Positions 1-64,000 of a stretch of 64,000 bases of DNA are shown here, one piece after another. How positions within the stretch are numbered: the first letter of the stretch is position 1; every line of letters begins with the position of its first letter. The notes under the pieces were generated by a model, which saw nothing but the letters and a program-made list of their open reading frames with translations, searched no databases and had not been told where the DNA came from. The position numbers and the translations under genes are program-made. The DNA is from Candidatus Hydrogenedentota bacterium (lineage in GTDB: Bacteria > Hydrogenedentota > Hydrogenedentia > Hydrogenedentales > JAEUWI01): assembly GCA_019637335.1 (NCBI GenBank), contig JAHBVV010000008.1, forward strand, positions 1-64,000, in the 5' to 3' direction.

Positions 1-14
1 AACGCAAGCCTCGC

Positions 15-125
15 AAACCCTCTGGATTCCCGCCTTCGCGGGAATGACGAACGCATCCAGTGCAAGGAAGGCATCTCGCATCGGCGAATGCCTTACTTCA
101 GACGGCTAAAGTATTACAAAATATG
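15..125. repeat. Interspersed repeat, right-end copy (family R1)
   Basis: This stretch contains a palindrome (GATTCCCGCCTTCGCGGGAA) followed by the segment AAGGCATCTCGCATCGGC and the end motif TACTTCAGACGGCTAAAG. The same order recurs at 35570-35672, and the last part (GGCTAAAGTRTTACRAAATATG-like) recurs near 56226. It looks like the right end of an element whose left end lies outside the window. No gene is visible in 1-226 apart from the Shine-Dalgarno AAGGAG just before 227. Confidence 0.75.
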
Positions 126-226
126 CGTATCATAGCACGCGGGCCGGGCGCGCCGCACTGCCACCATTTCGATTTGTTGCCGAATACAATGAAATAACCT
201 TGTAACGATGAAGGAGAGCCATCGCC

Positions 227-670
227 ATGAAAGACCTTGCCGTACGCCTGTTTCAGCCGCTTCCGCAATCGCTTGCGCCGTCGGTTGGCTTGTTGCTCAT
301 GCGCCTGATCGCGGGATTTGGCTTTATCCTGCATGGCTGGGGCAAGATCCAGAACCCGTTTGGCTGGATGGGGGAAGATGCCGCCGTGCCCGGCATTTTT
401 CAGGCGCTGGCGGCGCTGTCGGAGTTTGGCGGGGGCATTGCCTGGATGATCGGGCTCGTGACGCCCCTGGCGAGCTTCGGACTCTTCTGCACGATGGTCG
501 TCGCGACGCTGATGCACGCCGTGGTGAACGGGGACCCGTTTGTGAATCCGGGCGGCCCCTCCTACGAGCTCGCGCTGCTGTACTGGGGCATCGCGGTGGT
601 CTTCCTGACGGCGGGGCCGGGCCGGTTCTCGCTGGACGCGAAGCTGTTTGGCGAGCGGCGGGCGAACTGA
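227..670 (+). CDS. DoxX-family membrane protein
   Basis: The 147-residue protein has about four hydrophobic segments and the DoxX/SURF4-like pattern. There is an early RLIAGFGFILHGWGKI stretch (about residues 26-41), a loop with FGGGIAWMIGL, and a final hydrophobic helix before a short basic tail. DoxX proteins are small inner-membrane proteins linked to redox or terminal-oxidase functions, but the exact role of this one cannot be read from the sequence. The start has AAGGAG a few bases upstream. An alternative ATG at 208 is in another frame. The gene converges on the oxidoreductase gene downstream, with only 3 bp between stop codons. Confidence 0.8.
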   Translation: MKDLAVRLFQPLPQSLAPSVGLLLMRLIAGFGFILHGWGKIQNPFGWMGEDAAVPGIFQALAALSEFGGGIAWMIGLVTPLASFGLFCTMVVATLMHAVVNGDPFVNPGGPSYELALLYWGIAVVFLTAGPGRFSLDAKLFGERRAN

Positions 671-673
671 GGA

Positions 674-1672
674 TCAGACGACAGGCTTGAACATCGGGCC
701 GAGGGCTTTGCAGATCGCGGTCTGGGCTTTGCAGGCGATTTCAAAGCGGGCGCGCATTGCGGACGCGTCCCCGGTGGCGACCGCGTGGGCAAAGGAATCG
801 ATATCCCAGGCGGGCGCGGGCGTCAGCGGGGGAAGCATGATGTTACCGGCCCGCCCGCGAATGATATCGGGTTCGTAGCCCCGCCCGGGCATGTAGACCG
901 CGACGGCGGACAGCGATGGGTAGTCGAGCGTGAGCGCCACGGCGTCGGGCGTCTCGCGGGGGTCCCGACCGAAGGCCCCGCCCAGGGCGGACGCGCGCGG
1001 TGTCCCGTCCGGGAGGAGGTGGCGCATCATGGGGTAGACGTTGTTGAAGAGCTCCCGGGCGGCGGGCCCGAGCGAGCGGGCGGCGCAGCGTGCCCAGTGC
1101 CCGGCGGGCTCGTCTGGCCCCGGTTTCAACGCCACGTGTATGCGGTATGGGGTCTTCTTCTCCGCCGTGAGTTGTGCGGCGGCGTCGCGCCAGCGCCGTT
1201 CCTGGGCGGGGTCCATCGCAACACAAATCACGCGATCGGATCGATCGGCCGCCTCGCGAAGGCCCTGAATGCTTTGGGCATCGAGCGCGAGGGGCGGCAG
1301 CACGTAGACGTGCTTTCCGGCCTCCAACGCGCGGCGGGCGATTTCCGCGTGGGAATCGTCGGGCGTGGCGATCAGGATGGCGTCGAGATCCGGGCTTTCG
1401 ATCATGGGTTCCCAGCCGGATTCCAGCGCGGCGCCGGTTTGATCGGCGATTGCGCTCGCGCGGTGCGGATCCAAGTCGCAGAGACGCGCGATTCGCATCG
1501 GGGCGCCGGGGCGCGCGAGGATGTCCGCCAGCGCGTGGCCGCCACCGCCGCATCCGATGAGCCCGGCGCGGGGGGGCACTGAGGATTTGGCGTGGCTGGG
1601 CGCGGCCGCGACGGCCAGGCCGGCGGCGCCCGCGGCAATGAACTGGCGCCGGGAAAGCGTTTTTGTGGACAT
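674..1672 (-). CDS. Tat-exported Gfo/Idh/MocA-family oxidoreductase
   Basis: The protein (332 residues) starts with a twin-arginine signal (SRRQFIAAGAAGLAVAAA, residues 8-25), so it is probably exported folded. A Rossmann start follows (GLIGCGGGGHALADIL, about 38-53), then the acidic residue after strand 2 (LCDLDP) and the family's cofactor stretch DAILIATPDDSHAEIA with AGKHVYVLPPLAL. The family's usual EKP motif (lysine near 120) appears here as VLPP, so the usual catalytic lysine is not visible there. Family members oxidise or reduce sugars and related compounds with NAD(P). This one sits back to back with a sulfatase gene (197 bp apart), which hints at a shared role in glycan breakdown. 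Confidence 0.85.
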   Translation of the reverse strand: MSTKTLSRRQFIAAGAAGLAVAAAPSHAKSSVPPRAGLIGCGGGGHALADILARPGAPMRIARLCDLDPHRASAIADQTGAALESGWEPMIESPDLDAILIATPDDSHAEIARRALEAGKHVYVLPPLALDAQSIQGLREAADRSDRVICVAMDPAQERRWRDAAAQLTAEKKTPYRIHVALKPGPDEPAGHWARCAARSLGPAARELFNNVYPMMRHLLPDGTPRASALGGAFGRDPRETPDAVALTLDYPSLSAVAVYMPGRGYEPDIIRGRAGNIMLPPLTPAPAWDIDSFAHAVATGDASAMRARFEIACKAQTAICKALGPMFKPVV

Positions 1673-1869
1673 AATCGCGGAATACCTGCGGTTGTGTGCT
1701 GAAAACTGAGCACAGCATGCAACAGGCGCTCGGCGAAGTCAAATCCGGCGTGTTACCGGGCCGCTCCATCGCGCTCTGGAAGGGCTGGCGCGTTCGGGGA
1801 GGGCGTGTTATCATGCCCGGGGCAGCGCGCGGGCGCGCTTTTCAGCCCTGTTCAATGAGGAGGTTCGCC

Positions 1870-3258
1870 ATGTTTTTCTCTGGTTTCTGGGTGATTGCGG
1901 GGGCGCTATCCGTTGCGGCGATCGCCGGGAGCGCGCCTGCCGAGACGCCGCCAAACATCGTGGTAATTTTCTGCGACGACCTGGGCTATGGGGACCTGAG
2001 CAGCTACGGCCACCCGACCATCCGGACGCCGCACCTGGATCGGATGGCCGCGGAAGGTCAGAAATGGACCAGCTTCTACGCCGCCGCGCCGGTGTGCACG
2101 CCGAGCCGCGCCGCGCTGCTCACGGGGCGCCTGCCCGTGCGCAGTGGGATGACGAGCAACCAGCGGCGCGTGCTGTTTCCGAATTCGCCGGGCGGAATAC
2201 CCGCCGAGGAGATCCTGATCTCGGAGGCGCTGCGGGAACGCGGCTACGCGACCGCCTGCATCGGGAAGTGGCACCTGGGGCATCTGCCGGAGCACCTGCC
2301 CACGCGGCACGGTTTCGACTACTACTTCGGCATCCCGTACAGCAACGATATGGACCCGGACACCTCGATCCCGCACGCACAGCGTTTCGGCGACCCGAAG
2401 GTCGAATACTTCAACGTGCCGATCCTGCGCAACGAGGAGATCGTCGAGCGGCCGGCGGATCAGACCACCATAACGCGGCGTTTCACGGAGGAGGCGATCG
2501 CCTTTATGCGCGAAAACAAGGCGCGCCCGTTCTTCGTGTACCTGGCGCACAACCTGCCGCACGTTCCCCTCTTCCGATCACCCGCATTCGAGGGCCGCAG
2601 CCCGCGCGGGCTGTATGGCGACGTGATCGAGGAGATCGACTGGAGCATGGGCCGGGTGCTGGACACGTTGCGCGAGGAGGGTCTGGCGGAGAACACGCTG
2701 GTCTTGTTTACGTCCGACAATGGTCCCTGGCTCACGTATGACGAGCAGGGCGGTTCCGCGGGGCTCCTGCGCGGGGGCAAGGGCGACACCTTCGAGGGGG
2801 GCATGCGCGTGCCGGGGATCTTCTGGTGGCCGGGGCGCGTGCGGCCGGGTATCGTCACCGGGCCGGGGTCCACCCTGGATGTGTTTGCGACGGCGAGCGC
2901 GCTGGCGGGGGCGCCGCTGCCGGCGGACCGGGTGATGGACACCCTGGATCTCGGGCCCGCGCTGTTTGACGGGGCGCCGAGCCCGCGCGACCGGATGTTT
3001 TTCTACCGCGACGAGGATCTATACGCGATTCGCCTGGGCCCGTGGAAGGCGCATTTCCAGACGCGGAGCGGGTATGGGCAGCCGGAACCGGAGACGCACA
3101 CGCCGCCGCTGCTCTACCAGCTCGATCACGATCCGGGCGAGCAGTACGACCATGCCGCGGAGCATCCGGAGGTAATTCAAGCGATTGAGGCGGCGCGTGA
3201 GGCGCACGACGTCGCGCTGGTGCGCGGGGAGAACCAGCTCAAGGCGAAGATGGAGTAG
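1870..3258 (+). CDS. Secreted arylsulfatase (formylglycine-type)
   Basis: The 462-residue protein begins with a signal peptide (MFFSGFWVIAGALSVAAIAG). A typical sulfatase start follows, NIVVIFCDDLGYGDLSSYG (about 29-47), with the metal-binding Asp pair. The active-site motif is CTPSRAALLTGRLP, with Cys76 as the residue converted to formylglycine (C-x-P-S-R). Later motifs are GKWHLGH and LVLFTSDNGPW. It should hydrolyse sulfate esters on glycans or aryl substrates in the periplasm. The reading frame is open further upstream, but ATG 1870 follows AGGAGG with a 6-base gap and gives the signal peptide. ATG 1855 overlaps that Shine-Dalgarno and is less likely. Confidence 0.92.
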   Translation: MFFSGFWVIAGALSVAAIAGSAPAETPPNIVVIFCDDLGYGDLSSYGHPTIRTPHLDRMAAEGQKWTSFYAAAPVCTPSRAALLTGRLPVRSGMTSNQRRVLFPNSPGGIPAEEILISEALRERGYATACIGKWHLGHLPEHLPTRHGFDYYFGIPYSNDMDPDTSIPHAQRFGDPKVEYFNVPILRNEEIVERPADQTTITRRFTEEAIAFMRENKARPFFVYLAHNLPHVPLFRSPAFEGRSPRGLYGDVIEEIDWSMGRVLDTLREEGLAENTLVLFTSDNGPWLTYDEQGGSAGLLRGGKGDTFEGGMRVPGIFWWPGRVRPGIVTGPGSTLDVFATASALAGAPLPADRVMDTLDLGPALFDGAPSPRDRMFFYRDEDLYAIRLGPWKAHFQTRSGYGQPEPETHTPPLLYQLDHDPGEQYDHAAEHPEVIQAIEAAREAHDVALVRGENQLKAKME

Positions 3259-3290
3259 CGCGGGGCAGCCTCTGACCGCAACCGAATTAA

Positions 3291-3621
3291 TTTGAACCGC
3301 GAATGAACGCTAATTCACGCGAATGGTGAAATGGGGCAAGACGTTGGTGGAATGTAACCGTTTGGCCGTCTGAGGCAGTGACGCGCGGCTACAGCGCGAA
3401 CGGTCTGTTCGCATGCGGGGAAGCGCGGCAAAGGATCGCGGACATTCCGCGGCAAGACAAACGCAAGACATTTCGTAATCGATGCGCAAGTGAAGAGGCC
3501 CTGGCCCCCAATGCATACCGCTCCCGGGGCCGCCGGGTTTCTGTTCCAGAGGAATTACGTCTCTTTGTGTCCCAAGCTCACATTGCCGCGGACAGGAATG
3601 AGTGTCCGCGATCCTTTGCGC
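3291..3621. repeat. 330-bp interspersed repeat, copy A (core in orientation 1)
   Basis: The left arm (3291-3432) runs from TTTGAACCGCGAATGAACGC through GGCCGTCTGAGGCAGTGACG to the core. The core (3433-3614) is bounded by inverted ends GGATCGCGGACATTC and GTCCGCGATCC. The same left arm occurs in the same orientation at 56296-56427, but there the core is reverse-complemented. The repeat fills almost all of the gap between the sulfatase and tsaD. Nothing coding was recognised here. Confidence 0.85.
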
Positions 3622-3656
3622 CTTTGGCGCGGTGTCGGGCGGGAATGCCGGTGGCC

Positions 3657-4649
3657 CTACGGGCAGAGTGCGAGGCTGGGGTTGGGCGTGACGGTGAAGT
3701 CACTCGTGCGGCCGTGCTGGAGAAGGCTGTCGGCGGCGGCGGCGATCATGGCGCCGTTGTCGATGCAGTATTCGAACGGCGGCAGGAAGACTTCAATGCC
3801 GAGGCCGGACTGCGCGCGCTCGCGGAGGAGCCGGTTGGCCGCGACGCCGCCGGCAATGACGAGGCGCTTCGCGCCGGTCTGCGCGATGGCCTGGCGGGTT
3901 TTGATGATGAGGATGTCGATCGCGGCGGCCTGGAAACTGGCCGCCACGTCCGCGATGTTTATGCCGTCGCCGCCTTCCTTCAGGGCGTACAGCACAGCAG
4001 TTTTGAGGCCGCTGTAGCTGAACTCGAGGTTTCCCTTGGAGCGCATGGAGCGGGGGAAGTCGTAGGCGGCGGGGTCGCCGTTTTTCGCGGCATCCTGGAT
4101 GCTGGGTCCGCCGGGGTAGGGCAGGTCCAGGAGGCGGGCCACCTTGTCGAAGGATTCACCGACGGCGTCATCGCGCGTGGCGCCCAGGATTTCGTAGTGG
4201 TGGGGGCGATCGCATTGGACGATCTGCGTATGCCCGCCGCTGACAATCAGCGCGAGGAAGGGGAACTCGGGCGCGCGCTCCCCGAGGAAAGCCGAGAAGA
4301 GGTGGCCCTCGATGTGGTGCACGGGTACGAAGGGCTTGTTCCAGGAGAACGCCAGCGCCTTGGCGAAACTGAGGCCAACGAGGAGCGAGCCCATGAGCCC
4401 GGGTCCCTGGGTGGCCGCGATGGCGTCTATCGCTTCCACCGGCGTGGCCGCGGCGTCAAGCGCCTGGCGGGTCAGTTGGGAAATGACGCGGGTGTGCTGG
4501 CGGGAGGCGATTTCCGGCACGACGCCCCCGAAGACTTTGTGAATGTCGATCTGGGATGCAATTTCATTGGCGAGCACGCGGCGCCCGTCCTTGACGACGG
4601 CGACGCCGGTTTCGTCGCAGGAGGATTCGAAGCCGAGGACGATGCTCAT
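3657..4649 (-). CDS. tsaD: tRNA N6-adenosine threonylcarbamoyltransferase
   Basis: TsaD transfers the threonylcarbamoyl group from TC-AMP to A37 of ANN-decoding tRNAs, working with TsaB and TsaE in the cytoplasm. The 330-residue length is normal. The start MSIVLGFESSCDETGVAVV is diagnostic. VPVHHIEGHL carries the metal-ligand HxxxH motif, IVSGGHT and GGVAANRLLR are ATP-binding segments, and DNGAMIA is near the end. Its start overlaps the stop of the deacetylase gene by 4 bp (ATGA), so the two are probably translationally coupled. tsaB and tsaE are not in this window. Confidence 0.96.
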   Translation of the reverse strand: MSIVLGFESSCDETGVAVVKDGRRVLANEIASQIDIHKVFGGVVPEIASRQHTRVISQLTRQALDAAATPVEAIDAIAATQGPGLMGSLLVGLSFAKALAFSWNKPFVPVHHIEGHLFSAFLGERAPEFPFLALIVSGGHTQIVQCDRPHHYEILGATRDDAVGESFDKVARLLDLPYPGGPSIQDAAKNGDPAAYDFPRSMRSKGNLEFSYSGLKTAVLYALKEGGDGINIADVAASFQAAAIDILIIKTRQAIAQTGAKRLVIAGGVAANRLLRERAQSGLGIEVFLPPFEYCIDNGAMIAAAADSLLQHGRTSDFTVTPNPSLALCP

Positions 4650-6418
4650 TGCAACAGTTCCGATACATGCACCAATTCGATATTGGCCTGCTTCAGGGCG
4701 GGAATTTCCCGGGCCAGCACGGTGGCGGTCGCCGGGGATTGGAAGTGGCCGATCCCGATGGCGTATCCGCGCTGGCGGGCCAGCCGGAGGAGCTCCTCGA
4801 ATTGTGCGCTCACGCTGGCCTCGCTGGTGTCATTGTCGAGGAAGACATCCCGGCGCGCGGCGGGGATGCCCATTTCGACGGCAGTCTCGTAGGCGACGGT
4901 CCGCGATCCGGTGACGCTGTCGACAAAAAAGAGGCCGCGTTCGCTGAGCACTTCCAGAAAGACCTCCATTTTGGCCTTGTCCGACGTGTAGCGGGAACCG
5001 GTGTGGTTATTCGCGCCGGTCGCCATGGGAAACTGGTCCAGCGCGGCGCGGGTCAGTTTTTGGATTTCCTCATCGTCCATGTGGGTGTAGATCGTGCCTT
5101 CGGCCGCCCGCCCGTTTGAACCTTCGGTTTCCATGGGCATGTGCAGCATGATCTCGAAGCCGAGTTCGGCGCCGCGCTCGGCCGTTTCCACGCCAAAGGG
5201 CGTATTGGGGAGGATGGCCAGCGTCAGCCGGTTGTCGAGCGCGAGTATGCGATCGGTGTGCGTGCTGTTGTTGCCGCCGTCGTCGATGAGAATCGCGATC
5301 CGCGCGGGGGCGGTTCCGGTAAGGGGCGGGGCCTGGCGCGCGCTTCGCGGTGCGGGCGGCGCGGGCTCTTCGGGTGTGTCGGGGGCGCGGGCGTCCTCCT
5401 CCATACCGTGGTCCGGCTCTGTTTCCGGCTCGGGCTCCGGTTCGGGTTGCGGGTCCCGGGCTTCGGGCGGCATCGGGGGCGTGATCTCCGGGTACTCGGG
5501 TTGGGGATCGGGCCGCGGGGGCTCGGAACCGGGTTCAGGGGGATCGCTGCCCGCGATGCCCTTGCCGAGGAGCGCGGCGCCGCCGCCGGAATCGTCCGGA
5601 TCCCGGTCCGGGGCCGGGGAGGTGGCGCATGCCAGGCCCACGCAGGGTTTGCCGGCAATGGTGAGCAGTATATCGACGCCCTCGGGCAGATTCGGGCTGG
5701 TGCTTGCCTCAACGCCGGGGAGGGTGTTGGCGGCTTCGATGCGCGCGCGGAGTTCACCGGTGGTGAGGCCCGGGGGGAGTTCCGCCTGGAAGGCGGTGTA
5801 GCGCCAGCGCGCTCCGAGATCTTCGCGATCCTCGGTGACGCCACGCGCGTAGATCGCGCCGCTTCCGAGGGACTCGAGTACGTCTTCAACCAGATTCGCG
5901 GCCATTTCGCTTGAATTGCGCAGGTCGCTCCGGTGCGCCTCGGCCGCCTGGCGCCCGGAATTGACGATGGTGATTTCGGCGAACGGAATATCGTCGGTGT
6001 AGAGGGAGACCCGCTCGCGCCCGGCGGCGGGATCGCGCTCTTTATCCAGGAGCTTGACGAAGTGGTTGCTGAGCTCTTTCCTGAGTTGTTCCTTGAAGGC
6101 GCCTGCGTCGAGTTCGCGCGGGAGGGTAACGGCGAACCGGTGGGCGCGCCAGTGGGTCCGCCGCCCGCCCCGGTCCATCGAGGCTTCCACGGGCGGTTCC
6201 CGCGAAATGTTTGCGGCGGGCACATACTGCTCGCGGAGGATGCGCTCGGCCAGGTCGGCGAGGCGGTCGGTTTCGGGGCCCAGGTTGACGGGGCGCGAGA
6301 GCCAGAACCAGGCCCCGAGCATGCCGGCTAGAATGGCCAGCGTGGACAGGGCCATGAAGGCGATGATGTAGTAGGCGGCGCCGGGAACGCCGGCCTGGTG
6401 CTTGCGGGAGGCGGGCAT
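4646..6418 (-). CDS. Divergent polysaccharide deacetylase (YibQ-type)
   Basis: The protein has an N-terminal membrane anchor (AAYYIIAFMALSTLAILAGMLGAWFWL), then a periplasmic domain of about 250 residues with no clear family. A Pro/Glu-rich linker rich in PEPEPE follows, then a C-terminal Polysacc_deac_2 domain of about 220 residues (ARIAILIDDGGNN, LTLAILPNTPFG, MLHMPME, GYAIGIGHFQ). Family members are NodB-fold proteins probably acting on cell-wall or surface glycans. Two starts are possible. ATG 6418 overlaps the murI stop as TGATG and suits re-initiation. An in-frame ATG at 6433 would add five residues. Neither has a clear Shine-Dalgarno, so 6418 is a choice. Confidence 0.85.
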   Translation of the reverse strand: MPASRKHQAGVPGAAYYIIAFMALSTLAILAGMLGAWFWLSRPVNLGPETDRLADLAERILREQYVPAANISREPPVEASMDRGGRRTHWRAHRFAVTLPRELDAGAFKEQLRKELSNHFVKLLDKERDPAAGRERVSLYTDDIPFAEITIVNSGRQAAEAHRSDLRNSSEMAANLVEDVLESLGSGAIYARGVTEDREDLGARWRYTAFQAELPPGLTTGELRARIEAANTLPGVEASTSPNLPEGVDILLTIAGKPCVGLACATSPAPDRDPDDSGGGAALLGKGIAGSDPPEPGSEPPRPDPQPEYPEITPPMPPEARDPQPEPEPEPETEPDHGMEEDARAPDTPEEPAPPAPRSARQAPPLTGTAPARIAILIDDGGNNSTHTDRILALDNRLTLAILPNTPFGVETAERGAELGFEIMLHMPMETEGSNGRAAEGTIYTHMDDEEIQKLTRAALDQFPMATGANNHTGSRYTSDKAKMEVFLEVLSERGLFFVDSVTGSRTVAYETAVEMGIPAARRDVFLDNDTSEASVSAQFEELLRLARQRGYAIGIGHFQSPATATVLAREIPALKQANIELVHVSELLQ

Positions 6419-7221
6419 CAGAAATCGACCCATTCAATATCGTGAAGGGGGGTTCCCAGGAATTGTTCGCCTACCTGCATGAAGGAATCCGGTGCGTCGC
6501 TGACAAAGAAACGGAAGCGCGGGATCATGGGGCGTTCGCCGCACAGGCCCATGGCCTCGAGGGTCTCCTGTACGGCGGCGGCGGTTTCCTCGGCGCTGTC
6601 GACCAGTGTAACAGTTTCTCCGGCCGTTTCCGCAATGGCCTCCTTGAGCAGGGGATAGTGCGTGCACCCGAGGACGAGGGTGTCGATGCCGTTTTCGAGG
6701 AGGGGCAGCAGGTACTCCCGGGCGATGGCGGACGGGATTTCGCCGCGGGTCCAGCCTTCCTCGGCCAGGGGCACGAAGAGCGGGCAGGGGCGCGTGAAGA
6801 CTTTCAGATCGGGATTCAGCGCCCGGATCGCCTGGGGGTAGCGGCCGCTGCGTATCGTGCCGCTGGTGCCGATCACGCCGATGCGCCCGTTTTGCGTGGC
6901 GCGTACGGCGGCGCGGGCTCCGGGCTCGATCACGCCGAGCACGGGCACGTCGAGGTGATCGCGGAGGGCGTCCACGGCGAAGGCGGAGGCGGTGTTGCAG
7001 GCGACGACCATCATCTTGATATCGCGGGCGACGAGGATCTCCGCGCAAGCGCGGGCGTAGCGGATGACGGTCTCGGGGGATTTTGTGCCATACGGGACGC
7101 GGGCGGTGTCGCCGAGGTAGATGATGGCTTCGCCGGGGAGACGGCTGGCGATCTGGCGGGCCACGGTGAGGCCGCCAACGCCGGAATCGAACACCCCGAT
7201 GGGTGCGTGCGCGCCGGTCAT
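6418..7221 (-). CDS. murI: Glutamate racemase
   Basis: MurI makes D-glutamate for peptidoglycan. It begins IGVFDSGVGGLTVARQI and carries YLGDTARVPYG. The two catalytic cysteines lie in VVACNTAS (Cys75) and VLGCTHYP (Cys186), counting from ATG 7221. That start gives a normal length of 267 residues and lies 11 bp after the GerMN stop. The frame is open 13 codons further upstream, but that extension would overlap the GerMN gene and is not family-like. The gene sits in a tight minus-strand envelope cluster with an amidase and a deacetylase. Confidence 0.95.
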   Translation of the reverse strand: MTGAHAPIGVFDSGVGGLTVARQIASRLPGEAIIYLGDTARVPYGTKSPETVIRYARACAEILVARDIKMMVVACNTASAFAVDALRDHLDVPVLGVIEPGARAAVRATQNGRIGVIGTSGTIRSGRYPQAIRALNPDLKVFTRPCPLFVPLAEEGWTRGEIPSAIAREYLLPLLENGIDTLVLGCTHYPLLKEAIAETAGETVTLVDSAEETAAAVQETLEAMGLCGERPMIPRFRFFVSDAPDSFMQVGEQFLGTPLHDIEWVDF

Positions 7222-7231
7222 GGGGAGGCGC

Positions 7232-7888
7232 TCAGCGCTGCGCGGCCAGCCACTGCCCATCCGGGCTGACGGGCTGGCTGAGGTCGATGTGGGCGGGGAA
7301 GGCGTCGGTGGGCGGCTCGTCTTCGATCAGAAACCGGACGCGGCGGATCTGGGGCTCCTGCGGGTTTTGCAGCGCGCTCTGGGAGACGGTCTGCACGACG
7401 CCCTGGACCATCAGGCTTTCGAGCAGGGCGCTTCCGCCGCGGGTGTCGGCCTGTAGCTCGCGGGAGAAGTTGATAACGAGCTCGCCATCGGGGCGAAGGA
7501 ACAGGGACTTGAGGTGAACACTTGGCGGCAGTATTGGGGCGATGCCCGATTTCGGTCCCGCGATGAGGGCGGTAAGGGCGGCGCGGGCATTTTCGATTGA
7601 GGATTCACTGAAGGGAAGAATCTGCTTCTCCGGCGCGAGCGAACGGCCATCGGCGGCGGCGAAATAGAGCTGGATCTCGCGTTCGCCGAGGGAGGCGATG
7701 CGGCTGGACCCCAGGGGGGCGGTTTCGGCGGCGGACTCACCCGGCTGGAATGCGCCCAGGGGATCGCGGCCGCTTGCGGCGATTTCGCGCACCAGTAGGA
7801 TGACGATGAACAGGAGGATCAGGGTGACCATGGCCCAGATGGACAGAACGAGCTTCTGCATGACGTTCCAGCGAAACGTGCTGCTCAT
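7232..7888 (-). CDS. Membrane-anchored GerMN-domain protein
   Basis: The 218-residue protein has one N-terminal transmembrane helix (LVLSIWAMVTLILLFIVILLV) and a C-terminal GerMN-type domain. The domain shows IQLYFAAADGRSLAPEKQIL, then ARAALTALIAGPKSGI, then LFLRPDGELVINFSREL. GerMN domains are known from spore germination and lipoprotein contexts and occur beside cell-wall amidases in other bacteria. Here the gene overlaps the upstream amidase gene by 4 bp, so both are probably made together and act at the wall. There is no sign that this organism sporulates. Confidence 0.85.
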   Translation of the reverse strand: MSSTFRWNVMQKLVLSIWAMVTLILLFIVILLVREIAASGRDPLGAFQPGESAAETAPLGSSRIASLGEREIQLYFAAADGRSLAPEKQILPFSESSIENARAALTALIAGPKSGIAPILPPSVHLKSLFLRPDGELVINFSRELQADTRGGSALLESLMVQGVVQTVSQSALQNPQEPQIRRVRFLIEDEPPTDAFPAHIDLSQPVSPDGQWLAAQR

Positions 7889-9042
7889 GGGGAGGCCTCC
7901 GCGGGCGCGCCGCCGCCGACAAGCTGGTGTATGCCCTCGGCGATGGCTTCGGCGAGCTGGCGCTGATAGGCCTCGGAAGCGAGCCGGGCTTCGTCCTCCG
8001 GGTTCGAGAGGTTTCCAAGCTCGATAAGGACGCCGGGAACCTCGCTGGCCTGGTGGAGCAGGAGCGGCATCTCGTGCACGGCGGGCGCGTCCTGGCCGTC
8101 AATCGCCCGCAGCGATGCGGCGAGCGCCTGCGCGGCGCGCAACCCGGGTTTCGGGGCGGTGCTCAGTTGCGCCGCGGGGCGGTGCGCGACGAGCGCCGGC
8201 CCGCGCGCGCCGGGGGCCATGCTCGCGCCGCAGTGAATGCTCAGCACCAGTTGCGCTCCCGAGCTCTCGATGCTGGCCGCGCGCTGGCCGGCGCCGCGGG
8301 CCTCGTCGGCGTCGCGGGTGGCGACGGTCGCGACGCCATACCGCTCCTTGAGCAAACGGCGCACCTGGCCGGCGACATTCAGGCAGAGGTCCTTTTCGAG
8401 TAGCCCTCCCGGGCCGGCGGCCCCGGTGTCCTCGCCGCCGTGGCCGGGGTCAACGGCCAGCAGGAAATTGCGCGTGTCCTGAAACGGGGCCGCCGGAAGC
8501 GGCGCGGCGGGCGGCGGGGAGACCGATTCCAGCGGCGCCATTTCCAGGTCGGGGGTGGCCTCCGCGGGCGGCGGGAGCGCGACGGATTCGAGCGGCGTCT
8601 CCATGGGCTCGATCGCGAGCGCGGAGCCGCTCGCGGCGGTCTCGGGGGGGGCGAAACCAAACGCGGCCCGCAGTACGGGGACCAGGTCTTCAATGGCGAT
8701 CAGGGCGTCGCTGCCGTAGGCGCGCACGGGGTGCCGCAGGGCGAGATCGGCGCCGGCGGCCTGGAGCGCGTTGGATTCCAGGGGCGCCTCGATCCGCGCC
8801 CCGTCGAGATCCATGACGGCGCTGCCGCCGGTGACCGCGAAAGCGGCCCCGATCTGCCGGGCGATGTCGTTGAAGGATGCGTAGGAGACCCCCTGGCTTT
8901 TGTATTCGGGCAGGACAAGTGTGGCGGTAACGCCATTGCGGACGACGTCGATGCGCTGCTCGGCGGCGGCGGCGGCGGCGAGCGCCAGCGCCAGCACGGC
9001 GAGGAACGGGCGTAGTGAGGTCTTAGAGGAGAATCGGGACAT
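7885..9042 (-). CDS. N-acetylmuramoyl-L-alanine amidase (Amidase_3)
   Basis: The 385-residue exported protein cleaves the amide bond between MurNAc and the peptide stem. It has a signal peptide (FLAVLALALAAAAAAEQ), an N-terminal domain of about 100 residues resembling a copper-amine-oxidase-like or AMIN-type wall-binding module, a Pro/Ala-rich linker, and a catalytic domain. Zinc ligands are visible in VDPGHGGEDTG, in the Glu of LLEKDLCLN, and in LSIHCG. The catalytic Glu is in VLIELGNLSN. The third motif reads SIHCGA where relatives usually have SIHANA, a small oddity next to the zinc His. The gene overlaps the GerMN gene by 4 bp. Confidence 0.92.
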   Translation of the reverse strand: MSRFSSKTSLRPFLAVLALALAAAAAAEQRIDVVRNGVTATLVLPEYKSQGVSYASFNDIARQIGAAFAVTGGSAVMDLDGARIEAPLESNALQAAGADLALRHPVRAYGSDALIAIEDLVPVLRAAFGFAPPETAASGSALAIEPMETPLESVALPPPAEATPDLEMAPLESVSPPPAAPLPAAPFQDTRNFLLAVDPGHGGEDTGAAGPGGLLEKDLCLNVAGQVRRLLKERYGVATVATRDADEARGAGQRAASIESSGAQLVLSIHCGASMAPGARGPALVAHRPAAQLSTAPKPGLRAAQALAASLRAIDGQDAPAVHEMPLLLHQASEVPGVLIELGNLSNPEDEARLASEAYQRQLAEAIAEGIHQLVGGGAPAEASP

Positions 9043-9048
9043 GGACGG

Positions 9049-9210
9049 CTATCGGCTCTTTTCGAGGTTCCGGACGCGCTGATCAATGATGACGTTGTTT
9101 TCGAAAGAACCGGTACCCCCGGGCGACTCGATCGTGAGGAAGAGAATCAAGCCGAATACCAGGAACAGCCCGATGATGACGGCGACGCCTATTTTTTCTT
9201 TGGAGCTCAT
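9049..9210 (-). CDS. Small single-pass membrane protein (53 residues)
   Basis: This short frame encodes a protein starting MSSKEKIGVAVIIGLF, with one transmembrane helix (about residues 7-27) and a polar tail ending in DQRVRNLEKSR. It is preceded by a purine-poor leader and ends 6 bp before the amidase start, so it is well placed as the first gene of the wall cluster. No family was recognised. The periplasmic tail, with alternating charged and hydrophobic residues, could pair with a partner protein. Confidence rests on spacing and the clean TM-plus-tail design. Confidence 0.6.
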   Translation of the reverse strand: MSSKEKIGVAVIIGLFLVFGLILFLTIESPGGTGSFENNVIIDQRVRNLEKSR

Positions 9211-9273
9211 ACGTTCACTACCTGATGTTCCGCTGCACGCGGATACCCGCGGTTAGGGGCGCCAAGCCGCCCG

Positions 9274-9690
9274 CTACTTTCGCTTGTCATCGAATGTCAT
9301 GCGGACGCCCTTCTGCCCGATCTCCGGCGCCTTTCTCCGGGCGAGTTGTATGTTGGACTGGGCCCGGCTGACCTCGGTGTTCAGTTTATCCAGGCAGGCC
9401 TGGCAAAGTTTCTTGGACAGGCTGATGGCCGGCGCGCCGCAGCGCCCGCAGATCGGGCGTTCTCCCGGGGTGAGCTGGGCCACCACGCCCTCGCCCACCA
9501 TGCGGCGCACCACCGAGACATCCACGTCGGCGAGCTCCGCCACCTGCTCCGGATTCAGATCGCTGTGGAGTTCCAGAACGCCCAGCACCTTTTCCCGGTC
9601 GGCCGCCTCGGCCGCCTCGCAGTCCAAGCAGACGGGGGACTTCAACTTGCTGAACATTTTGTTGCACCGAGCACATGACGCCAGGGGCAT
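9274..9690 (-). CDS. Double zinc-ribbon protein with HTH-like middle (YvyF-like)
   Basis: The 138-residue protein has two CxxC-x11-CxxC zinc ribbons with identical spacing: Cys6, 9, 21, 24 and Cys81, 84, 96, 99. Between them lies a segment LHSDLNPEQVAELADVDVSVVRRMVGEG that reads like a helix-turn-helix. The layout resembles the flagellar-operon protein YvyF/TIGR03826, but no flagellar gene is nearby, so a general regulatory or adaptor role is equally possible. The tail is basic (DDKRK). It is 12 bp downstream of the next gene in the cluster, so the two are likely co-transcribed. Confidence 0.7.
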   Translation of the reverse strand: MPLASCARCNKMFSKLKSPVCLDCEAAEAADREKVLGVLELHSDLNPEQVAELADVDVSVVRRMVGEGVVAQLTPGERPICGRCGAPAISLSKKLCQACLDKLNTEVSRAQSNIQLARRKAPEIGQKGVRMTFDDKRK

Positions 9691-9702
9691 GGGGTATCTC
9701 CT

Positions 9703-10362
9703 CTAATCACGGGGCCAGTCGTAGCGAACGGACTCCCAGTCTATATCGAGGTTGCCCACCACATTGGCTTTTAAGACCTGTCCGTCGTGGGATACGTTAA
9801 CGCCCACGCGCACGGAGCGTATGGGGATGTTTTCCTGATCGAGCAGGGCCTTTTCACGCGCCGGGTAGTCCACGCGCAACCATGTGCGCCGCGCCACCGG
9901 CAGCTCCAGGCCTTCCCGGCCCTCGTCCTCGGACACATAGCCGAGTGTGGCCCCGGGGGCGAATACGTACTGATCTTCCACGCCATCATCGCGCAACTGG
10001 TTCTCCAGCACTGAACGCGCGCCAAAGGAGGCGAGCAATTCATCGCGAGCGGCTTCCGCCGCTTCCGGCCCCTCCGTCTCCAACACCAGGTCGAGGCGCT
10101 CCCGCGCCCAGGGGGTCAATTCCAGCACCCGCTCCCAGTCGCCTTCCTGGTAGGCGCGGGCATAACGCCACGCGACGCTGTCCTCGATGCCGGGGGCCCG
10201 CTCCGCGGGTCCGCTCACGTTGCCGGACGCCGCGGCGGGCGAACCTGCCGGGAACTCCGACTGCGACATCCGGTATGCGAAGCCGACAATCGCGCCGAGG
10301 AGCGCGCCGACGGCCAGGGCCATGAGAAAGCGCCGGGGCCGACTCTGAGTATTCTGTGTCAC
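9703..10362 (-). CDS. Membrane-anchored protein of unknown function
   Basis: The 219-residue protein has an N-terminal anchor (FLMALAVGALLGAIVGFAYRM) and a soluble outer domain. That domain has an Ala/Pro/Gly-rich start, then a helical stretch around AWRYARAYQEGDWERVLELTPWARERL, then a beta-rich C-terminal half. The family was not recognised. It seems to be the first gene of the minus-strand run 10362-3657. The ~100 bp upstream (10363-10466), between it and the lipoate ligase-like gene, is AT-richer and may hold its promoter. Confidence 0.7.
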   Translation of the reverse strand: MTQNTQSRPRRFLMALAVGALLGAIVGFAYRMSQSEFPAGSPAAASGNVSGPAERAPGIEDSVAWRYARAYQEGDWERVLELTPWARERLDLVLETEGPEAAEAARDELLASFGARSVLENQLRDDGVEDQYVFAPGATLGYVSEDEGREGLELPVARRTWLRVDYPAREKALLDQENIPIRSVRVGVNVSHDGQVLKANVVGNLDIDWESVRYDWPRD

Positions 10363-10466
10363 GTTATAAGGGTATCAAAGAGCAGGCGATGGCGTCAATC
10401 AACTGATATAACAGTGAATTTTGCGGCGGGCGCAACAATTAACGCCTCCGGCGGGGCATTCATCCC

Positions 10467-11192
10467 CTATCGCCGGTAAATCCAGTCGCGTTGCGCATAT
10501 TTTTCGCGGGCAAGCGCTTCGGCGCGCGCCAGTGCGTCCGGCGGGGGGTGGTCCACGGGCGCGCCGGCCTCAAACGCGGCGGCCAGGGCGGCCTTGAGCG
10601 CGTCGGGCGTCGCCGGGACGGGGGCGATGAAATCGCGGTGCGGCCGCGCGCCCCGGTAGTCCGGCCGGTCCTGCGGTTCGCGAAGGTAGCGGTCGATCGC
10701 GTCAAGATCGGGCCGGTAGAGCAGGGTTCCGTGGTGTAGGATCGCGTTTCGGCGGCGGCGCTGGGCGTTTCCCGAGATTTTCCGGCCCTGAACGGCGATA
10801 TCGGAGATGCCCGCGCGTTCGGCGGCGATACCGAGGGTTTTCAGGGCCGCGCGGACGCGATCGAGGATGTAGCGGTAGGAGCCGTGCAGGGACGCGGCCT
10901 CGGGATGATTCGCGAGGGTGAGAAACAGCGCGAAGTTGAGAGAGCCGGGACCCTGGAGCACGCAGCCGCCGGCGGTGCATCGCCGCATGATGGGCACGCC
11001 GTCGGCCAGGCACCGATCTTCGTGCACCTCGGCGGTCAGGCGCTGGCCGGTTCCGAGCACGACGAACGGCGCGGGGCACTCCCAGAAGCGGATTGTATCC
11101 GGCTGCAGGCCCTGATCGACCGCCTCCAGCAGCGCCTCTTCCAGCGCCAGGTTGGTCGCCGGATCGGGGCTGCTGTAATCAATACACCGCAT
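10467..11192 (-). CDS. Lipoate-protein ligase A family protein
   Basis: The 241-residue protein has the BPL/LplA/LipB fold motifs. NLALEEALLEAVD is at the N-terminus, RRCTAGGCVLQGPGSLNFAL (about 70-89) matches the RRxxGGGxVxxxxGNxNFT pattern, and GRKISGNAQRR contains the expected lysine. LplA-type enzymes attach lipoate or octanoate to E2 and GcvH domains. Its start overlaps the gcvPB stop (TGATG), so it is the last gene of the glycine-cleavage operon and its likely target is GcvH. The C-terminal accessory domain of E. coli LplA is absent. The Cys in GGC leaves open an octanoyltransferase (LipM-like) activity. Confidence 0.85.
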   Translation of the reverse strand: MRCIDYSSPDPATNLALEEALLEAVDQGLQPDTIRFWECPAPFVVLGTGQRLTAEVHEDRCLADGVPIMRRCTAGGCVLQGPGSLNFALFLTLANHPEAASLHGSYRYILDRVRAALKTLGIAAERAGISDIAVQGRKISGNAQRRRRNAILHHGTLLYRPDLDAIDRYLREPQDRPDYRGARPHRDFIAPVPATPDALKAALAAAFEAGAPVDHPPPDALARAEALAREKYAQRDWIYRR

Positions 11193-12631
11193 CAGAGACA
11201 GGCGCAGTTCAGATCCCGCGCGGCCTTCACTTCATCGAGGCGGCCAACCGGCGTGTTGACCGGCGCGGCGTGCAGGGACTCGGGATCGGAATCCACCAGC
11301 GCGGCGATTTCGAGCATTGCGTCGCAGAACGCGTCCAGCGTTTCCTTCGACTCCGTCTCGGTCGGCTCGATCATGAGGCATTCCTTGACGGTGAGCGGGA
11401 AGTAGATCGTGGGCGCGTGGAAGCCCCGGTCGAGGAGGGCCTTCGCGATGTCGATGGCGTGGACGCCCTTGTCCGCCTGGGACGAGGCCGTGAAAACGCA
11501 CTCGTGCATGTAGCGCGCGCTGAAGGCGGATTTGTAGGCGCCCTTCAGCCGGGCGTGGATGTAGTTGGCGTTCAGCACGGCGTTGCGGCTGACTTCCTTG
11601 AGTCCCTCGTTGCCGTAGTGCCGGAGGTAGGCGTAGGCGCGCACGGCGATGAGGAAGTTCCCGAAGAAGGCGGCGACCCGCCCGATGCTCTTTTCCGGCG
11701 TGGCGAGGGTGTAGCGGTCCCCCTCCTTCACGACGCGCGGGCCGGGCAGGTAGGGCAGCAGGCGCTCGCCCACGCCAACCGGGCCACAACCGGGGCCGCC
11801 CATGCCATGCGGGGTGGCGAACGTCTTGTGCAGGTTGTAGTGCATCACATCGAAGCCCAGATCGCCCGGGCGGCACTGCCCCACGATCGCGTTCAGGTTC
11901 GCGCCATCGTAATAGAGGAGCGCGTCCCGGGTATGGGCGAGCTGGGCGATCTTCGCCACGTCCTTTTCGAAGAGTCCGTGGGTGTTCGGGCAGGTGAGCA
12001 TGATGCCGGCGACGTTGTCGGTCAGCATTTTTTCGAACGCGTCCAAATGAATGGTGCCGTCCTTGTCCGACGGGATCTCCACCACCTTGAATCCGGCCAT
12101 GATCGCGCTGGCGGGATTGGTGCCGTGCGCGCTGTCCGGGATGATAATGGTGTCCTTGTGGGCGTTGCCCTTGTCCTGGTGGTAGGCGGCCATCAGCAGG
12201 GCGCCGGTAAGTTCGCCGTGTGCGCCCGCGATCGGCTGGAGGCTGGCGGCCTTCATGCCCGCGACCTCGGCCAGCTGGCGCTCAAGCTCGTGGATGAGCG
12301 CGTACGCGCCCTGGCAGTGGTCTTCATAGACCGGGCTGCTGGAGAAATGCGGGTGCAGCTGCGCCAGGCCCGGCTGGGCCGCGGCGACCTCGGCGATCTT
12401 CGGATTGTACTTCATCGTGCAGGAGCCGAGCGGGTAAAAGGTGTCGTCGATGCCGACATTCCGCTGGGACAGGTGCGTGAAATGGCGGACGATGTCGATC
12501 TCGGCCATTTCGGGCAGTTCGGCATCCTGGTCGCGGCAGAGATCCGCCGGCAGCGCGGCCTGCGGCACATCGAGCGCGTCGAGGGTGAGGGCGCGGCGGC
12601 CGGGGCGGGACTTTTCGTAGATCAGCTGCAT
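11192..12631 (-). CDS. gcvPB: Glycine dehydrogenase (decarboxylating) subunit 2
   Basis: This is the C-terminal, PLP-carrying half of the glycine-cleavage P-protein (479 residues). It carries YPLGSCTMKYNPK, LQPIAGAHGELTG, PDSAHGTNPASA, and the PLP-lysine motif HYNLHKTFATPHGMGGPG. Together with GcvPA it decarboxylates glycine and hands the aminomethyl group to lipoyl-GcvH. The ATG follows GGAG by 7 bp and lies 10 bp inside the end of gcvPA, so the two subunits are probably translationally coupled and made in equal amounts. Confidence 0.96.
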   Translation of the reverse strand: MQLIYEKSRPGRRALTLDALDVPQAALPADLCRDQDAELPEMAEIDIVRHFTHLSQRNVGIDDTFYPLGSCTMKYNPKIAEVAAAQPGLAQLHPHFSSSPVYEDHCQGAYALIHELERQLAEVAGMKAASLQPIAGAHGELTGALLMAAYHQDKGNAHKDTIIIPDSAHGTNPASAIMAGFKVVEIPSDKDGTIHLDAFEKMLTDNVAGIMLTCPNTHGLFEKDVAKIAQLAHTRDALLYYDGANLNAIVGQCRPGDLGFDVMHYNLHKTFATPHGMGGPGCGPVGVGERLLPYLPGPRVVKEGDRYTLATPEKSIGRVAAFFGNFLIAVRAYAYLRHYGNEGLKEVSRNAVLNANYIHARLKGAYKSAFSARYMHECVFTASSQADKGVHAIDIAKALLDRGFHAPTIYFPLTVKECLMIEPTETESKETLDAFCDAMLEIAALVDSDPESLHAAPVNTPVGRLDEVKAARDLNCACL

Positions 12632-13908
12632 GAAACGTTCTCCAGCGCGCGCGCGAAGGCGTCGAGTTCCTCGCGGGAGCGCTTTTCCGTCACGGCGATA
12701 AGGAGGTCATTGGGTTCGCCCGCGCCGACATCCGCAAGCGGCAATCCGGCGACGAAGCCGTGTTCCAGCATGGCGGCGCACACCTGACGCGCGCCGGCGG
12801 GCAGGCGGACGGCGAATTCGTTGAAGGTCGGGTCGTCGTTCAGCACGGTGGCGAAGCCGAGCTGTTTCTTGAGGTATTCCGCTTTCGAGTGGCAGGCGAC
12901 GGCGAGTTCCTTGAAGCCATCCTTGCCCCAGAGCGAGAGGTGGATCAGGGCGCGCAGGGCGCACAGGGCCTGGTTGGAGCAAATGTTGGACATGGCCTTG
13001 GTGCGCCGGATGTGCTGCTCGCGGGCCTGGAGCGTGAGCACGAAGCCGCGCCGCCCTTCACGATCGACCGTTTCGCCGGCGATGCGGCCGGGCATTTTGC
13101 GGACATGATCCTTGCGCGTGGCCATGATGCCCAGATAGGGCCCGCCGAAGCCCAGCGGCATGCCCAGGCACTGGCCCTCGCCGATGGCGATATCGGCGCC
13201 CATTTCGCCGGGGGTCTTGACCAGGCCCAGCGAAACGGGATAGAAGGACACGACCAGCAGGGCCTTCGCTTCGCGGCAGCGCGCGCCCAGGGCGGTGTAG
13301 TCCGCCACCGTGCCGAGGAAACTCGGGTTCTGGACAATGACGCAGGCGGCGTCGGCCGGGTCGTCGCCCTCAACAATGTCGAGCTCAAGGTTGGCTGCGT
13401 GCGTGAGCAGCATTTTCCGGTAGACGGGATTGAGGGAGGGGTGCAGCACGACCCGGTGTCGGCGGGTAATGCGGACAGCCATCGTCGCCGCTTCAAAGAC
13501 GGCCGTGCCGCCGTCGTAGAGCGAGGCGTTGGCGAATTCCATGCCGGTCAGGCGGCACATGGCCGACTGATACTCATAGATGCTCTGGAGCGTACCCTGG
13601 GAGCGTTCCGGCTGGTAGGGCGTGTAGGCGGTGTAGAATTCGCTGCGGCCCGAAAGCGCGTCCACGGCGGCCGGAATATAGTGGTCGTAGTAGCCGCCGC
13701 CGAGGAAAGAGACCTGTCCGGCCTGGTTGCGGGCGGCGAGGGCGGCCACGTGATCGCGCACCGCCATTTCCGACATGCCCGGCGGGATATCCCACGATTT
13801 CATGCGCAACGGGGCCGGGATGCTGCTGAAGAGCTCCTCGATGTCGGCGACACCGATGGTCTCCAGCATGGCCTGCCGGTCGGCCTCGGTGGTGGGGATC
13901 CAACTCAT
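12622..13908 (-). CDS. gcvPA: Glycine dehydrogenase (decarboxylating) subunit 1
   Basis: This is the N-terminal half of the P-protein (428 residues). It begins MSWIPTTEADRQAMLETIG and carries FLGGGYYDHYIPAAVD, YTPYQPERSQGTLQSIYEYQ, NASLYDGGTAVFEA and GEGQCLGMPLGFGGPYLG, all diagnostic. The frame is open about 270 bases further upstream, but that extension has no family match. ATG 13908 gives the normal N-terminus and has AGGAG 12 bases before it. Split P-protein genes are common in many bacteria, whereas E. coli has a single gcvP. Confidence 0.95.
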   Translation of the reverse strand: MSWIPTTEADRQAMLETIGVADIEELFSSIPAPLRMKSWDIPPGMSEMAVRDHVAALAARNQAGQVSFLGGGYYDHYIPAAVDALSGRSEFYTAYTPYQPERSQGTLQSIYEYQSAMCRLTGMEFANASLYDGGTAVFEAATMAVRITRRHRVVLHPSLNPVYRKMLLTHAANLELDIVEGDDPADAACVIVQNPSFLGTVADYTALGARCREAKALLVVSFYPVSLGLVKTPGEMGADIAIGEGQCLGMPLGFGGPYLGIMATRKDHVRKMPGRIAGETVDREGRRGFVLTLQAREQHIRRTKAMSNICSNQALCALRALIHLSLWGKDGFKELAVACHSKAEYLKKQLGFATVLNDDPTFNEFAVRLPAGARQVCAAMLEHGFVAGLPLADVGAGEPNDLLIAVTEKRSREELDAFARALENVSCS

Positions 13909-14087
13909 GGATGCGTGTACTCCTGAAGGGGCATGCCCGCCCCGGGACGGGCGGGCCGGTATGGTTGACAAGGATTGCGCCGCGGATCGGGCGCGGCCCG
14001 GCGAAAATGGGCGCGCCGCGTCCGCTGATAGAGACCCATGCGGCGGGCGCGGCGATACCCGGGGGCGGGCGGCGCGCGGGAAACTGG
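13909..14087 (-). other. Intercistronic gap with GC hairpins (gcvH-gcvPA)
   Basis: No gene is visible in this 179-bp gap. It holds a strong stem GCCCGCCC/GGGCGGGC at about 13935-13956, plus further GC-rich inverted stretches. No U-run follows, so the hairpins look more like mRNA-stability or partial attenuation structures than a full terminator. Confidence 0.45.
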
Positions 14088-14471
14088 CTAGCCGAGGCTT
14101 TCGACGAAGGCGCGGTAGGCCGAGATGTCCATCAGCGCGTCGAACTCGGTGGCGTCCACTTCTTCGAGCTTGAAGAACCATCCGCCGCCATAGGGGGCTT
14201 TGTTGACCAGTTCGGGGCGCGACTCGAGGGCCTCGTTGATCTCGACGACGGTCCCCGACACGGGCGCGTAGATATCGCTGGCGGCCTTCACGGATTCCAC
14301 GGCTGCGACTTCCTCGCCGGCCTCGACCTCACGGCCGACCTCCGGCAATTCGATGTAGGTGATATCGCCGAGTTGCGCCTGGGCATAATCGGTGATGCCG
14401 ACGAAATACTGGCCGCCCAGCTCGCCGATCCATTCGTGTTCTTCGGTGTACCTGAGATCATCGGGGTTCAT
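14088..14471 (-). CDS. gcvH: Glycine cleavage system H protein
   Basis: GcvH is the lipoyl-carrying shuttle of the glycine cleavage system. The 127-residue protein begins MNPDDLRYTEEHEWI and carries GDITYIELPEVG. The lipoylation site is Lys62 in AAVESVKAASD, followed by APVSGTVVEINEAL. The start at 14471 is chosen because it gives the family N-terminus and follows AAGGAAA; the frame is open upstream without homology. The gene lies 133 bp after gcvT. Confidence 0.96.
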   Translation of the reverse strand: MNPDDLRYTEEHEWIGELGGQYFVGITDYAQAQLGDITYIELPEVGREVEAGEEVAAVESVKAASDIYAPVSGTVVEINEALESRPELVNKAPYGGGWFFKLEEVDATEFDALMDISAYRAFVESLG

Positions 14472-14604
14472 CGAGGCGTTTCCTTCGCGTTTCCACATTG
14501 AACCGGGCCGCCGTGCGCGCGAAACCCGGCGGCGGGCTGACTGAACCAAGTATAACGCGGCGCCGGCCCAAAGCGGGGCGATGCCGCGGCTTTCACGGGA
14601 ATGG

Positions 14605-15675
14605 CTAAAACTTCTTGCGGCACGTGCCCCCGGCATAGACCGGGATGGCCGCCGTTTCGACGGGGAGATCGCGCGGGCCGGCGGTCAACGCGACGCCCGG
14701 GTGGGCCAGCGCCCGCGGCAGATCCGCCAGGCCGACCCCGCAGCCCACGCTGGGGCCGAAGGTGCCGCTGGTGACCGCGCCCACAACCTGGCCATCGTGC
14801 TTCAGTTCGAAGCCATGGCGCGGCGCCCGGCGGTCGGCGGACTTGATGGCGACCAGCACCGTGTGATCCCCCGCGTCCCGCTGGGCTACCAGGGCCCGCT
14901 TCCCCACAAATTCCTTGTCCCACGCGATGAGTCGGTCCATGCCCGACGCCAGCGGGGTCTTATCGGGGCTCAGATCCTCGCCATTCAGCGGGTAGCCCAC
15001 CTCGGTGCGCAGCGTGTCGCGCGCGCCCAGGCCGCAGGGGGCCACGTCGGGATGCGCCGCGAGACGCTCCCACAGGGGCACGGCGAGATCGTTGGGGACG
15101 AAGATTTCGTAGCCCACTTCGCCGGTATAGCCCGCGCGGGTGACCACGATGTCGCGGCCTTCCCAGTTCAGGCGCAGGCCGTTCCAGTATTTCAGATCGC
15201 GCAGCGCCTCGAAACCCAGCGAGAGCATTACATCGCGCGCGAGCGGCCCCTGCACGTCGAGCTTCGCGGTGGCTTCGCTCACGTTCTCCACGCCGGGAAT
15301 CGCCGAGAGCAGGCTGTGGATCTGATCGAGGGGGCCGGCGTTGGTGACCAGGTAGAGCTCGTCTTCCGCGAGCCGCAGGCCGACGCAATCGTCGATGATG
15401 CCGCCCTGCTCGTTCAGGATCGCGCTGTAGCGGCAGAGGCCCACCCGGAGATTCACCATGTCCGAGAATACGAGCCGGTCAAACGCCGCGATCGCCTCCG
15501 CCCCCCGCAGCACGAATTCCCCCATGTGCGAGCAATCAAACAGACCGGCCTTCGACCGGACGTGGAGGTGCTCGTCGATAATCCCCGCGAACTGCACCGG
15601 AAGCGCCCAGCCGTGAAAGTCCACGACCTTGGCGCCGTGCTGCGCGTAGATGCCGTGCAATGGCGTTTGCCGCAT
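14605..15675 (-). CDS. gcvT: Glycine cleavage system aminomethyltransferase (T protein)
   Basis: GcvT releases ammonia from the aminomethyl-lipoyl H protein and forms 5,10-methylene-THF. From ATG 15675 the protein (356 residues) reads MRQTPLHGIYAQHGAKVVDF. It carries LFDCSHMGEF, DDCVGLRLAEDELYLVTNA, TRAGYTGEVGYEIFV and ARDTLRTEVGYPLNGEDL, the folate-binding signatures. The Shine-Dalgarno GGAGG (15684-15688) is 8 bases upstream; an upstream TTG at 15690 overlaps it and is rejected. It is the first gene of the operon and directly follows the ZTP riboswitch. Confidence 0.96.
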   Translation of the reverse strand: MRQTPLHGIYAQHGAKVVDFHGWALPVQFAGIIDEHLHVRSKAGLFDCSHMGEFVLRGAEAIAAFDRLVFSDMVNLRVGLCRYSAILNEQGGIIDDCVGLRLAEDELYLVTNAGPLDQIHSLLSAIPGVENVSEATAKLDVQGPLARDVMLSLGFEALRDLKYWNGLRLNWEGRDIVVTRAGYTGEVGYEIFVPNDLAVPLWERLAAHPDVAPCGLGARDTLRTEVGYPLNGEDLSPDKTPLASGMDRLIAWDKEFVGKRALVAQRDAGDHTVLVAIKSADRRAPRHGFELKHDGQVVGAVTSGTFGPSVGCGVGLADLPRALAHPGVALTAGPRDLPVETAAIPVYAGGTCRKKF

Positions 15676-15688
15676 GGTGGCAGCCTCC

Positions 15689-15727
15689 AAAAAATCACCC
15701 GCCGGTCCGACCGCCGGAACGTTCCGG
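15689..15727 (-). terminator. Putative expression platform: GC hairpin(s) plus U6 before gcvT RBS
   Basis: On the minus strand the leader has the perfect dyad CCGGAACGTTCCGG (15714-15727) and a small CGGT/ACCG stem (15703-15713). After a short spacer comes TTTTTT (complement of A15689-15694), immediately followed by the GGAGG of gcvT. It could act as an intrinsic terminator or mask the ribosome site under control of the aptamer upstream. The stems are not ideal, so the mechanism is uncertain. Confidence 0.45.
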
Positions 15728-15765
15728 GCCGCATGGCTAAGTGGTTGCTGAAAGATAACTTAAAG

Positions 15766-15848
15766 GCGCCCAGGCGAACGGCAATTCGATACGTCCCGCC
15801 GCTTCACCGTGGTCAGGCCCACGCAATAGCTCGCCAGTCACGGCGGGA
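15766..15848 (-). promoter_or_regulatory. ZTP (pfl) riboswitch aptamer upstream of gcvT
   Basis: Read on the minus strand, the conserved ZTP-riboswitch blocks appear in order. The P1 5' strand CCCGCCG (15841-15847) runs into GTGACTGGCG. Then come GTGGGCCTGACCAC (a stem) and GGTGAAGCGGCGGG, where CGGCGGG (15795-15801) closes P1. After a spacer comes the hallmark CGCCTGGGC (15768-15776). ZTP/ZMP riboswitches sense an intermediate that builds up when 10-formyl-THF is short and switch on one-carbon genes. Placement about 90 bp before the gcvT start fits, because the glycine cleavage system supplies one-carbon units. The GGTGAAGCG block differs slightly from the usual GGGGAGCG. Confidence 0.88.
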
Positions 15849-16232
15849 TTTGCCGCATACTGTGCCAGAAAGCGCCCGGGGAATCAAGATCTCGGGGGGG
15901 CGTTGCGCGTTGCGCGGCGTCGGCGGGCGCGTGGCGGTTGCCGGAGTGGCAGATTTTCATCGGCGCGGCCGTTCAAAATGCGTTGCGTCACCCGTTAAGG
16001 ATGAAAACGGACGGCGGCTTCGCCGCCTGGCAGGCGGCGAAGCCTGCGCTCCCAGCCTTTTGCGCTTCCCCATTAAGACGTGCTGTGCCGTGGTTTGCTT
16101 GAGGCACATGTGGAGAAGATGGGGCGTGCAATCATCGGAGCAGTATGACATTGATCGGTCACGGCCAACCCCGTCCGCGGCTGAGGAAATGCCTGCGTTC
16201 CCGTTTCGATCTTGAGGGTATTATAAATCAAA
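15849..16232. other. Gene-free region between gcv leader and higBA
   Basis: No coding frame with family features was seen in this stretch. It contains the perfect hairpin GGCGGCTTCGCCGCC (16013-16027), followed by GGCGAAGCCTGCGCTCCC. Similar text (GACGCCTGCGCTCCCAGCCTT) recurs near 56138, so this is another interspersed palindromic repeat. The gcv promoter should lie in the right part but no clear -10/-35 was found. Confidence 0.45.
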
Positions 16233-16256
16233 GTTGCGTATTGCGCAATAAGCAAC
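16233..16256. promoter_or_regulatory. Palindromic operator upstream of higBA
   Basis: The 24-bp dyad has half-sites GTTGCGTATTGC and GCAATAAGCAAC, with only one mismatch between arms. It directly abuts the -35 box at 16257. HigA-type antitoxins bind palindromes at their own promoter, so this is the likely autoregulatory site. Confidence 0.65.
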
Positions 16257-16285
16257 TTGACTTCCTTATATTTCCATGCTATCCT
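16257..16285 (+). promoter_or_regulatory. Sigma70-type promoter of the higBA operon
   Basis: TTGACT (16257-16262) and TATCCT (16280-16285) are separated by 17 bp, 10 bp before the ATG of the higB remnant. The local sequence is AT-richer than its surroundings. Confidence 0.7.
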
Positions 16286-16295
16286 CTAATTCAGG

Positions 16296-16799
16296 ATGGA
16301 AGTTGAATTCGACGATAACGACCTGGAACGCCTGCTCTTCGACCCCGGATTTCGGTCGCGCCTCCCGGCGGAGGTGGCTGTCGATTTAACGTGTGCGGTG
16401 AGCGCATTTCCTACAATTTTGTGCTAACGCCCTATGGCGTCATTCCCGCGAAAGCGGGAATCCAGTGGAATTCGGAGGTTTGTGCGTTCGCGTCGCTGGA
16501 TCCCCGCGTTCGCGGGGATGACGAATCTGCTCATTCCTTCTATAGTGTAGGGTGAGTTAAGTAAACCGACAGCCCCGGATGTGGTGAAGATGTACCGGAA
16601 ACGAATGCAGTTCATCCTGAACGCGCCGGACGAACGCTCCTTTCGGACGATGAAGAGCTTTCATTTCGAGGAATTGCGCGGCGACCGCCAGGGCCAACAT
16701 TCCATCCGGCTGAACAGACAATATCGCCTTGTGTTCCGGTTCGAGGGCGTTTCGCCCGAGAAGCGGCTCGTTGTGCTCGCAGTTGAGGACTACCACTGA
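16296..16799 (+). pseudogene. higB: higB (RelE/ParE-family toxin) split by a 201-bp element
   Basis: The 5' part (16296-16374) encodes the start of a RelE/HigB-type toxin: MEVEFDDNDLERLLFDPGF, then RSRLPAEV. Translation then enters the inserted element and stops at TAA 16425. The 3' part (about 16582-16799) continues the same protein: VKMYRKRMQFILNA, then RTMKSFHFEELRGDRQGQHS, then LVFRFEGVSPEK. Removing the element and one target duplication restores ...GAG GTG GTG AAG ATG... (Glu-Val-Val-Lys-Met) with no frameshift. The toxin would be an mRNA endonuclease. The 3' fragment could still be translated from GTG 16581 or ATG 16590 but lacks the N-terminal helix. The neighbouring antitoxin gene is intact. 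Confidence 0.9.
16375..16575. mobile_element. MITE-like element, copy 1, inserted in higB
   Basis: The 201-bp non-coding element has terminal inverted repeats TGGCTGTCGATTTA and TAAACCGACAGCCC. It is flanked by near-identical 6-bp direct repeats CGGAGG (16369-16374) and CGGATG (16576-16581). The interior has two inverted palindromes (CATTCCCGCGAAAGCGGGAA and GGATCCCCGCGTTCGCGGGG). A second copy of exactly the same length lies at 35331-35531. It encodes no transposase, so it would move in trans. Confidence 0.88.
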
Positions 16800-16800
16800 T

Positions 16801-17919
16801 ATGGCAATCTCCACGAACACCCTCGTCGAAGTCTTCCCGCCCGGCGAGTATATCCAGGACGAACTGGAAGCGCGCGGCTGGCTCCAGACCGATCTCGTGG
16901 ATATTCTGGGCGTGGACAAGAAGACCGTCAGCGATATCATCGCGGGAAAGCGGAGCATCACGCCCGACATGGCCGTGCTTATCGGCGAGGCCTTCGGCAC
17001 CGGTCCCGAAGTCTGGCTGAATCTGGACAACGCGTACCGCCTGCATCACACCCGATGCGGCGCGGACCGCGTCCGGGAGGTATCGCGCAAATCCGAACTG
17101 TACGCGAAGTATCCCATCCGCCAGATGGCCAACCGCGGCTGGCTCAGCCAGACCAAGGACATGGCGCTGTTGGAACAGGAACTGGCGGCGTTCTTCACGC
17201 CGGAGGACCTGGGTTTCGCCGCGCGGCGCTCGGGCGATGAGGCGAAGGAGCCCCTGCAACTGGCCTGGCTCTACCGCGCTCACCACCTCGCCAGGACCCT
17301 GCCCGCCGAGCCCTTTTCCGAGACCGCCCTCGCCCGGGCCTTTCCCGAGCTGAAGACGCTCCTCCGCGACCCGGCCGACCTCGTCAGGCTCCCGGAGATC
17401 CTCGCCCGCGCGGGCGTCCGCATTCTGATTGTCGAAGCGCTTCCCACCTCCCAGATCGACGGCGTCTGTTTCTGGCTCGATCAGAAAATGCCCGTAGTCG
17501 CGCTATCCACCCGGCTCGATCGCATCGACAACTTCTGGTTTACCCTGATGCACGAGTTGATGCACGTCAAATACGGCCACGGCCGCGAACGCGCCATGCT
17601 CGACGTCGATATCCTGGGGCGCAAGGACGATATCCCCAAGGAAGAGCGCCTCGCCAACGAAGGCGCGGCGGAATTTTGTGTGCCCCAGGCGGAACTCGAA
17701 GCCTTCATCGCCCACACCCGCCCCGGGTTCTCCATGGCGAAGATCACTGCCTTCGCGGAGGACATTCAGGCGCACCCGGGGTTGGTGGTGGGCCAACTGC
17801 AGCACCGGGGCGTGATTGAATACCGGCAGCACCGGGGAGCGCTGAAGAAAGTGCGGTCGGCGCTGCTGGCGGACGTGGCGTTTGATGGGTGGGGGGAGGT
17901 TGCGACAACAACCGCTTAA
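16801..17919 (+). CDS. higA: HigA-type antitoxin fused to an ImmA/IrrE metallopeptidase domain
   Basis: The 372-residue protein has an N-terminal HTH of the HigA family: LVEVFPPGEYIQDELEARGW, then QTDLVDILGVDKKTVSDIIAGKRSI (split here for reading), then GTGPEVWLNLDNAYRLH. Its C-terminal half is an ImmA/IrrE (DUF955) peptidase with zinc motif MHELMHVKYGH (HELMH) and a downstream NEGAAEFC carrying the third ligand. It should neutralise HigB and repress the operon; the peptidase part may control antitoxin or repressor turnover. The ATG follows the higB stop by 1 bp. Its toxin partner is broken, so it may now be a free-standing regulator. Confidence 0.9.
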   Translation: MAISTNTLVEVFPPGEYIQDELEARGWLQTDLVDILGVDKKTVSDIIAGKRSITPDMAVLIGEAFGTGPEVWLNLDNAYRLHHTRCGADRVREVSRKSELYAKYPIRQMANRGWLSQTKDMALLEQELAAFFTPEDLGFAARRSGDEAKEPLQLAWLYRAHHLARTLPAEPFSETALARAFPELKTLLRDPADLVRLPEILARAGVRILIVEALPTSQIDGVCFWLDQKMPVVALSTRLDRIDNFWFTLMHELMHVKYGHGRERAMLDVDILGRKDDIPKEERLANEGAAEFCVPQAELEAFIAHTRPGFSMAKITAFAEDIQAHPGLVVGQLQHRGVIEYRQHRGALKKVRSALLADVAFDGWGEVATTTA

Positions 17920-17982
17920 ATCCCGAGACCAAGTCGGTATGGAACATGACCGTTGGCACGCCAACGAGCACCTTGGCGCGCG

Positions 17983-18195
17983 TCAGGCGAACTGAAGGCG
18001 GCCCTTGGGTTCCGGAATGGGGCGACCGAGTTCCCTGGCGGTCTCGACCCAGTGTTGAATCACCACTTGCGCATTGGCCAACGCTTCCTCATAGGAGGCG
18101 CCATCCGCCATGCAACCCGGTAGCTCCGGCACGTCGACAACGAACGCCTGATCTTCTTCGCTCCAGAATATGATGAGTTCATACTTAATCGACAT
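17983..18195 (-). CDS. hicB: HicB-family antitoxin
   Basis: The 70-residue protein has the degenerate RNase-H-like HicB fold: YELIIFWSEEDQAFVVDVPE, then LPGCMADGASYEEALANAQ and VVIQHWVETARELGRPIPEP. It should neutralise HicA. It lacks a long C-terminal DNA-binding tail, ending soon after EPKGRLQFA, so autoregulation may need another factor. It overlaps the hicA 3' end by 11 bp. Confidence 0.9.
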   Translation of the reverse strand: MSIKYELIIFWSEEDQAFVVDVPELPGCMADGASYEEALANAQVVIQHWVETARELGRPIPEPKGRLQFA

Positions 18196-18445
18196 CGGTT
18201 GATCCCAACTGGTACTTGATGAGGAGGTTTCGTATCTGCTTCACCTGATACGCCTTCGCGCTCTTTCCCCTGGGTTGAATATTGATGATTTCGTCCACGC
18301 CTTCTTTGGTGAAGATGTGGTGGCCGCCCCGGCAACGCTCATCGAAACCCAATCGCTGAAGCAGCTGGCACAACATGCTGAAATCGGTGTTACTATCCGA
18401 CGCGCCCACGAGTATAGCAGCGCGAAGCTTCTCATACTTTCCCAT
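18185..18445 (-). CDS. hicA: HicA-family mRNA interferase toxin
   Basis: The 86-residue protein begins MGKYEKLRAAILVGASDSN and carries the double-stranded RNA-binding-like HicA fold. The catalytic-His stretch is LGFDERCRGGHHIFTKEGV, followed by INIQPRGKSAKAYQVKQIRN. Relatives usually have GSHHIF, and here it is GGHHIF with the His kept. ATG 18445 is preferred because the frame's upstream 37 codons have no homology. No good promoter was seen upstream. It lies next to the broken higBA locus, so this is a small toxin-antitoxin island. Confidence 0.88.
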   Translation of the reverse strand: MGKYEKLRAAILVGASDSNTDFSMLCQLLQRLGFDERCRGGHHIFTKEGVDEIINIQPRGKSAKAYQVKQIRNLLIKYQLGSTDVD

Positions 18446-18889
18446 GCACGCCCAATCGATTTGGCACTCCCTCGCACCCGCGCGGATGCGAGCCAATTCA
18501 AGTGTCGGATCTTCTATCTCTGCAAGTATACCATGGCGCCAACTCACCGTTGCCAAAGAAAACAGCGCACAGCTTGTCTATTTGGCGCGAGGTGGTGTGA
18601 TGTCGGTTGCGGTCGTTGCCGCGGCCAGGAATGCCCGCGATCCCTTGCTGCCGGATCGCGTGGCGCGGGTGTTCGCTTGAGGTTGCTGCGGCCTCGGAAT
18701 GTCCGAGGCCCCATGGGAGCCCGGATCGATAAGCTATCGTATGCATGGCATCGCCGCTGGCGGCCAAACGTGCTACAGCGCCACACCCGGCAGCCCGAGA
18801 ATTCGATTGCTTGCGCGGCATGTTACAATGCCCTATGCTGTCTGTTTGCAGGGATGAATGGCCGAAGAAGGCCCTGAAGGGCTAGCGAG
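18446..18889. other. Gene-free region with solo repeat end
   Basis: No gene was recognised in this stretch. Bases 18616-18643 (TTGCCGCGGCCAGGAATG followed by CCCGCGATCC) match the inverted ends of the 3433/56428 repeat core in 25 of 28 positions, so a lone end or short relative of that element lies here. Confidence 0.5.
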
Positions 18890-19219
18890 ATGTTTGGTCT
18901 GGGATTAGTGCTTGCGCTCACGATTCTGCTTATCGTGCTGGGAGCGGAACGGTTCTCCGGTTACGTCAAACGCGGCTTCCAACTCATCCGGGATCTGCAT
19001 CTGTACATCTGGGACCTGAATAAGCATGTGGATGAACTCAGGGAGCAGGCCCGTCGCAGTCTCGGGCGGCACCCCGTCTACCAACGTAACCCGGAAACTT
19101 ACCTTGATCCCGTTTCGGCTTTTGTCATCTTTCTTGTGTTCCTCGCGGCGCTTCTCTTCTTCGTTCATGATTCGGGCGTGTACCCCCAAGCCTGGCTTAC
19201 GCCCTTCGGCCCGGATTGA
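18890..19219 (+). CDS. Small two-helix membrane protein, unknown
   Basis: The 109-residue protein has two transmembrane helices (LVLALTILLIVLGA at 6-19 and AFVIFLVFLAALLFFV at about 77-92) around a polar middle (DLNKHVDELREQARRSLGRH). The ATG follows GAAGGGCTAGCGAG. The family was not recognised. Two membrane helices and a good ribosome site support a real gene. A shadow frame covers the other strand, so confidence is moderate. Confidence 0.6.
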   Translation: MFGLGLVLALTILLIVLGAERFSGYVKRGFQLIRDLHLYIWDLNKHVDELREQARRSLGRHPVYQRNPETYLDPVSAFVIFLVFLAALLFFVHDSGVYPQAWLTPFGPD

Positions 19220-19260
19220 ACCGGTCCGGCATCGCGCGGGATGCGGTACGCAAGCTGGTT

Positions 19261-20142
19261 TCAGCCCCCGGTGTGGCGCTTGAAGAAGGCCACGGCGCGG
19301 ACCGAATACTTTTCGAATTCGGCGTCGTGCGCGCCGCCGGCCCGCGAGTGCGGGGTTTGGGGCCATTCGGTTTCGACGGCGTAGCCGGAGGTTCGAAGCG
19401 AGGCGGCGAATTCCTGCGCGATACCGAAGCGCGTGTCCAGTGTTCCGCACATGACGAGGAAGGGAACCCGATCGGCGCCGGGTGCGGCCCGGATTCCGGC
19501 GGCGTTGGCGACCCGCGGATCGAACAGGTCGTGGAGCCGTTCCGGGATCTTCGCGGCGTTTTCGGGCGCGGAAAGAAAGGTCACGGGGTCGGCCACGACG
19601 CCGTATTGCTCGATGAGCAGGGTCCCATCCGGCGTGGTCCACGTGCCGGCCGCGAAGGGCGCGCAGGCCCGCACCAGATCGGGGTGGGCGAGGGCGAAGC
19701 GGTGGGTGAACTGGCCGCCCATGGAGTAGCCGCACAGCAGTATCTTCTCGCGGACGTTGAACTCGGCGCGGACCTTCTCCAGCACGGCGCGAAGAAAGGC
19801 GGCCTCGCCCAGCGAGGGAAATCGGCTCACCTGTTTGTCTTCGGTAATGAATTCGGGTTGAACCACGATGGTGGGCAGCCCCGCGTCATCGGCCAGGCGG
19901 CGGACGGCGGCCGCGTAGAAATTCTCCGCCGCGTTGCCGCCACCGCCATGGACCATGACCAACGGCCAGTAGGTGGTTTCGGGGTTATAGTCCGCGGGCA
20001 GGGCGATGTAGTACGTGCGCTGGACGCCCTGGTATTCGAGTGTGCGGGGCTGGGGCGCGTTCTCCTCGGCGGAGGCCAGGCCGGAAGCGCAGGCCAGGGC
20101 GAAGACGACGGCCAGTGTGTGCAAGAGACGGGTCATTGGCAA
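19261..20142 (-). CDS. Exported alpha/beta-hydrolase (PHB depolymerase/feruloyl esterase-like)
   Basis: The 293-residue protein has a signal peptide (LLHTLAVVFALACASGLASA) and an alpha/beta-hydrolase core: PLVMVHGGGGNAAENF (oxyanion region), LCGYSMGGQFTHRFAL (nucleophile Ser in GYSMGG), and a late His in PQTPHSRAGG. This layout is typical of LpqC/PHB-depolymerase-like esterases, which often act on esters of plant polysaccharides. The substrate cannot be told from the sequence. The gene is divergent from the lipoprotein gene at 20662. Confidence 0.82.
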   Translation of the reverse strand: MPMTRLLHTLAVVFALACASGLASAEENAPQPRTLEYQGVQRTYYIALPADYNPETTYWPLVMVHGGGGNAAENFYAAAVRRLADDAGLPTIVVQPEFITEDKQVSRFPSLGEAAFLRAVLEKVRAEFNVREKILLCGYSMGGQFTHRFALAHPDLVRACAPFAAGTWTTPDGTLLIEQYGVVADPVTFLSAPENAAKIPERLHDLFDPRVANAAGIRAAPGADRVPFLVMCGTLDTRFGIAQEFAASLRTSGYAVETEWPQTPHSRAGGAHDAEFEKYSVRAVAFFKRHTGG

Positions 20143-20661
20143 GGGTTCTCAAGGGTTCGGCGAGCGCGTGCGAAACGGGAGGGCGCCGCTTTTCCCTGTT
20201 CGGCCACGGTCTTTCCGCGTTGTTCGCTGGTGGCTTCGATCTGTGCTGGATACGGCGGCATGCGCCCGCCGTGGTTAGTGTATCATGGGAGGCCGTAACG
20301 TCGGAGGAGAACTTGATGAATCGGATTGCACTTCAGCCAAACCGATTCGAGAGGCCTGCAGGCCGAATAACCCGTTCGGTGGCCAGCCCGCACTCGTGAC
20401 TCGACGCACGGATCGCGATGGTCAGGTACGCGATTGCCGGATAAGACAGCCACCAACTGGAAGGAAGGCCGTGCGCGCGCTGTGTTCCCTAAGCGACAGC
20501 GCTTCGCATACACGCCAGTGCCCCGGGAAAAGTGCTCCCGGGATAGCTCCTGCTATTGCCCTCCCGTTTTTCGTCTTGCCAACGCCCTTCACCCGTGCTA
20601 GAGTGAAACTCGGGTATACACGTAGCCGTGGCCACGTCCGTCACACGACTGGAGGCCGGTC
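20143..20661. other. 519-bp divergent intergenic region
   Basis: It contains a short frame at 20316-20399 (27 codons, MNRIALQPNRFERPAGR...) behind a strong GGAGGAG site, which could be a leader peptide or a gene remnant. There is also a perfect hairpin CCCGGGA-N7-TCCCGGG (20522-20542). No longer gene or clear promoter was recognised. Confidence 0.35.
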
Positions 20662-22356
20662 ATGGTTCGCTTCGTTCGTTTCGCGTGTGGGGGCGTTTCG
20701 TTTCTGCTCCTCGGGGGATTGTTTCTCTGGGGGTGTCCTTGTCCCCCCACAACCGATACGACGCCGCCCTCGAACGTCCAACAAGTCGCCGCTGTTCGGG
20801 GTGATGGGGTGGTTACCCTTACCTGGGCCAACCCAACGAACAGCGATTTCCGGGGCGTTGTTGTTCGGCGCAGCGCGTCCGCGCGTCCATCAATGACGGA
20901 TGCCAGCCTCACGGTGTTCGACGGCCGCGCGGAAGTGTTTGAAGACGAGGCGGTGGACAATTCGTCGACGTACTACTACGGGGCCTTCGCGCACGACGCG
21001 GTCCCGAACTATGCCTCGGGCGCGTTCGTAACCGTTCCTCCCAACACGGCTGGCGAGGGCGAGGGCGAAGGCGAAGGCGAAGGAGAGCCATCCGGGCTGG
21101 TGGAGGTTCCCGACCCGCTTTCCGGGGAAAACCCCCGCTATCCGGCTATTGCGCCGGCGGCGCCGCTTCCCGGCGCGGGCCTGCTGGACCCCGATTTCCA
21201 TACGAGCCAGGTGCGCGTGACCTCCGCGGAGGCGCTCCGGCACGAGTACGCCCGTTTTGATCCGTTCAACGCGGATCAGAGTTTGATCCTCCTGCTTGAG
21301 CTCGCGGCCGGCGAGTGGCGCGTTTATCGCACACAAAGTATCCCGTATGACGACCCGGGCAATTTCTGGGGAAATATTGCCGTGGAGGAGCCGCGCTGGG
21401 ACCCCGTCGTCCCGCAGCTGCTCTGGGGGATCGATGGGTTTCGCCTGGTGAATGTGCATCTGGACACGGCGGCCACAACAACGGTCAAGGACTTCGCCGC
21501 CGACCCGGCCATTGCGCCTATCCTGACGCAGCACCCGGACCTGTATCGCCTCACCATGCGCGACGAGGGCGAATCCTCCTGGGACAAGCGGTACTGGGCC
21601 TTCCTGATCCAGGGCTCGCAGGAGGACTACCGGGTTCGCTATCTCTTCACGTGGGACCGCGAGACCGACACTATTCTCGGCGTTCGCGAGCTGTCCGCGG
21701 CGGAATCGATTATCGACTGGGCCGGAATGTCGCCCCTTGGAATATGGGTTATCATCGGCGGCGATTGGGACAACGGGGGCGACTTGAACGGCCTCGTGTT
21801 GGCCAACAGGGAATTGACCCAGTTCCACCAGCTCGACTACGCAACGGCCCACGCGGACACCGGATTGGACACCGAGGGCAACGAAGTCCTGGTCATGCAG
21901 GGCGTCCGAACGGACTACGTCGATCTGCTGCCCCTGGATCTAGCGACCACCCCCATCGTAGGCGAGGAAACGGGCTACAACGGCACAAATCGAACGCCGC
22001 TTCTTCGATTGTATTATGACTCGGAGTCGGCGTCCGGGCTAAACAGCGGCGTGCATATTTCCTGCAATGCCCCGGGATACTGCGTTGTCTCCACGTACAT
22101 TGAACCGGGCCTGCCGGAACAGAACTGGCTCGATCGCAAGATTGTGCTGGTGCGCCTCGACCCGGAAGCGCCGCGGGCCTGGTACCTGGCGCAGGTGTAC
22201 GGCACGCGGGGAGAATACTGGGAGGAAACCCACGCCGCGATGACGAACGATGGCCGCCGCGTGATCTGGGCGACCAACTGGAACCAGCAGGTGGGAAGCG
22301 AGCGCGCCTGGCTTATGGAGTTGGTAATGCCTGCGGGCTGGAACGTGGCGCCGTGA
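20662..22356 (+). CDS. Lipoprotein with FN3-like domain and Gly-Glu repeat linker
   Basis: The 564-residue protein has a lipoprotein signal (LLLGGLFLWGCPCPP, lipid Cys about 25). An Ig/FN3-like domain follows (PPSNVQQVAAVRGDGVVTLT to about 125), then a linker of alternating Gly and Glu (GEGEGEGEGEGE). A domain of about 400 residues without recognised motifs comes last; its repeated WDxx and DPxxxPQL-type strands suggest a beta-propeller (LFTWDRETDTILGVREL, RVIWATNWNQQVGSERAW). The domain could be a TolB-like or oligogalacturonate-lyase-like propeller. Its GH20 neighbour is encoded in the same direction. Confidence 0.75.
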   Translation: MVRFVRFACGGVSFLLLGGLFLWGCPCPPTTDTTPPSNVQQVAAVRGDGVVTLTWANPTNSDFRGVVVRRSASARPSMTDASLTVFDGRAEVFEDEAVDNSSTYYYGAFAHDAVPNYASGAFVTVPPNTAGEGEGEGEGEGEPSGLVEVPDPLSGENPRYPAIAPAAPLPGAGLLDPDFHTSQVRVTSAEALRHEYARFDPFNADQSLILLLELAAGEWRVYRTQSIPYDDPGNFWGNIAVEEPRWDPVVPQLLWGIDGFRLVNVHLDTAATTTVKDFAADPAIAPILTQHPDLYRLTMRDEGESSWDKRYWAFLIQGSQEDYRVRYLFTWDRETDTILGVRELSAAESIIDWAGMSPLGIWVIIGGDWDNGGDLNGLVLANRELTQFHQLDYATAHADTGLDTEGNEVLVMQGVRTDYVDLLPLDLATTPIVGEETGYNGTNRTPLLRLYYDSESASGLNSGVHISCNAPGYCVVSTYIEPGLPEQNWLDRKIVLVRLDPEAPRAWYLAQVYGTRGEYWEETHAAMTNDGRRVIWATNWNQQVGSERAWLMELVMPAGWNVAP

Positions 22357-22572
22357 TGACCGGTGACCTGGACAATTCGCCGCGCTTATTCCGCGATCAC
22401 CGCGCGAACCCGCCTCCCGGGAATCCACGACCCCCGGGAGACGGGATTGCGGGACTCGCCGGGACGGTTCCTGCCTCCCTGCCGATCCCTTCCTTACCGC
22501 AATCACAGGTGGCGCGGGGCCGCGCCAGACGCTACAATGCGGTTCGGACGCTGTCGCGAAAGGAAGTTCATC

Positions 22573-24576
22573 ATGACAAATCGCCGCCCGCTCTCCCGTC
22601 TGTCCCTCTTCACCTTGCTTCTGTTGTTTGCCGGTTGCGTGACCACGTCCGCGCCCGCGCCAGACGCGCCAGACGCGCCGGAGGCCCCGGTTGCGGAAGC
22701 GCCCGCGCCCAAGCCCGCGGCGCTACCCGCGATGGAGGTTGGACCTGTGATAGCGGATTGGCCGCTCCTGCCCGCGCCGCGCTCGGTGGAAATGATGGGA
22801 TCGATGGCGGGGATCGATCCGGCGACGGCGCTCTCGCTGGAGAGCTTCCCACCGGTGCTGGCGGCGGCGCTTAACGATGCGCTCGGGTCCTTTCCCCGGG
22901 GGCCGGGCGACGGATCGGGGCCTGCGCGGCATACATTCGCCATTGACGCAGGCGCCGTAAGCGCGCCGCAGGGCTATGTGCTTGAGATCGGCGAAGGGCC
23001 GGCCGGCGCGGTGGTCCGTGCGGTCGCGCATGATGAGCCGGGACTCTTTTACGCGGCGCAGACGCTGCGCCAGATCGCGCGGCTGTCGCAAGAAAAGGGG
23101 GCGGCGCCGCTTTGCCGGATCGTGGATTCCCCGGACTTTCCGAACCGGGGCCTCATGATCGACGTGGCGCGGGACAAGGTCCCTACGATGGAGACGCTGT
23201 ACGGCCTGGTGGACTTGATGGCTTCGTGGAAGTTCAACCAGCTCCAGCTGTACACCGAGCACACCTTCGCGTATGCGGGGCACGAGGTCGTCTGGAAAGA
23301 TGCGTCGCCCATCACGCCGGAGGAAGCCCGCCTGCTGGACGCGTACTGCCGGGACCGGTACGTCCAGCTTGTGCCGAACCAGAACTCCTTCGGACATATG
23401 GGGCGCTGGCTGTCGCACCCGCAATACGCGCCGCTCGCCGAAGTGCCGGGGCGCAACGACCTGAGCCCGGTCGACCCCGGATCGATCGCGCTCATCCGGG
23501 ATCTGTATGGCCAGCTCCTGCCGAATTTCAGCAGCCCCTACGTGAATATAGGCTGTGACGAGACCGGGACGCTGGGCGATGGCCGCAGCAAGGCGGCGGC
23601 GGCGCGGCGCGGCAAGGGGCGGGTCTACCTCGATTTCCTGATCCAGATCCGCGAGGTGGCGGCGGCCCACGGCAAGTCAGTGCAGTTCTGGGCGGACATC
23701 ATCAACAACTACCCGCCCCTGATTCCCGAACTCCCCGGGGACATGGTCGCGATGGAGTGGGGCTACGAGGCGAACCACCCGTACGCCGCCCACACGCGCC
23801 GCTTCCGGGAAAGCAGGGTCCGCTTCTACGTCGTTCCCGGGACTTCCTCGTGGAACTCCTTCCTCGGCCGGACGGATAACGCGCTGGCGAACATGCGGAA
23901 CGCGGCGGAGCACGGCATCGCCAATGGCGCGGAGGGCTTCCTGCTCACCGACTGGGGCGATGGCGGCCACTGGCAATTCCAGCCGGTTTCCTACCTGCCG
24001 TTCCTCTTCGGCGCGGGTGTGAGCTGGCATTTCGAGGGGAATCGCTATATGGACGCCGCCGCGATGGCGGACCGTTACGCGTTTTTTGACGCCGCGGGCG
24101 TTACCGGGGGCGCCGCGCGGGATCTGGGCAACGCGCACCTGGCCTCCGGCATGGAGGTGGACAACCGGACCGTCTACTACCAGATCATGACGCGCTACCT
24201 GGACCGTCCCATGAACCGCTACGGGCTGGAGCGATTGACGGTGGAGAGCCTTGAGGCGACCATCGCCCGGATCGACGCGGGACTCGGCAGGCTGGAAGAT
24301 GCGGACTTGCGCGGCCCGGACGCGGGGCTGATCCTGGCGGAATTCCGGACGAACGCCGCGCTGGCGAAATTTGCGTGCCGCCTGGGCATCGCCCGCATCC
24401 AGGCTGGCCGCGTTGGGACCTCGGCGCTGCCTTCTTCGGCGCGGGCGGCGCTCGCGGCGGAGCTGGAGGCTATCCTGCCCGCTTACAGGGAGTTATGGCT
24501 CGCGCGCAACCGCCCGGGCGGGCTCCAGGACAGCGCCGGACGGCTGGAAAACCTGGTTGCGATGCTGAAGCGATAG
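22573..24576 (+). CDS. GH20 beta-N-acetylhexosaminidase-like lipoprotein
   Basis: The 667-residue protein has a lipoprotein signal ending LLFAGC (Cys about 20), an Ala/Pro-rich linker, and a GH20b-like N-terminal domain ([27 protein letters not shown]). A catalytic TIM barrel follows: [49 protein letters not shown], and the Asp-Glu pair in [13 protein letters not shown]. It should remove terminal HexNAc residues at the cell surface. The frame is open 70 codons upstream, but ATG 22573 with AGGAAG and the lipobox fixes the start. The C-terminal 150 residues are helical. Confidence 0.88.
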
Positions 24577-24624
24577 CGGGGCGCAAACCCGGGCGCGCGC
24601 CGGGCGGCGGGCATTCAAAACTTG

Positions 24625-24852
24625 CAGGGCAATCGCATTTAAACTTCCTGTTCGAGCCGAGCGCCATACGAACTGCCGGAAATGTAAGAAAAGGCGCGTA
24701 TTGGAGTGCTGGCATTTCGCCTGCGGCGAATCCCCGACCTTGCCGGCAGAGATGCCGGCGCTCCAATACGCTCACTTTCATTGATTCAAGGATCCAAATT
24801 AACTCAAGTTTACGCCCAGATGTCGTGATCGGGCTTAAATGCGATTGCCCTG
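24625..24852. mobile_element. Second MITE-like element (228 bp) at the rpsB promoter
   Basis: Perfect 18-bp terminal inverted repeats CAGGGCAATCGCATTTAA (24625-24642) and TTAAATGCGATTGCCCTG (24835-24852) are flanked by a perfect 10-bp direct duplication TCAAAACTTG (24615-24624 and 24853-24862). The interior contains a large palindrome (GCGTATTGGAGTGCTGGCAT pairing with ATGCCGGCGCTCCAATACGC) and no coding frame. Its ends are unrelated to the 201-bp elements, so it belongs to another family. Confidence 0.88.
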
Positions 24853-24859
24853 TCAAAAC

Positions 24860-24889
24860 TTGCCCGCCGCCGGGTTTGTGTGCTATCCT
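24860..24889 (+). promoter_or_regulatory. Likely rpsB-tsf promoter
   Basis: TTGCCC (24860-24865) and TATCCT (24884-24889) are 18 bp apart and about 110 bp before the rpsB start. The -35 overlaps the right target duplication of the 228-bp element by three bases. Confidence 0.55.
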
Positions 24890-25001
24890 TCCGCGATTTT
24901 CAACTTCACAGAGCGCTCAGGATCCGCTTGCGATTCGGGTGCCCGGGCCATGCCCGGGTTGCGGTGGGCGCTCGAGGCTTAACCCGAACGGAGAATTGAA
25001 C

Positions 25002-25847
25002 ATGGCAGTTGTATCCATGCGCCAGCTTCTGGAAGCGGGCATCCACTTTGGCCACCAGACGCGGCGGTGGCACCCGAAGATGAAGCCGTATATCTTCGGC
25101 CAGCGCAACGGCATCTACATCATCGACCTGCAGCTGACGCTCCGGCAGGTCTACAAGGCCTATGGCCTGGTGCGCGAGACGGTCGCCAACGGCGGATCGG
25201 TGCTTTTCGTGGGCACGAAGAAGCAGGCGCAGGAACCCGTGGCGACGGAGGCGCAGCGCTGCGGGCAGTATTTCGTGAACAACCGCTGGCTCGGCGGCAC
25301 GCTGACGAACTTTCAGACGGTTCGCGGCAGTATCCAGGAGCTGAACAACCTTCAGGAACTGGAGTCGAGCGAGAAGATCGAGCGCTACAGCAAGAAGGAG
25401 CGCGTGATGCTCCGCAAGCGCCGCGAACGCCTGGAGAAGAACCTGCTGGGCATCCAGAAGATGCCGGGGCTCCCGAGCGTGGTCTTCATTGCGGACGCCA
25501 AGCGGGAGTACATCGCGGTGCGCGAGGCGAAGCGCCTGGGCATTCCGTGCATCGGCATTGTGGACACGAACTGCGACCCGGACGTGGTGGACCTGCCGAT
25601 CCCCGGCAACGACGACGCGATTCGCGCGATCAGCCTGTTCTGCTCGGTGATCGCGGACGCCGCCATTGAAGGGAAGATGCGCCAGGAGAAGATCCGGGCG
25701 GACGAGGCCGAGAAGCGCGCGGCGCGTTCGAAGTCGGACCAGGACGACGCGGAAGATGCGGGTGAGGCGCCCGAATTGAGCGAAGCGATCGTTGCGGCCG
25801 AGCCCGCGGCCGAGGAAGCGGCCCCCGCGGCGGAAGAAGAGGCCTGA
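25002..25847 (+). CDS. rpsB: 30S ribosomal protein S2
   Basis: The 281-residue protein begins [20 protein letters not shown] and carries [32 protein letters not shown] and [18 protein letters not shown], all diagnostic of S2. After about residue 235 an acidic, Ala/Glu-rich tail extends the protein beyond the usual ~240 residues. The start at 25002 follows GGAGAATTGAAC and is fixed by homology; the frame is open far upstream. It heads the rpsB-tsf-pyrH-frr cluster, a classic bacterial arrangement. Confidence 0.97.
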
Positions 25848-25893
25848 GGCCCCGCCGGGGCGCCCCCAAACCAGTCAGGAGTATTGAAGAATC

Positions 25894-26559
25894 ATGGCAA
25901 TTAGTGCGAGCGATGTAAAGTCCCTCCGGGAATCGACCGGCGCGGGCATGATGGATTGCAAAAAGGCGCTGGAGGAATCCGGCGGCAACATGGATAAGGC
26001 GGTGGCGTGGTTGCGCGAGCGCGGCATCGCCAAGGCGGCGAAGCGCGGCGACAAGGTGGCCTCCGAGGGCGCGGTGCAGTCGTACATCCACATGGGCGGC
26101 AAGGTCGGCGTGCTTGTGGAAGTGAACTGCGAGACCGACTTCGTGGCGCGCGGCGACGACTTCCAGGAACTGTGCCGGAACATCTGCCTGCAGATCTGTT
26201 CAACGGCCCCGCTGGCCGTGCGGCATGACGAGTTGAGCGCGGCCGTGGTCGCGGCGGAGAAGGATCTCTACGTCAAGCAGGCCGCCGAGACCGGCAAACC
26301 GCAGGACATCTGCGAGAAGATCGCGGAGGGCAAGCTGAAGAAGTGGTTTTCCGAGGTCTGCCTCATGGACCAGCCCTTCGTGAAGGATCCGGACAAGACG
26401 ATCGACCAGATCGTGACGGAGCTGAGCGGTAAGGTGGGCGAGAAGATCACGGTCCGCCGTTTTGTGCGCTACCAGCTTGGCGAGGGCATCGAGAAGGCGG
26501 AGAGCAACTTCGCCGAGGAAGTGGCCGCCGAGCTCGAGAAGGCCAGCCAGAAGAACTAA
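25894..26559 (+). CDS. tsf: Translation elongation factor Ts
   Basis: EF-Ts recycles EF-Tu-GDP. The 221-residue protein begins MAISASDVKSLRESTGAGMM with the UBA-like N-terminal domain (DCKKALEESGGNMDKAVAWL). It then carries GVLVEVNCETDFVARGDDFQ and a C-terminal VGEKITVRRFVRYQLGEGIE. The length is that of the shorter EF-Ts type (one core subdomain) rather than the ~283-residue E. coli form. It lies 46 bp after rpsB. Confidence 0.96.
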   Translation: MAISASDVKSLRESTGAGMMDCKKALEESGGNMDKAVAWLRERGIAKAAKRGDKVASEGAVQSYIHMGGKVGVLVEVNCETDFVARGDDFQELCRNICLQICSTAPLAVRHDELSAAVVAAEKDLYVKQAAETGKPQDICEKIAEGKLKKWFSEVCLMDQPFVKDPDKTIDQIVTELSGKVGEKITVRRFVRYQLGEGIEKAESNFAEEVAAELEKASQKN

Positions 26560-26568
26560 CCGGCATCC

Positions 26569-26594
26569 GGGCCGCCGCAATCGCGCGGCGGCCC
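26569..26594 (+). other. Intercistronic hairpin between tsf and pyrH
   Basis: A perfect GGGCCGCCG (26569-26577) / CGGCGGCCC (26586-26594) stem with an 8-base loop lies 10 bp after the tsf stop. There is no U-run, so it is probably an mRNA-stability or attenuating structure that adjusts pyrH-frr output relative to rpsB-tsf. Confidence 0.5.
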
Positions 26595-26608
26595 GGCCCG
26601 CCGTTTGA

Positions 26609-27385
<777 letters not shown>

Positions 27386-27387
27386 CG

Positions 27388-27945
27388 GTGTCACACCCAG
27401 TACTTCAGGAAGCCACGGAGAAGATGGACAAGAGCGTGGCGGCATTCCAGCAGGAGATGAGCAGCCTGCGGACGGGCCGCGCGAACGCGGGGATGCTGGA
27501 AGTGGTGGAGGTGGAGGTGTACGGCGCGAAGATGAAGATTAACCAGCTGGGCACGGTCACGGTGCCCGACCCGCACCTTATCGTGATCGATTTGTGGGAC
27601 AAGAGCCAGATGCAGACCCTCGAGAAGGCGATCATGATGTCCGGGCTCGACCTGACGCCGTCGAACGACGGGCACGTGATCCGGCTTCCGATCCCGCCGC
27701 TGAACGAAGAGCGGCGGCGCGATCTGGTGAAGGTGGCGGGGAAATATGTGGAGGAGGCGAAGGTGGCTTGCCGGAGCATCCGCCGCCACGCGATCGACAC
27801 GCTGAAGAAGCTCCAGAAGGACGGCGAGATTCCCGAGGACGACGCGCACCGTCTCACGGACGCGGTCCAAAAGCTGACGGATTCGCACACCGAGAAGATC
27901 GACGCAATATTCAAGGCCAAAGAGGCCGATATCATGGAAGTCTAG
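27388..27945 (+). CDS. frr: Ribosome recycling factor
   Basis: RRF splits post-termination ribosomes together with EF-G. From GTG 27388 the 185-residue protein reads MSHPVLQEATEKMDKSVAAF and carries LRTGRANAGMLE, QLGTVTVPDPHLIVIDLWD, RLPIPPLNEERRRDLVK and ARSIRRH-like VACRSIRRHAIDTLKK. It ends with KIDAIFKAKEADIMEV. The GTG start follows GGGAGAG. The length matches the family. Confidence 0.97.
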   Translation: MSHPVLQEATEKMDKSVAAFQQEMSSLRTGRANAGMLEVVEVEVYGAKMKINQLGTVTVPDPHLIVIDLWDKSQMQTLEKAIMMSGLDLTPSNDGHVIRLPIPPLNEERRRDLVKVAGKYVEEAKVACRSIRRHAIDTLKKLQKDGEIPEDDAHRLTDAVQKLTDSHTEKIDAIFKAKEADIMEV

Positions 27946-27981
27946 GTTTGTCTTGTACCGCCGCCATCTGACGAGGTATTC

Positions 27982-28033
27982 CTGCCGCGGATGCGCGCGC
28001 GACCGCGCGCGCGATCGCGGCAGTTTTCTTTTT
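27982..28033 (+). terminator. Rho-independent terminator after frr
   Basis: A long stem CTGCCGCG...GCGCGCGC pairs with GCGCGCGC...CGCGGCAG (27982-28023) and is followed by TTTTCTTTTT (28024-28033). It lies 37 bp after the frr stop and ends the rpsB-frr transcript. It also argues that uppS starts at 28057, downstream of the U-run, rather than at an earlier in-frame codon. Confidence 0.85.
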
Positions 28034-28056
28034 CCGCGGACCGCATCCTGGAGCGA

Positions 28057-28806
28057 ATGAGCGCACCCATGCAGGGCATACAACTCGACAGCCGAATCGA
28101 CATGGCGCGCCTCCCCCGCCACATCGCCATCATCATGGATGGGAACGGGCGCTGGGCGAGCGAGCGGGGGCTTTCGCACGTGGAGGGGCACGAGGCCGGG
28201 GCGAACAGCGTGCGGGCGGTGATCGAGACGTGCCGCAAGCTGGGGATTGACGCCTTGAGCCTGTACGCGTTCTCGACGGAGAACTGGCGGCGATCGAAGT
28301 TTGAGGTGAGCGCGCTTTTCCGCCTGCTGAGCAAGTACATCCAGCAGGAAATCGACGAGATGGACGAAAACGACATCCGCATCTGCTTCATGGGGCGCCG
28401 CGAGGGGCTTCCGGAGCGGGCGCTTTCGGACATGGACTCGTGTGTCGAGCGGACCCGCGACAACACCGCGATGACGGTGAATATCGCGCTGAACTATGGC
28501 GGGCGCGCGGAAATTGTGGACGCCACGCGGCGTATCGCGGCGGCGGTCCAGGCGGGCGAACTCCGCGCGGAAGAGATCGACGAGGCCGCCTTCGCGCGCT
28601 ATCTGTATCAGCCCGATCTCAACGAAGTGGACCTGCTCATCCGCACGAGCGGCGAACTCCGCGTGAGCAACTTCATGCTGTGGCAGATGTCCTATTCGGA
28701 GATCATCATTTCCGACACGCTCTGGCCCGATTTTGACGAAGGCTGCCTGTGCGAAGCGATTGTGGCGTACCAGCACCGGCACCGGCGCTTCGGGGGGCGC
28801 CCGTAA
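28057..28806 (+). CDS. uppS: Isoprenyl (undecaprenyl) diphosphate synthase
   Basis: UppS is a cis-prenyltransferase that makes the C55 carrier for wall and surface glycans. It carries HIAIIMDGNGRWASERGLSH, GHEAGANSVRAVIE, LSLYAFSTENWRRSKFEV, NIALNYGGRAEIVDA and DLLIRTSGELRVSNFMLWQM, all catalytic signatures. The ATG at 28057 follows CTGGAGCGA, and the 249-residue length is normal. It overlaps cdsA by 1 bp (TAATG). Its transcript must either read through the terminator just upstream or start in the short space after it. Confidence 0.95.
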   Translation: MSAPMQGIQLDSRIDMARLPRHIAIIMDGNGRWASERGLSHVEGHEAGANSVRAVIETCRKLGIDALSLYAFSTENWRRSKFEVSALFRLLSKYIQQEIDEMDENDIRICFMGRREGLPERALSDMDSCVERTRDNTAMTVNIALNYGGRAEIVDATRRIAAAVQAGELRAEEIDEAAFARYLYQPDLNEVDLLIRTSGELRVSNFMLWQMSYSEIIISDTLWPDFDEGCLCEAIVAYQHRHRRFGGRP

Positions 28807-29654
28807 TGAAGGCGAATCAGGGCGCCACGTTGACCCGGCTGCTCACGGCGATTGTGTTGCTGCCGGCCGTTCTCGCACTTGTGTGGATCGAGGCGCTGGG
28901 GCCCGCATTTACGGTGTTCGTGGCGGCGGTGGTGGCGCTGGGCCTGGTGGAATTCTTCGCGATTGCCCGCGCGCGCCAGATTGAGACGTGGCCCAGCGGC
29001 GCGATTGTGCTCGGCGTGCTTATGGTTGCGTCCGCCTCCATCGCGGACGAGTTGCTCAACGCGGTGCTCGTGTTCGGCGTCATTGTGCTGGCGTGGGGCC
29101 AGGTGCTGCGGGGCCAGGTGGATTTGCCGGCGCTCTCGGTCACGCTGTGGGGGCTGTTTTACGTGGGCTGGCTTCCGGCGCACCTGGTGCTGCTCCACGA
29201 TATCGAGGGGCCGCTCGGGGCCGGTCTCGTGACGCTGCTCATAGCGATTATCGCGCTGTCGGATACGGGCGCGTACTTTATCGGGCGGGCCTTCGGGCGC
29301 CGCAAGCTGGCGCCGACGATCAGCCCGAACAAGACGTGGGAAGGCGCGGTCGGTGGCGTTGCGGCGGCGCTTGCGGGCTCCTGCGCGGCGTGGTATATCG
29401 ACGCCACATGGCCCGCCGCGCCGCTCCCGGGCTGGGCGCTGTGGGAGTATGCGGTTGCGGGTGCGCTGCTTGCGATTGCGGGGCAGATCGGCGACCTGGT
29501 GGAGTCGATGATGAAGCGCGACGCCGGGGTGAAGGATTCCGGCCGCCTCTTGCCGGGGCACGGAGGCATTCTGGACCGGTGCGACGGGTTCCTGTTCGCC
29601 GCGCCGATGTTGTATTACCTGTTGGTATGGCTGCCCGTTCGGGTTGAGGTCTAA
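28806..29654 (+). CDS. cdsA: Phosphatidate cytidylyltransferase
   Basis: CdsA makes CDP-diacylglycerol for phospholipid synthesis. The 282-residue protein has about seven membrane helices and the family signature near the C-terminus (SMMKRDAGVKDSGRLLPG followed by HGGILDRCDG). It also has ALSDTGAYFIGRAFGRRKL and SPNKTWEGAVGG. The start (MKANQGATLTRLLTAIVLLP) overlaps the uppS stop as TAATG. The uppS-cdsA pair is conserved in many bacteria. Confidence 0.95.
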   Translation: MKANQGATLTRLLTAIVLLPAVLALVWIEALGPAFTVFVAAVVALGLVEFFAIARARQIETWPSGAIVLGVLMVASASIADELLNAVLVFGVIVLAWGQVLRGQVDLPALSVTLWGLFYVGWLPAHLVLLHDIEGPLGAGLVTLLIAIIALSDTGAYFIGRAFGRRKLAPTISPNKTWEGAVGGVAAALAGSCAAWYIDATWPAAPLPGWALWEYAVAGALLAIAGQIGDLVESMMKRDAGVKDSGRLLPGHGGILDRCDGFLFAAPMLYYLLVWLPVRVEV

Positions 29655-29661
29655 GACGAGT

Positions 29662-30777
29662 ATGTATGAAACGCAGTTGAGCGCCGTTCGCGAGGATATC
29701 AAGAAGCTGGAGGAGCTCCGCGCCTGCCTGAACGTGGACGACACGAACATCAAAATCGGGGCGCTGGAAGCGCGGATGTCGGAGCCGGGCTTCTGGGACA
29801 ACGCGGACACGGCGCAGAAGGTGGTTCAGGAGCTGAAGGCCCTGAAGGGCATCGTCAGCGCGCCGGCGGCGCTGAAGACGGAGCTGGAGGATCTGGAGGT
29901 GCTGATCGAAATGGCCGCGGAAGAGGATGACGCGAGCCACGAGGAGGAGATCCGCGAGCAGCAAGAGGCGCTGCAGGAACGCCTCGCGCGCCTGGAACTG
30001 AGCAGCCTGTTCATGGACCCGCGCGACTCGAAGACGGTGATCCTGAGCATTCATCCGGGGGCCGGGGGCACGGAATCGTGCGACTGGGCGGAGATGCTGC
30101 TGCGCATGATGCTGCGTTTCTGTGAGCGGAACGAGTTCAACGTCGAGTTTCTGGAATACCAGGAAGGCGACGAGGCCGGGTTGAAGAGCGCGACGCTGCG
30201 CATCACCGGCGTCAACCCGTATGGGACGTTGAAGTCCGAGGCGGGCGTGCACCGGCTAGTGCGTATTTCGCCGTACGACTCGGCGGCGCGGCGGCACACC
30301 TCGTTTTCCGCGATTGAAGTGCTCACGGAGATCGACGACGAGATCAACATCGAGATCCGCGAGGAAGACGTGAAGATGGACGTGTACCGGTCCAGCGGCG
30401 CGGGCGGCCAGAAGGTCAACAAGACCAGCTCGGCCGTCCGGCTGACGCACCTTCCCTCGGGGATTGTGGTGGCGTGCCAGATCGAGCGCTCGCAGCACCA
30501 GAACCGGGCGGTGGCGATGCAGATGCTGAAGTCGAAGCTTTACGATATCGAGCAGAAGAAGCTGGAAGCCGAGCTGGATGCGCAGCGCGAGGGCCACCAG
30601 GATGTCGCCTGGGGGAGCCAGATCCGCAGCTACGTGTTGCACCCGTACCAGATGATCAAGGACCACCGGACCAACTTCGAGACCGGCAACGTGACCAAGG
30701 TGCTGGATGGCGGTTTGGAGCCCTTCATTACCGCGTACCTGCGCTGGAACCTGGAAAAGCGCAACCGAAACAACTAG
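29662..30777 (+). CDS. prfB: Peptide chain release factor 2 (no frameshift site)
   Basis: RF2 releases peptides at UGA and UAA. The 371-residue protein carries the GGQ motif in SSGAGGQKVNKTSSAVRLTH and the family C-terminus GNVTKVLDGGLEPFI. The codon-recognition loop reads VRISPYDSAARRHTSF, so the usual SPF tripeptide is SPY here. No in-frame UGA or CUUUGA slippery site is present in the first 40 codons, so the usual programmed +1 frameshift control is absent. It starts at ATG 29662, 7 bp after cdsA. Confidence 0.93.
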   Translation: MYETQLSAVREDIKKLEELRACLNVDDTNIKIGALEARMSEPGFWDNADTAQKVVQELKALKGIVSAPAALKTELEDLEVLIEMAAEEDDASHEEEIREQQEALQERLARLELSSLFMDPRDSKTVILSIHPGAGGTESCDWAEMLLRMMLRFCERNEFNVEFLEYQEGDEAGLKSATLRITGVNPYGTLKSEAGVHRLVRISPYDSAARRHTSFSAIEVLTEIDDEINIEIREEDVKMDVYRSSGAGGQKVNKTSSAVRLTHLPSGIVVACQIERSQHQNRAVAMQMLKSKLYDIEQKKLEAELDAQREGHQDVAWGSQIRSYVLHPYQMIKDHRTNFETGNVTKVLDGGLEPFITAYLRWNLEKRNRNN

Positions 30778-30891
30778 CGCGGCTTCGTCGCGGGCGCGCG
30801 GCGGCCCGGGGCGAAGATGGACGACACGGCGGGATCAGGGCCATCGCCCTTGCCGAAGATACGGCGGCCACGGCCGCGAGGAGACGATGCC

Positions 30892-32643
30892 ATGGATGAG
30901 AACAACCCGGTATTCCAGAAGCTGGAAAAGCTCTTTCAGCGGGTCAAGGAAACGATCGAAAGCGCGGACGACGAGAAGATAACGCCGGACGATCGCCGCC
31001 TTATTCACCTGCTGGAAGACAAGATGGTGGACGAGGCGATCAAGATCGCGGAGAACTCGAACATCCCCGGCCTGAAGAAGACGGTGAAGGTGATCTCGCA
31101 GACCATGGCGCGGGCGCTGGACATCGAGACGGGATCCGCGGCGCCCGCGGCGGAGCCAAGCGGGGCGGCGCAGGAGCTGCGCCAGCACCGCATCGACAAG
31201 ATGGAGCGGATCCGGGCGCGGGGCGACAACCCGTTCAAGTACGCGTTTGACCGCAGCCACAACATCGGCGCGGCGCGCGCGGAATTTGAGGCGGCGGAGA
31301 AGGACGCCACCGAGGAGAACCCCGCGGAAGTCCCGGCGCGCCTGGCCGGCCGCGTCGTGGCGTTCCGCAGCCAGGGCAAGAGCTGCTTCGCGGATATCCG
31401 CGACGAGTTCGGGCGCATCCAGGTGTTTTTCGGCCTCCAGCAGGTGGGCGAGGACGTCTTCGAGACGCTGAAGGACGTCGATCTGGGCGATTTCATCGGG
31501 GTATCCGGCGCGATCAAGCGCACCCGCCGCGGCGAGGTGACAATCTTCGCCGAGCGGTACGAGATGCTCACAAAGTCGCTCCGCGCCTCGGCGGAGAAGT
31601 ACCACGGGCTCAAGGACGTGGAAACGCGCTACCGCCAGCGCTACCTGGACATGGTGGCGAACCCGGAGGTGATCGACACGTTCAAGAAGCGCGTTCAGGT
31701 GGTCTCGCACATGCGGTCGTGGCTGGAGTCCCGGGGTTATCTCGAAGTGGAGACGCCCATGCTGCACCCGATCCCGGGCGGCGCGACGGCGCGGCCCTTT
31801 ATCACGCACCACAACACGTATGATCGCGATCTCTACCTGCGCGTGGCGCCGGAGCTTTATCTGAAGAAGCTGATTGTGGGCGGGTTCGACAAGGTTTTCG
31901 AGATCAACCGGTGCTTTCGCAACGAGGGCGTGGACACGCGGCACAACCCCGAGTTCACCACGATGGAACTCTACGTGGCGTACCAGGATTATCTGGGATT
32001 GATGGATGAAACCGAGGAAATGCTGGCGCACATCATCGAGAAGGTGGTGGGCGACACGACGTTCACGTACCAGGGGCACACGATCAGCATCCAGCGCCCC
32101 TGGAGACGCATGACGCTCCACGACGCCATCCGCGAATACGCGGGCGTCGACCTGGAGGCCACGCGCGACCGCGATGAGGCCGCGCGCCTGGCGAAGGAAG
32201 CGGGCGTCGACGTGGACCCGACCATGGGCTACGGCAAGATTGTGGACGAGGTGATGTCGGCGAAGGTGCAGCCCCATCTGGTGCAGCCGACCTTCCTTTA
32301 CGACTACCCGATCGAGCTATCGCCGCTCGCGAAGAAGAAGCGGGACAACGAGGCGCTTACGGAGCGTTTCCAGCCGTTTATCGCGTGCCTGGAGGTGGGC
32401 AACGCCTTCTCCGAGCTGAACGACCCGATCGACCAGCGGGAGCGCTTCGAGGCCCAGGTGGCCCTGCGCGAGGCCGGCGACGACGAGGCGCAGTTCCTGG
32501 ACGAGGATTTCATTACGTCGCTGGAGGTTGGCATGCCGCCGACGGCGGGCCTGGGTATCGGCATCGATCGGCTGGCGATGATTGTGACGGATTCAGCCTC
32601 GATACGCGAGGTGATTTTCTTTCCGTTGTTGCGGACGGTTTAG
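30892..32643 (+). CDS. lysS: Lysyl-tRNA synthetase (class II) with N-terminal extension
   Basis: Class II LysRS charges tRNA-Lys. The OB-fold begins near ELRQHRIDKMERIRARGDNP, then ARLAGRVVAFRSQGKSCFAD. Motif 2 is FEINRCFRNEGVDTRHNPEF and motif 3 is GLGIGIDRLAM. From ATG 30892 (GAGGAG 10 bases upstream) the protein is 583 residues, about 80 longer than usual at the N-terminus. The extension (FQKLEKLFQRVKETIESADD, LIHLLEDKMVDEAIKIAENS) is helical and charged, and no family was recognised. A 9-bp tandem repeat starts 5 bp after the stop. Confidence 0.94.
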   Translation: MDENNPVFQKLEKLFQRVKETIESADDEKITPDDRRLIHLLEDKMVDEAIKIAENSNIPGLKKTVKVISQTMARALDIETGSAAPAAEPSGAAQELRQHRIDKMERIRARGDNPFKYAFDRSHNIGAARAEFEAAEKDATEENPAEVPARLAGRVVAFRSQGKSCFADIRDEFGRIQVFFGLQQVGEDVFETLKDVDLGDFIGVSGAIKRTRRGEVTIFAERYEMLTKSLRASAEKYHGLKDVETRYRQRYLDMVANPEVIDTFKKRVQVVSHMRSWLESRGYLEVETPMLHPIPGGATARPFITHHNTYDRDLYLRVAPELYLKKLIVGGFDKVFEINRCFRNEGVDTRHNPEFTTMELYVAYQDYLGLMDETEEMLAHIIEKVVGDTTFTYQGHTISIQRPWRRMTLHDAIREYAGVDLEATRDRDEAARLAKEAGVDVDPTMGYGKIVDEVMSAKVQPHLVQPTFLYDYPIELSPLAKKKRDNEALTERFQPFIACLEVGNAFSELNDPIDQRERFEAQVALREAGDDEAQFLDEDFITSLEVGMPPTAGLGIGIDRLAMIVTDSASIREVIFFPLLRTV

Positions 32644-32648
32644 GTTTC

Positions 32649-32702
32649 AGGGACTACAGGGACAGCAGGGACCTAAAGGACCTGAGGGACCTGAGGGACC
32701 TG
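32649..32702 (+). repeat. Six tandem copies of a 9-bp unit after lysS
   Basis: The units are AGGGACTAC, AGGGACAGC, AGGGACCTA, AAGGACCTG, AGGGACCTG and AGGGACCTG. They become more uniform towards the right and end 22 bp before the next start codon. Confidence 0.85.
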
Positions 32703-32724
32703 AGTCCCGCGGGAGTAGCGCGCT

Positions 32725-33198
32725 ATGGGTTCGCCTGATAACTTTGATTGGGGCGCGCTACTGGGCCGTGTGTTTGGATCGGCGCGCTCGGAAGAGGAGA
32801 TCCTTCGGCAGCTGGCGGCTGCGGATCCCGAGATCGAGCAGGTGGTGGCGGCGGGGATGGCGGTGTATGGCGAGCTGGGCCACGGCTATGTGCCGGGGGT
32901 GTACCGCGACGCGCTGGCCATTGAGTGCGAGGAGCGGGGCATCCCCTTTGCGAGGAATGTGCCGGTCCATGTACGCTACCGGGGCCACGCGATTGACAGC
33001 GGCTTCCAGGCCGATTTCGTGTGCCACGGCGACATCCTGGCCATCGTCAAGACGGTGGATGCGCTGGACAAGCCGGATGACCTGGAATTGATTAACCACC
33101 TGAAGGCCACGGGCTACCGCCGGGGGCTGACATTGAATTTTGGTTTGCAGCGCTTCGAGTTCCGGCGAATTGTCGGGCCCGCGAAGCCCGCGCCGTGA
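32725..33198 (+). CDS. GxxExxY-family protein with degenerate active site
   Basis: The 157-residue protein aligns with the C-terminal two thirds of GxxExxY proteins (PD-(D/E)XK nuclease-like): VAAGMAVYGELGHGYVPGVY, then GFQADFVCHGDILAIVKTVD and HLKATGYRRGLTLNFGLQRF. The naming motif is changed from GxxExxY to GYVPGVY. In the catalytic strand the usual ELK reads IVK, so two acidic residues are lost while Asp and Lys remain. A nuclease role is therefore unlikely; it may keep a binding function. It precedes the lolC/E gene by 18 bp. Confidence 0.8.
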   Translation: MGSPDNFDWGALLGRVFGSARSEEEILRQLAAADPEIEQVVAAGMAVYGELGHGYVPGVYRDALAIECEERGIPFARNVPVHVRYRGHAIDSGFQADFVCHGDILAIVKTVDALDKPDDLELINHLKATGYRRGLTLNFGLQRFEFRRIVGPAKPAP

Positions 33199-33216
33199 CC
33201 GGGAGTTACAGACGCC

Positions 33217-34476
33217 GTGCCCTTTGAACTTTTTGTGGCCCTGCGCTACCTGCGGGGCAAGCGGAAGAACCGCTTTGTTTCGCTGATCACGATCATCTCG
33301 GTGGCCGGTGTGTGCGTGGGCGTTATGGCGCTGATCGTGGTGATGAGCGTGATGACCGGCTTCGACGAGGCGCTGCGCGACACGATTATCGGGAACCGGT
33401 CGCACCTGGACCTGGGATTGCCGCGCAACCAGAGCATCCTCGACTACGAGCAGGCTATTGCGGCTATCCAGGAGGTCAGCCCGCATATCGTGGCCGCGGC
33501 GCCGGTGGTCGTGACCGAGGCGCTATTCCAGCACGGCGTGGACCTGACGACGGGCGGCATCATCCTCGGGGTTGATCCGGAATTGGAGAGCCGGGTCACG
33601 GATCTGGAGGAGAACCTCACGACGAACGACGGGCGCCTCTACGGCGTTGGCGATCTGCCCGGTGACAAGGAGATTGTGCTCGGGTACCGGCTCGCGCGGC
33701 GGCTGGGCGCCTACGTGGGGGACGATATTTTCGTGTATACCGCCAAGCCCAAGCTGTCGCCGTTCGGCCCGCGCGGCGGGTCCGGGCTTTCGCTGACGGT
33801 CAGCGGGATCTCGGAGGCGAAGATGTCGGATATCGACATGGTCTACGCCTACGTCAACCTGGCGACGGCGGCGAAGCTCACGGGGCGCAGCGGTGTCGAC
33901 AGCATCCGCTGCAAGCTGACGAATCCGAACCTTGCCGACCGGGTCAAGATGGCGATCGAGGATTCCCCGCTGCCGTATTACGGGGAGACCTGGTTCGAAA
34001 GCCAGCAGGAGTTCTTTCTCGCGCTCGAACAGGAGAAGGTCGCGATGTTCATCATCCTGGCGTTCATCATCCTGGTGGCGGCCTTCAACATCACGAGCAC
34101 GCTGATCATGATTGTGCTGGAGAAACAGCGAGACATCGGCATTTTGCGGACGCTCGGGGTGAGCAGCGGGTCGGTGATGGGCCTGTTCATCATCGAGGGC
34201 CTGTTGATCGGCCTCGGCGGCACCTTCGCCGGGGTAATTCTTGGCACGATCTTCGCCTACTACATCAACCCGATCGCGGAAGTGGTGGCGTGGATTCTCG
34301 ACGTAGAACTCTTCAACAGCACCATTTACTACTACGACCGCATCCCGAGCAAGATCATGCCGTACGACGTGGCCTGGATCACGATCAGCGCGGTCGTGCT
34401 GAGCTTTATCTCGACCCTTTATCCCGCCTGGAGCGCCTCGCGCCTGACCCCCGTGGATGCCCTGCGCCATGAGTAA
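33217..34476 (+). CDS. LolC/LolE-type lipoprotein-releasing ABC permease
   Basis: The 419-residue protein belongs to the LolCE/MacB-like permease family. It has an N-terminal helix (FVSLITIISVAGVCVGVMAL), a large periplasmic domain (about 50-270) and three C-terminal helices (MFIILAFIILVAAFNITSTL, LFIIEGLLIGLGGTFAGVIL, ITISAVVLSFISTLYPAWSA). EKQRDIGILRTLGVSSGSVM is the coupling-helix motif. With LolD it extracts lipoproteins from the inner membrane and passes them to LolA. Only one permease gene is present, so a homodimer (LolF-like) is likely. The start is GTG with GGGAG upstream. It overlaps lolD by 8 bp. Confidence 0.9.
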   Translation: MPFELFVALRYLRGKRKNRFVSLITIISVAGVCVGVMALIVVMSVMTGFDEALRDTIIGNRSHLDLGLPRNQSILDYEQAIAAIQEVSPHIVAAAPVVVTEALFQHGVDLTTGGIILGVDPELESRVTDLEENLTTNDGRLYGVGDLPGDKEIVLGYRLARRLGAYVGDDIFVYTAKPKLSPFGPRGGSGLSLTVSGISEAKMSDIDMVYAYVNLATAAKLTGRSGVDSIRCKLTNPNLADRVKMAIEDSPLPYYGETWFESQQEFFLALEQEKVAMFIILAFIILVAAFNITSTLIMIVLEKQRDIGILRTLGVSSGSVMGLFIIEGLLIGLGGTFAGVILGTIFAYYINPIAEVVAWILDVELFNSTIYYYDRIPSKIMPYDVAWITISAVVLSFISTLYPAWSASRLTPVDALRHE

Positions 34477-35149
34477 CGTACTTGAGTGCCAGAAGATTCA
34501 GAAGCACTACCACGACGGCAACCGGGAGCTGAAGATTCTCACCGGCGTCGACCTGGAGGTCCGCCAGGGCGAGATCCTGGCGATCAGCGGCCCGTCGGGC
34601 GTGGGCAAGAGCACGCTGCTGCACATCATGGGCACGCTCGACCGTCCCACGGGCGGCGAGATCCTGTACCGGGGCAACCCGCTTTCCGGGATGGGCCGGG
34701 CGGAGATCAACCGGATCCGCAACGAAGAGATCGGCTTTGTTTTCCAGTTTTACCACCTGCTGCCGGAGTTTACGGCGCTGGAAAACGTGATGATGCCGGC
34801 GATCTGCAAGGGCGCGCCGCGCAAGGCCGCCACCCCGCGCGCCCAGGAGCTGCTGGAGACGGTCGGGCTCGGGGAGCGGATGACGCACAAGCCGGGCCAG
34901 CTGAGCGGCGGCGAGCAGCAGCGCGTGGCCATAGCGCGGGCGCTTTTCAACAACCCCGGCGTGGTGCTGAGCGACGAGCCGACCGGCAACCTCGACGAGC
35001 ACACGGGCGGCAGCATCATCGACCTGCTGTGGAAACTCAACGAGGAGCACGGGGTCACGCTGGTGGTGGTGACGCACGACGACAACCTGGCCGCGCGCGC
35101 GCACCGCTGGGTGTTCGTGCACGACGGCGTGGCGTCGGTCCGCAAGTAG
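34469..35149 (+). CDS. lolD: LolD-type ABC transporter ATPase
   Basis: The 226-residue ATPase has Walker A GPSGVGKST, Q-loop GFVFQFYHLLPEFTALENV, signature LSGGEQQRVAIARAL, Walker B VVLSDEPTGNLD and H-loop VVTHD. This is the pattern of LolD/MacB-type subunits. It powers the permease encoded immediately upstream (8-bp overlap). ATG 34469 is the natural start. Downstream lies a 555-bp repeat-filled gap. Confidence 0.93.
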   Translation: MSNVLECQKIQKHYHDGNRELKILTGVDLEVRQGEILAISGPSGVGKSTLLHIMGTLDRPTGGEILYRGNPLSGMGRAEINRIRNEEIGFVFQFYHLLPEFTALENVMMPAICKGAPRKAATPRAQELLETVGLGERMTHKPGQLSGGEQQRVAIARALFNNPGVVLSDEPTGNLDEHTGGSIIDLLWKLNEEHGVTLVVVTHDDNLAARAHRWVFVHDGVASVRK

Positions 35150-35249
35150 TCCGCGCTTCGTTTGCGCGCCCGGTTTCCAAGGGCCTACAATACGCGGGGC
35201 GGCCATGCCCGCGCGCGAAATCCGGCCCGCCGCCTCCGTTTGGTAATTC

Positions 35250-35667
35250 TTTAGCCGTCTGAAGTAGTCACCCTCGTCGCACCTAACGGTGGCGGCTCTC
35301 GGTGAACGAACACCGTCATCCCCACGAAAGGGGCTGTCGGTTTAACTGGTGCGGATGGCTCAAAACCTACAAGTTTGTGCTACTGTCTTACAGCGTCATT
35401 CCCGCGAACGCGGGAATCCAGTGGAATTCGGAGGTATGTTCGTTCGCGTCGCTGGATCCCCGCGTTCGCGGGGATGACGGATCTGCTCATTCCTTCCATA
35501 GTGTAGGGTGCGTTAAGTAAACCGACAGCCCCGAAAGTGGGGATCCAGAGACCATGCTACGTTAACCTCGCAAACCCACTGGATTCCCGCGTTCGCGGGA
35601 ATGACGAATACATCCCGTGTAAGTAAGGCATCTCGTATCGGCGGACGCCTTACTTCAGACGGCTGAA
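35250..35667. repeat. Composite repeat with outer inverted ends, hosting a nested MITE
   Basis: Outer inverted ends TTTAGCCGTCTGAAGTAG (from 35250) and TACTTCAGACGGCTGAAG (ending about 35668) bound a region rich in palindromes. The left inner part contains CGTCATCCCCACGAAAG, interrupted by the 201-bp element and resumed as CGAAAGTGGGGATCCAG. The right part (35570-35667) repeats 15-125 of this window. No gene was recognised between lolD and menF. Confidence 0.75.
35331..35531. mobile_element. MITE-like element, copy 2, with exact 6-bp target duplication
   Basis: The 201-bp element has inverted ends GGGCTGTCGGTTTA and TAAACCGACAGCCC, flanked by CGAAAG on both sides (35325-35330 and 35532-35537). 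Removing it and one CGAAAG restores the palindrome CCCCACGAAAGTGGGG, so the insertion split an existing palindromic repeat. It is the same length as the copy in higB and highly similar along its whole length. Confidence 0.9.
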
Positions 35668-35704
35668 GTAGTACTCCGTTTGTAACTCCCGATCCAGGTT
35701 CACC

Positions 35705-37114
35705 ATGCACGCTAACCCGTCTCCCGGCGCCGCGGCCGCGAATTCGCGCCACGCCACGAAAGAACTGTTGAAGCGCCTGCGGCGGCGGCTGCAATCGCAG
35801 GACGATCCGCCGGGCGTGCTGGTTCGGGCTGAGGCGCGCATCGAGGCGATGGACCCGCTGAACTGGCTTCAGGCGCAGTTGGGGCAGACTCACTACTACT
35901 GGTCGAGCCGGGAGGGATCCTTCGAGATGGCGGGCATCGGCGAGGCCGATGTGCTTGTCCCCGAGGGCGCCATCGACCTGCCGGGGCTCTTCGCGGAGAT
36001 GCGGCGGCGGCTTTCGCTGGAGTGGCCGTCGCTGCGCTATTACGGCGGTTTCCGCTTCCGGGAGACCGACGAAATCCACCGCCGCTGGCGCAACTTCGCC
36101 GCGTACCGGTTCATCGCGCCGCGCATCGAGATCGTGCGCCAGGGCGAGAAGACCTGGCTGGCGTGCAACGCCGTCGCAGGGTCGCCCGAAGCGAACCGGA
36201 TGGCGTACGAGGCGATCGAGGCGGACGTTCAAGGGCTGGTTTTCCCCGAGGCCCCGCTGCCGTGCCCCTTGCCGCCGATTGTGGGGCGCGCCGACTTGCC
36301 GGACCGGGTCGCCTGGGATGCGCTGGTCGAACAGGCGCTGGAGGCCTTTGATCGGGGCGATTTGCAGAAGGTGGTGCTGGCGCGGGAGACGGAGTTCCAG
36401 TTTGACTGCGAATCTCCGCTGGACCCCGTCGGGATGCTTCGCCGCCTGCTGCGGCACACGAAGCGATCGTACGAGTTCTGCTTTCACCCCACGCCGACGC
36501 GGGCCTTTCTGGGCGCCTCGCCGGAGCGGCTGTACCACCGGCGGAACGTGTACCTGGAGAGCGAGGCGCTTGCCGGCACCCGACCCCGCGGCCGCACGGA
36601 CGCCCTCGACAAGGCGCTTGGCCGGGAGTTGCTGGGCGACGAGAAGGAGCTGCGCGAGCACCAGTTCGTGGTCCAGAATCTGCGCGATCACTTCAACCGC
36701 TTCTGCGTTTCGATGAAGCACGATCCCGCGCCGTCGCTGCGGCGCCTGCGGAAGGTCCAGCACCTCTACACCTATATGGAAGGCATTCTGCGGGAGCACG
36801 ATTCCGACGCCGCGCTGATTGCGGCGCTGCACCCGACGCCGGCGGTCGGCGGCTCCCCTCGCGAGCAGGCGCTGTCGTGGATCGCGGAGAACGAGCCCTT
36901 CGACCGGGGCGTGTACGCGGCGCCGGTGGGCTGGGTCGGCTTTGATGACGCCGAATTCTGCGTCGGGATCCGGTCCGGGCTGATCGAGGGCAGCACGCTG
37001 GCGCTGTATTCGGGCGCGGGCATCGTGCCGGGGTCCTCCGCCGCCGGAGAGTGGGACGAGATCGAAAACAAGATGGCCAGCTTTCTGGAGGCGCTGTATG
37101 ACCACCCCGGCTGA
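35705..37114 (+). CDS. menF: Isochorismate synthase
   Basis: MenF turns chorismate into isochorismate, the first step of menaquinone synthesis. The 469-residue protein has the chorismate-binding fold: KVVLARETEFQFD, FLGASPERLYHRRN, ALAGTRPRGRT, HPTPAVGGSPRE, APVGWVGFDDAEFCVGIRS and LYSGAGIVPGSSAAGEWDE. It starts at ATG 35705 just after the repeat region. menD begins 17 bp before its end. Confidence 0.93.
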   Translation: MHANPSPGAAAANSRHATKELLKRLRRRLQSQDDPPGVLVRAEARIEAMDPLNWLQAQLGQTHYYWSSREGSFEMAGIGEADVLVPEGAIDLPGLFAEMRRRLSLEWPSLRYYGGFRFRETDEIHRRWRNFAAYRFIAPRIEIVRQGEKTWLACNAVAGSPEANRMAYEAIEADVQGLVFPEAPLPCPLPPIVGRADLPDRVAWDALVEQALEAFDRGDLQKVVLARETEFQFDCESPLDPVGMLRRLLRHTKRSYEFCFHPTPTRAFLGASPERLYHRRNVYLESEALAGTRPRGRTDALDKALGRELLGDEKELREHQFVVQNLRDHFNRFCVSMKHDPAPSLRRLRKVQHLYTYMEGILREHDSDAALIAALHPTPAVGGSPREQALSWIAENEPFDRGVYAAPVGWVGFDDAEFCVGIRSGLIEGSTLALYSGAGIVPGSSAAGEWDEIENKMASFLEALYDHPG

Positions 37115-38870
37115 CGCGCCCAACATCAATTATCAGTGGGCCGGCCTGATCGTGGAGGAGCTGATCCGCTGCGGCGTTGCCGGTTTTGTGATCTCCCCGG
37201 GATCCCGGAATTCGCCGCTGTCGATCAGCGCGGCGCGGCATCCCGCCGCGCGCGTCTGGGTCCACTTCGACGAGCGCGGGGCGGCGTTTTTCGCGCTGGG
37301 CCTCGCGCGCCAGTCGGGGCGGCCGGCGGTGCTGATCTGCACGTCGGGCAGCGCCGTGGCCAACTACCTGCCCGCGGCGGTCGAGGCCAGCGCGAGCCAG
37401 ATTCCCCTGCTGATCGTGAGCGCGGACCGCCCGCCGGAGCTGATCGATTGCGGGGCCAACCAGGCCATCGAGCAGCCGGGGATTTTCGGATCTTATGTGC
37501 GCTGGGAAGCGACACTCCCCTGCCCCACGCCCGCGATCGATCCGGCGTACGTGTTGACGACGGTCGACCAGGCCGTCGCCCGGTGTGTTGGCGGGAACGC
37601 GGGCCCGGTGCACCTTAATTTCATGTTTCGCGAGCCCCTGGCGCCGGTCGCGGGCCCGGACGCGCCGCCGCACAATGGCGCTGGCCTGACCCGCTGGCGC
37701 GAGACGGCCGCACCCTGGACCGTGCACGGCGTGGAGTCCACCCGCCTCTCCGATCACGATCAGGCGGGCATCCTCGACCGGGTCCAGACCTGCGCGCGCG
37801 GCTTGCTTGTCTTCGGCGCACTGCGCGATCCGGCGGAGCGCGCCGCGGCCCGGGCGCTTTCGGAGGCCCTCGGCTGGCCCGTACTGGCGGATGTCTGCGC
37901 GGGACTGCGCGGCCCGGGCGCGCCGGGATCCCTGATGCGCTGGGGCGACCTTATCCTGCTGGACGAGACGATCGACGATGCTTGGACGCCGGAGTTCGTG
38001 ATTCACATTGGTGGCGCACTGACCTCGAAGCGCACCCAGCAGGCGCTGGAGCGCTGGCGGCCGGCGTATCTCCGCGTTTGCCTCGGGGGCACGCGCCGCG
38101 ACCCGGGCCATATCGTGACGCAGCGCTGCAACGTGGCGCCCGCCGATTTCTGCGCGTGGCTTGCCGCGTGTCTCACCGGTTACCCGCCCGGAGCGCCGCC
38201 GGCGGCCTGGCGCGCGCGCGACGCCGCCTGCGACGCGGCGATCGCGGCCTGGGAAGCACAGCAAACCGGGCTTACGGAGATCGGGGCCGCGCGCATCGTC
38301 GCGAACCAGGCGCCCGAGGGGTCCACGGTATTCCTGGGGAACTCCATGCCGGTGCGGCTCGCCGACAGCTATGCCTGGCCCGACCGGGATGGCGTCGCCT
38401 TTGTCGCGAACCGGGGCGCGAGCGGAATCGACGGCAACCTGGCGACGGCGGCGGGCCTTACGGCGGCTTCGGGCGGCCCGGTCATCGCGCTGGTGGGCGA
38501 TCTGACCGCGTTGCACGATCTGAACTCGCTCGCGCTCCTGCGAACGATATCGCCGCCGCTTGTGGTGGTGGTGTTGAACAACGACGGCGGCGGTATTTTC
38601 CATCACCTGCCGATCGCCGCCGAGCACGATGTGTTTGAGCGCTGCTTCGGCACGCCGCACGGTCTACGCTTCGGCGAAGCCGCGGCGCAATTTGGCCTGC
38701 GGTACGCGAATCCGTCTGGCGCGGAAGCGCTTGGCGAGGCGCTGGACCTTGCCCTGGCGGCCTCCTCCCCCACTTTGATCGAGGTCACGCTCGGTCGCAA
38801 CGCCGAGCACGCCGTCCATCTCGACCTGCGCGCGCGCCTGCGCGAGGCCATGGAGCAGGCGCGACCGTGA
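37098..38870 (+). CDS. menD: SEPHCHC synthase
   Basis: MenD is a ThDP enzyme that adds a succinyl-semialdehyde unit from 2-oxoglutarate to isochorismate. The 590-residue protein has the start GLIVEELIRCGVAGFVISPG and SRNSPLSISAARHP, the substrate/ThDP glutamate region HFDERGAAFFALGLARQSG, and the ThDP-Mg motif GDLTALHDLNSLALLR with NNDGGGIFHHLP. It overlaps menF by 17 bp and is followed by menH after 10 bp. Confidence 0.95.
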   Translation: MTTPADAPNINYQWAGLIVEELIRCGVAGFVISPGSRNSPLSISAARHPAARVWVHFDERGAAFFALGLARQSGRPAVLICTSGSAVANYLPAAVEASASQIPLLIVSADRPPELIDCGANQAIEQPGIFGSYVRWEATLPCPTPAIDPAYVLTTVDQAVARCVGGNAGPVHLNFMFREPLAPVAGPDAPPHNGAGLTRWRETAAPWTVHGVESTRLSDHDQAGILDRVQTCARGLLVFGALRDPAERAAARALSEALGWPVLADVCAGLRGPGAPGSLMRWGDLILLDETIDDAWTPEFVIHIGGALTSKRTQQALERWRPAYLRVCLGGTRRDPGHIVTQRCNVAPADFCAWLAACLTGYPPGAPPAAWRARDAACDAAIAAWEAQQTGLTEIGAARIVANQAPEGSTVFLGNSMPVRLADSYAWPDRDGVAFVANRGASGIDGNLATAAGLTAASGGPVIALVGDLTALHDLNSLALLRTISPPLVVVVLNNDGGGIFHHLPIAAEHDVFERCFGTPHGLRFGEAAAQFGLRYANPSGAEALGEALDLALAASSPTLIEVTLGRNAEHAVHLDLRARLREAMEQARP

Positions 38871-38880
38871 GATTGTTGCG

Positions 38881-39699
38881 ATGTTCCAACCGTTGATTCC
38901 TGTTTCCCTGGCGGGCGCGCCGCCCGCCCCGCCGGTGGTATTCCTCCACGGATTCCTGGGCGACGCGAGCGATTGGCGGGCGGTCGCCGAGGCGCTGGCG
39001 CCGGAGCACCACGTGCTGGCGGTTGATCTACCGGGCCACGGCCCCGACGCCACGCCCACCACGATGGGCCTGGACGCCTGCGCCGAAGCGTTGCTTGCGG
39101 GCTTCGCGCGCGCGGGCCTGCGCCGCCCCGATGTCGCCGGCTATTCCATGGGCGGCCGCATTTCGCTGTACCTGGCGAGGCGCTATCCGGACCGTGTGGG
39201 GCGGCTGGTCCTCGAATCGGCGTCTCCGGGGATTGCCGATGCCGCGCAGCGGGCGAGCCGCGCCGTCCAGGACGCCGCCCTGGCGGAGCGCCTCGCCGCG
39301 ATGGAGCCGGGCGGCGCCGCGTTTCGCGCGTTTCTGGAGGAATGGTATGCGATGTCGCTGTTTTCGACGCTCCAGCGCCGCCCGGAACTGCTGGAGCCCC
39401 TGATCGCGCGGCGGCTTACGCGGTGTGTGCCCGCCGCTGTCGGATCCTCTCTCACGGGCCTGGGCACCGGCGCGCAAGCGAGCCTGTGGGAGGAGTTGCA
39501 CGCCCTGAAAGCGCCCGCGCTGGCCATCACCGGCGAGGACGACCGCAAGTTCCGCATCATCGCGGAGGACATGGCGCTGGCGTGTCCCGCGATGGCGACG
39601 GAGATCCTCACCGGCTGCGGCCACAACGTCCACCTCGAAAACCACGAGGCCTTCGTGACGGTCGTTCGCGCGTTCCTGCACCCCAACGGCGGACCGTAA
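38881..39699 (+). CDS. menH: SHCHC synthase (alpha/beta hydrolase)
   Basis: MenH removes pyruvate from the MenD product. The 272-residue protein has VVFLHGFLGDASDWRAVAEA, the nucleophile in GYSMGGRISLYLARRYPDRV, LVLESASPGI, and a late TGCGHNVHLENHEAFV holding the catalytic His. Context (menF-menD-menH-menG) makes the assignment firm despite the large superfamily. The later genes menC, menE and menB are not in this window. Confidence 0.92.
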   Translation: MFQPLIPVSLAGAPPAPPVVFLHGFLGDASDWRAVAEALAPEHHVLAVDLPGHGPDATPTTMGLDACAEALLAGFARAGLRRPDVAGYSMGGRISLYLARRYPDRVGRLVLESASPGIADAAQRASRAVQDAALAERLAAMEPGGAAFRAFLEEWYAMSLFSTLQRRPELLEPLIARRLTRCVPAAVGSSLTGLGTGAQASLWEELHALKAPALAITGEDDRKFRIIAEDMALACPAMATEILTGCGHNVHLENHEAFVTVVRAFLHPNGGP

Positions 39700-39809
39700 T
39701 TTCGGCGATTCGCGCTGAACTTGGATCGGCCCGCCGCCATGGCATACGATCAGGGGGTGAACCATCTCTGCCCGCAACTTCTTGCGGGCGCTGCCCCGGG
39801 AAATGTGCC

Positions 39810-40544
39810 GTGCCGAATACCGATCCCCAGCCGCCTTCACGTATGCAGGCGTTCAAGATGTTTGACCGGATTGCGCACCGGTATGACCTGCTCAACCGCC
39901 TGCTATCCATGGGGACGGATGTGCGGTGGCGGCGGAAACTGAACCGGCGCGTGCCCGCGGGGGAGAAGCTGCGGGTGCTGGACCTGGCCACAGGTACGGC
40001 GGATGTGTTGATCGCGATGAATGGCGCCTGCCCGCAGGTAGCCTCGGGCGTGGGGCTCGACATGTCCGGCGGGATGCTTCATTATGGCCGGGAGAAGCTG
40101 ATCCGGCTCGGCCTCGACCGGAAATTCCGGCTTGTGCGTGGCGATGCGACTTGTCTGGGGCTCGAATCCGGCCAGTTCGACGCGGTGACGATATCCTTCG
40201 GCATCCGGAACGTGATCGACGTGGCGCAGGGGCTGCGCGAGATGCGCCGGATCCTCAAGCCGGGTGGCAGGGCGTTGATTCTGGAGTTTTCCCTGCCGTC
40301 GAACCGCCTCTTCCGCGCCATGTACCTGTCTTACTTCCGGAATATCCTGCCGCGTATCGGGGCGCTGATCTCCGGCGACAGCTACGCGTACCGCTACCTG
40401 AACGAAACGGTGGAGACCTTTCCGTATGGCGAGGACTTCTGCCAGCTGATGCGTGACGCGGGCTTTGAGGGGGTGACTGCGACGCCGCTTACGTTTGGCA
40501 TCGCCAGCCTCTACCAGGGCGATCGGGGTTCAGTTGACAGTTGA
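39810..40544 (+). CDS. menG: Demethylmenaquinone methyltransferase
   Basis: MenG/UbiE does the last methylation of menaquinone with SAM. It carries MFDRIAHRYDLLNRLLSMG, LDLATGTADVLIAM (SAM site), ISFGIRNVIDVAQGLREM, KPGGRALILEFSLP and GDSYAYRYLNETVETFPYGE. The start could be GTG 39810 (244 residues) or ATG 39843. The last codons and the TGA stop lie inside the first heptamer array, so the C-terminus (GSVDS) is supplied by the repeat. Confidence 0.92.
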   Translation: MPNTDPQPPSRMQAFKMFDRIAHRYDLLNRLLSMGTDVRWRRKLNRRVPAGEKLRVLDLATGTADVLIAMNGACPQVASGVGLDMSGGMLHYGREKLIRLGLDRKFRLVRGDATCLGLESGQFDAVTISFGIRNVIDVAQGLREMRRILKPGGRALILEFSLPSNRLFRAMYLSYFRNILPRIGALISGDSYAYRYLNETVETFPYGEDFCQLMRDAGFEGVTATPLTFGIASLYQGDRGSVDS

Positions 40545-40600
40545 CAGTTGACAGTTGACAGTTGGCGGTTGGCGGTTGGCGGTTGGCGGTTGGCGGTTGG
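40531..40600. repeat. Heptamer array 1 (10 units), left border of the four-helix-bundle cassette
   Basis: There are four CAGTTGA units, one CAGTTGG and five CGGTTGG, in that order, reading towards the cassette gene. The array starts inside the 3' end of menG and ends 15 bp before the stop codon of the four-helix-bundle gene. Confidence 0.92.
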
Positions 40601-40615
40601 CATCCTTTGCGCCGA

Positions 40616-40972
40616 TTATGAATTCGACTTTGTCTTCTTGATGATGGCCGTGAGTAGCTTCAGCAGTTCCTTCAAGTCGGAAATTATCGACTCGAAGCCT
40701 TTTTCGTCAATGTATTCCGACCGGTATAAGAGCTCCAGCCAGTACTCGGATTCATTTGCTTCTTTGAGTGCGATAGCCAACTTGTGGACAAAGTCCGCTC
40801 TGCTCTCCGCCTGTTCGGCTTCGCGAACGAGCGCACCAATCGCCGTACCGGAACGCAACAGTTGTTTGCTGAGGACAAACTCCCGCTTTTCTTTGCATAG
40901 ATACTCGTAGAGCCTGACGGTGCGCAAGGCGAACGCAAATGAATGATTCCGTAACGCCCCTTCCTTTTCCAA
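40616..40972 (-). CDS. Four-helix-bundle protein (S23 / IVP family)
   Basis: The 118-residue protein has the four-helix pattern of the 23S-rRNA intervening-sequence protein family. Its segments are FALRTVRLYEYLCKEKREFV, LSKQLLRSGTAIGALVREAE, DFVHKLAIALKEANESEYWL and EKGFESIISDLKELLKLLTA. The RSGTAIGANVxEA-like motif is diagnostic. The start is TTG with AAGGAG about 7 bases upstream; no ATG alternative exists. The 56-bp leader has a small ATCTCA/TGAGAT hairpin. The function of free-standing members is unknown; the fold is shared with Avd of diversity-generating retroelements, but no reverse transcriptase is nearby. It is AT-richer than its neighbours, which suggests acquisition. Confidence 0.88.
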   Translation of the reverse strand: MEKEGALRNHSFAFALRTVRLYEYLCKEKREFVLSKQLLRSGTAIGALVREAEQAESRADFVHKLAIALKEANESEYWLELLYRSEYIDEKGFESIISDLKELLKLLTAIIKKTKSNS

Positions 40973-41028
40973 CCCGCGTCTCCTTCTTGACTATCTCAGC
41001 TTTGTGAGATCCCCGAAACTGCATGATA

Positions 41029-41200
41029 AACCGCCAACCGCCAACCGCCAACCGCCAACCGCCAACCGCCAACCGCCAACCGCCAACCGCCAACCGCCAA
41101 CCGCCAACCGCCAACCGCCAACCGCCAACCGCCAACTGTGAACTGTGAACTGTGAACTGTGAACTGTGAACTGTGAACTGTCAACTGTCAACTGTCAACT
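41029..41200. repeat. Heptamer array 2 (24 units), right border, inverted relative to array 1
   Basis: On the plus strand there are 15 AACCGCC units (41029-41133), six AACTGTG (41134-41175), three AACTGTC (41176-41196), then AACT. Read from the other strand it is CAGTTGA-type to CAGTTCA-type to CGGTTGG-type towards the gene, a mirror image of array 1. Its outer end touches the stop codon of maf. Confidence 0.93.
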
Positions 41201-41810
41201 ACAAGAACACCGCGCGGTCCTTGTCCATCGAGTCGAACAGGTAGACCCCGAGCTGGCGGAGGAGCGTGTCCAGCCGGACCATGGGGAAACCGAGGACGTT
41301 CTGGTAGCAGCCCTCGTAGCGCTGGACGATGAGGCTGCCGGGCCCGTCGACGGTGTAGGCGCCGGCACGGTCGAGCGGCTCCACGACGTAGACGAAGCGA
41401 TCGATCTCCTCGTCGGAGAGGTCGCGGAAGGTGACGTGCGTGGTCTCCGCGCCCTCGATGCGCGTGCCGGTCTCCGTGTCGCACAGCGCGAGCCCCGTAA
41501 CCACCTCGTGCGTGTGGCCGGCCAGCATCCGCAGCATCCGGCGGGCGTCGTCGAAATCGGCGGGCTTTGGGAGCACATGCTCGTGGTGGAAGACCAGGGT
41601 GTCCGCCGCGATGATGATCGCCGGCTGATCGAGGCGCGCGCCGACGTCGTCCCGCTTGATGACCGCGTTGTTGATCACGATTTCGGCGGGGCTGTCCCCG
41701 GTGTTCGGTTCGTGGGCATCGCTGGTGATGACGTCGAAGTCGACGCCGAGCGCACGGAGGAGGCTCTGGCGGCGTGGCGATCCGGAGGCGAGGATCAGGC
41801 GCTTATTCAT
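41199..41810 (-). CDS. maf: Maf-like nucleoside triphosphate pyrophosphatase
   Basis: Maf proteins hydrolyse dTTP/UTP or modified nucleotides and are linked to septum control. The 203-residue protein has RLILASGSPRRQSLLRALGV, IIIAADTLVFHHEHVLPKP, HEVVTGLALCD and AGAYTVDGPGSLIVQRYEGC, all family motifs. The stop codon TAG abuts the outer end of heptamer array 2. Its start overlaps the lolA-like gene by 4 bp. Confidence 0.93.
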   Translation of the reverse strand: MNKRLILASGSPRRQSLLRALGVDFDVITSDAHEPNTGDSPAEIVINNAVIKRDDVGARLDQPAIIIAADTLVFHHEHVLPKPADFDDARRMLRMLAGHTHEVVTGLALCDTETGTRIEGAETTHVTFRDLSDEEIDRFVYVVEPLDRAGAYTVDGPGSLIVQRYEGCYQNVLGFPMVRLDTLLRQLGVYLFDSMDKDRAVFL

Positions 41811-42604
41811 GGGGTGGGCAGTTCCCGCACCTGGAGCGCGCCGGTTTCGGCGGCCTCCGCCGGGGCAGGGGCCGGGGACTCGATATTTTTCGGCGCGCCG
41901 GTCTCCAGCGGATCCGGCGGCATGAGGACGCCGCCCGGGGGGACTTCCCGCAACGTGACTTCGCCGTTCTCGATGACCCGCGTGCCGGCCGGGATCTTAA
42001 GCTGGGTCTGGGCTGGGTCGAGGGGCTGGTTGACCTGGTAATTCGTGAACTCGGTCACCATGCGCGTGTCGTCGTCGAACTCGATATCGATGCGGTACGG
42101 CAGGTAATCGTCGTCACGGAGGTAAATGGTGACTTCCTGAAAGGGGGCCTGGTCCTGGTTTTCCTTGTAGGGCCGGATTTCGATGCCGTGGTTTCCCTGG
42201 GCGCTCTGCATGGAAAAGACGCGGACATCATATGCCTCGCGGAGGGCGGCGGGGTCGGTATCGAAGCCGAGGAAAAAGATGCTGGACTCGGGGCTTTCGT
42301 CGATATCGTAGAGCTGGACCTGCTCCTCGAGCGGATCGAAATCGTAGACGCGTCGGCCGTCTATCATAATGGAGGGCTCGTCGATGCCGTAGCGGAAAAG
42401 GATGCGGCGGGGCTTGCCGAAGGTCAGCTTGCCATGGCGGAGGGAGCGGTCGCCGAACTGGATGGTCTCTTCCTGAATATCGGCCTCCAGGACGCGGATT
42501 TCGGCGCGCTTCTGCGCAAACGTCTCGAAGAAGGCCTCGAAATCGCCGGCGTCCGGCGCCTGCGCGGGAAGGATTGCGGCGAGCAGCAGCAGCGCGGTAT
42601 TCAT
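41807..42604 (-). CDS. LolA-like outer-membrane lipoprotein carrier
   Basis: The 265-residue exported protein has a short signal peptide (MNTALLLLAAILPAQA) and a LolA/LolB-type beta-fold: FAQKRAEIRVLEADIQEETI, GKLTFGKPRRILFRYGID, IMIDGRRVYDFDPLEEQVQL and EVTIYLRDDDYLPYRIDIEF. The C-terminal 50 residues are Pro-rich and atypical. It should ferry lipoproteins across the periplasm from the LolCD-type exporter encoded at 33217-35149. It overlaps both neighbours by 4 bp. Confidence 0.85.
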   Translation of the reverse strand: MNTALLLLAAILPAQAPDAGDFEAFFETFAQKRAEIRVLEADIQEETIQFGDRSLRHGKLTFGKPRRILFRYGIDEPSIMIDGRRVYDFDPLEEQVQLYDIDESPESSIFFLGFDTDPAALREAYDVRVFSMQSAQGNHGIEIRPYKENQDQAPFQEVTIYLRDDDYLPYRIDIEFDDDTRMVTEFTNYQVNQPLDPAQTQLKIPAGTRVIENGEVTLREVPPGGVLMPPDPLETGAPKNIESPAPAPAEAAETGALQVRELPTP

Positions 42605-43278
42605 CGATCGTTCTCCAGGTGGGGCATATGGTCGTCCTCCATGATGGCCACGTCGCCCCCACCGTCATGGTGGTCGTCGTGGTCGGAGGCGCGGGGTCCG
42701 GCGTTCTGGCGATCTCCCGGGGCCTCGAGGGCGGCGTCCCGCCCCGCCGTGTCCTCTTCCGCGGGCAGCACATCGAGCATCTCGTAGCGGGTGTCGCCGT
42801 TTTCGCGGAGGAGCGCGTCGTAAAGATTGAGGACGGCGCGCATGTCGGCCTTGAGGCGCTTCCGGTTTTCCCGGAGGTCGGCGATCTCCTCGCGCAGCGA
42901 TTCGGGCACGGCGAGCGCGTTTTTCCGGGCGGCCTCGCGAATCAACTCCGCCTCACGCCGGATGAGATCGGCTTCGCGGCGGGCCTGTTCGATGGTGCTG
43001 TCGCTCATGCGCTGGGCGGCGGCCAGGGCGTCGGCCAGGGAGTGCTCCATGGCCCGGAGCGCGCCGAGTTCGGCTTCGCGGGCCTCGGCCTCTTCCCTCA
43101 GGCTGGCGACCTGCTGTTGGAGGCGCTCGAAGGCGTCCGCGGCGCGCTCGAGAAACGCGGCCACCTCGGCCTTGTTGAATCCGCGAAAGGCCGTCTTGAA
43201 ATCGGCGCTGTAGAGGTCGCTCGCCGTAATGGCCGGGGTATCCCCGAGCACCTCGTCCATGATCTTGTTTTTTTCCAT
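42601..43278 (-). CDS. DivIVA-domain coiled-coil protein
   Basis: The 225-residue protein begins MEKNKIMDEVLGDTPAITAS, followed by the DivIVA signature DFKTAFRGFNKAEVAAFLER. A long coiled coil follows (about 55-150: LREEAEAREAELGALRAMEH and IRREAELIREAARKNALAV). The tail is Asp/His-rich (HDDHHDGGGD), possibly metal-binding. DivIVA proteins mark poles or septa by sensing membrane curvature. The start at 43278 is fixed by the family N-terminus. A divIVA gene close to proC is a common arrangement. Confidence 0.87.
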   Translation of the reverse strand: MEKNKIMDEVLGDTPAITASDLYSADFKTAFRGFNKAEVAAFLERAADAFERLQQQVASLREEAEAREAELGALRAMEHSLADALAAAQRMSDSTIEQARREADLIRREAELIREAARKNALAVPESLREEIADLRENRKRLKADMRAVLNLYDALLRENGDTRYEMLDVLPAEEDTAGRDAALEAPGDRQNAGPRASDHDDHHDGGGDVAIMEDDHMPHLENDR

Positions 43279-43345
43279 CAGAGGGTTCCGTTCTGCATTG
43301 CGGGCCGCACCCGACCAGACGCGGGCCGGCGCGCGGGATTCATTT

Positions 43346-44152
43346 TCAGGCGCCCAGCTCGCGGGAGCGGCGCACGGCGGCGGCGACGGCATCGGCCACG
43401 AGGGCATCGAGGCCGCCATCGCGGTAGGCGTTCAGGGCGGCCTCGGTGGTGCCGCCGGGCGACGTGACCTTCTTGCGGAGGGTCTCCGCGGGTTCTCCGG
43501 TCTCCTGGAGCAGCTTGCCGGCCCCGACCAGCGTTTGCGCCGCGAGGCGCTCGGCCACCGCGCGATCCAGGCCCTGCGCGGCCGCCGCCTCGACGAGGCA
43601 CTCGACCAGGTAGAAGAAATAGGCGGGCCCGCTGCCGCTGAGCGCGGTGATGGCGTCGAGCGCGGATTCGTCGACCAGTTCGGCGATGCCCATGGAGGCG
43701 AAAATCTCGCGCGCCAGGAAGATTTGTGCGTCGCTGCATTGGGGGCTGGCGGCGATACCCGCGGCGCCGGCGTGCACGAGATAGGGCGTGTTCGGCATGA
43801 CACGGACGACGGCGGTATCCGCGCCGAGGCGCTCCTGGATGAATCCGGTGGAGATGCCGGCGGCGATGGAGATCACGAGGCTGTCCGGCGCGCAGTGGGG
43901 GCGTACTTCGTCGAGCACCGCGCCCATGATCTGGGGCTTGACGGCGAGGAGGAGAACGCTGGAGCCCGCGACGAGGTCCGGCAGGGACGCCGCGCAGGCG
44001 ATCCCGGCTTCCCGGGCCGCGGCCATGCGGTCCGGCGACGGGTCAAACGCGAGGACGCGGTCTTTTTCGATGGCGCCGAGGCCAATCAGGCCCTCCGCGA
44101 TGGCGGCGCCCATGTTGCCGTAACCGAGGAATCCGAGGGTTTCCGATATCAC
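43346..44152 (-). CDS. proC: Pyrroline-5-carboxylate reductase
   Basis: ProC makes proline from pyrroline-5-carboxylate with NAD(P)H. The 268-residue protein starts with the dinucleotide fold LGFLGYGNMGAAIAEGLI and carries LLAVKPQIMGAVLDEV, VISIAAGISTGFIQ, VRVMPNTPYLVHAGA and the family signature AITALSGSGPAYFFYLVECL with TSPGGTTEAALN. Length and motifs are normal. It is 6 bp after the GNAT gene. Confidence 0.96.
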   Translation of the reverse strand: MISETLGFLGYGNMGAAIAEGLIGLGAIEKDRVLAFDPSPDRMAAAREAGIACAASLPDLVAGSSVLLLAVKPQIMGAVLDEVRPHCAPDSLVISIAAGISTGFIQERLGADTAVVRVMPNTPYLVHAGAAGIAASPQCSDAQIFLAREIFASMGIAELVDESALDAITALSGSGPAYFFYLVECLVEAAAAQGLDRAVAERLAAQTLVGAGKLLQETGEPAETLRKKVTSPGGTTEAALNAYRDGGLDALVADAVAAAVRRSRELGA

Positions 44153-44158
44153 CGTATC

Positions 44159-44671
44159 CTACTCCTTTGCCGGGTTGAGGGCGGCGGCGTCCCGCGCGAG
44201 CAATTCCTCCTCGCCGAGCACGGGAAGGTCGCGCACCATCGCGATTTCGTCGCAGCCCGGGAAAAGCCGGCACCGCGTGCAGTCCTTGAACACCTTGTAG
44301 GGCAACTCGAGCTTATCGACTTCGTGGAAGTGCACGCGCTGGAAGAAGCCGGGCACCCGGGTCAGGGCGTAGACGCGCGCGATGTTGAGGCTCTGTGCCT
44401 CGCGCAGCACGGCCTCCACAAGCTGTTCGCCGATCCCGCGCCCGCGCAGGCGCTGCGCGACGACCAGGGAACGCACTTCGGCCAGATCGATCATGTCGAT
44501 GTGCAGCGCGACGCAGCCGCCCAGCCCGTTTTCATCGGTGTATACATAGAAATCCCGGACGTTCTCGTAGAGTTCCGGGAGCGCGCGCGGCAGGACGCTG
44601 CCCTGGGCCACCGCCTCGTCGAGCAGGGCCTTGATGGCGACGACTTCGGTAAGTTTGGGCTTTCGAACCAT
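44159..44671 (-). CDS. GNAT N-acetyltransferase (N-acetylglutamate synthase-like)
   Basis: The 170-residue protein is a single GNAT domain: KLTEVVAIKALLDEAVAQGS, LGGCVALHIDMIDLAEVRSL, and the acetyl-CoA loop AQRLRGRGIGEQLVEAVLRE. TRVPGFFQRVHFHEVDKLEL and KDCTRCRLFPGCDEIAMV are typical of short ArgA-like acetyltransferases. These make N-acetylglutamate for arginine synthesis in bacteria lacking full-length ArgA. Location next to proC, which uses the same glutamate pool, fits. The Cys cluster (DCTRCRLFPGC) could bind a metal or be regulatory. Confidence 0.82.
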   Translation of the reverse strand: MVRKPKLTEVVAIKALLDEAVAQGSVLPRALPELYENVRDFYVYTDENGLGGCVALHIDMIDLAEVRSLVVAQRLRGRGIGEQLVEAVLREAQSLNIARVYALTRVPGFFQRVHFHEVDKLELPYKVFKDCTRCRLFPGCDEIAMVRDLPVLGEEELLARDAAALNPAKE

Positions 44672-44791
44672 GGGCGGATGCCAGCCGGGGTTTCAGGGGG
44701 TGTTTTTGGCGTCGAGCGGAGCCCTGCCTTGCCCGGTGAGTGTAGCACAGGCGCGGGATCGCGGGCGAATGGCGGGGGGCGGAAAGCGGCG

Positions 44792-44822
44792 CGGCCCCGG
44801 AGAAGGTCTCTCCGGAGCCGCG
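44792..44822. terminator. Strong symmetric hairpin
   Basis: The stem GCGGCCCCGGAGA pairs with TCTCCGGAGCCGC with a single C/A mismatch and a 5-base loop. It is 24 bp beyond the stop of the 47-residue gene on the minus strand. No long U-run follows, so termination is plausible but not certain. Confidence 0.5.
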
Positions 44823-44845
44823 CGAATTTCCTGGGGTGATGCGGG

Positions 44846-44989
44846 TTATTTTTCCAGAATCACCAGAAAGTCGTTGTAGCTCTTGCCGTGGTTGGCGGTG
44901 ATCGACGCGACGGTCCATCCTTCCTTCAACATCTGGTCGAGCTTGTCCTTGTTCGAACCGTTGGATTCGATAATGAGCGATGACTGCAT
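44846..44989 (-). CDS. Small conserved-looking protein (47 residues)
   Basis: This short frame reads MQSSLIIESNGSNKDKLDQM, then LKEGWTVASITANHGKSYND and FLVILEK. It has a very strong ribosome site (GAGGAGG, 5 bases before ATG) and a hairpin after its stop. The pattern 'LDQMLKEGWTVxSI...FLVILEK' resembles the small DUF4177-type fold, where a beta-alpha-beta unit ends in a strand carrying the conserved V-x-L-E. The role is unknown. Confidence 0.7.
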   Translation of the reverse strand: MQSSLIIESNGSNKDKLDQMLKEGWTVASITANHGKSYNDFLVILEK

Positions 44990-45099
44990 GGCGCCTCCTC
45001 CTCGAAACTGGGGCATGGGTCCGGCGGCGCCCGCCGGGAGGGCGGCGCGCCACGTAAAAACAGGCCCAATCGTAGCAGTTTTCGGCGGTGGAATAAAGT

Positions 45100-45816
45100 T
45101 TATGGCTGGGGTACGAGCACGCCGAGGCCCACGATCTCGCCCGGTGGCAGGGCCGTCATCCCGTGCTCAATTCGCGCGCCGGAACCGGTCTCGAAATGAA
45201 GCAGGAATTCTCCCGGAGGGATGCTTGGGAAAATGGCCTGCCCGAGCGCGCTGGTCCGGGTGCGCGCGGGCCACCAGGGGCCCCGCGTGCTGTGTACGAG
45301 CATGAGCCGCACTTCCTCGTTGGCCAGGGGGGCGCCGTCCGGGGTCTGGAATTGGGCCTCGAGCGCCGCCGCCGGGACCATCTGCACGGTTAACACTTCC
45401 TCGATCGCGCCACCGCCGGGAAGCACCTCGTAGAAATTGTTCGGGAAGTACTTCAGCGCGGGATCCCAGGCGCGGAGAAATAGCGACTCGGTTGACGGGA
45501 ACCGCAATTGTCCCTCGCCGGTGGCGCCGGTGGGATTTCCGGCCGCAACGGGCTCGTCGAAGGCGTTGGGCTGGCGTGTGGCGATCGGGATCATGTCCGC
45601 CAGCGGGCGTCCAGCCAGATTGACTACCTTAATCCGCGCCTCCACGGGTCCGGCCGGGGTGTTCGGCTCGGGCGCGGGCGCGGCCCGGGGCGCGGGGGCG
45701 GGGTGCGCCGGGGCGGGCGGTGGCGTTTCTGTCCGGGGGGCGCCGGGCGGCGTATCCGGCGGGCCGCAGGCGGCGAGGGCGGCGGACAACGCCAGGATCA
45801 GCAGTGCATTTCGCAT
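45100..45816 (-). CDS. Lipoprotein with Pro/Ala linker and Ig-like domain
   Basis: The 238-residue protein has a lipobox (LALSAALAACGPP, Cys17), a Pro/Ala-rich linker (APAHPAPAPRAAPAPEP), and a beta-rich domain that looks carboxypeptidase-regulatory-like (VEARIKVVNLAGRPLADMIP, LTVQMVPAAALEAQFQTPDG, FPSIPPGEFLLHFETGSG). No enzyme motif was seen. The start overlaps the stop of the ABC exporter gene, so it may assist that exporter or be carried by it. Confidence 0.7.
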   Translation of the reverse strand: MRNALLILALSAALAACGPPDTPPGAPRTETPPPAPAHPAPAPRAAPAPEPNTPAGPVEARIKVVNLAGRPLADMIPIATRQPNAFDEPVAAGNPTGATGEGQLRFPSTESLFLRAWDPALKYFPNNFYEVLPGGGAIEEVLTVQMVPAAALEAQFQTPDGAPLANEEVRLMLVHSTRGPWWPARTRTSALGQAIFPSIPPGEFLLHFETGSGARIEHGMTALPPGEIVGLGVLVPQP

Positions 45817-47792
45817 CAGGCCTCCTCCCCACCGCCGAACTGGGTGCGGTACAGCCGGGTGTAGATGCCGCCCCGGGCCAGGAGCGCGGCGTGGTTGCCG
45901 TCCTCCACGATACGCCCGTCCTCGATCACGAGTATACGGTCCGCGCGCTGGATGGTGGAGAGGCGGTGTGCGATGACAAAGGCGGTGCGCCCTTCGAGGA
46001 AATGCTCCAATGCGTCCTGAATCAGGCGCTCGCTCTCCGAATCGAGGCTGGAGGTCGCCTCGTCGAGGATCAGGATACTCGGATCCTTGATAAAGGCCCG
46101 GGCGATGGCCAGGCGCTGCCGCTGGCCGCCGGAGAGGGTCGTGCCGGCCTCGTCGAGCCGTGTGTCGTAGCCGTTCGGCAGCTTTTCGATGAACTCGGCG
46201 GCGTTCGCGGCCCGCGCCGCCTGCCGAATCTGCTCGTCGCTGTAGTCCGGGCGGCCCGCCGCGATGTTCTCGCGGACCGTCTCCGCGAAGAGGATCGTGT
46301 CCTGGGTGACGAGGCTGATCTGGTCGCGCAGGCTGCGCGCGGAGACCGTCCGGATGTCGGTGTTGTCAATGCGGATGGCGCCTTCCCGCACATCGTAGAA
46401 GCGCGGGATGAGTTTCACCAGCGTGCTCTTGCCGGAGCCGCTCGGGCCAACCAGCGCGACGGTCTCGCCCTTGCGGACGTGCAACGAGATGTTTTTCAGG
46501 ACCGGGGTCCCGGGCAGGTAGCCAAAGGATACGTTGTCGAAGTGGATGCCTTCCACCAGGGGGGGCAGATCCGGCGCACCCGCGCGTTCGTCCACTTCGG
46601 GCTTGAGATCGATGAATTCGAAGACGCGCTCCGCGCTGGCGATGCTGGTCTGCACCAGGTTGTTCACCGCGGAGAGCTTGCGGATGGGATCGAGCAGCAT
46701 GGCGAGTGAGATGAGGAGCGCCAGGGCCTGGCCGGGGGTGAGGTCGCCGCTGTCGATGCGGAGGGCGGCGCCCATGAGGAAGGCGGCGACGCCGAGGACA
46801 AGGATGAATTCGGTGCTGGGCCCGGTGGCGGCGTGGAGTCGGACCATCTGGAAGAGGTGTCGTCGAAGCCGGCTGGTCTCGGCTCGAACGCGTTCAACTT
46901 CGTAGGGCTCCATCGTGAACACCTTGACGATGCTGATGCCGTTCACCGTCTCGTGCACCACCGAGGCCATGCTCGAAATCTTCTCGAGCGAGCGCCGGAC
47001 GCTCTTGCGCATTTTCATGCCGATCTTCGCCAGGATGAGGAAGACCAGGGGAAAGCCGCAAATGCCGATGAGGGTCAGCACGGGATCGGTCAGGAGGGCG
47101 AAACCGAGGAAGAATACCGCGAGGATGGGCTCACGCATAAACTTGACCAGGACGCCTTCGAGGCCGCGATTGACCATGAAAATATCGTTGGTGAAGCGTG
47201 CGAGCACGTCGCCGGTGGTGCGCGTCTCGAAGAAGCCGACCGACTGCATCATAAGGTTTTCGTACATCTGTCGGGCGAGATCCGTGGAGATGTACGCGCT
47301 GACGGAACCGCCGAGGAACTCCTGGAAAAACTTGGCGACGCCGACGCCGACGAAGACGATAATGAGGGCGATGCAGGTAATTTTGATTGCGTTCACTTTG
47401 TCCGCGCGCATGGAATCGACCATGGTGCGGAACCGGGGCTCAAGCTGGCGCGGGGGCTGGAGGTACTGTTCCCAGAAGCTACCGGGAAGGAGTTCGATGG
47501 CCCCCTCAATGTTCCGGTTCAGCTTGCGGATCTGGGCGGCGATGAGCTCCTGGGGGTCTTCCTTTTCGCTGGTGGCGGGGTCGTAATAGGTGATATTCAC
47601 CACCTCGCGCACGGTGAAGAGCATGGCGGTGAACGAAACGGCCACGGTCAGGGCGAAGAGGAGGGAGACGGCGAGCCGGAACTTGTAGCGCCAGGCGTAG
47701 CTCAGCAGGCGTCCATAGACACGGACGGCCGAACCGCGGGGACGGTCGGGGCGGGGTGCGACGGGCTCGCCATTTGGGGCAGCAGACAGCAT
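45816..47792 (-). CDS. MsbA-like ABC exporter (fused permease-ATPase)
   Basis: The 658-residue half-transporter has six membrane helices (KFRLAVSLLFALTVAVSFTA at the start, AIKITCIALIIVFVGVGVAK, and a PILAVFFLGFALLTDPVLTL pair) and a C-terminal ATPase. The ATPase has Walker A GPSGSGKSTLVK, signature TLSGGQRQRLAIARAF, Walker B SILILDEATSSLDSES and H-loop VIAHRLST. It acts as a dimer; MsbA relatives flip lipid A or other lipids. A large periplasmic insert of about 70 residues lies between helices 1 and 2 (NITYYDPATSEKEDPQELIA onward), longer than in typical MsbA. Confidence 0.9.
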   Translation of the reverse strand: MLSAAPNGEPVAPRPDRPRGSAVRVYGRLLSYAWRYKFRLAVSLLFALTVAVSFTAMLFTVREVVNITYYDPATSEKEDPQELIAAQIRKLNRNIEGAIELLPGSFWEQYLQPPRQLEPRFRTMVDSMRADKVNAIKITCIALIIVFVGVGVAKFFQEFLGGSVSAYISTDLARQMYENLMMQSVGFFETRTTGDVLARFTNDIFMVNRGLEGVLVKFMREPILAVFFLGFALLTDPVLTLIGICGFPLVFLILAKIGMKMRKSVRRSLEKISSMASVVHETVNGISIVKVFTMEPYEVERVRAETSRLRRHLFQMVRLHAATGPSTEFILVLGVAAFLMGAALRIDSGDLTPGQALALLISLAMLLDPIRKLSAVNNLVQTSIASAERVFEFIDLKPEVDERAGAPDLPPLVEGIHFDNVSFGYLPGTPVLKNISLHVRKGETVALVGPSGSGKSTLVKLIPRFYDVREGAIRIDNTDIRTVSARSLRDQISLVTQDTILFAETVRENIAAGRPDYSDEQIRQAARAANAAEFIEKLPNGYDTRLDEAGTTLSGGQRQRLAIARAFIKDPSILILDEATSSLDSESERLIQDALEHFLEGRTAFVIAHRLSTIQRADRILVIEDGRIVEDGNHAALLARGGIYTRLYRTQFGGGEEA

Positions 47793-47883
47793 GGGGGTGT
47801 GGGCTTCCGGAAGCGGGAGAAACTGCCCCGAATGCTAGCACAGGCCCCGTAAGGCGGTCAAAACGCGGGACTTCCGGCGGATG

Positions 47884-48228
47884 CTATTCGCTGCCGAGCA
47901 AGGGCGAGGATTCCAGCGCCCGGGAAGCGAGCGCATTCAGGCTTTCGTCATTCTTGCGCGCCGCTTCCGCAAGCCGCCGGTGCAAATCGGGAGAGACCCG
48001 CAGCACGAATTTTCCAGAGTACGGTTTCTGGGGCGCCTTACCGATTTTCTTGCAGTGGGCCAGATACGCTTCAACGGAATTCTTGAACTCCTCGCGCAAT
48101 TCATCGATTGAGCGGCCCTGGAAATGAATGGTATCGGGGATGTTCGTTACGATGCCAAAAAACTCATCGCTCCCCGTATCGTACTCGAGGCGGGCTTCAT
48201 AGCCCTTGTAGGAAAGTAGGTCTTTCAC
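47884..48228 (-). CDS. Orphan HicB-family antitoxin with RHH tail
   Basis: From GTG 48228 (GGAG 7 bases upstream) the 114-residue protein has the HicB core: YKGYEARLEYDTGSDEFFG, then IVTNIPDTIHFQGRSIDELR and EEFKNSVEAYLAHCKKIG. It ends in a ribbon-helix-helix-like tail (GKFVLRVSPDLHRRLAEAAR, NDESLNALASRALE). Such long HicB proteins repress their own promoter. No hicA-like gene lies on either side; the 115 bp upstream is too short and carries only a promoter and operator. It is therefore an orphan antitoxin or regulator. Confidence 0.83.
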   Translation of the reverse strand: MKDLLSYKGYEARLEYDTGSDEFFGIVTNIPDTIHFQGRSIDELREEFKNSVEAYLAHCKKIGKAPQKPYSGKFVLRVSPDLHRRLAEAARKNDESLNALASRALESSPLLGSE

Positions 48229-48318
48229 AGCGATACTCCGGCCCCCTGCGGAAATCGGCGCAACGCCACAACCACGCCCTTTCGGAGCACTCACGAGCGT
48301 CCCTTGTTCGGCAAAGCG

Positions 48319-48347
48319 ATGATACTATGGACAGTATAATCTGTCAA
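48319..48347 (-). promoter_or_regulatory. Near-consensus promoter with internal operator for hicB
   Basis: On the minus strand TTGACA (48342-48347) and TATCAT (48319-48324) are exactly 17 bp apart. The spacer contains the inverted repeat ATACT-N6-AGTAT (48322-48337), well placed for autorepression by the RHH tail of the HicB protein. Confidence 0.8.
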
Positions 48348-50605
48348 TTCAAGGGTGTCGGGTTCGTGTCGCTTTCCAGGACCACGCGGAAGCCGTAGCC
48401 GACGCCGGGGGCGTAGCCGTAGCGGGCGGCGGAGCGGATGAATTCGGCCTTGCTTTTGGCCTGGCCGCCGCGCAGGACTTTGGCGCCGTCGCCCGGCGGG
48501 CCCTGGGGGTCGGTTGCGGGCTCGGTGGTGTATTTCCGACCGACGTTGTCGAGGCAGTATTCCGCCTGGTTCCCGTGCATGTCGTAAAGGCCCCAGGGGT
48601 TGGGCGGGTACTGGGCGACGGCGACCGGCTTGCCGTGGTAGGCGCCGGCCGGGTTGAAGCGTGTGGCCGCCTGGGCGTCGAAATTGGCCTGATCCGAAGT
48701 GATCGTGTCGCCTGTGTAAAAGGCGGTTGACGTGCCGGCGCGGCAGGCGTACTCCCATTCCGCTTCGGTGGGCAGGCGGAATGTCCGGCCCGTCTTCTCG
48801 CCGATAAGGCGGCAGAATTCGACGGCCTCGAACCAGGTAACTTCGTGCGCGGGGTGGTTTTCCTCGCCTTCCCGGGTGCGCCGCTCGGTGGGTCCCATGA
48901 TCGCGACGAACTGCGCGTTGGTGATGGCGGTCGCGCCGAGATAGAAGTCGCGGCTGATGGTGACGGGCTGTTGGGGGCGCTCGTTGGGCGCGCCGCCCTC
49001 TTCGGGCGGAGTGCCCATCAGGAACGATCCAGCTGGAATCGGGACGAGGTCGAAATGGGCGGCGGCGCCGAGTTGGACCCGCTGGATAGCGCCGTCGCGC
49101 GGCTCGATGCGGATGTCCATGGCGTCGAGCATTGCCTGGCGGTCGGCGTCCCGCTGCCGATTTTCGGCGTCTCGGCGCGCGGCGAAGGCGGACGCGGCCT
49201 CGGCGCAACGATCCTTCGCGGCCCGCTGGATAGCGCGGAAGGTTTCGGCGTCCAGCGCGACTTCTGGCTCGGGGGCATTCGGATCGGTACCGTTCAGGTA
49301 TTCCTCGATGTTCGGGTAGCCATCGCCATCCGGATCGGCGAGGTAATCGTCCGGGTATTCGGGGTCCAGGCGGTGGGCGGCTTCCCATTCGTCCGGCATG
49401 CCGTCGTGGTCGCGATCGGCGGGTGGGTCCGCCGCCTCAAGCGCGGGCCAGCCCCCCACTTCGTCCGGTGAATCGATGATGCGCCCGGCGCCGGTGCGGA
49501 TTTCTTCGATGAGGCGCGCATCGGCCTGGTCGCGGCGGGGCAGGATGGCGCCGGCTTTCGCCAGGACGCGATCGCGCGCGACGCCGGCGGGATCGGTGGT
49601 TACGGGCGGGACATCAAAGGGACCCGCGACCGACACCACCGCGCGGAAGGCGTCGGCGTCCACCCCGCGCGGCGGGCGGATGAGCAGCCGGTTGTCAGCC
49701 GTCTGTTCCGGTCCGCTGGCAAGCACGTTGCCATCGAAAAAGAGGCGGGGCGCATCGTCCGCGGGTTCGAAGACGAGGGTCCGGACGGTGTTTCGCGTGG
49801 AGGGGCCGGCCTGGAAGTAGTTGTTGATGTAGTTCACGTGGGCCGGGCCGCCGGAGGTGTAGCCGCCGCGGTAACCCCAGTTGTAGACGATGTTATTCCG
49901 GAAATCGAGCACGATGTTGTTCACGCGCGCGTTCCGGGCTGCGTTGTGCGCGTAGATGCTGTGGTGGATGGTGATGCCGCCGTCCCCGCCGAGGATGGAG
50001 CCCTTGCTGTGCTCGCCCTTGGGGTGGAAGGAGTGCGAGAGGCCCTCGGCGATGATGCTCCACTGGACGGTGAGATTGTGGACGCTCCCGAAGCTACTCA
50101 TGACCTCGTCGATGGCCCAGCTCATGCTGCAATGGTCAATGATGCTGTTGTTTCCGCCGAAGATGCCGACGGCCATCTGCTCTTTCTTCGTGCGATCGCC
50201 GGAACGGAAGCGGAGATGCCGCAGGATCACGTCGTGCGTGGCGAGGACCACCTGGTAGTCGCGGAACGCGATGCCGCCGCCCGGCGCGGTCTGTCCGGCA
50301 ATCGTTACGAAGGGTTCCCGTATCCAGAGATCGGCCTTGAGGTCGATTGTGCCGCTGGTGCGGAAGAGGATATAGCGCGGTCCTTTAGCCGAGGCCGCGG
50401 CGCGGAAGCTGCCCGGGATCGGGTCCTCCTCGCCGGGGATATAGTCGTCGAGGGTGGTGACGAAGTGGAGCGCGCCGCCGCGCCCGCCCGGGGTGGCGGC
50501 GCCGAAGCCCTCCGCGCCGGGAAAGGCCCGAACGAGGGTTTCCGCACAGGCGGCGCCGGCGGCCGCGAGGGCCAGGGCGATGAACGGGGCAAAAGCGTGG
50601 CGCAT
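48344..50605 (-). CDS. Secreted pectate lyase-like / EF-hand-like / FGE-sulfatase-domain fusion
   Basis: The 753-residue protein has a signal peptide (FIALALAAAGAACA) and a right-handed beta-helix polysaccharide lyase domain of about 420 residues: FPGAEGFGAATPGGRGG, then HHSIYAHNAARNARVNNIVL and LDFRNNIVYNWGYRGG. A calcium-loop segment follows (DRDHDGMPDEWEAAHRLDPE, DPDGDGYPNIEEYLNGTDP). A C-terminal FGE-sulfatase (SUMF1-like) domain completes it: IPAGSFLMGTPPEEGG, TFRLPTEAEWEYACRAG, GLYDMHGNQAEYCLD, AKVLRGGQAKSKAEF. The redox Cys pair of true formylglycine-generating enzymes is missing at the end, so the last domain is probably for binding. ATG 50605 follows GGAGG; upstream in-frame sequence antisense to the exchanger is not coding. 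Confidence 0.88.
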   Translation of the reverse strand: MRHAFAPFIALALAAAGAACAETLVRAFPGAEGFGAATPGGRGGALHFVTTLDDYIPGEEDPIPGSFRAAASAKGPRYILFRTSGTIDLKADLWIREPFVTIAGQTAPGGGIAFRDYQVVLATHDVILRHLRFRSGDRTKKEQMAVGIFGGNNSIIDHCSMSWAIDEVMSSFGSVHNLTVQWSIIAEGLSHSFHPKGEHSKGSILGGDGGITIHHSIYAHNAARNARVNNIVLDFRNNIVYNWGYRGGYTSGGPAHVNYINNYFQAGPSTRNTVRTLVFEPADDAPRLFFDGNVLASGPEQTADNRLLIRPPRGVDADAFRAVVSVAGPFDVPPVTTDPAGVARDRVLAKAGAILPRRDQADARLIEEIRTGAGRIIDSPDEVGGWPALEAADPPADRDHDGMPDEWEAAHRLDPEYPDDYLADPDGDGYPNIEEYLNGTDPNAPEPEVALDAETFRAIQRAAKDRCAEAASAFAARRDAENRQRDADRQAMLDAMDIRIEPRDGAIQRVQLGAAAHFDLVPIPAGSFLMGTPPEEGGAPNERPQQPVTISRDFYLGATAITNAQFVAIMGPTERRTREGEENHPAHEVTWFEAVEFCRLIGEKTGRTFRLPTEAEWEYACRAGTSTAFYTGDTITSDQANFDAQAATRFNPAGAYHGKPVAVAQYPPNPWGLYDMHGNQAEYCLDNVGRKYTTEPATDPQGPPGDGAKVLRGGQAKSKAEFIRSAARYGYAPGVGYGFRVVLESDTNPTPLN

Positions 50606-50658
50606 GGCGGGGCATCCTCCGGGGCTGGCGCCACTATAGGCGTCCCCAAGCCCGCGCA

Positions 50659-51648
50659 TCAAGCGCCCGCGCGGATTACGAGCACGGCGGTGTAAAGCGC
50701 GAAGCCCGCGAGCATCACCGCGCCTTCGCGCCGGGAAAGAACGCTGCCGGAGCGGATGAAGGGCACGAGCAGGATGGAGAACGCGATCATGACGGGGAGG
50801 CCGATGTAGGCGGCTTCGGCGTCCACCGGCTGGGGCGCGACTGCGGCGCAGACGCCGAGAATGCCGAGGATATTGAAGATGTTCGAGCCGATGCAGTTGC
50901 CCACGGCGACATCGGAATTGCCGCGCCAGGCGGCGACGATGGAGGTGACGAGTTCCGGCAGGGAGGTGCCGCAGGCGACGATGGTGAGGCCGATGATCAA
51001 TTCGGAGACCCCCATCGCGCGGGCGAGTTCGGAGGCGCCGTATACGAAGGCGCGCGACCCGAGCACCAGGAGCGCGAGCCCCGCCAGGCCGAGCGCGACC
51101 TGGAGCCAGAACCGGCCCGCGGACAGCGCGCGGGGATCGGCGGTTATCAGTGCGGACTCCACTTCCTCCTCCGCGCGCGCCTGGATGGAAGCCTGCGCGG
51201 CGCGATCCTTGAAGTAGGCGCTGGCGAGATAGAGTGCGAGGGCGACCAGGCAGAGGAAGCCCAGGGGGCGGTTGACGGCGCCCATGAAATAGCCCGCAAC
51301 CGGCACGGCGCAGACGCCGACGGCGACAAAGAGGTCGCGCCGGACGGCGGGAAAGGCGATGGCGATGGGGCGAACGAGTGCGGTGGCGCCGAGGATGAAG
51401 GCAAAATTGAATATGTTCGAACCGATGACGTTGCCGATGCTGATGCCGGTGCTGCCGGCGAGCGTGGCGGAGAGGCTTGCGCCGAGTTCGGGCGCCGAGG
51501 TGCCGAAGCCGACGATGGTGAGGCCGACGAAGAGGGGCGAAATGCCGAGACGCAGTGCGAGCATGGAGGCGCCGCGTACGAAGAGCTCGGCGCCGAGGGT
51601 GAGTAAAGCTACGGAACCCAAAATAATGAACAGGTTCAGGGCGATCAC
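50659..51648 (-). CDS. Ca2+/Na+ antiporter (CaCA family)
   Basis: The 329-residue protein has ten hydrophobic helices and the two inverted alpha-repeats of the exchanger family: VGLTIVGFGTSAPELGASLS with GNVIGSNIFNFAFILG, and IGLTIVACGTSLPELVTSIV with GNCIGSNIFNILGILG. These residues bind the ions. A cytoplasmic acidic loop (QARAEEEVESALITADP) separates the halves. It overlaps the DUF502 gene upstream by 4 bp. Confidence 0.94.
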   Translation of the reverse strand: MIALNLFIILGSVALLTLGAELFVRGASMLALRLGISPLFVGLTIVGFGTSAPELGASLSATLAGSTGISIGNVIGSNIFNFAFILGATALVRPIAIAFPAVRRDLFVAVGVCAVPVAGYFMGAVNRPLGFLCLVALALYLASAYFKDRAAQASIQARAEEEVESALITADPRALSAGRFWLQVALGLAGLALLVLGSRAFVYGASELARAMGVSELIIGLTIVACGTSLPELVTSIVAAWRGNSDVAVGNCIGSNIFNILGILGVCAAVAPQPVDAEAAYIGLPVMIAFSILLVPFIRSGSVLSRREGAVMLAGFALYTAVLVIRAGA

Positions 51649-52262
51649 GGAGTGTCCTTCTCGCGGAGCGCGGGCGGGCGCAGAATACCGGCCGACATGA
51701 TGAACTGGAAGGCTTCGTCGGAATCGGCTTCCAGCGGGTAGACATCCGCGAGCGGAAACATTTGGAGGAAACCCGTGGTCGGGTTGGGGGTGGTGGGCAC
51801 GAAGACGGTGGCCATGCGTTCGCCGCTGGGCAGGGTGATCTCGCCGGTCATGAAGCCCATGGCCCGGGTGTCCTGGTGTGGAAAGGGCACGAGCACGGCG
51901 GTTTGCCGCCCGGCCTCCGGTTTCGCGCTGAACAGCTCGACAATTTGCTTGGCGGTGCCGTAGACGGCGTCGACGATTGGTACGCGCGCGATCATCCGTT
52001 CAAAGGCATGGAGAATCTGGCGTCCGAAGACGTTCGCGGCCAGGCCGCCGAGCAGGTACAGAAACGTGACCAGGAGAAAAACGGATATGGCGGCAACGGC
52101 GGGCCCGGGGAGTTCCTTGAAGAGGGGCCGCACAGCGGAGGACACGAGGCCCACGGTGAGGCGGTAAAGCAGGGAGAGCACAAAAAGGCTGATGCCCGCG
52201 GGGATCAGGACAATGGCCCCCGAGATCAACCGGTGCCGGATATGGCGAACGATTCGGTTCAT
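51645..52262 (-). CDS. DUF502-family membrane protein
   Basis: From ATG 52262 the 205-residue protein shows the DUF502 pattern: RHRLISGAIVLIPAGISLF, LVTFLYLLGGLAANVFGRQI, ERMIARVPIVDAVYGTAKQI and VFVPTTPNPTTGFLQMFPLA. It has two N-terminal helices and a conserved cytosolic or periplasmic domain. The function of the family is unknown. The frame is open 37 codons upstream without homology. It is probably co-expressed with the exchanger (4-bp overlap). Confidence 0.87.
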   Translation of the reverse strand: MNRIVRHIRHRLISGAIVLIPAGISLFVLSLLYRLTVGLVSSAVRPLFKELPGPAVAAISVFLLVTFLYLLGGLAANVFGRQILHAFERMIARVPIVDAVYGTAKQIVELFSAKPEAGRQTAVLVPFPHQDTRAMGFMTGEITLPSGERMATVFVPTTPNPTTGFLQMFPLADVYPLEADSDEAFQFIMSAGILRPPALREKDTP

Positions 52263-52597
52263 GAAGTCTGCTGCAAGGGCCGGGTGGAAGCCGCCCGGCG
52301 GCGGGGTGCGGGTTGCGTGTGCTTGGAAGGCGGTCACTGCCACCCGCCAGCACAGACGGCATAATTCAACCACAGAAAGGTGTATTCAGGCAAGCAGTTT
52401 TTTGGGCGGCTGGCAGTTTACCGGGCTTGCACGCTGGTTCAGGCGCGGCATGGCGGGTTCAGCGAGATGAATTTTGCGCACCCGCGCTGATCAAAAGGCG
52501 GTATTGACGGCGTGAACGATTTTCGCTAGGCTGGGGAAACGCAGTGAGTAAGGTTTGGTTAATGGCCGCGCCCGTCGCGGCTGGAAAGGAGACCGTC

Positions 52598-52792
52598 ATG
52601 GCTCATGCGATTCTTGCGGAAAAATGTGTGCAGTGCGATGCGTGCCGGCTGGCGTGCCCCCGCTGGGCGATCAGCAACTCGGCGACGGAGAACACCTATG
52701 TCATCGATCAGGACAAGTGCAACGACTGCAGCAATATGTCGGCCGTGCGCTGCGTGCCGCATTGCCCGGTGGACGCGATCATCCTGAACTGA
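52598..52792 (+). CDS. 2[4Fe-4S] ferredoxin
   Basis: The 64-residue protein has two cluster motifs. The first is [12 protein letters not shown] (CxxCxxCxxxCP). The second is [17 protein letters not shown], with the C-x2-C-x8-C-x3-C spacing typical of FdxN/Chromatium-type ferredoxins. It is a low-potential electron carrier. ATG 52598 follows AAAGGAG. Its stop codon abuts the stop of the convergent DUF3793 gene. Confidence 0.93.
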
Positions 52793-53368
52793 TCACGCGA
52801 TACAGGCGCATGCCAGGGCGCGGGCCCGCGCAAAACGCGCTCCGCGCTCCAGCGAGGGCCGGGGGTTGCCGTAGACCCGCCAGCCGCATTCCGCGGTCTG
52901 GTCGAGCGAAACGAGACCCATGAAGCCCAGGACATCCTTGCACGGATAGCCGAGGCCAAACCCGATCTCGTGCGGGATCGCGCCCGACATGCGCCAGCGC
53001 GCGCGAATGCGCCGAAAGAATTCGCCCGCATCCACGCTTGCCGGGTAGCCGAGCCGCCGCAGGGCCCAGCCGGGTACGGCGCTAAGGTCGCGCTGCACGG
53101 CGCGCGGGTCGTAGATCACGATCTTGCGAGAGAGGCCCCGGGCGTGCACGGTCGCCAGACGCAGGCCCCACGTCCTGGCCAGCCGGTGCAGGGCGCGCAG
53201 GGATTGTGTGGCGGGCTGGTCAAACTGGCCCAGGTCCAGGTTGAGCAGTTCGCCGCTTTTTCCGCCCATGAAGACCGATCCCGCGTTGACGAGCGCCCAG
53301 CGCACGGCGGGATCGCACAAGTTAAGGGCGGCGCAGCGATTCTTCCAGTACTCCAAGTCCTCGGACAT
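52793..53368 (-). CDS. DUF3793-family protein
   Basis: The 191-residue protein has the DUF3793 hallmarks: LVNAGSVFMGGKSGELLNLD, RLATVHARGLSRKIVIYDPR, and the strongest block IPHEIGFGLGYPCKDVLGFM followed by CGWRVYGNPR. In other bacteria the family often lies beside redox or iron genes; here it converges head-on with a ferredoxin gene (0-bp gap). The biochemical role is unknown. The Cys-rich end (ARALACACIA) is unusual. Confidence 0.85.
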   Translation of the reverse strand: MSEDLEYWKNRCAALNLCDPAVRWALVNAGSVFMGGKSGELLNLDLGQFDQPATQSLRALHRLARTWGLRLATVHARGLSRKIVIYDPRAVQRDLSAVPGWALRRLGYPASVDAGEFFRRIRARWRMSGAIPHEIGFGLGYPCKDVLGFMGLVSLDQTAECGWRVYGNPRPSLERGARFARARALACACIA

Positions 53369-53513
53369 AGGTGCAGGGCCTTTCGCAGGTTTGCGTAGCG
53401 TGGTTGACGCGGCGCATGACGGGCTGACCGAACTGTTGTCAACTTTACCATGCGAAAGGCATGCTTAACAAATTTTTGGGCACATTTCTTTTATTACAGG
53501 TGGTAAACAGCCG

Positions 53514-55541
53514 CTACGGTCGGGGTAGCGACACCGTGGTCTGGTAATTGGAGTAGTTATAGAGCGGGTTCTTGTCGCTGACGAAATTCAGCGTTTCCCG
53601 GGGGTTGTCGTCCTGGGTGTATATCCACAGCTCGGCCGGATCCCATACGACGATCTCCTCGCGGGCGTCCCCGGTGAGGTCGACGGTCGCGTTGCACATG
53701 TCGGGGTGGCCATCGGCAGGGAAACGGACGACGCGTCGGCCCCAGCCGTCGAATAGCCCACCTTCCTCCACATTGGCGGAGAGAATCCAGAATTCGCCGG
53801 GCTCGCCGGTCCAGTTGATGGGCAGGCACATGCTGCCGTGCTGGGCGGGCTCGAAATCGTGGTAGATGCGCTGTTGGGCGTCAAAAAAGTGGACGATGCC
53901 CTGGTTACCCCAGAAATTAATCGAGACGGCCTCGAGGCCGGGCAGATCGGGGCGGAAATCGGCGATGGCGGGGTTCTGTACGTGTCCGAGGTAGTGGTGC
54001 TCGGTGATATTCCCCTCCATGTCGGCAAAGAACATGCCTTCGTCGCTGGCGGCGCAGAGCAGCTTTGGTTTTTCGCCCGGCAGGAAGGGGATGATCGCGA
54101 CGCCGTCGGCGTGGTCCTGGATGCGGTCATCGAGCGACCAGCGCACCGTACCGTCGGGGTTGAAGAGTGTGTAGCCCATCATCAATTCGTCGCGCCCGTC
54201 TCCGTCGATGTCGTAGGCGTACGGGTAGTGGCCGGTGTTGCACTGGGCGCTCCAGAGAGGTTCGAGCCTGTCGTTAAGGGCCCAGAGCGAGAGGTAGCGG
54301 TCCTTGAGGATGATGTCCGCGTCGCGCCCCGTGCCGCGGAGGTCGCAGAAGAAGAGGCTGTCGCCGAGGATGCGCGGGAATTTTGCGTGCTCGGCTTTGG
54401 TGTTGGGCGGGGTTTCGGGCGTGGGCGCCTTGTACTTCGTCTCGCCGGTCGCGCCGTCGGCCACGATGATCTCCATGTTCATCGTGTAAACGACTTCGTT
54501 GCGCCCGTCGCCATCCAGGTCGTGAATCTGGAAGGCGACATCGTTGGTGAGGTCATACTTCCAGGGGTCCGGCTCGCCGATCTGCCAGAGCACCTTGCCG
54601 TCCACGGTGATGGCGGTGAGGCAGCTGAGCTCGCTGTTGCGGTCCTTGGGGCCGTGATGGACGACCTGGCCGAGCAGGATGTCGAGTTGTCCGTCGCCGT
54701 CGAGGTCGCCGAATCGGATATTGCGGGCGGCGCCAAAGTCCTTGAGGTCGATGCTTTTCCAAAGCTTCATTTTCGGGTTGGCGGCCTGGAGGGCGGATTC
54801 GTCCGCCTCGCGCGCGGCTATCGCGTCATTGACGCGATCGATTTCTTCGCCGGATGCGCGGATGGTGATAGCGTGGAAGAGGGTATCGCGGTCGGCGGTC
54901 AGCGCGACGCGCCCCACGGGAAAGGTTTTGTCTTCGGCGGCGAGATCGAGGCCGTTGATAGCCGCGCTGAGGGCGCTTCCCCGCGCTTCGACCGCGATGG
55001 GGATGGTGTCGCCCGGCGACCAGTTGGCGGGGGCCTCGGCGAGGACTTCCTCGTCGGGCTGGCGAAACGCCGTGGCGTGATTGACGCGCTTGATGACGGC
55101 GCGGTCGCCGTCCATCCCGGCGAAATAATAGCAGCGGTCGTTGCGGTAGCGGAAGACGATGCCGGCCATGCGTTCGTTCGTCCGGGGCGTGATTTCGGTT
55201 TCGATCTGGTAATCGCGCCAGGCGGGGTCGCCGGTGACGATCATGGGGTGGTAGTGGGGGAAGGAGTTCTTGTAGGTCTGGTGCATGGCGCGCTGACCGC
55301 CGTGTTCGACGATGCGCCAGGCGCGCTGCGAGGGGACGCTGGAGCGAAAGGTTGAGACGGCCCAATTGCCCTTGGGAGCGGCTTCGGGCAGGTAGTGGTA
55401 CTCCGTGTGGGCTCCGACGGGGGAGGAAAACAGGCCCGCGCGGTAGCCGGTAAAGTCGTCGAAGAGCAAGAGGCCGGCGCTGGCGGGGTCCGCCGCAAGA
55501 AGACAAAGTACCAGCAGCCAGGACAAGCGGAGCGTTTTCAT
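53514..55541 (-). CDS. Secreted FG-GAP/VCBS beta-propeller protein with lectin-like N-domain
   Basis: The 675-residue protein has a signal peptide (LSWLLVLCLLAADPASA). A laminin-G/concanavalin-like domain follows (about 25-230: PAWRDYQIETEITPRTNERM, GIVFRYRNDRCYYFAGMDG, FPVGRVALTADRDTLFHAIT). A C-terminal propeller carries calcium FG-GAP loops (GDLDGDGQLDILLG, HDLDGDGRNEVVYT, YDIDGDGRDELMMG, VDLTGDAREEIVVWD). The layout resembles proteins related to rhamnogalacturonan lyase PL11 propellers, but catalytic residues cannot be named. A polysaccharide-binding or lyase role is inferred. Confidence 0.82.
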   Translation of the reverse strand: MKTLRLSWLLVLCLLAADPASAGLLLFDDFTGYRAGLFSSPVGAHTEYHYLPEAAPKGNWAVSTFRSSVPSQRAWRIVEHGGQRAMHQTYKNSFPHYHPMIVTGDPAWRDYQIETEITPRTNERMAGIVFRYRNDRCYYFAGMDGDRAVIKRVNHATAFRQPDEEVLAEAPANWSPGDTIPIAVEARGSALSAAINGLDLAAEDKTFPVGRVALTADRDTLFHAITIRASGEEIDRVNDAIAAREADESALQAANPKMKLWKSIDLKDFGAARNIRFGDLDGDGQLDILLGQVVHHGPKDRNSELSCLTAITVDGKVLWQIGEPDPWKYDLTNDVAFQIHDLDGDGRNEVVYTMNMEIIVADGATGETKYKAPTPETPPNTKAEHAKFPRILGDSLFFCDLRGTGRDADIILKDRYLSLWALNDRLEPLWSAQCNTGHYPYAYDIDGDGRDELMMGYTLFNPDGTVRWSLDDRIQDHADGVAIIPFLPGEKPKLLCAASDEGMFFADMEGNITEHHYLGHVQNPAIADFRPDLPGLEAVSINFWGNQGIVHFFDAQQRIYHDFEPAQHGSMCLPINWTGEPGEFWILSANVEEGGLFDGWGRRVVRFPADGHPDMCNATVDLTGDAREEIVVWDPAELWIYTQDDNPRETLNFVSDKNPLYNYSNYQTTVSLPRP

Positions 55542-55667
55542 GGGGTGAGCCTTCCCGTGGTTTGGGCGATGTGCGCCCGGTTGCGGGAATTCTAGCTCAA
55601 ACTCCGGGGGCTTGTCCCGTCTTGCTCGGGCCGCGCCTGCGCTGGCGCCAGGCCTGGGAAGCCGATC

Positions 55668-55841
55668 TCAGCCGTGGGCGGGGGTATGGCCGGTGGTTCG
55701 CTTGTTATCGAGCTTGGCGACCATTTCCTCGGGGTGGGCCTGCGCGCCTTTTTTCTCGCGCTTGAGCTTCCGCTTTTCCTTGAGGGTGTGCGCGGCCTTC
55801 TTTTGCGGCTCGTGTTTGCCCTTGTCTCGTGAGTGACTCAT
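55668..55841 (-). CDS. Small highly basic protein (57 residues)
   Basis: From ATG 55841 (AGGAG 7 bases upstream) the protein reads MSHSRDKGKHEPQKKAAHTL, then KEKRKLKREKKGAQAHPEE and MVAKLDNKRTTGHTPAHG. It is very rich in Lys and charged residues, with no hydrophobic core. This suggests a nucleic-acid- or ribosome-associated peptide. The family was not recognised. The longer in-frame extension upstream has no ribosome site. Confidence 0.65.
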   Translation of the reverse strand: MSHSRDKGKHEPQKKAAHTLKEKRKLKREKKGAQAHPEEMVAKLDNKRTTGHTPAHG

Positions 55842-56295
55842 GACGTTACTCCTGGTCCACGTTGTGGTTGGGGACCACCCGTAATTATACCACGCGGCGC
55901 GGGAATTGGCGCCGCCACATTCGAAATATGGTAACACTTTAGCGGAATGAAGTTAGCGCTATTCATCGACGACACAAATCCGCGCCGCAACGGATGTGCG
56001 GACCAATGGGAGCGCGGCCCGCCCGCACCGCGCCGCAGGCGCGAGTCTGATAAGCGGCGGTAATCCGGGGTTATGATCGTCTCCCTGATCAATCGTGCAG
56101 GTAGTGCAAACAACCCATGCACCTCCGGTGCATTGCAGGCGGGGACGCCTGCGCTCCCAGCCTTCCGCACTCTCGTTGTAATATCCCGGCATGACAAGTA
56201 AGTTCGGGCCCTACTTCGTATGGCTAAAGTGTTACGAAATATGAAATTGACGGATAGTAGTACGTATTACACGGATAGAGAAGGGATTGGGTGAA
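55842..56295. other. Gene-free region with small repeats
   Basis: No gene was recognised in this stretch. It contains the inverted sequence GCAGGCGGGGACGCCTGC near 56130, followed by GCTCCCAGCCTT, related to the repeat at 16013-16060. It also contains GGCTAAAGTGTTACGAAATATG (about 56225), matching the end of the repeat at 15-125. Confidence 0.45.
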
Positions 56296-56620
56296 TTTGA
56301 ACCGCGAATGAACGCGAATCAGGGAATGGGGTAACGTGTTGGTAGAATGTAACGGTTTGGCCGTCTGAGGCAGTGACGCGCGGCTACAGCGCGAGCGGCC
56401 TGTTAGTATGCGAGGAAGCGCGGCTAAGGATCGCGGACATTCTTGTCCGCGGCAAAGTGAGCTCGGGACACAAAGAGACGTAATTCCTCTGGAACAGAAA
56501 CCCGGCGGCCCCGGGGAGCGGTATGGATTGGGGGCCGGGGCCTCTTCACTTACGCATCGATTACGAAATGTCTTGCGCTTGTCTTGCCACGGACAAGAAT
56601 GTCCGCGATCCTTTGCGGCT
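56296..56620. repeat. 330-bp interspersed repeat, copy B (core inverted relative to copy A)
   Basis: The left arm 56296-56427 matches 3291-3432 in the same orientation. The core 56428-56611 (184 bp) is the reverse complement of core 3433-3614. Core ends are near-perfect inverted repeats, GGATCGCGGACATTCTTGTC and GACAAGAATGTCCGCGATCC (18+ matching positions). Confidence 0.87.
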
Positions 56621-56686
56621 TGACGGGGCGGTACAATCACAGGCAGGCCGGAGGTGCGCCGTGGCGGAAATGTTTGTGCCCCTGCC

Positions 56687-58984
56687 TTATTCGAGGCTGT
56701 CGAGGATGGCGCGGCAGTTGATGACTTTTTCCACGAGGTCGAGGGGGAGGTAGAAGTACTGGCAGGAGGGCTCGAAGCCGATGCGCGAGTCTTCCTTGAC
56801 GAGGGTGTAGAGTTCTTTTGCGAGCGCGATCTCGTCGCGGGCGGCCTGGCGCATGGTTTCGGTGAGTGCGGCCCGCTGTTCGGCGCTGTGTTCGGCGGCG
56901 GGGTCCGCCAGGGCGTCGCGGGCGGCGACGAAGCGGCTCTGGTTGGCGACGGCCTGGAAGTGGTTGGCGGCGGCGCGGGCGAAGCGCAGATCGGTCGCCA
57001 CGTCGGTGCGGTTTGCGGGCGGGGCGAGCGCGGCGGCGCGCTCCAGCTGCGGAATGCCCTCGCGGAAACCGGCCGCCACCTTCTCAAACTGCGCGGCGAA
57101 CACATCGGGCGGATAGGGGCCGCGCCAGCCGTCGAGGTTGTCGTAGGGGAGGCCCCACATGGTGGCGCTGTAGCCGGTGCGCTCGGGATAGAGCGGATTG
57201 GCGGAGCCCCACTGGACGGGGCAGGTGTAGACGACGCTGATGTGGAAGGGGTACTCGCGGAAGGCCTCACTCATGGCCGTCCAGGCCTGGCGCGCGAGCG
57301 GGGCGCCCTCGGGGCCGAAGCGCTCGGCGGCGATTTCGTTCAGGACGGTGTCGATGGAGGGCGCCGGCTTGCGGCTGAGGCGCTGGGCCAGATCGATGTT
57401 GGGCGAAGGGTGGCCGCCCATGGTCCAGCCGATGAACATGGCGTTGAGGTTGGCGTCGCGGAGCAGGTTGTTGCAGTGTTCGGCGACGAGGTCCATGACG
57501 GGAAGGTAGGGGACGGTGGCAATTTCGCAGGTGTTGTTGAACTGGATCTCCGTACCGGTTTTGAGGCCGCGGGCCTGGGCGGCGCGCCAGTGCGGGACCG
57601 CGCGCGGGCCGGGGCCGACGGAGGAGATGGAGTATTCGCCGACGGTGGATTTCACGCCGCCGCGCTCGATGGGTAGATGCCACTCGCTGACGGACATGAG
57701 CCAGATGTGGTCCGGGAGTTTCTCGATGATGTCCGGGGCGTCGCCGTGGCCGCGCCAGCCCCAATCGGAAATGAGCACGTTGGCGTCCGGGTTGCCGCGG
57801 TGCACGCCTTCCTCCTGCACCGCGACCACCTCCGCCAGGATATCGGCGTCCGTGCGCTCCTTGCAGCGGGGACATGCGGACCAGCCGCCGTGCGAGGCGC
57901 AGTTGGTGAGGTTTTCCGAGGCGGAAATGGAATAGATGCCCGCGAGGCCCGGGACTTCGCGGAAGACGTGCGCCAGGGCGTCGCCCATCCACTGGCGGAC
58001 TTCGGGCACCGAAGTGCAGAGGGCGGTGAGCTCGCCGCTCTGGACCCCGGCGATGCCGGCGCGTTTCTCGAAGAAGGCGTGGGGCATGCCGCGCGGCTCG
58101 TTGATATAGAGGTAGATGCCCACGCCGAATTGTTGGGCGCGCTCAACGAGGGTCCGCAGGTTGGCGAGGCGTGTTTCCCAGTTTGCGCCGAACTCGGGGA
58201 AGTGCTCGCCGCCGGGGGCCAGGTCGCGCAGGACGGCGTGAAGCCATACGCCGTTGACGCCGTTGTTGGCGAGGCGCTGGAGGAAGCCGTCGGGGTAGGG
58301 GTTCAGCTCGGGGTTCATCAGCGGATCCCCGAAGACGGCGACATAGGAGTGCACAATGCGGAGGAAGGGATCTTCGGCGGCCGGGGGCGGCGTGAAGTCC
58401 GGCAGCGGCGCGGCGAGCTTGCGCGCGAACTCGAAGCGCGGCTCGCCGGAAGTGTTGAGAGCGTCGCCGAACTCGGACTCGACCACGGCGCGAATTTCGG
58501 TGGCGCGGGCTTTCGCGGCGTCGTTCGGTTCGATGTAGCGGACGGGATCGCAGGCGGGTTTCGTGCGGCCGAGCTTGATCCAGAGGAAGTCTTCCTCGCG
58601 GAGCATCTCGTCGAGGCGCTCCGGAGTCATTTCGAGGAGCTGGAGGAGCTGTTCGTAGGGTAGGAGGTGCCAGTTGCGGCGGATGAGGGAGACGTAGCCG
58701 CGCTCGCGCATGGCCGGCGGCACGCTGGCTGTGGCCGGGAGCCCCATGGACACCGCAACGGCCGTGATGTCTGCATCGGCGGCTCCCAGGATTTGGGCGA
58801 TTCTGGCGGGGGGCACGGCGTTCCAGTTACGCCAGATGAATTCGTGCATCCGGTCGGGGAAGTGCGCGCTGACAATCGCGGGTTCGCCGGGGCCGTGCGG
58901 CAGGATGGAAAGATCGGCGGGCGCGTGGGTGGACGCGATGAGAGCGAGGGGGAAAAGCAGGATGCGGGACAACGAAGACAACAT
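56687..58984 (-). CDS. Exported glycoside hydrolase-like protein with CxxC motif
   Basis: The 765-residue protein has a signal peptide (ILLFPLALIASTHAPA). A helical N-terminal part follows (RMHEFIWRNWNAVPPARIAQ, then LLPYEQLLQLLEMTPERLDE). A TIM-barrel-like region carries NGVNGVWLHAVLRDLAPGG, VGIYLYINEPRGMPHAFF, SISASENLTNC, SACPRCKERTDADILAEVV and NVLISDWGWRGHGD. The CPRC motif and surrounding helix resemble the neighbour at 59041 (CECDRC), so the two share a fold. The family could be GH67/DUF4838-like; substrate unknown. ATG 58984 is chosen for the signal peptide, since upstream in-frame sequence is antisense to the next gene. Confidence 0.75.
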   Translation of the reverse strand: MLSSLSRILLFPLALIASTHAPADLSILPHGPGEPAIVSAHFPDRMHEFIWRNWNAVPPARIAQILGAADADITAVAVSMGLPATASVPPAMRERGYVSLIRRNWHLLPYEQLLQLLEMTPERLDEMLREEDFLWIKLGRTKPACDPVRYIEPNDAAKARATEIRAVVESEFGDALNTSGEPRFEFARKLAAPLPDFTPPPAAEDPFLRIVHSYVAVFGDPLMNPELNPYPDGFLQRLANNGVNGVWLHAVLRDLAPGGEHFPEFGANWETRLANLRTLVERAQQFGVGIYLYINEPRGMPHAFFEKRAGIAGVQSGELTALCTSVPEVRQWMGDALAHVFREVPGLAGIYSISASENLTNCASHGGWSACPRCKERTDADILAEVVAVQEEGVHRGNPDANVLISDWGWRGHGDAPDIIEKLPDHIWLMSVSEWHLPIERGGVKSTVGEYSISSVGPGPRAVPHWRAAQARGLKTGTEIQFNNTCEIATVPYLPVMDLVAEHCNNLLRDANLNAMFIGWTMGGHPSPNIDLAQRLSRKPAPSIDTVLNEIAAERFGPEGAPLARQAWTAMSEAFREYPFHISVVYTCPVQWGSANPLYPERTGYSATMWGLPYDNLDGWRGPYPPDVFAAQFEKVAAGFREGIPQLERAAALAPPANRTDVATDLRFARAAANHFQAVANQSRFVAARDALADPAAEHSAEQRAALTETMRQAARDEIALAKELYTLVKEDSRIGFEPSCQYFYLPLDLVEKVINCRAILDSLE

Positions 58985-59040
58985 CAAAGCGGTACTCCAG
59001 CGGCGGGCCGATTCCGGCGCGCCAGGTGCGGTTTGCGAAA

Positions 59041-61650
59041 TTATTTGCCTGCGGGCTTCTTCATGAGCCAGGCTTCCGAGACGAGGGTGCCCCAGCCGCC
59101 GGCGTTGCGCCACTGCTCGCGGGACACGCGATCGCCCCGGGCGACATCCGCAGCACGATCGAATCGAATGACGAGCTTGCCGTCCGCCGTGGCTTCCTTC
59201 GGGATATCCCACGCGAAGAAGTCGCTCATTTTCAGCGGCAATTCGACATCCTGCGCGAGCACGGCGTCGTCGGCGTAGATGGTCTGCGATTTCTGATTCA
59301 TGCGCATGGCGTAGCGATCCTGGTACCAGGGCCGCACGAAGGTGAAGCGAATGCGGTACTCGGCGTCGGGGTCCAGGTCGCGGTATTCGATGGTCACGCC
59401 CTGGTCCTCGTCCTGCGTGAAGTGCATGGAGCGCTGGCTGGGACGGTTGCCCTCGTCGAGCATCTCCGGGAGGTAGGGCTGGCCGTGGTCGTAGGGGTAG
59501 CCGAAGACGGCATTGGGCGCGTGATTCGCGGTGCCGAAATTGTCGTAGTGGCCGCCTTCGCCCGGGTCTTCGTAGGCGGTGATTATGCGCAGCAACTCGG
59601 CGCGCGCCTCGCCATCGGCGTCGCGTGCGCGTTCGAGCTGGCGCCGGAGCCAGCCGAGGCCCACGTAGTCGTGGTCGAGGTTGAAATAGCCCTCGCTGCG
59701 GAGCCCCATGATCTCGTTTTGCGCCTCGCCCAAGGTGCCGGCCTCGTCGCGCAGCCGCTTCATTTCCGCCGTCTCTTCGAGGGCGTCCAGGGCGTCGAGC
59801 GCGCGCTGTATATCGAATTCGGCGCGGTCGAAGGCCAGGGCCTCGATGCGCTTGAGCAGATCCAGTTGCTGCGTGGCGGCGAGCTGAACGTAGCGGTCGA
59901 GCGCGGCCTTTTCCATGTAGGCGCACCAGAGCCAGTTGTCGCGCATCCAGTGGGCGGGCATGCGGCGTCCAGCCTCGCGGACGAGGTCGTAGTAGCGCTG
60001 GACGCCTTCTTTTTCGCGGATGGTCTTGCCGGGGATTTCTTCGAGGTTTTCCTCCAGCTGGAAGAGGGCCTCGGCCATGTACGGGGCGGCCTCCGGCCCG
60101 AAGTACGCGCGCGCGTAGCTTTCGACCACCTGCTCCACCGTTTGCCGCGGCGCCCAGAGCAGGCGCATCCACATCCACTGGTTGAAATGGTCGTGGTGGC
60201 CGCTGGAGTGCGTGATATCGCCGACGCCGTAGTGCATCAGATCGCTGAAGACGCGGTGGTAGTAGCGTGGCCAGGCGTAGAACGTGCGGCGGTCGTAGAC
60301 CATGGTGAGGAACTGGTCCGGGCGGCGCTCGTAGATCTCGTGGCTCCACCAGGGCGGCAGGTTCCCGTCCTTGTCGGCGCGGGGATACATCTGGATGTAG
60401 GCGTGTTGCGCGTAGCGCCAGTGGGTGATCTCGTTGAAATAGACGAGCTGGTGTTGCGGCGGGATCTGGCGGATGATCTCGCGGGGATAGGTGGTGTAGG
60501 GACCGAATCCGGGGTATTCGAAGAGGTCCATGCGGTGGTTCTGGCGGTGGCCGGGTTGCCAGGTGGTGGCGTCGGAGCCGGGGCCGTAGCCGAAGGCCCA
60601 GAGCCAGTCGCGGGGCTCTTCCCGCAGGTATGCGAAGATGGCCTCGTCGTCCGCGTTGTCGAATTTCTGGTTGACGATGAAAATGCGCGTTTCCGGGTGG
60701 TGTTTGTGAATAGTCGCCGCCATTTCCTCGACGAGCTCGATGAATTTCCGGCCATACGGATCGCAGCGGTCGCACTCGCAGCCGCCGCCATCGCCCCCCT
60801 TGAACTTGACGAGATCGAAGAAGGGGCTGTTTGCGAACTGCTTCTCGCACTGCTCCAGCATGTACTGGCGGCCTTCGGGGACGGACAGGCAGACGTAGCC
60901 GCCTCGGCCGATGGACTCCGCCGCTTCCCAGGCGGCGGGGATGTCGCCCATGGCGCGGTTGGCGTTGCCGTTTTCCATGGCCATGAGCCCGTAGGACTTG
61001 ATGAAGTCGTACATGGGCCCCGGATCGGTGTCGAAGATGTTGGCGCCGGCGAGGGCGTAGTCGAGCACGACTTCCTGCGCGTCCGCGTCGGTCCAGGCGC
61101 GGACACCGGGCAGGTTGGCGGGGAGGCCCTGGCCGTATTGCGTGCCGCGAATCTCGAAGGCCGGCGCCATGCGGATGTTCAGGTCCTCGGGGAGGGAGAA
61201 TCCGTCGCCGGTCCAGTTTGCCTGGCGGAGCAACTCGCCGATTGCGTACAGACAGCCGCGATCATCCACGCCCGCGGCGAGGAGCGTGTTTTCCTCGGGA
61301 AAATAGCGGAGGAGATAGCCCTCGGCGCCCGGGGCCAGGCGCGTGAGCGGCGGAATGCGGTGGGTCTCGAACACATCGGCAATGGCGGCGTGGCGATCCG
61401 GGACCCCGAGCAGGATTTGGAGGCTTGCTTCGCCCGATTCGAAGCCGCCCACGCGCGCGCTGACGCCGCTGTGGCGCTCGATCCGGGCAGCGAGCAACTC
61501 GCCCACGCGTTTTTCCACGGCGGACGCGCGTTCGCCGGTCAGGACGACGGCGTCGGTGTAGACGGGCGCATTCGCGGCGGCGCCGGCGGCGAGCAACACG
61601 GCGATCAGGGCCAGCGTGGACCGGGAGATTAATGCGTGGTGAGGCGTCAT
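59041..61650 (-). CDS. Exported DUF4838-type (alpha-glucuronidase-like) protein
   Basis: The 869-residue protein has a signal peptide (STLALIAVLLAAGAAANA). An N-terminal GH20/GH67-type alpha-beta domain follows (SLQILLGVPDRHAAIADVFE, GVDDRGCLYAIGELLRQ). A central barrel carries FEIRGTQYGQGLPANLPGVR, the metal-like GGCECDRCDPYGRKFIELV, TRIFIVNQKFDNADDEAIFA and LVYFNEITHWRYAQHAYIQ. A long helical region and a beta-sandwich C-terminus complete it. DUF4838 proteins are predicted glycosidases. It is 56 bp upstream of the related 765-residue gene in the same operon. Confidence 0.8.
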   Translation of the reverse strand: MTPHHALISRSTLALIAVLLAAGAAANAPVYTDAVVLTGERASAVEKRVGELLAARIERHSGVSARVGGFESGEASLQILLGVPDRHAAIADVFETHRIPPLTRLAPGAEGYLLRYFPEENTLLAAGVDDRGCLYAIGELLRQANWTGDGFSLPEDLNIRMAPAFEIRGTQYGQGLPANLPGVRAWTDADAQEVVLDYALAGANIFDTDPGPMYDFIKSYGLMAMENGNANRAMGDIPAAWEAAESIGRGGYVCLSVPEGRQYMLEQCEKQFANSPFFDLVKFKGGDGGGCECDRCDPYGRKFIELVEEMAATIHKHHPETRIFIVNQKFDNADDEAIFAYLREEPRDWLWAFGYGPGSDATTWQPGHRQNHRMDLFEYPGFGPYTTYPREIIRQIPPQHQLVYFNEITHWRYAQHAYIQMYPRADKDGNLPPWWSHEIYERRPDQFLTMVYDRRTFYAWPRYYHRVFSDLMHYGVGDITHSSGHHDHFNQWMWMRLLWAPRQTVEQVVESYARAYFGPEAAPYMAEALFQLEENLEEIPGKTIREKEGVQRYYDLVREAGRRMPAHWMRDNWLWCAYMEKAALDRYVQLAATQQLDLLKRIEALAFDRAEFDIQRALDALDALEETAEMKRLRDEAGTLGEAQNEIMGLRSEGYFNLDHDYVGLGWLRRQLERARDADGEARAELLRIITAYEDPGEGGHYDNFGTANHAPNAVFGYPYDHGQPYLPEMLDEGNRPSQRSMHFTQDEDQGVTIEYRDLDPDAEYRIRFTFVRPWYQDRYAMRMNQKSQTIYADDAVLAQDVELPLKMSDFFAWDIPKEATADGKLVIRFDRAADVARGDRVSREQWRNAGGWGTLVSEAWLMKKPAGK

Positions 61651-61755
61651 GATACAGCCTGCCTTCCTGGAGCATTTTCAAAATAAGGGAACGGCTATTG
61701 TGTGCCCGGTCGGGCGCCCTGCGCAAGTTGCGCTCGGTGGCGGCGGGAGACGGCG

Positions 61756-62676
61756 CTACAGGGTTTCGGTGTAGCTGTCTTTGAGGGTTCGCTGCATTCG
61801 CTCACGCAACGCGCTGGCAAGCGCTTTGAGGCTTTCCGCCCTGGGATAGGTCCTACGGTAAACCAGGGCGATATCTCGGCGGGGCGTTGGATTGCGCAGC
61901 GGGCGGATGGCGATGGGGGATGCGGCGGCGAAAGGGCCGATGGTGCTGAGCTTCGGGAGGAAGGTGCAGCCCATGCCCGCGCTGACCATCTGCCGGAGCG
62001 ATTCGATGCTTGATGCCCGGTAGCCTTCCGGGTCGGCGGGGGCGGCTCCGCGGCAGAGGTTCAGGGTTTGATCGCGCATGCAGTTGCCTTCTTCGAGGAG
62101 GAGGATTGGGTCGTCCGAAAGATCCGCGACGGTCAGGGACTTTTTCCGGGCGAGCGGGTGATCGAGCGGGAGGCCGGCCACGAGCTCTTCGCGGAAAAAC
62201 ACGGCGTGATCGAGATCGGGCGCATCGAGGGGGAGCGAGAGAATGGCGGCGTCGAGCGCGGATTGCTGGAGCTGCTCGACGAGGCGCCGGGTCATGTCCT
62301 CGCGCAGGTAGAGCTTGACGTTGGGGTAGATGGCCTTGAGTTCGGGCAGGAGGTGGGGCAGGAGGTAGGGGCCGACGGTGGGGATGACACCGAGGTAGAG
62401 TGGGCCGGCGAGTTCCCGTGCGGCTCCGCGCGCGAGTTCGCGGATTTCGTGGACGCCGTCGAGCACGCTCCCGGCGCGCGCGAGGATGTCGCGCCCGGCG
62501 GCGGTGAGGCCGATCCGGCGCTTGCCGCGCTCGAAGAGGGGTGTGCCGAGTTCCTGCTCGAGCTTGGCGATCTGCATGCTCAGGGTTGGCTGCGTGACGT
62601 GGCAGCGTTCGGCGGCCTGGCCGAAGTGGCGGGTTTCGGCGAGGGCGATGAAGTATTCGAGGTCGCGGAGGGTCAT
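61756..62676 (-). CDS. oxyR: Peroxide-sensing LysR regulator OxyR
   Basis: The 306-residue protein is LysR-type, with an N-terminal winged HTH (LAETRHFGQAAERCHVTQPT followed by LSMQIAKLEQELGTPLFER). The peroxide-sensing cysteines are in LLEEGNCMRDQTLNLCRG, at Cys199 and Cys208, the same spacing and numbering as in E. coli OxyR. It is divergent from katG, its expected target. A TTTAGGC-type repeat begins 7 bp upstream of its ATG, and no Shine-Dalgarno is visible, so its translation signal may have been altered by repeat insertion. Confidence 0.94.
   Translation of the reverse strand: MTLRDLEYFIALAETRHFGQAAERCHVTQPTLSMQIAKLEQELGTPLFERGKRRIGLTAAGRDILARAGSVLDGVHEIRELARGAARELAGPLYLGVIPTVGPYLLPHLLPELKAIYPNVKLYLREDMTRRLVEQLQQSALDAAILSLPLDAPDLDHAVFFREELVAGLPLDHPLARKKSLTVADLSDDPILLLEEGNCMRDQTLNLCRGAAPADPEGYRASSIESLRQMVSAGMGCTFLPKLSTIGPFAAASPIAIRPLRNPTPRRDIALVYRRTYPRAESLKALASALRERMQRTLKDSYTETL

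Positions 62677-64000
<1,324 letters not shown>

Follow-up and report, generated by a model that had tools for sequence, protein, structure and literature searches.

The glycine-cleavage operon is controlled in many bacteria by the glycine riboswitch (gcvT motif, RF00504; PMC12452182). In the DNA analysed here, a stretch of 64,000 nucleotides (the window) at the start of one contig of a 7.16 Mb assembly from the uncultured phylum Candidatus Hydrogenedentota (genome 96% complete), control of the gcvT operon appears to be kept while the RNA and its signal are different. An initial annotation had read a ZTP riboswitch in this leader and had suggested that glycine breakdown would then be a one-carbon rescue pathway. 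The question raised by this locus is whether the RNA before gcvT belongs to the ZMP/ZTP class and, if so, how and to what end it would act on the operon.

The aptamer and its operon

As seen by Rfam cmscan, the only match over cut-off in the whole window is RF01750, the ZMP-ZTP riboswitch, at 15851-15761 on the minus strand (61.1 bits, E 1.8e-7; gathering cut-off 39 bits). The match is full length (model positions 1-86 of 86). The covariance-model check suggested in the initial annotation thus gave a significant result, and the four aptamer blocks that it had listed in order on the minus strand are all present; its interval, 15689-15848, holds the aptamer but for 3 bases, the aptamer starting at 15851. 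Helices P1, P2 and P3 can be recognised together with the pseudoknot GGCG/CGCC. Among 40 aligned gcvT aptamers, changes on both sides occurred at 11 of the 25 pairs, mostly in P1, and the observed covariation score was reached by none of 500 shuffles; P2 and the pseudoknot are invariant and hence uninformative for covariation. No variation was seen among the 40 in the pseudoknot strands or in the core CGCCUGGG, and CGCCUGGG is also common to the purH aptamers of the phylum. A full-length score, helices with compensatory change, the pseudoknot with its core, and a place in the leader of a purine or one-carbon gene mark members of RF01750, and all are found here. Judged by its sequence, the gcvT-leader aptamer is an ordinary member of this known riboswitch class (pfl motif; Weinberg 2010, PMC2864571).

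The aptamer ends 85 bases before the gcvT start codon at 15675. The downstream gene (14605-15675, minus strand) is gcvT, aminomethyltransferase, as had been annotated; two NCBIfam models score over cut-off (NF001567, 331.9 bits; TIGR00528, 290.2 bits). It is followed, all on the minus strand, by gcvH (14088-14471; TIGR00527 and NF002270 over cut-off), gcvPA (12622-13911; NF001696, 568.8 bits), gcvPB (11192-12631; NF003346, 695.5 bits) and, at the operon end with one base of overlap with gcvPB, an lplA-like gene (10467-11192). The latter encodes a lipoate/octanoate ligase catalytic domain (Pfam PF21948, 155.4 bits; below the NCBIfam LplA cut-off) and probably couples lipoylation of GcvH to the glycine-cleavage system. 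The identities of the aptamer and of the operon are established.

Immediately upstream of the aptamer, a promoter-like element, TTGATT...TGGCACAGTAT (15857-15887, minus strand), was revealed by the leader alignment. Its match to the sigma-70 consensus is weak and it was unscored in the consensus scan; it is probably the promoter, with transcription starting near the aptamer 5' end. In the form TTGA(C/T)...GGCAnAGTAT, the element recurs across leaders of the genus and is slightly changed in one leader of the family. Between the gcvT leader and a divergent gene (16729-17919, plus strand), in which a HigA-like HTH is joined to an M78-type metallopeptidase domain, lies a GC-rich palindromic block (16010-16060, minus strand) in which GGCGGCGAAGCCGCC is flanked by inverted copies and accompanied by a short T-run. 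It may be a terminator or a mobile palindrome.

Distribution within the phylum

ZTP aptamers were found in 59 of 68 Hydrogenedentota genomes, all metagenome-assembled, and number 76 in total. The gene that follows is gcvT for 54 of them and purH for 20, the other 2 being at contig ends; no other gene was seen. The gene association is phylum-wide, and it joins the covariance model and the gene identity in bearing out the annotated ZTP riboswitch on a glycine-cleavage operon. Only one other ZTP aptamer exists in the window's genome, before a purH (G000:C18) whose 372-residue protein matches the AICAR transformylase family. Across the phylum, purH likewise encodes a 372-residue AICAR-transformylase protein; purH loci noted were L065 (G000:C18), L016, L022, L051, L057 and L060.

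Among the nine aptamer-free genomes, 6 have no recognisable close gcvT, 1 has a gcvT cut at a contig end, and an intact gcvT without the aptamer remains only in G019 and G046. Together with G007 and G011, in which purH alone has one, the genomes with a gcvT lacking an upstream ZTP aptamer number 4. No glycine riboswitch (RF00504) over cut-off was found in 60 Hydrogenedentota genomes or in the window. A candidate in G012 (30.8 bits, below cut-off, before a trpA-like gene) looks like a chance match.

Expression platform and alternative readings

In folds of the leader RNA, a predicted anti-Shine-Dalgarno strand, GGCGCCUUUAAG (15759-15770, minus strand), pairs with UUUGGAGGCUGCC (15679-15691, minus strand), in which the end of a U-run is joined to the gcvT Shine-Dalgarno GGAGG (15684-15688, minus strand). 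The first four bases of GGCGCCUUUAAG belong to the 3' strand of P3. In the unliganded ensemble GGAGG is predicted to be sequestered at 94-96%, and the sequestering helix declines from -14.2 kcal/mol unliganded to -5.9 when P3 and the aptamer are held. Pairing of the Shine-Dalgarno with the 16S anti-Shine-Dalgarno sequence, at -9.3 kcal/mol, is stronger than this remaining helix; in the fold modelled with ligand, most of the Shine-Dalgarno stays paired, now with other bases. Because these folds join the aptamer 3' strand to the U-run and Shine-Dalgarno, a translational ON switch is predicted with moderate confidence, and the gcvT leader looks like one that would act by Shine-Dalgarno sequestration. 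The ON direction is that of most described ZTP riboswitches (PMC2864571, PMC7484762).

Leaders were also compared across the phylum. GGAGGC occurs in 20 of 49 gcvT leaders versus 1 of 88 gcvH/gcvPA/gcvPB starts of the same loci (Fisher 9e-10), and in none of 14 purH leaders. The AGGC within it is complementary to GCCU of the aptamer core. Mean pairing between Shine-Dalgarno and aptamer strand was 0.24 in gcvT leaders versus 0.09 when control starts were swapped in (p 1e-4). How far the accessibility of the Shine-Dalgarno changed was no different in gcvT leaders than in controls (p 0.27), and when the gcvT leaders were compared with their own mononucleotide shuffles, Shine-Dalgarno pairing was not significant (p 0.053). 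The pairing energy of the window's own leader is unexceptional, being equalled by 10 of 39 other start regions of this GC-rich window and matched by 55 of 2000 shuffles. Whole-leader folding energy is usual compared to shuffles; therefore, stability alone is uninformative.

It is fairly probable, in our judgment, that the ZTP riboswitch turns on gcvT translation of the glycine-cleavage operon as a one-carbon rescue. We infer ligand binding, the ON direction, the translational mode and the physiology as follows. Without ZMP/ZTP, the aptamer 3' strand (the P3 end and CCUUUAAG) would pair with the U-run and Shine-Dalgarno, and ribosomes would be blocked. A shortage of 10-formyl-THF would cause ZMP/ZTP to build up and to lock the pseudoknot together with P3; with the blocking helix thereby reduced, ribosomes could load on gcvT. 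Glycine cleavage would supply 5,10-methylene-THF, FolD would convert it to 10-formyl-THF, and purine synthesis would resume, with purH under its own copy of the switch. A wider proposal is more tentative and, in our estimate, falls a little short of an even chance: that throughout the phylum the glycine-cleavage operon is the main RNA-controlled target of the ZTP alarmone, replacing the fhs, glyA and folD targets of other bacteria, and that the Shine-Dalgarno (AGGC/AGGCG), by mimicking the pseudoknot strand GGCG, acts as its competitor for CGCCU.

The nearest alternative keeps the aptamer and the ON direction and moves control to transcription, with a ligand-free terminator at the U6 run as in classic pfl ZTP riboswitches. 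Terminators are used by characterised ZTP riboswitches (PMC7484762), and the initial annotation, which described GC-rich hairpins and a U6 run fused to the Shine-Dalgarno, implied one here. The U6 run (15694-15689, minus strand) does precede the gcvT start codon and abuts GGAGG (15688-15684), but it lies partly within the sequestering helix, and no intrinsic terminator hairpin was scored before it in the consensus scan of the gcvT leader. The purH leaders differ: 5 of 14 contain GCCCGGGCG, the partner of aptamer strand CGCCUGGGC, and in every one of the five a T-run follows on the 3' side. The terminator partner GCCC(A/G)GGC(G) is present in 5 of 14 purH leaders but in none of 49 gcvT leaders, many of which are just 31-60 bases and have no T-runs. 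Termination at U6 was thus rejected as the main mode and is unlikely for gcvT. The five purH leaders with GCCCGGGCG and T-run have the classic ZTP terminator layout. It seems that the same aptamer controls translation in the case of gcvT and termination in the case of certain purH genes. A natural contrast is thereby offered, with the aptamer before gcvT and purH in one genome and apparently different platforms in several relatives.

Reversal of the switch has a lower probability still. Purine synthesis consumes glycine as a substrate, which would give sense to an OFF switch in which ZTP binding represses glycine cleavage and spares glycine for de novo synthesis. OFF-type tandem ZTP riboswitches have also been predicted before moeA (PMC9481103). 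This reading is improbable: sequestration is what the folding predicts without ligand, and in these genomes the aptamer is shared by purH, which relieves the same stress. A shift of specificity to a metabolite other than ZTP, for example another folate or a glycine-related compound, is suggested by a target gene not reported for the class in the literature searched; it is very improbable given a pseudoknot strand GGCG and a core CGCCUGGG that do not vary among the 40 gcvT aptamers, with the core shared by purH aptamers. The probability of a chance match or a functionless degenerate relic is negligible, nothing in its favour having come to light. Against it stand the E-value of 1.8e-7, the covariation and a position kept in 54 leaders, and this conservation refutes it. 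The preferred reading remains a ZTP-responsive translational ON switch.

One-carbon supply and targets in other bacteria

Formate-THF ligase (fhs) was not found by family search in the window's genome, nor in 47 of 67 other Hydrogenedentota genomes, the control genomes being positive; folD and serine hydroxymethyltransferase (SHMT) are present in the window's genome. In a cell that lacks fhs, 5,10-methylene-THF, the product of glycine cleavage, should be the source of 10-formyl-THF. The missing fhs and the presence of FolD therefore fit glycine cleavage as a one-carbon source, and the cell probably breaks glycine down for its one-carbon units whenever purine synthesis is held up. The rescue logic of the initial annotation gains support from this gene content and from the placing of the genome's only other ZTP riboswitch before purH. 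Of the 4 genomes with ZTP-less gcvT, 3 have fhs (G007, G019, G046). A strict link between fhs absence and the gcvT switch was considered and is suggestive only, since the switch is likewise present in many genomes that have fhs.

If true, the proposal places glycine breakdown under a folate-stress alarm across a phylum seen solely as metagenome-assembled genomes. Moreover, it would illustrate a way for bacteria that lack formate-THF ligase to restore purine synthesis. The key paper on the ZMP/ZTP riboswitch (pfl motif) is reportedly that of Kim in Mol Cell, 2015. In the literature searched, that 2015 class paper and the supplementary gene lists aside, no report of a ZTP riboswitch on gcv or glycine cleavage was found. 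Within that scope, both the choice of gcvT as target and its maintenance throughout a phylum appear to be new. Compared to the class as described, the full aptamer (P1-P3 and pseudoknot), the leader position, the purH copy in the same genome and the tie to 10-formyl-THF supply are alike; the gcvTHPAPB operon as target and the predicted gcvT platform, Shine-Dalgarno sequestration rather than a terminator, are different. One-carbon units can be obtained from glycine by cleavage (2022 review, PMC9481103). The same source describes a gene for making serine from 3-phosphoglycerate that carries a tandem ZTP/glycine riboswitch, in which the ZTP aptamer activates and the glycine aptamer represses. ZTP and glycine status are coupled in one-carbon supply in both systems, but in Hydrogenedentota the ZTP aptamer is alone and precedes the genes for glycine breakdown itself.

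Outside the phylum, no ZTP aptamer preceded gcvT at any of 72 loci from Omnitrophota, Desulfobacterota relatives, Verrucomicrobiota relatives, Planctomycetota, Nitrospirota and others; a tandem glycine riboswitch was present at 1 of the 72. In the Planctomycetota sample, the phylum of a Phycisphaerae genome, ZTP aptamers were found in 13 of 199 genomes, before purH in 5 cases and glyA in 8. The glyA riboswitches of Planctomycetota have the same aptamer, serve the same 5,10-methylene-THF pool and have purH as fellow target in the phylum sample; however, glyA converts serine to glycine, whereas gcv breaks glycine down to CO2 and ammonia. In the Actinomycetota sample, the aptamer was found in 16 of 149 genomes, 2 of the 16 being below cut-off and one of these two preceding an unrelated gene. 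The targets, as read from the sequences, are glyA, folD, serC, purH and formate-dehydrogenase-like genes. Neither the Planctomycetota and Actinomycetota samples nor the 72 gcvT loci include gcvT as a ZTP target. Additionally, at the Actinomycetota loci L194 and L198, ZTP aptamers precede long proteins resembling formate-dehydrogenase or NADH-type 2Fe-2S subunits.

What the first reader, a model, noticed from the sequence alone, without database searches (positions are those of the whole stretch)
16296..16799. higB toxin gene split by a MITE, antitoxin left intact
The RelE/HigB coding sequence is interrupted at a Val codon by a 201-bp element with inverted ends. Flanking 6-bp direct repeats (CGGAGG / CGGATG) let the empty site be rebuilt exactly as an in-frame toxin. 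The adjacent HigA-ImmA/IrrE antitoxin and the promoter/operator are intact. This is a natural toxin knock-out by a non-autonomous element, leaving an antitoxin-repressor that may have a new role.
Basis: partly seen in the sequence, partly recalled or inferred. Interest (0 to 1): 0.82.

Follow-up and report, generated by a model that had tools for sequence, protein, structure and literature searches.

The report
Mini-transposon splits a HigB-like gene
A 201-base parasitic element, one of dozens in this genome and evidently moved by a single IS1182-type transposase, has landed off-target inside the first gene of a toxin-antitoxin-like pair; the break is real, but related systems suggest that the broken gene may be the safety catch rather than the toxin.

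Summary
A 201-bp element (16375-16575) interrupts a RelE/HigB-like gene at codon 27 and is flanked by an imperfect 6-bp duplication (CGGAGG/CGGATG). Each fragment, compared separately, matches uninterrupted 98-aa relatives, and the fragments meet at the same residue. The element belongs to a family with 27 full-length copies plus fragments in this genome. Its likely driver is one intact IS1182-family element with the same ends. Both normally insert into the four-base loop of CGTC-1 REP palindromes; the element carries two such palindromes, so it also nests inside itself. The higB site is one of only two without a REP. "MITE" and "knock-out" are supported, but "toxin lost, antitoxin left" is not secure. 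The intact neighbour is a HigA helix-turn-helix fused to an ImmA/IrrE peptidase, closest in PADLOC to PD-lambda-2 B. In E. coli PD-lambda-2, B is the toxic part when overexpressed and HigB-like A rescues. Four relatives carry A-B-C; here A is broken and C is absent from the genome. Best reading: a recent, largely random disruption of an incomplete PD-lambda-2-like locus. A new role for B has no evidence. The REP-loop-seeking, REP-carrying element is the most interesting part.

The parts
16231..16258 (.). 14+14-nt inverted repeat just upstream of the gene, overlapping the -35; likely operator (inferred)
   Evidence: (I4, 93% complementary)
16257..16285 (+). sigma-70-like promoter TTGACT-17-TATCCT; its -10 ends 10 nt before the ATG, so the mRNA would be leaderless or nearly so
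   Evidence: sequence
16296..16374 (+). 5' fragment of the HigB-like gene A (codons 1-26 and first base of 27)
16369..16374 (+). left copy of the 6-bp target duplication, CGGAGG
16375..16575 (+). 201-bp MITE; differs from the family consensus at only 3 positions, including its first base (T for G)
16375..16388 (+). left terminal inverted repeat
16562..16575 (-). right terminal inverted repeat
16438..16465 (+). CGTC-1-type REP (CGTC tag, 8-bp stem, 4-base loop, CCA tail) inside the MITE
16496..16523 (-). second, inverted CGTC-1-type REP inside the MITE; its loop is where other copies nest
16518..16546 (+). promoter-like match at the right end of the MITE (ATGACG-17-TATAGT), pointing to gene B; consensus match only
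16576..16581 (+). right copy of the target duplication, CGGATG (one mismatch)
16582..16799 (+). 3' fragment of the HigB-like gene A, open to its stop; keeps the C-terminal EDYH
16801..17919 (+). gene B: HigA-type HTH fused to an ImmA/IrrE (M78) peptidase with HELMH motif, 372 aa, intact; PD-lambda-2 B-like

Best explanation
Shown: a 201-bp MITE with the ends of an IS1182-family element sits in codon 27 of a HigB-like gene. Inferred: the IS1182 transposase at G000:C1 made the insertion in trans, recently, at an off-target site, because the site is not one of the REP-loop hairpins it normally uses. Shown: translation of gene A now stops after 43 codons, and the downstream fragment lacks the first 26-27 residues. 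Inferred: gene A is functionally null, and gene B is made only at a low level, since the transcript would carry a strong hairpin and about 370 untranslated bases before B. Inferred: the locus was a PD-lambda-2-like A-B(-C) module in which A and B neutralise each other, and it had lost, or never had, C; it no longer works as a defence or addiction module. B persists because the insertion is young, because its expression is low, or because B without A is tolerated, as in two plasmid relatives.
For: Family of 27 full-length copies plus fragments. Same ends and 6-bp duplication on a 1859-bp IS1182 element with a 605-aa transposase (NF033551, 363.8 bits, cut-off 270), single copy in the genome. 20 of 27 MITE copies rebuild a REP stem of at least 6/8 pairs around the duplication (chance 0.8% per site); higB scores 4/8. 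The higB copy is 98.5% identical to the consensus and both gene fragments are otherwise open, so the insertion looks young. Uninterrupted relatives. B matches PD-Lambda-2_B over 345 residues. A-B-C order in four relatives; C absent from the whole genome. B-C without A in two plasmids. MITE RNA fold -97.4 kcal/mol, z -7.8.
Against: The duplication has one mismatch and the first element base is altered, so insertion followed by exchange or mutation cannot be excluded. No near-identical strain with the empty site was found; the closest intact A is 56% identical over the 3' fragment. No PADLOC hit for A or C, so PD-lambda-2 likeness rests on B and gene order. No expression data; an outward promoter-like site in the MITE could keep B expressed.
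Confidence: 0.75

Rival explanations
1. Canonical type II pair: A is a HigB ribonuclease toxin, B its antitoxin and autorepressor. The MITE removed the toxin at no cost and the orphan antitoxin simply persists, perhaps still repressing its own promoter or neutralising the paralogous HigB at C15.
For: A fragment belongs to PF05015 HigB; B passes the HigA cut-off (TIGR02607, 56.3 against 47.7 bits); operator-like repeat intact; an intact related HigB-HigA pair exists at G000:C15.
Against: B is a long peptidase fusion matching PD-Lambda-2_B, a system where B, not A, was toxic on overexpression (PMC9519451). B-C without A occurs in plasmids.
Confidence: 0.3
2. Selected rewiring: the MITE replaced gene A by a new promoter (16518-16546) and a truncated A product, giving B a new, A-independent regulatory role.
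For: Promoter-like match at the MITE end pointing to B; the -10 TATAGT is shared by young copies; B open and intact.
Against: The -35 is 4/6 only; -10 is CATAGT in most older copies; no good ribosome-binding site before the 3' fragment; no sign of selection could be measured.
Confidence: 0.08
3. Assembly artefact, or a normal part of the gene in this lineage.
For: The element is a multi-copy repeat, a common cause of misassembly.
Against: A misjoin would not place a 6-bp near-duplicate at the exact family ends; the flanks are two halves of one gene in frame; intact relatives in several phyla lack the 201 bp.
Confidence: 0.02

Closest known systems
PD-lambda-2 anti-phage system (E. coli; PMC9519451)
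   Same: HigB-like A followed by HigA-HTH fused to an ImmA/IrrE peptidase B; several relatives have a third gene C directly after B
   Different: A is broken and C is absent here; A and the relatives' C have no PADLOC hit; no defence was tested
HigBA type II toxin-antitoxin (PF05015 / TIGR02607)
   Same: Toxin-like gene first, HTH partner second, inverted repeat over the promoter
   Different: B is 372 aa with a peptidase domain, against about 100 aa in ordinary HigA
IS1182 family insertion sequences and their MITEs
   Same: 605-aa DDE transposase, matching terminal repeats on IS and MITE
   Different: 6-bp duplication made in the loop of CGTC-1 REPs; ISPse1 of Paracoccus is listed with 4 bp (PMC3281130)
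REP-targeting insertion sequences (PMC1525189)
   Same: Insertion at one fixed point of a REP palindrome
   Different: That paper lists IS3, IS110, IS4, IS256 and IS5 families, not IS1182; here the mobile element also carries REPs and so carries its own target
CGTC-1 REPs, dRS3 in Neisseria (PMC3733652)
   Same: CGTC tag, 8-bp stem, 4-base loop, CCA tail, inverted dimers
   Different: Here a dimer is embedded between IS1182 ends; the paper found no transposase associated with CGTC REPs

Membership tests
MITE (non-autonomous DDE element) | short, no transposase, terminal inverted repeats | tested here: met
   201 bp, 12/13 inverted ends; only short ORFs inside
MITE (non-autonomous DDE element) | multiple copies with target-site duplications | tested here: met
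   27 full-length copies; 13 with perfect and 8 with 5/6 six-base duplications
MITE (non-autonomous DDE element) | autonomous partner with the same ends | tested here: met
   IS1182 element L084:781-2639, GGGCTGTCGATTTA/TAAACCGACAGCCC, duplication CGAAAG
MITE (non-autonomous DDE element) | mobilised in trans by that transposase | not testable with these tools
   needs a transposition assay
HigB (PF05015) | sequence similarity over the domain | tested here: met
   3' fragment 31.4 bits, cut-off 27; 5' fragment matches intact relatives
HigB (PF05015) | ribosome-dependent mRNA cleavage | not testable with these tools
   biochemical
HigA | TIGR02607 score above cut-off | tested here: met
   56.3 against 47.7 bits
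PD-lambda-2 | B: HigA HTH plus ImmA/IrrE peptidase | tested here: met
   PD-Lambda-2_B E 1.8e-42, residues 9-353; HELMH motif
PD-lambda-2 | A: HigB-like gene upstream, functional | tested here: not met
   present but interrupted; intact relatives' A have no PADLOC hit; not established whether the library holds a model for A
PD-lambda-2 | C: third gene, required for defence | tested here: not met
   relatives' C absent from window and genome
CGTC-1 REP | CGTC tag, 8-bp stem, 4-base loop, CCA tail | tested here: met
   16438-16465 and 16496-16523 against PMC3733652
IS1182 family | transposase above the NCBIfam cut-off | tested here: met
   NF033551 363.8 against 270 bits

The most novel reading that the evidence does not exclude
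The MITE and its IS1182 partner form a self-feeding system: the transposase inserts into the tetraloop of CGTC-1 REPs, and the MITE carries a CGTC-1 REP dimer, so each insertion adds new targets and spreads REPs. This would be a concrete transposase able to disperse CGTC REPs, for which none was known in the 2013 survey (PMC3733652).
Probability: 0.5. Interest if true: 0.65.

Novelty: new variant of a known kind. Interest (0 to 1): 0.45.

Why it matters
The broken gene alone is an ordinary event. Two points go further. First, if PD-lambda-2 polarity holds, this locus keeps the toxic partner and has lost its neutraliser, a natural test of how such a cell survives. Second, the element links IS1182 transposition with CGTC REPs, whose means of spread was an open question in PMC3733652.

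Tried and rejected
Assembly error and 'normal part of the gene': rejected. A described RNA in the element: no Rfam match above the gathering score in 15900-17000. Empty site in a close relative: none in 68 genomes of the phylum nor in the 84,980-species set searched with the 3' fragment; metagenomes could not be scanned. Viral contigs: no relative of B or C and no match to the MITE end. The higB target as a REP-like hairpin: a 5-bp stem with a 4-base loop (16361-16374) lies there, but the duplication is offset by 4 bases from the loop, so it does not follow the rule of the other copies. A remnant of gene C downstream of B: none. Some search hits were first read on the wrong strand and redone.

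Full report
OBSERVATION. The gene starting at 16296 reads HigB-like for 27 codons, runs into foreign DNA and stops after 43 codons. HigB-like coding resumes at 16581 and ends at 16799. Between them lies 16375-16575, 201 bp with inverted ends. The 3' fragment matches Pfam HigB-like_toxin (E 2.8e-7) and the 5' fragment matches the N-termini of intact relatives (E down to 5e-7), each tested separately. Four relatives of 98 aa (same genus G001, own paralogue at C15, G056, a Nitrospirae MAG) are uninterrupted, and in all four the 3' fragment begins at residue 27, where the 5' fragment ends. The flanks were not joined.

THE ELEMENT. A search of the own genome found 98 matches, of which 27 are full-length copies, all 201 bp. 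With ends fixed by the family (GGGCTGTCG...CGACAGCCC), 13 of 27 copies have a perfect 6-bp duplication and 8 have 5/6. In 20 of 27 the bases outside the duplication pair as a stem of at least 6 of 8, against 0.8% of random sites. The target is the palindrome ATYCCCRC-NNNN-GYGGGRAT; the duplication is the four-base loop plus its closing pair. The genome holds 144 intact palindromes of this type. They fit CGTC-1 REPs, called dRS3 in Neisseria (PMC3733652). Of the copies that fail the stem test, all but two have a REP half on at least one side; the two are the higB copy and the one at C8:80797 (read by eye).

THE DRIVER. One pair of ends lies 1859 bp apart (G000:C1, L084:781-2639) and encloses a 605-aa transposase of the IS1182 family (363.8 bits, cut-off 270). 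It is the only copy in the genome and itself sits in the loop of a REP inside another MITE copy, with duplication CGAAAG. That this transposase moves the MITE is inferred from the shared ends and duplication.

SELF-NESTING. The MITE contains two inverted REPs (16438-16465, 16496-16523). Copies at C11, C5, C4 and C3 are inserted in the right-hand REP loop of an older copy, giving 138-bp steps. REP dimers also occur alone, one 94% identical to the MITE core with no MITE ends around it (C1:359987-360072). A sister species (G002) has a related MITE at 76% identity, again in REP loops.

AGE. The higB copy differs from the consensus at 3 of 201 positions and both gene fragments are free of further lesions, so the insertion looks young. 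The mismatch in the duplication and the altered first base are the only marks against it.

THE OPERON. Gene B (16801-17919) passes the HigA cut-off and carries an M78 (ImmA/IrrE) domain with HELMH. In PADLOC it is closest to PD-Lambda-2_B, E 1.8e-42 over residues 9-353. PD-lambda-2 was found in E. coli as a three-gene anti-phage system in which overexpressed B was toxic, A rescued, and C was needed for defence (PMC9519451). Among relatives, A-B-C occurs in G056, the Nitrospirae MAG, a Paraburkholderia plasmid and an Achromobacter phage; A-B in Acaryochloris, Arthrobacter, Chondrocystis and Micrococcus; B-C with no A in Methylocapsa and Mesorhizobium loti. In the Thauera plasmid only a C-terminal piece of C remains. 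Here C is absent from the window and the genome. Neither A nor C of the relatives has a meaningful PADLOC hit, and whether the library holds models for them was not established, so this is 'PD-lambda-2-like', not a proven member.

MECHANISM. Shown: A is interrupted, B is open. Inferred: A is null, because the 3' fragment lacks the N-terminal strand of the RelE fold (own knowledge of the fold) and has no convincing ribosome-binding site. Inferred: B expression falls, since the ribosome leaves the message at codon 44 and a hairpin of -97 kcal/mol (z -7.8) and about 370 untranslated bases precede B. A promoter-like match at the MITE end (16518-16546) might offset this; its -10 is shared by young copies but not most old ones. 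Which partner was toxic cannot be settled from sequence.

VERDICT. Its reading as a harmless toxin knock-out with a repurposed antitoxin is unproven, and the nearest characterised system points the other way. The most interesting outcome is the IS1182/MITE pair that seeks and carries CGTC REPs. Interest 0.45 for the whole.

Noticed in passing
L101:1193-4564; L100:1452-4576; L053:1923-5145; L065 (partial): Relatives of gene B lie in a roughly 3.1-3.4-kb element: divergent IS1-like transposase, optional HigB-like A, B, C, and a convergent 'histone H1'-like small gene, between inverted repeats (GGTAGTGGGTCAGTTTGAAATT type). The M. loti copy has a perfect 8-bp flanking duplication (CACCAGCG). It looks like a transposon carrying a PD-lambda-2-like module.
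   Followed up: partly
G000:C1:314580-316438 (L084:781-2639): Single intact IS1182-family element inserted in the REP loop of a MITE copy; likely driver of the MITE family.
   Followed up: yes
G000:C11:83769-84315, C5:218843-219250, C4:88898-89478, C3:294300-294773: Nested or tandem arrays of the MITE with 138-bp steps, from insertion into the MITE's own right-hand REP loop; some outer right-hand remnants are missing.
   Followed up: partly
window 35331-35531: A second full-length MITE copy (89% identical) in a REP loop, followed by a further REP at 35583.
   Followed up: no
window 17983-18556: HicB-like and HicA-like genes on the opposite strand directly after gene B: a second toxin-antitoxin pair side by side.
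   Followed up: no
window 16257-16296; L032, L046, L033, L053: The -10 box ends about 9-10 bases before the ATG of the HigB-like gene here and apparently in relatives, suggesting leaderless or nearly leaderless mRNAs (read by eye).
   Followed up: no
G002:C575, C657, C108, C221: Sister species carries a related MITE at 76% identity with ends GGGCCTGTCG, also in REP loops.
   Followed up: partly
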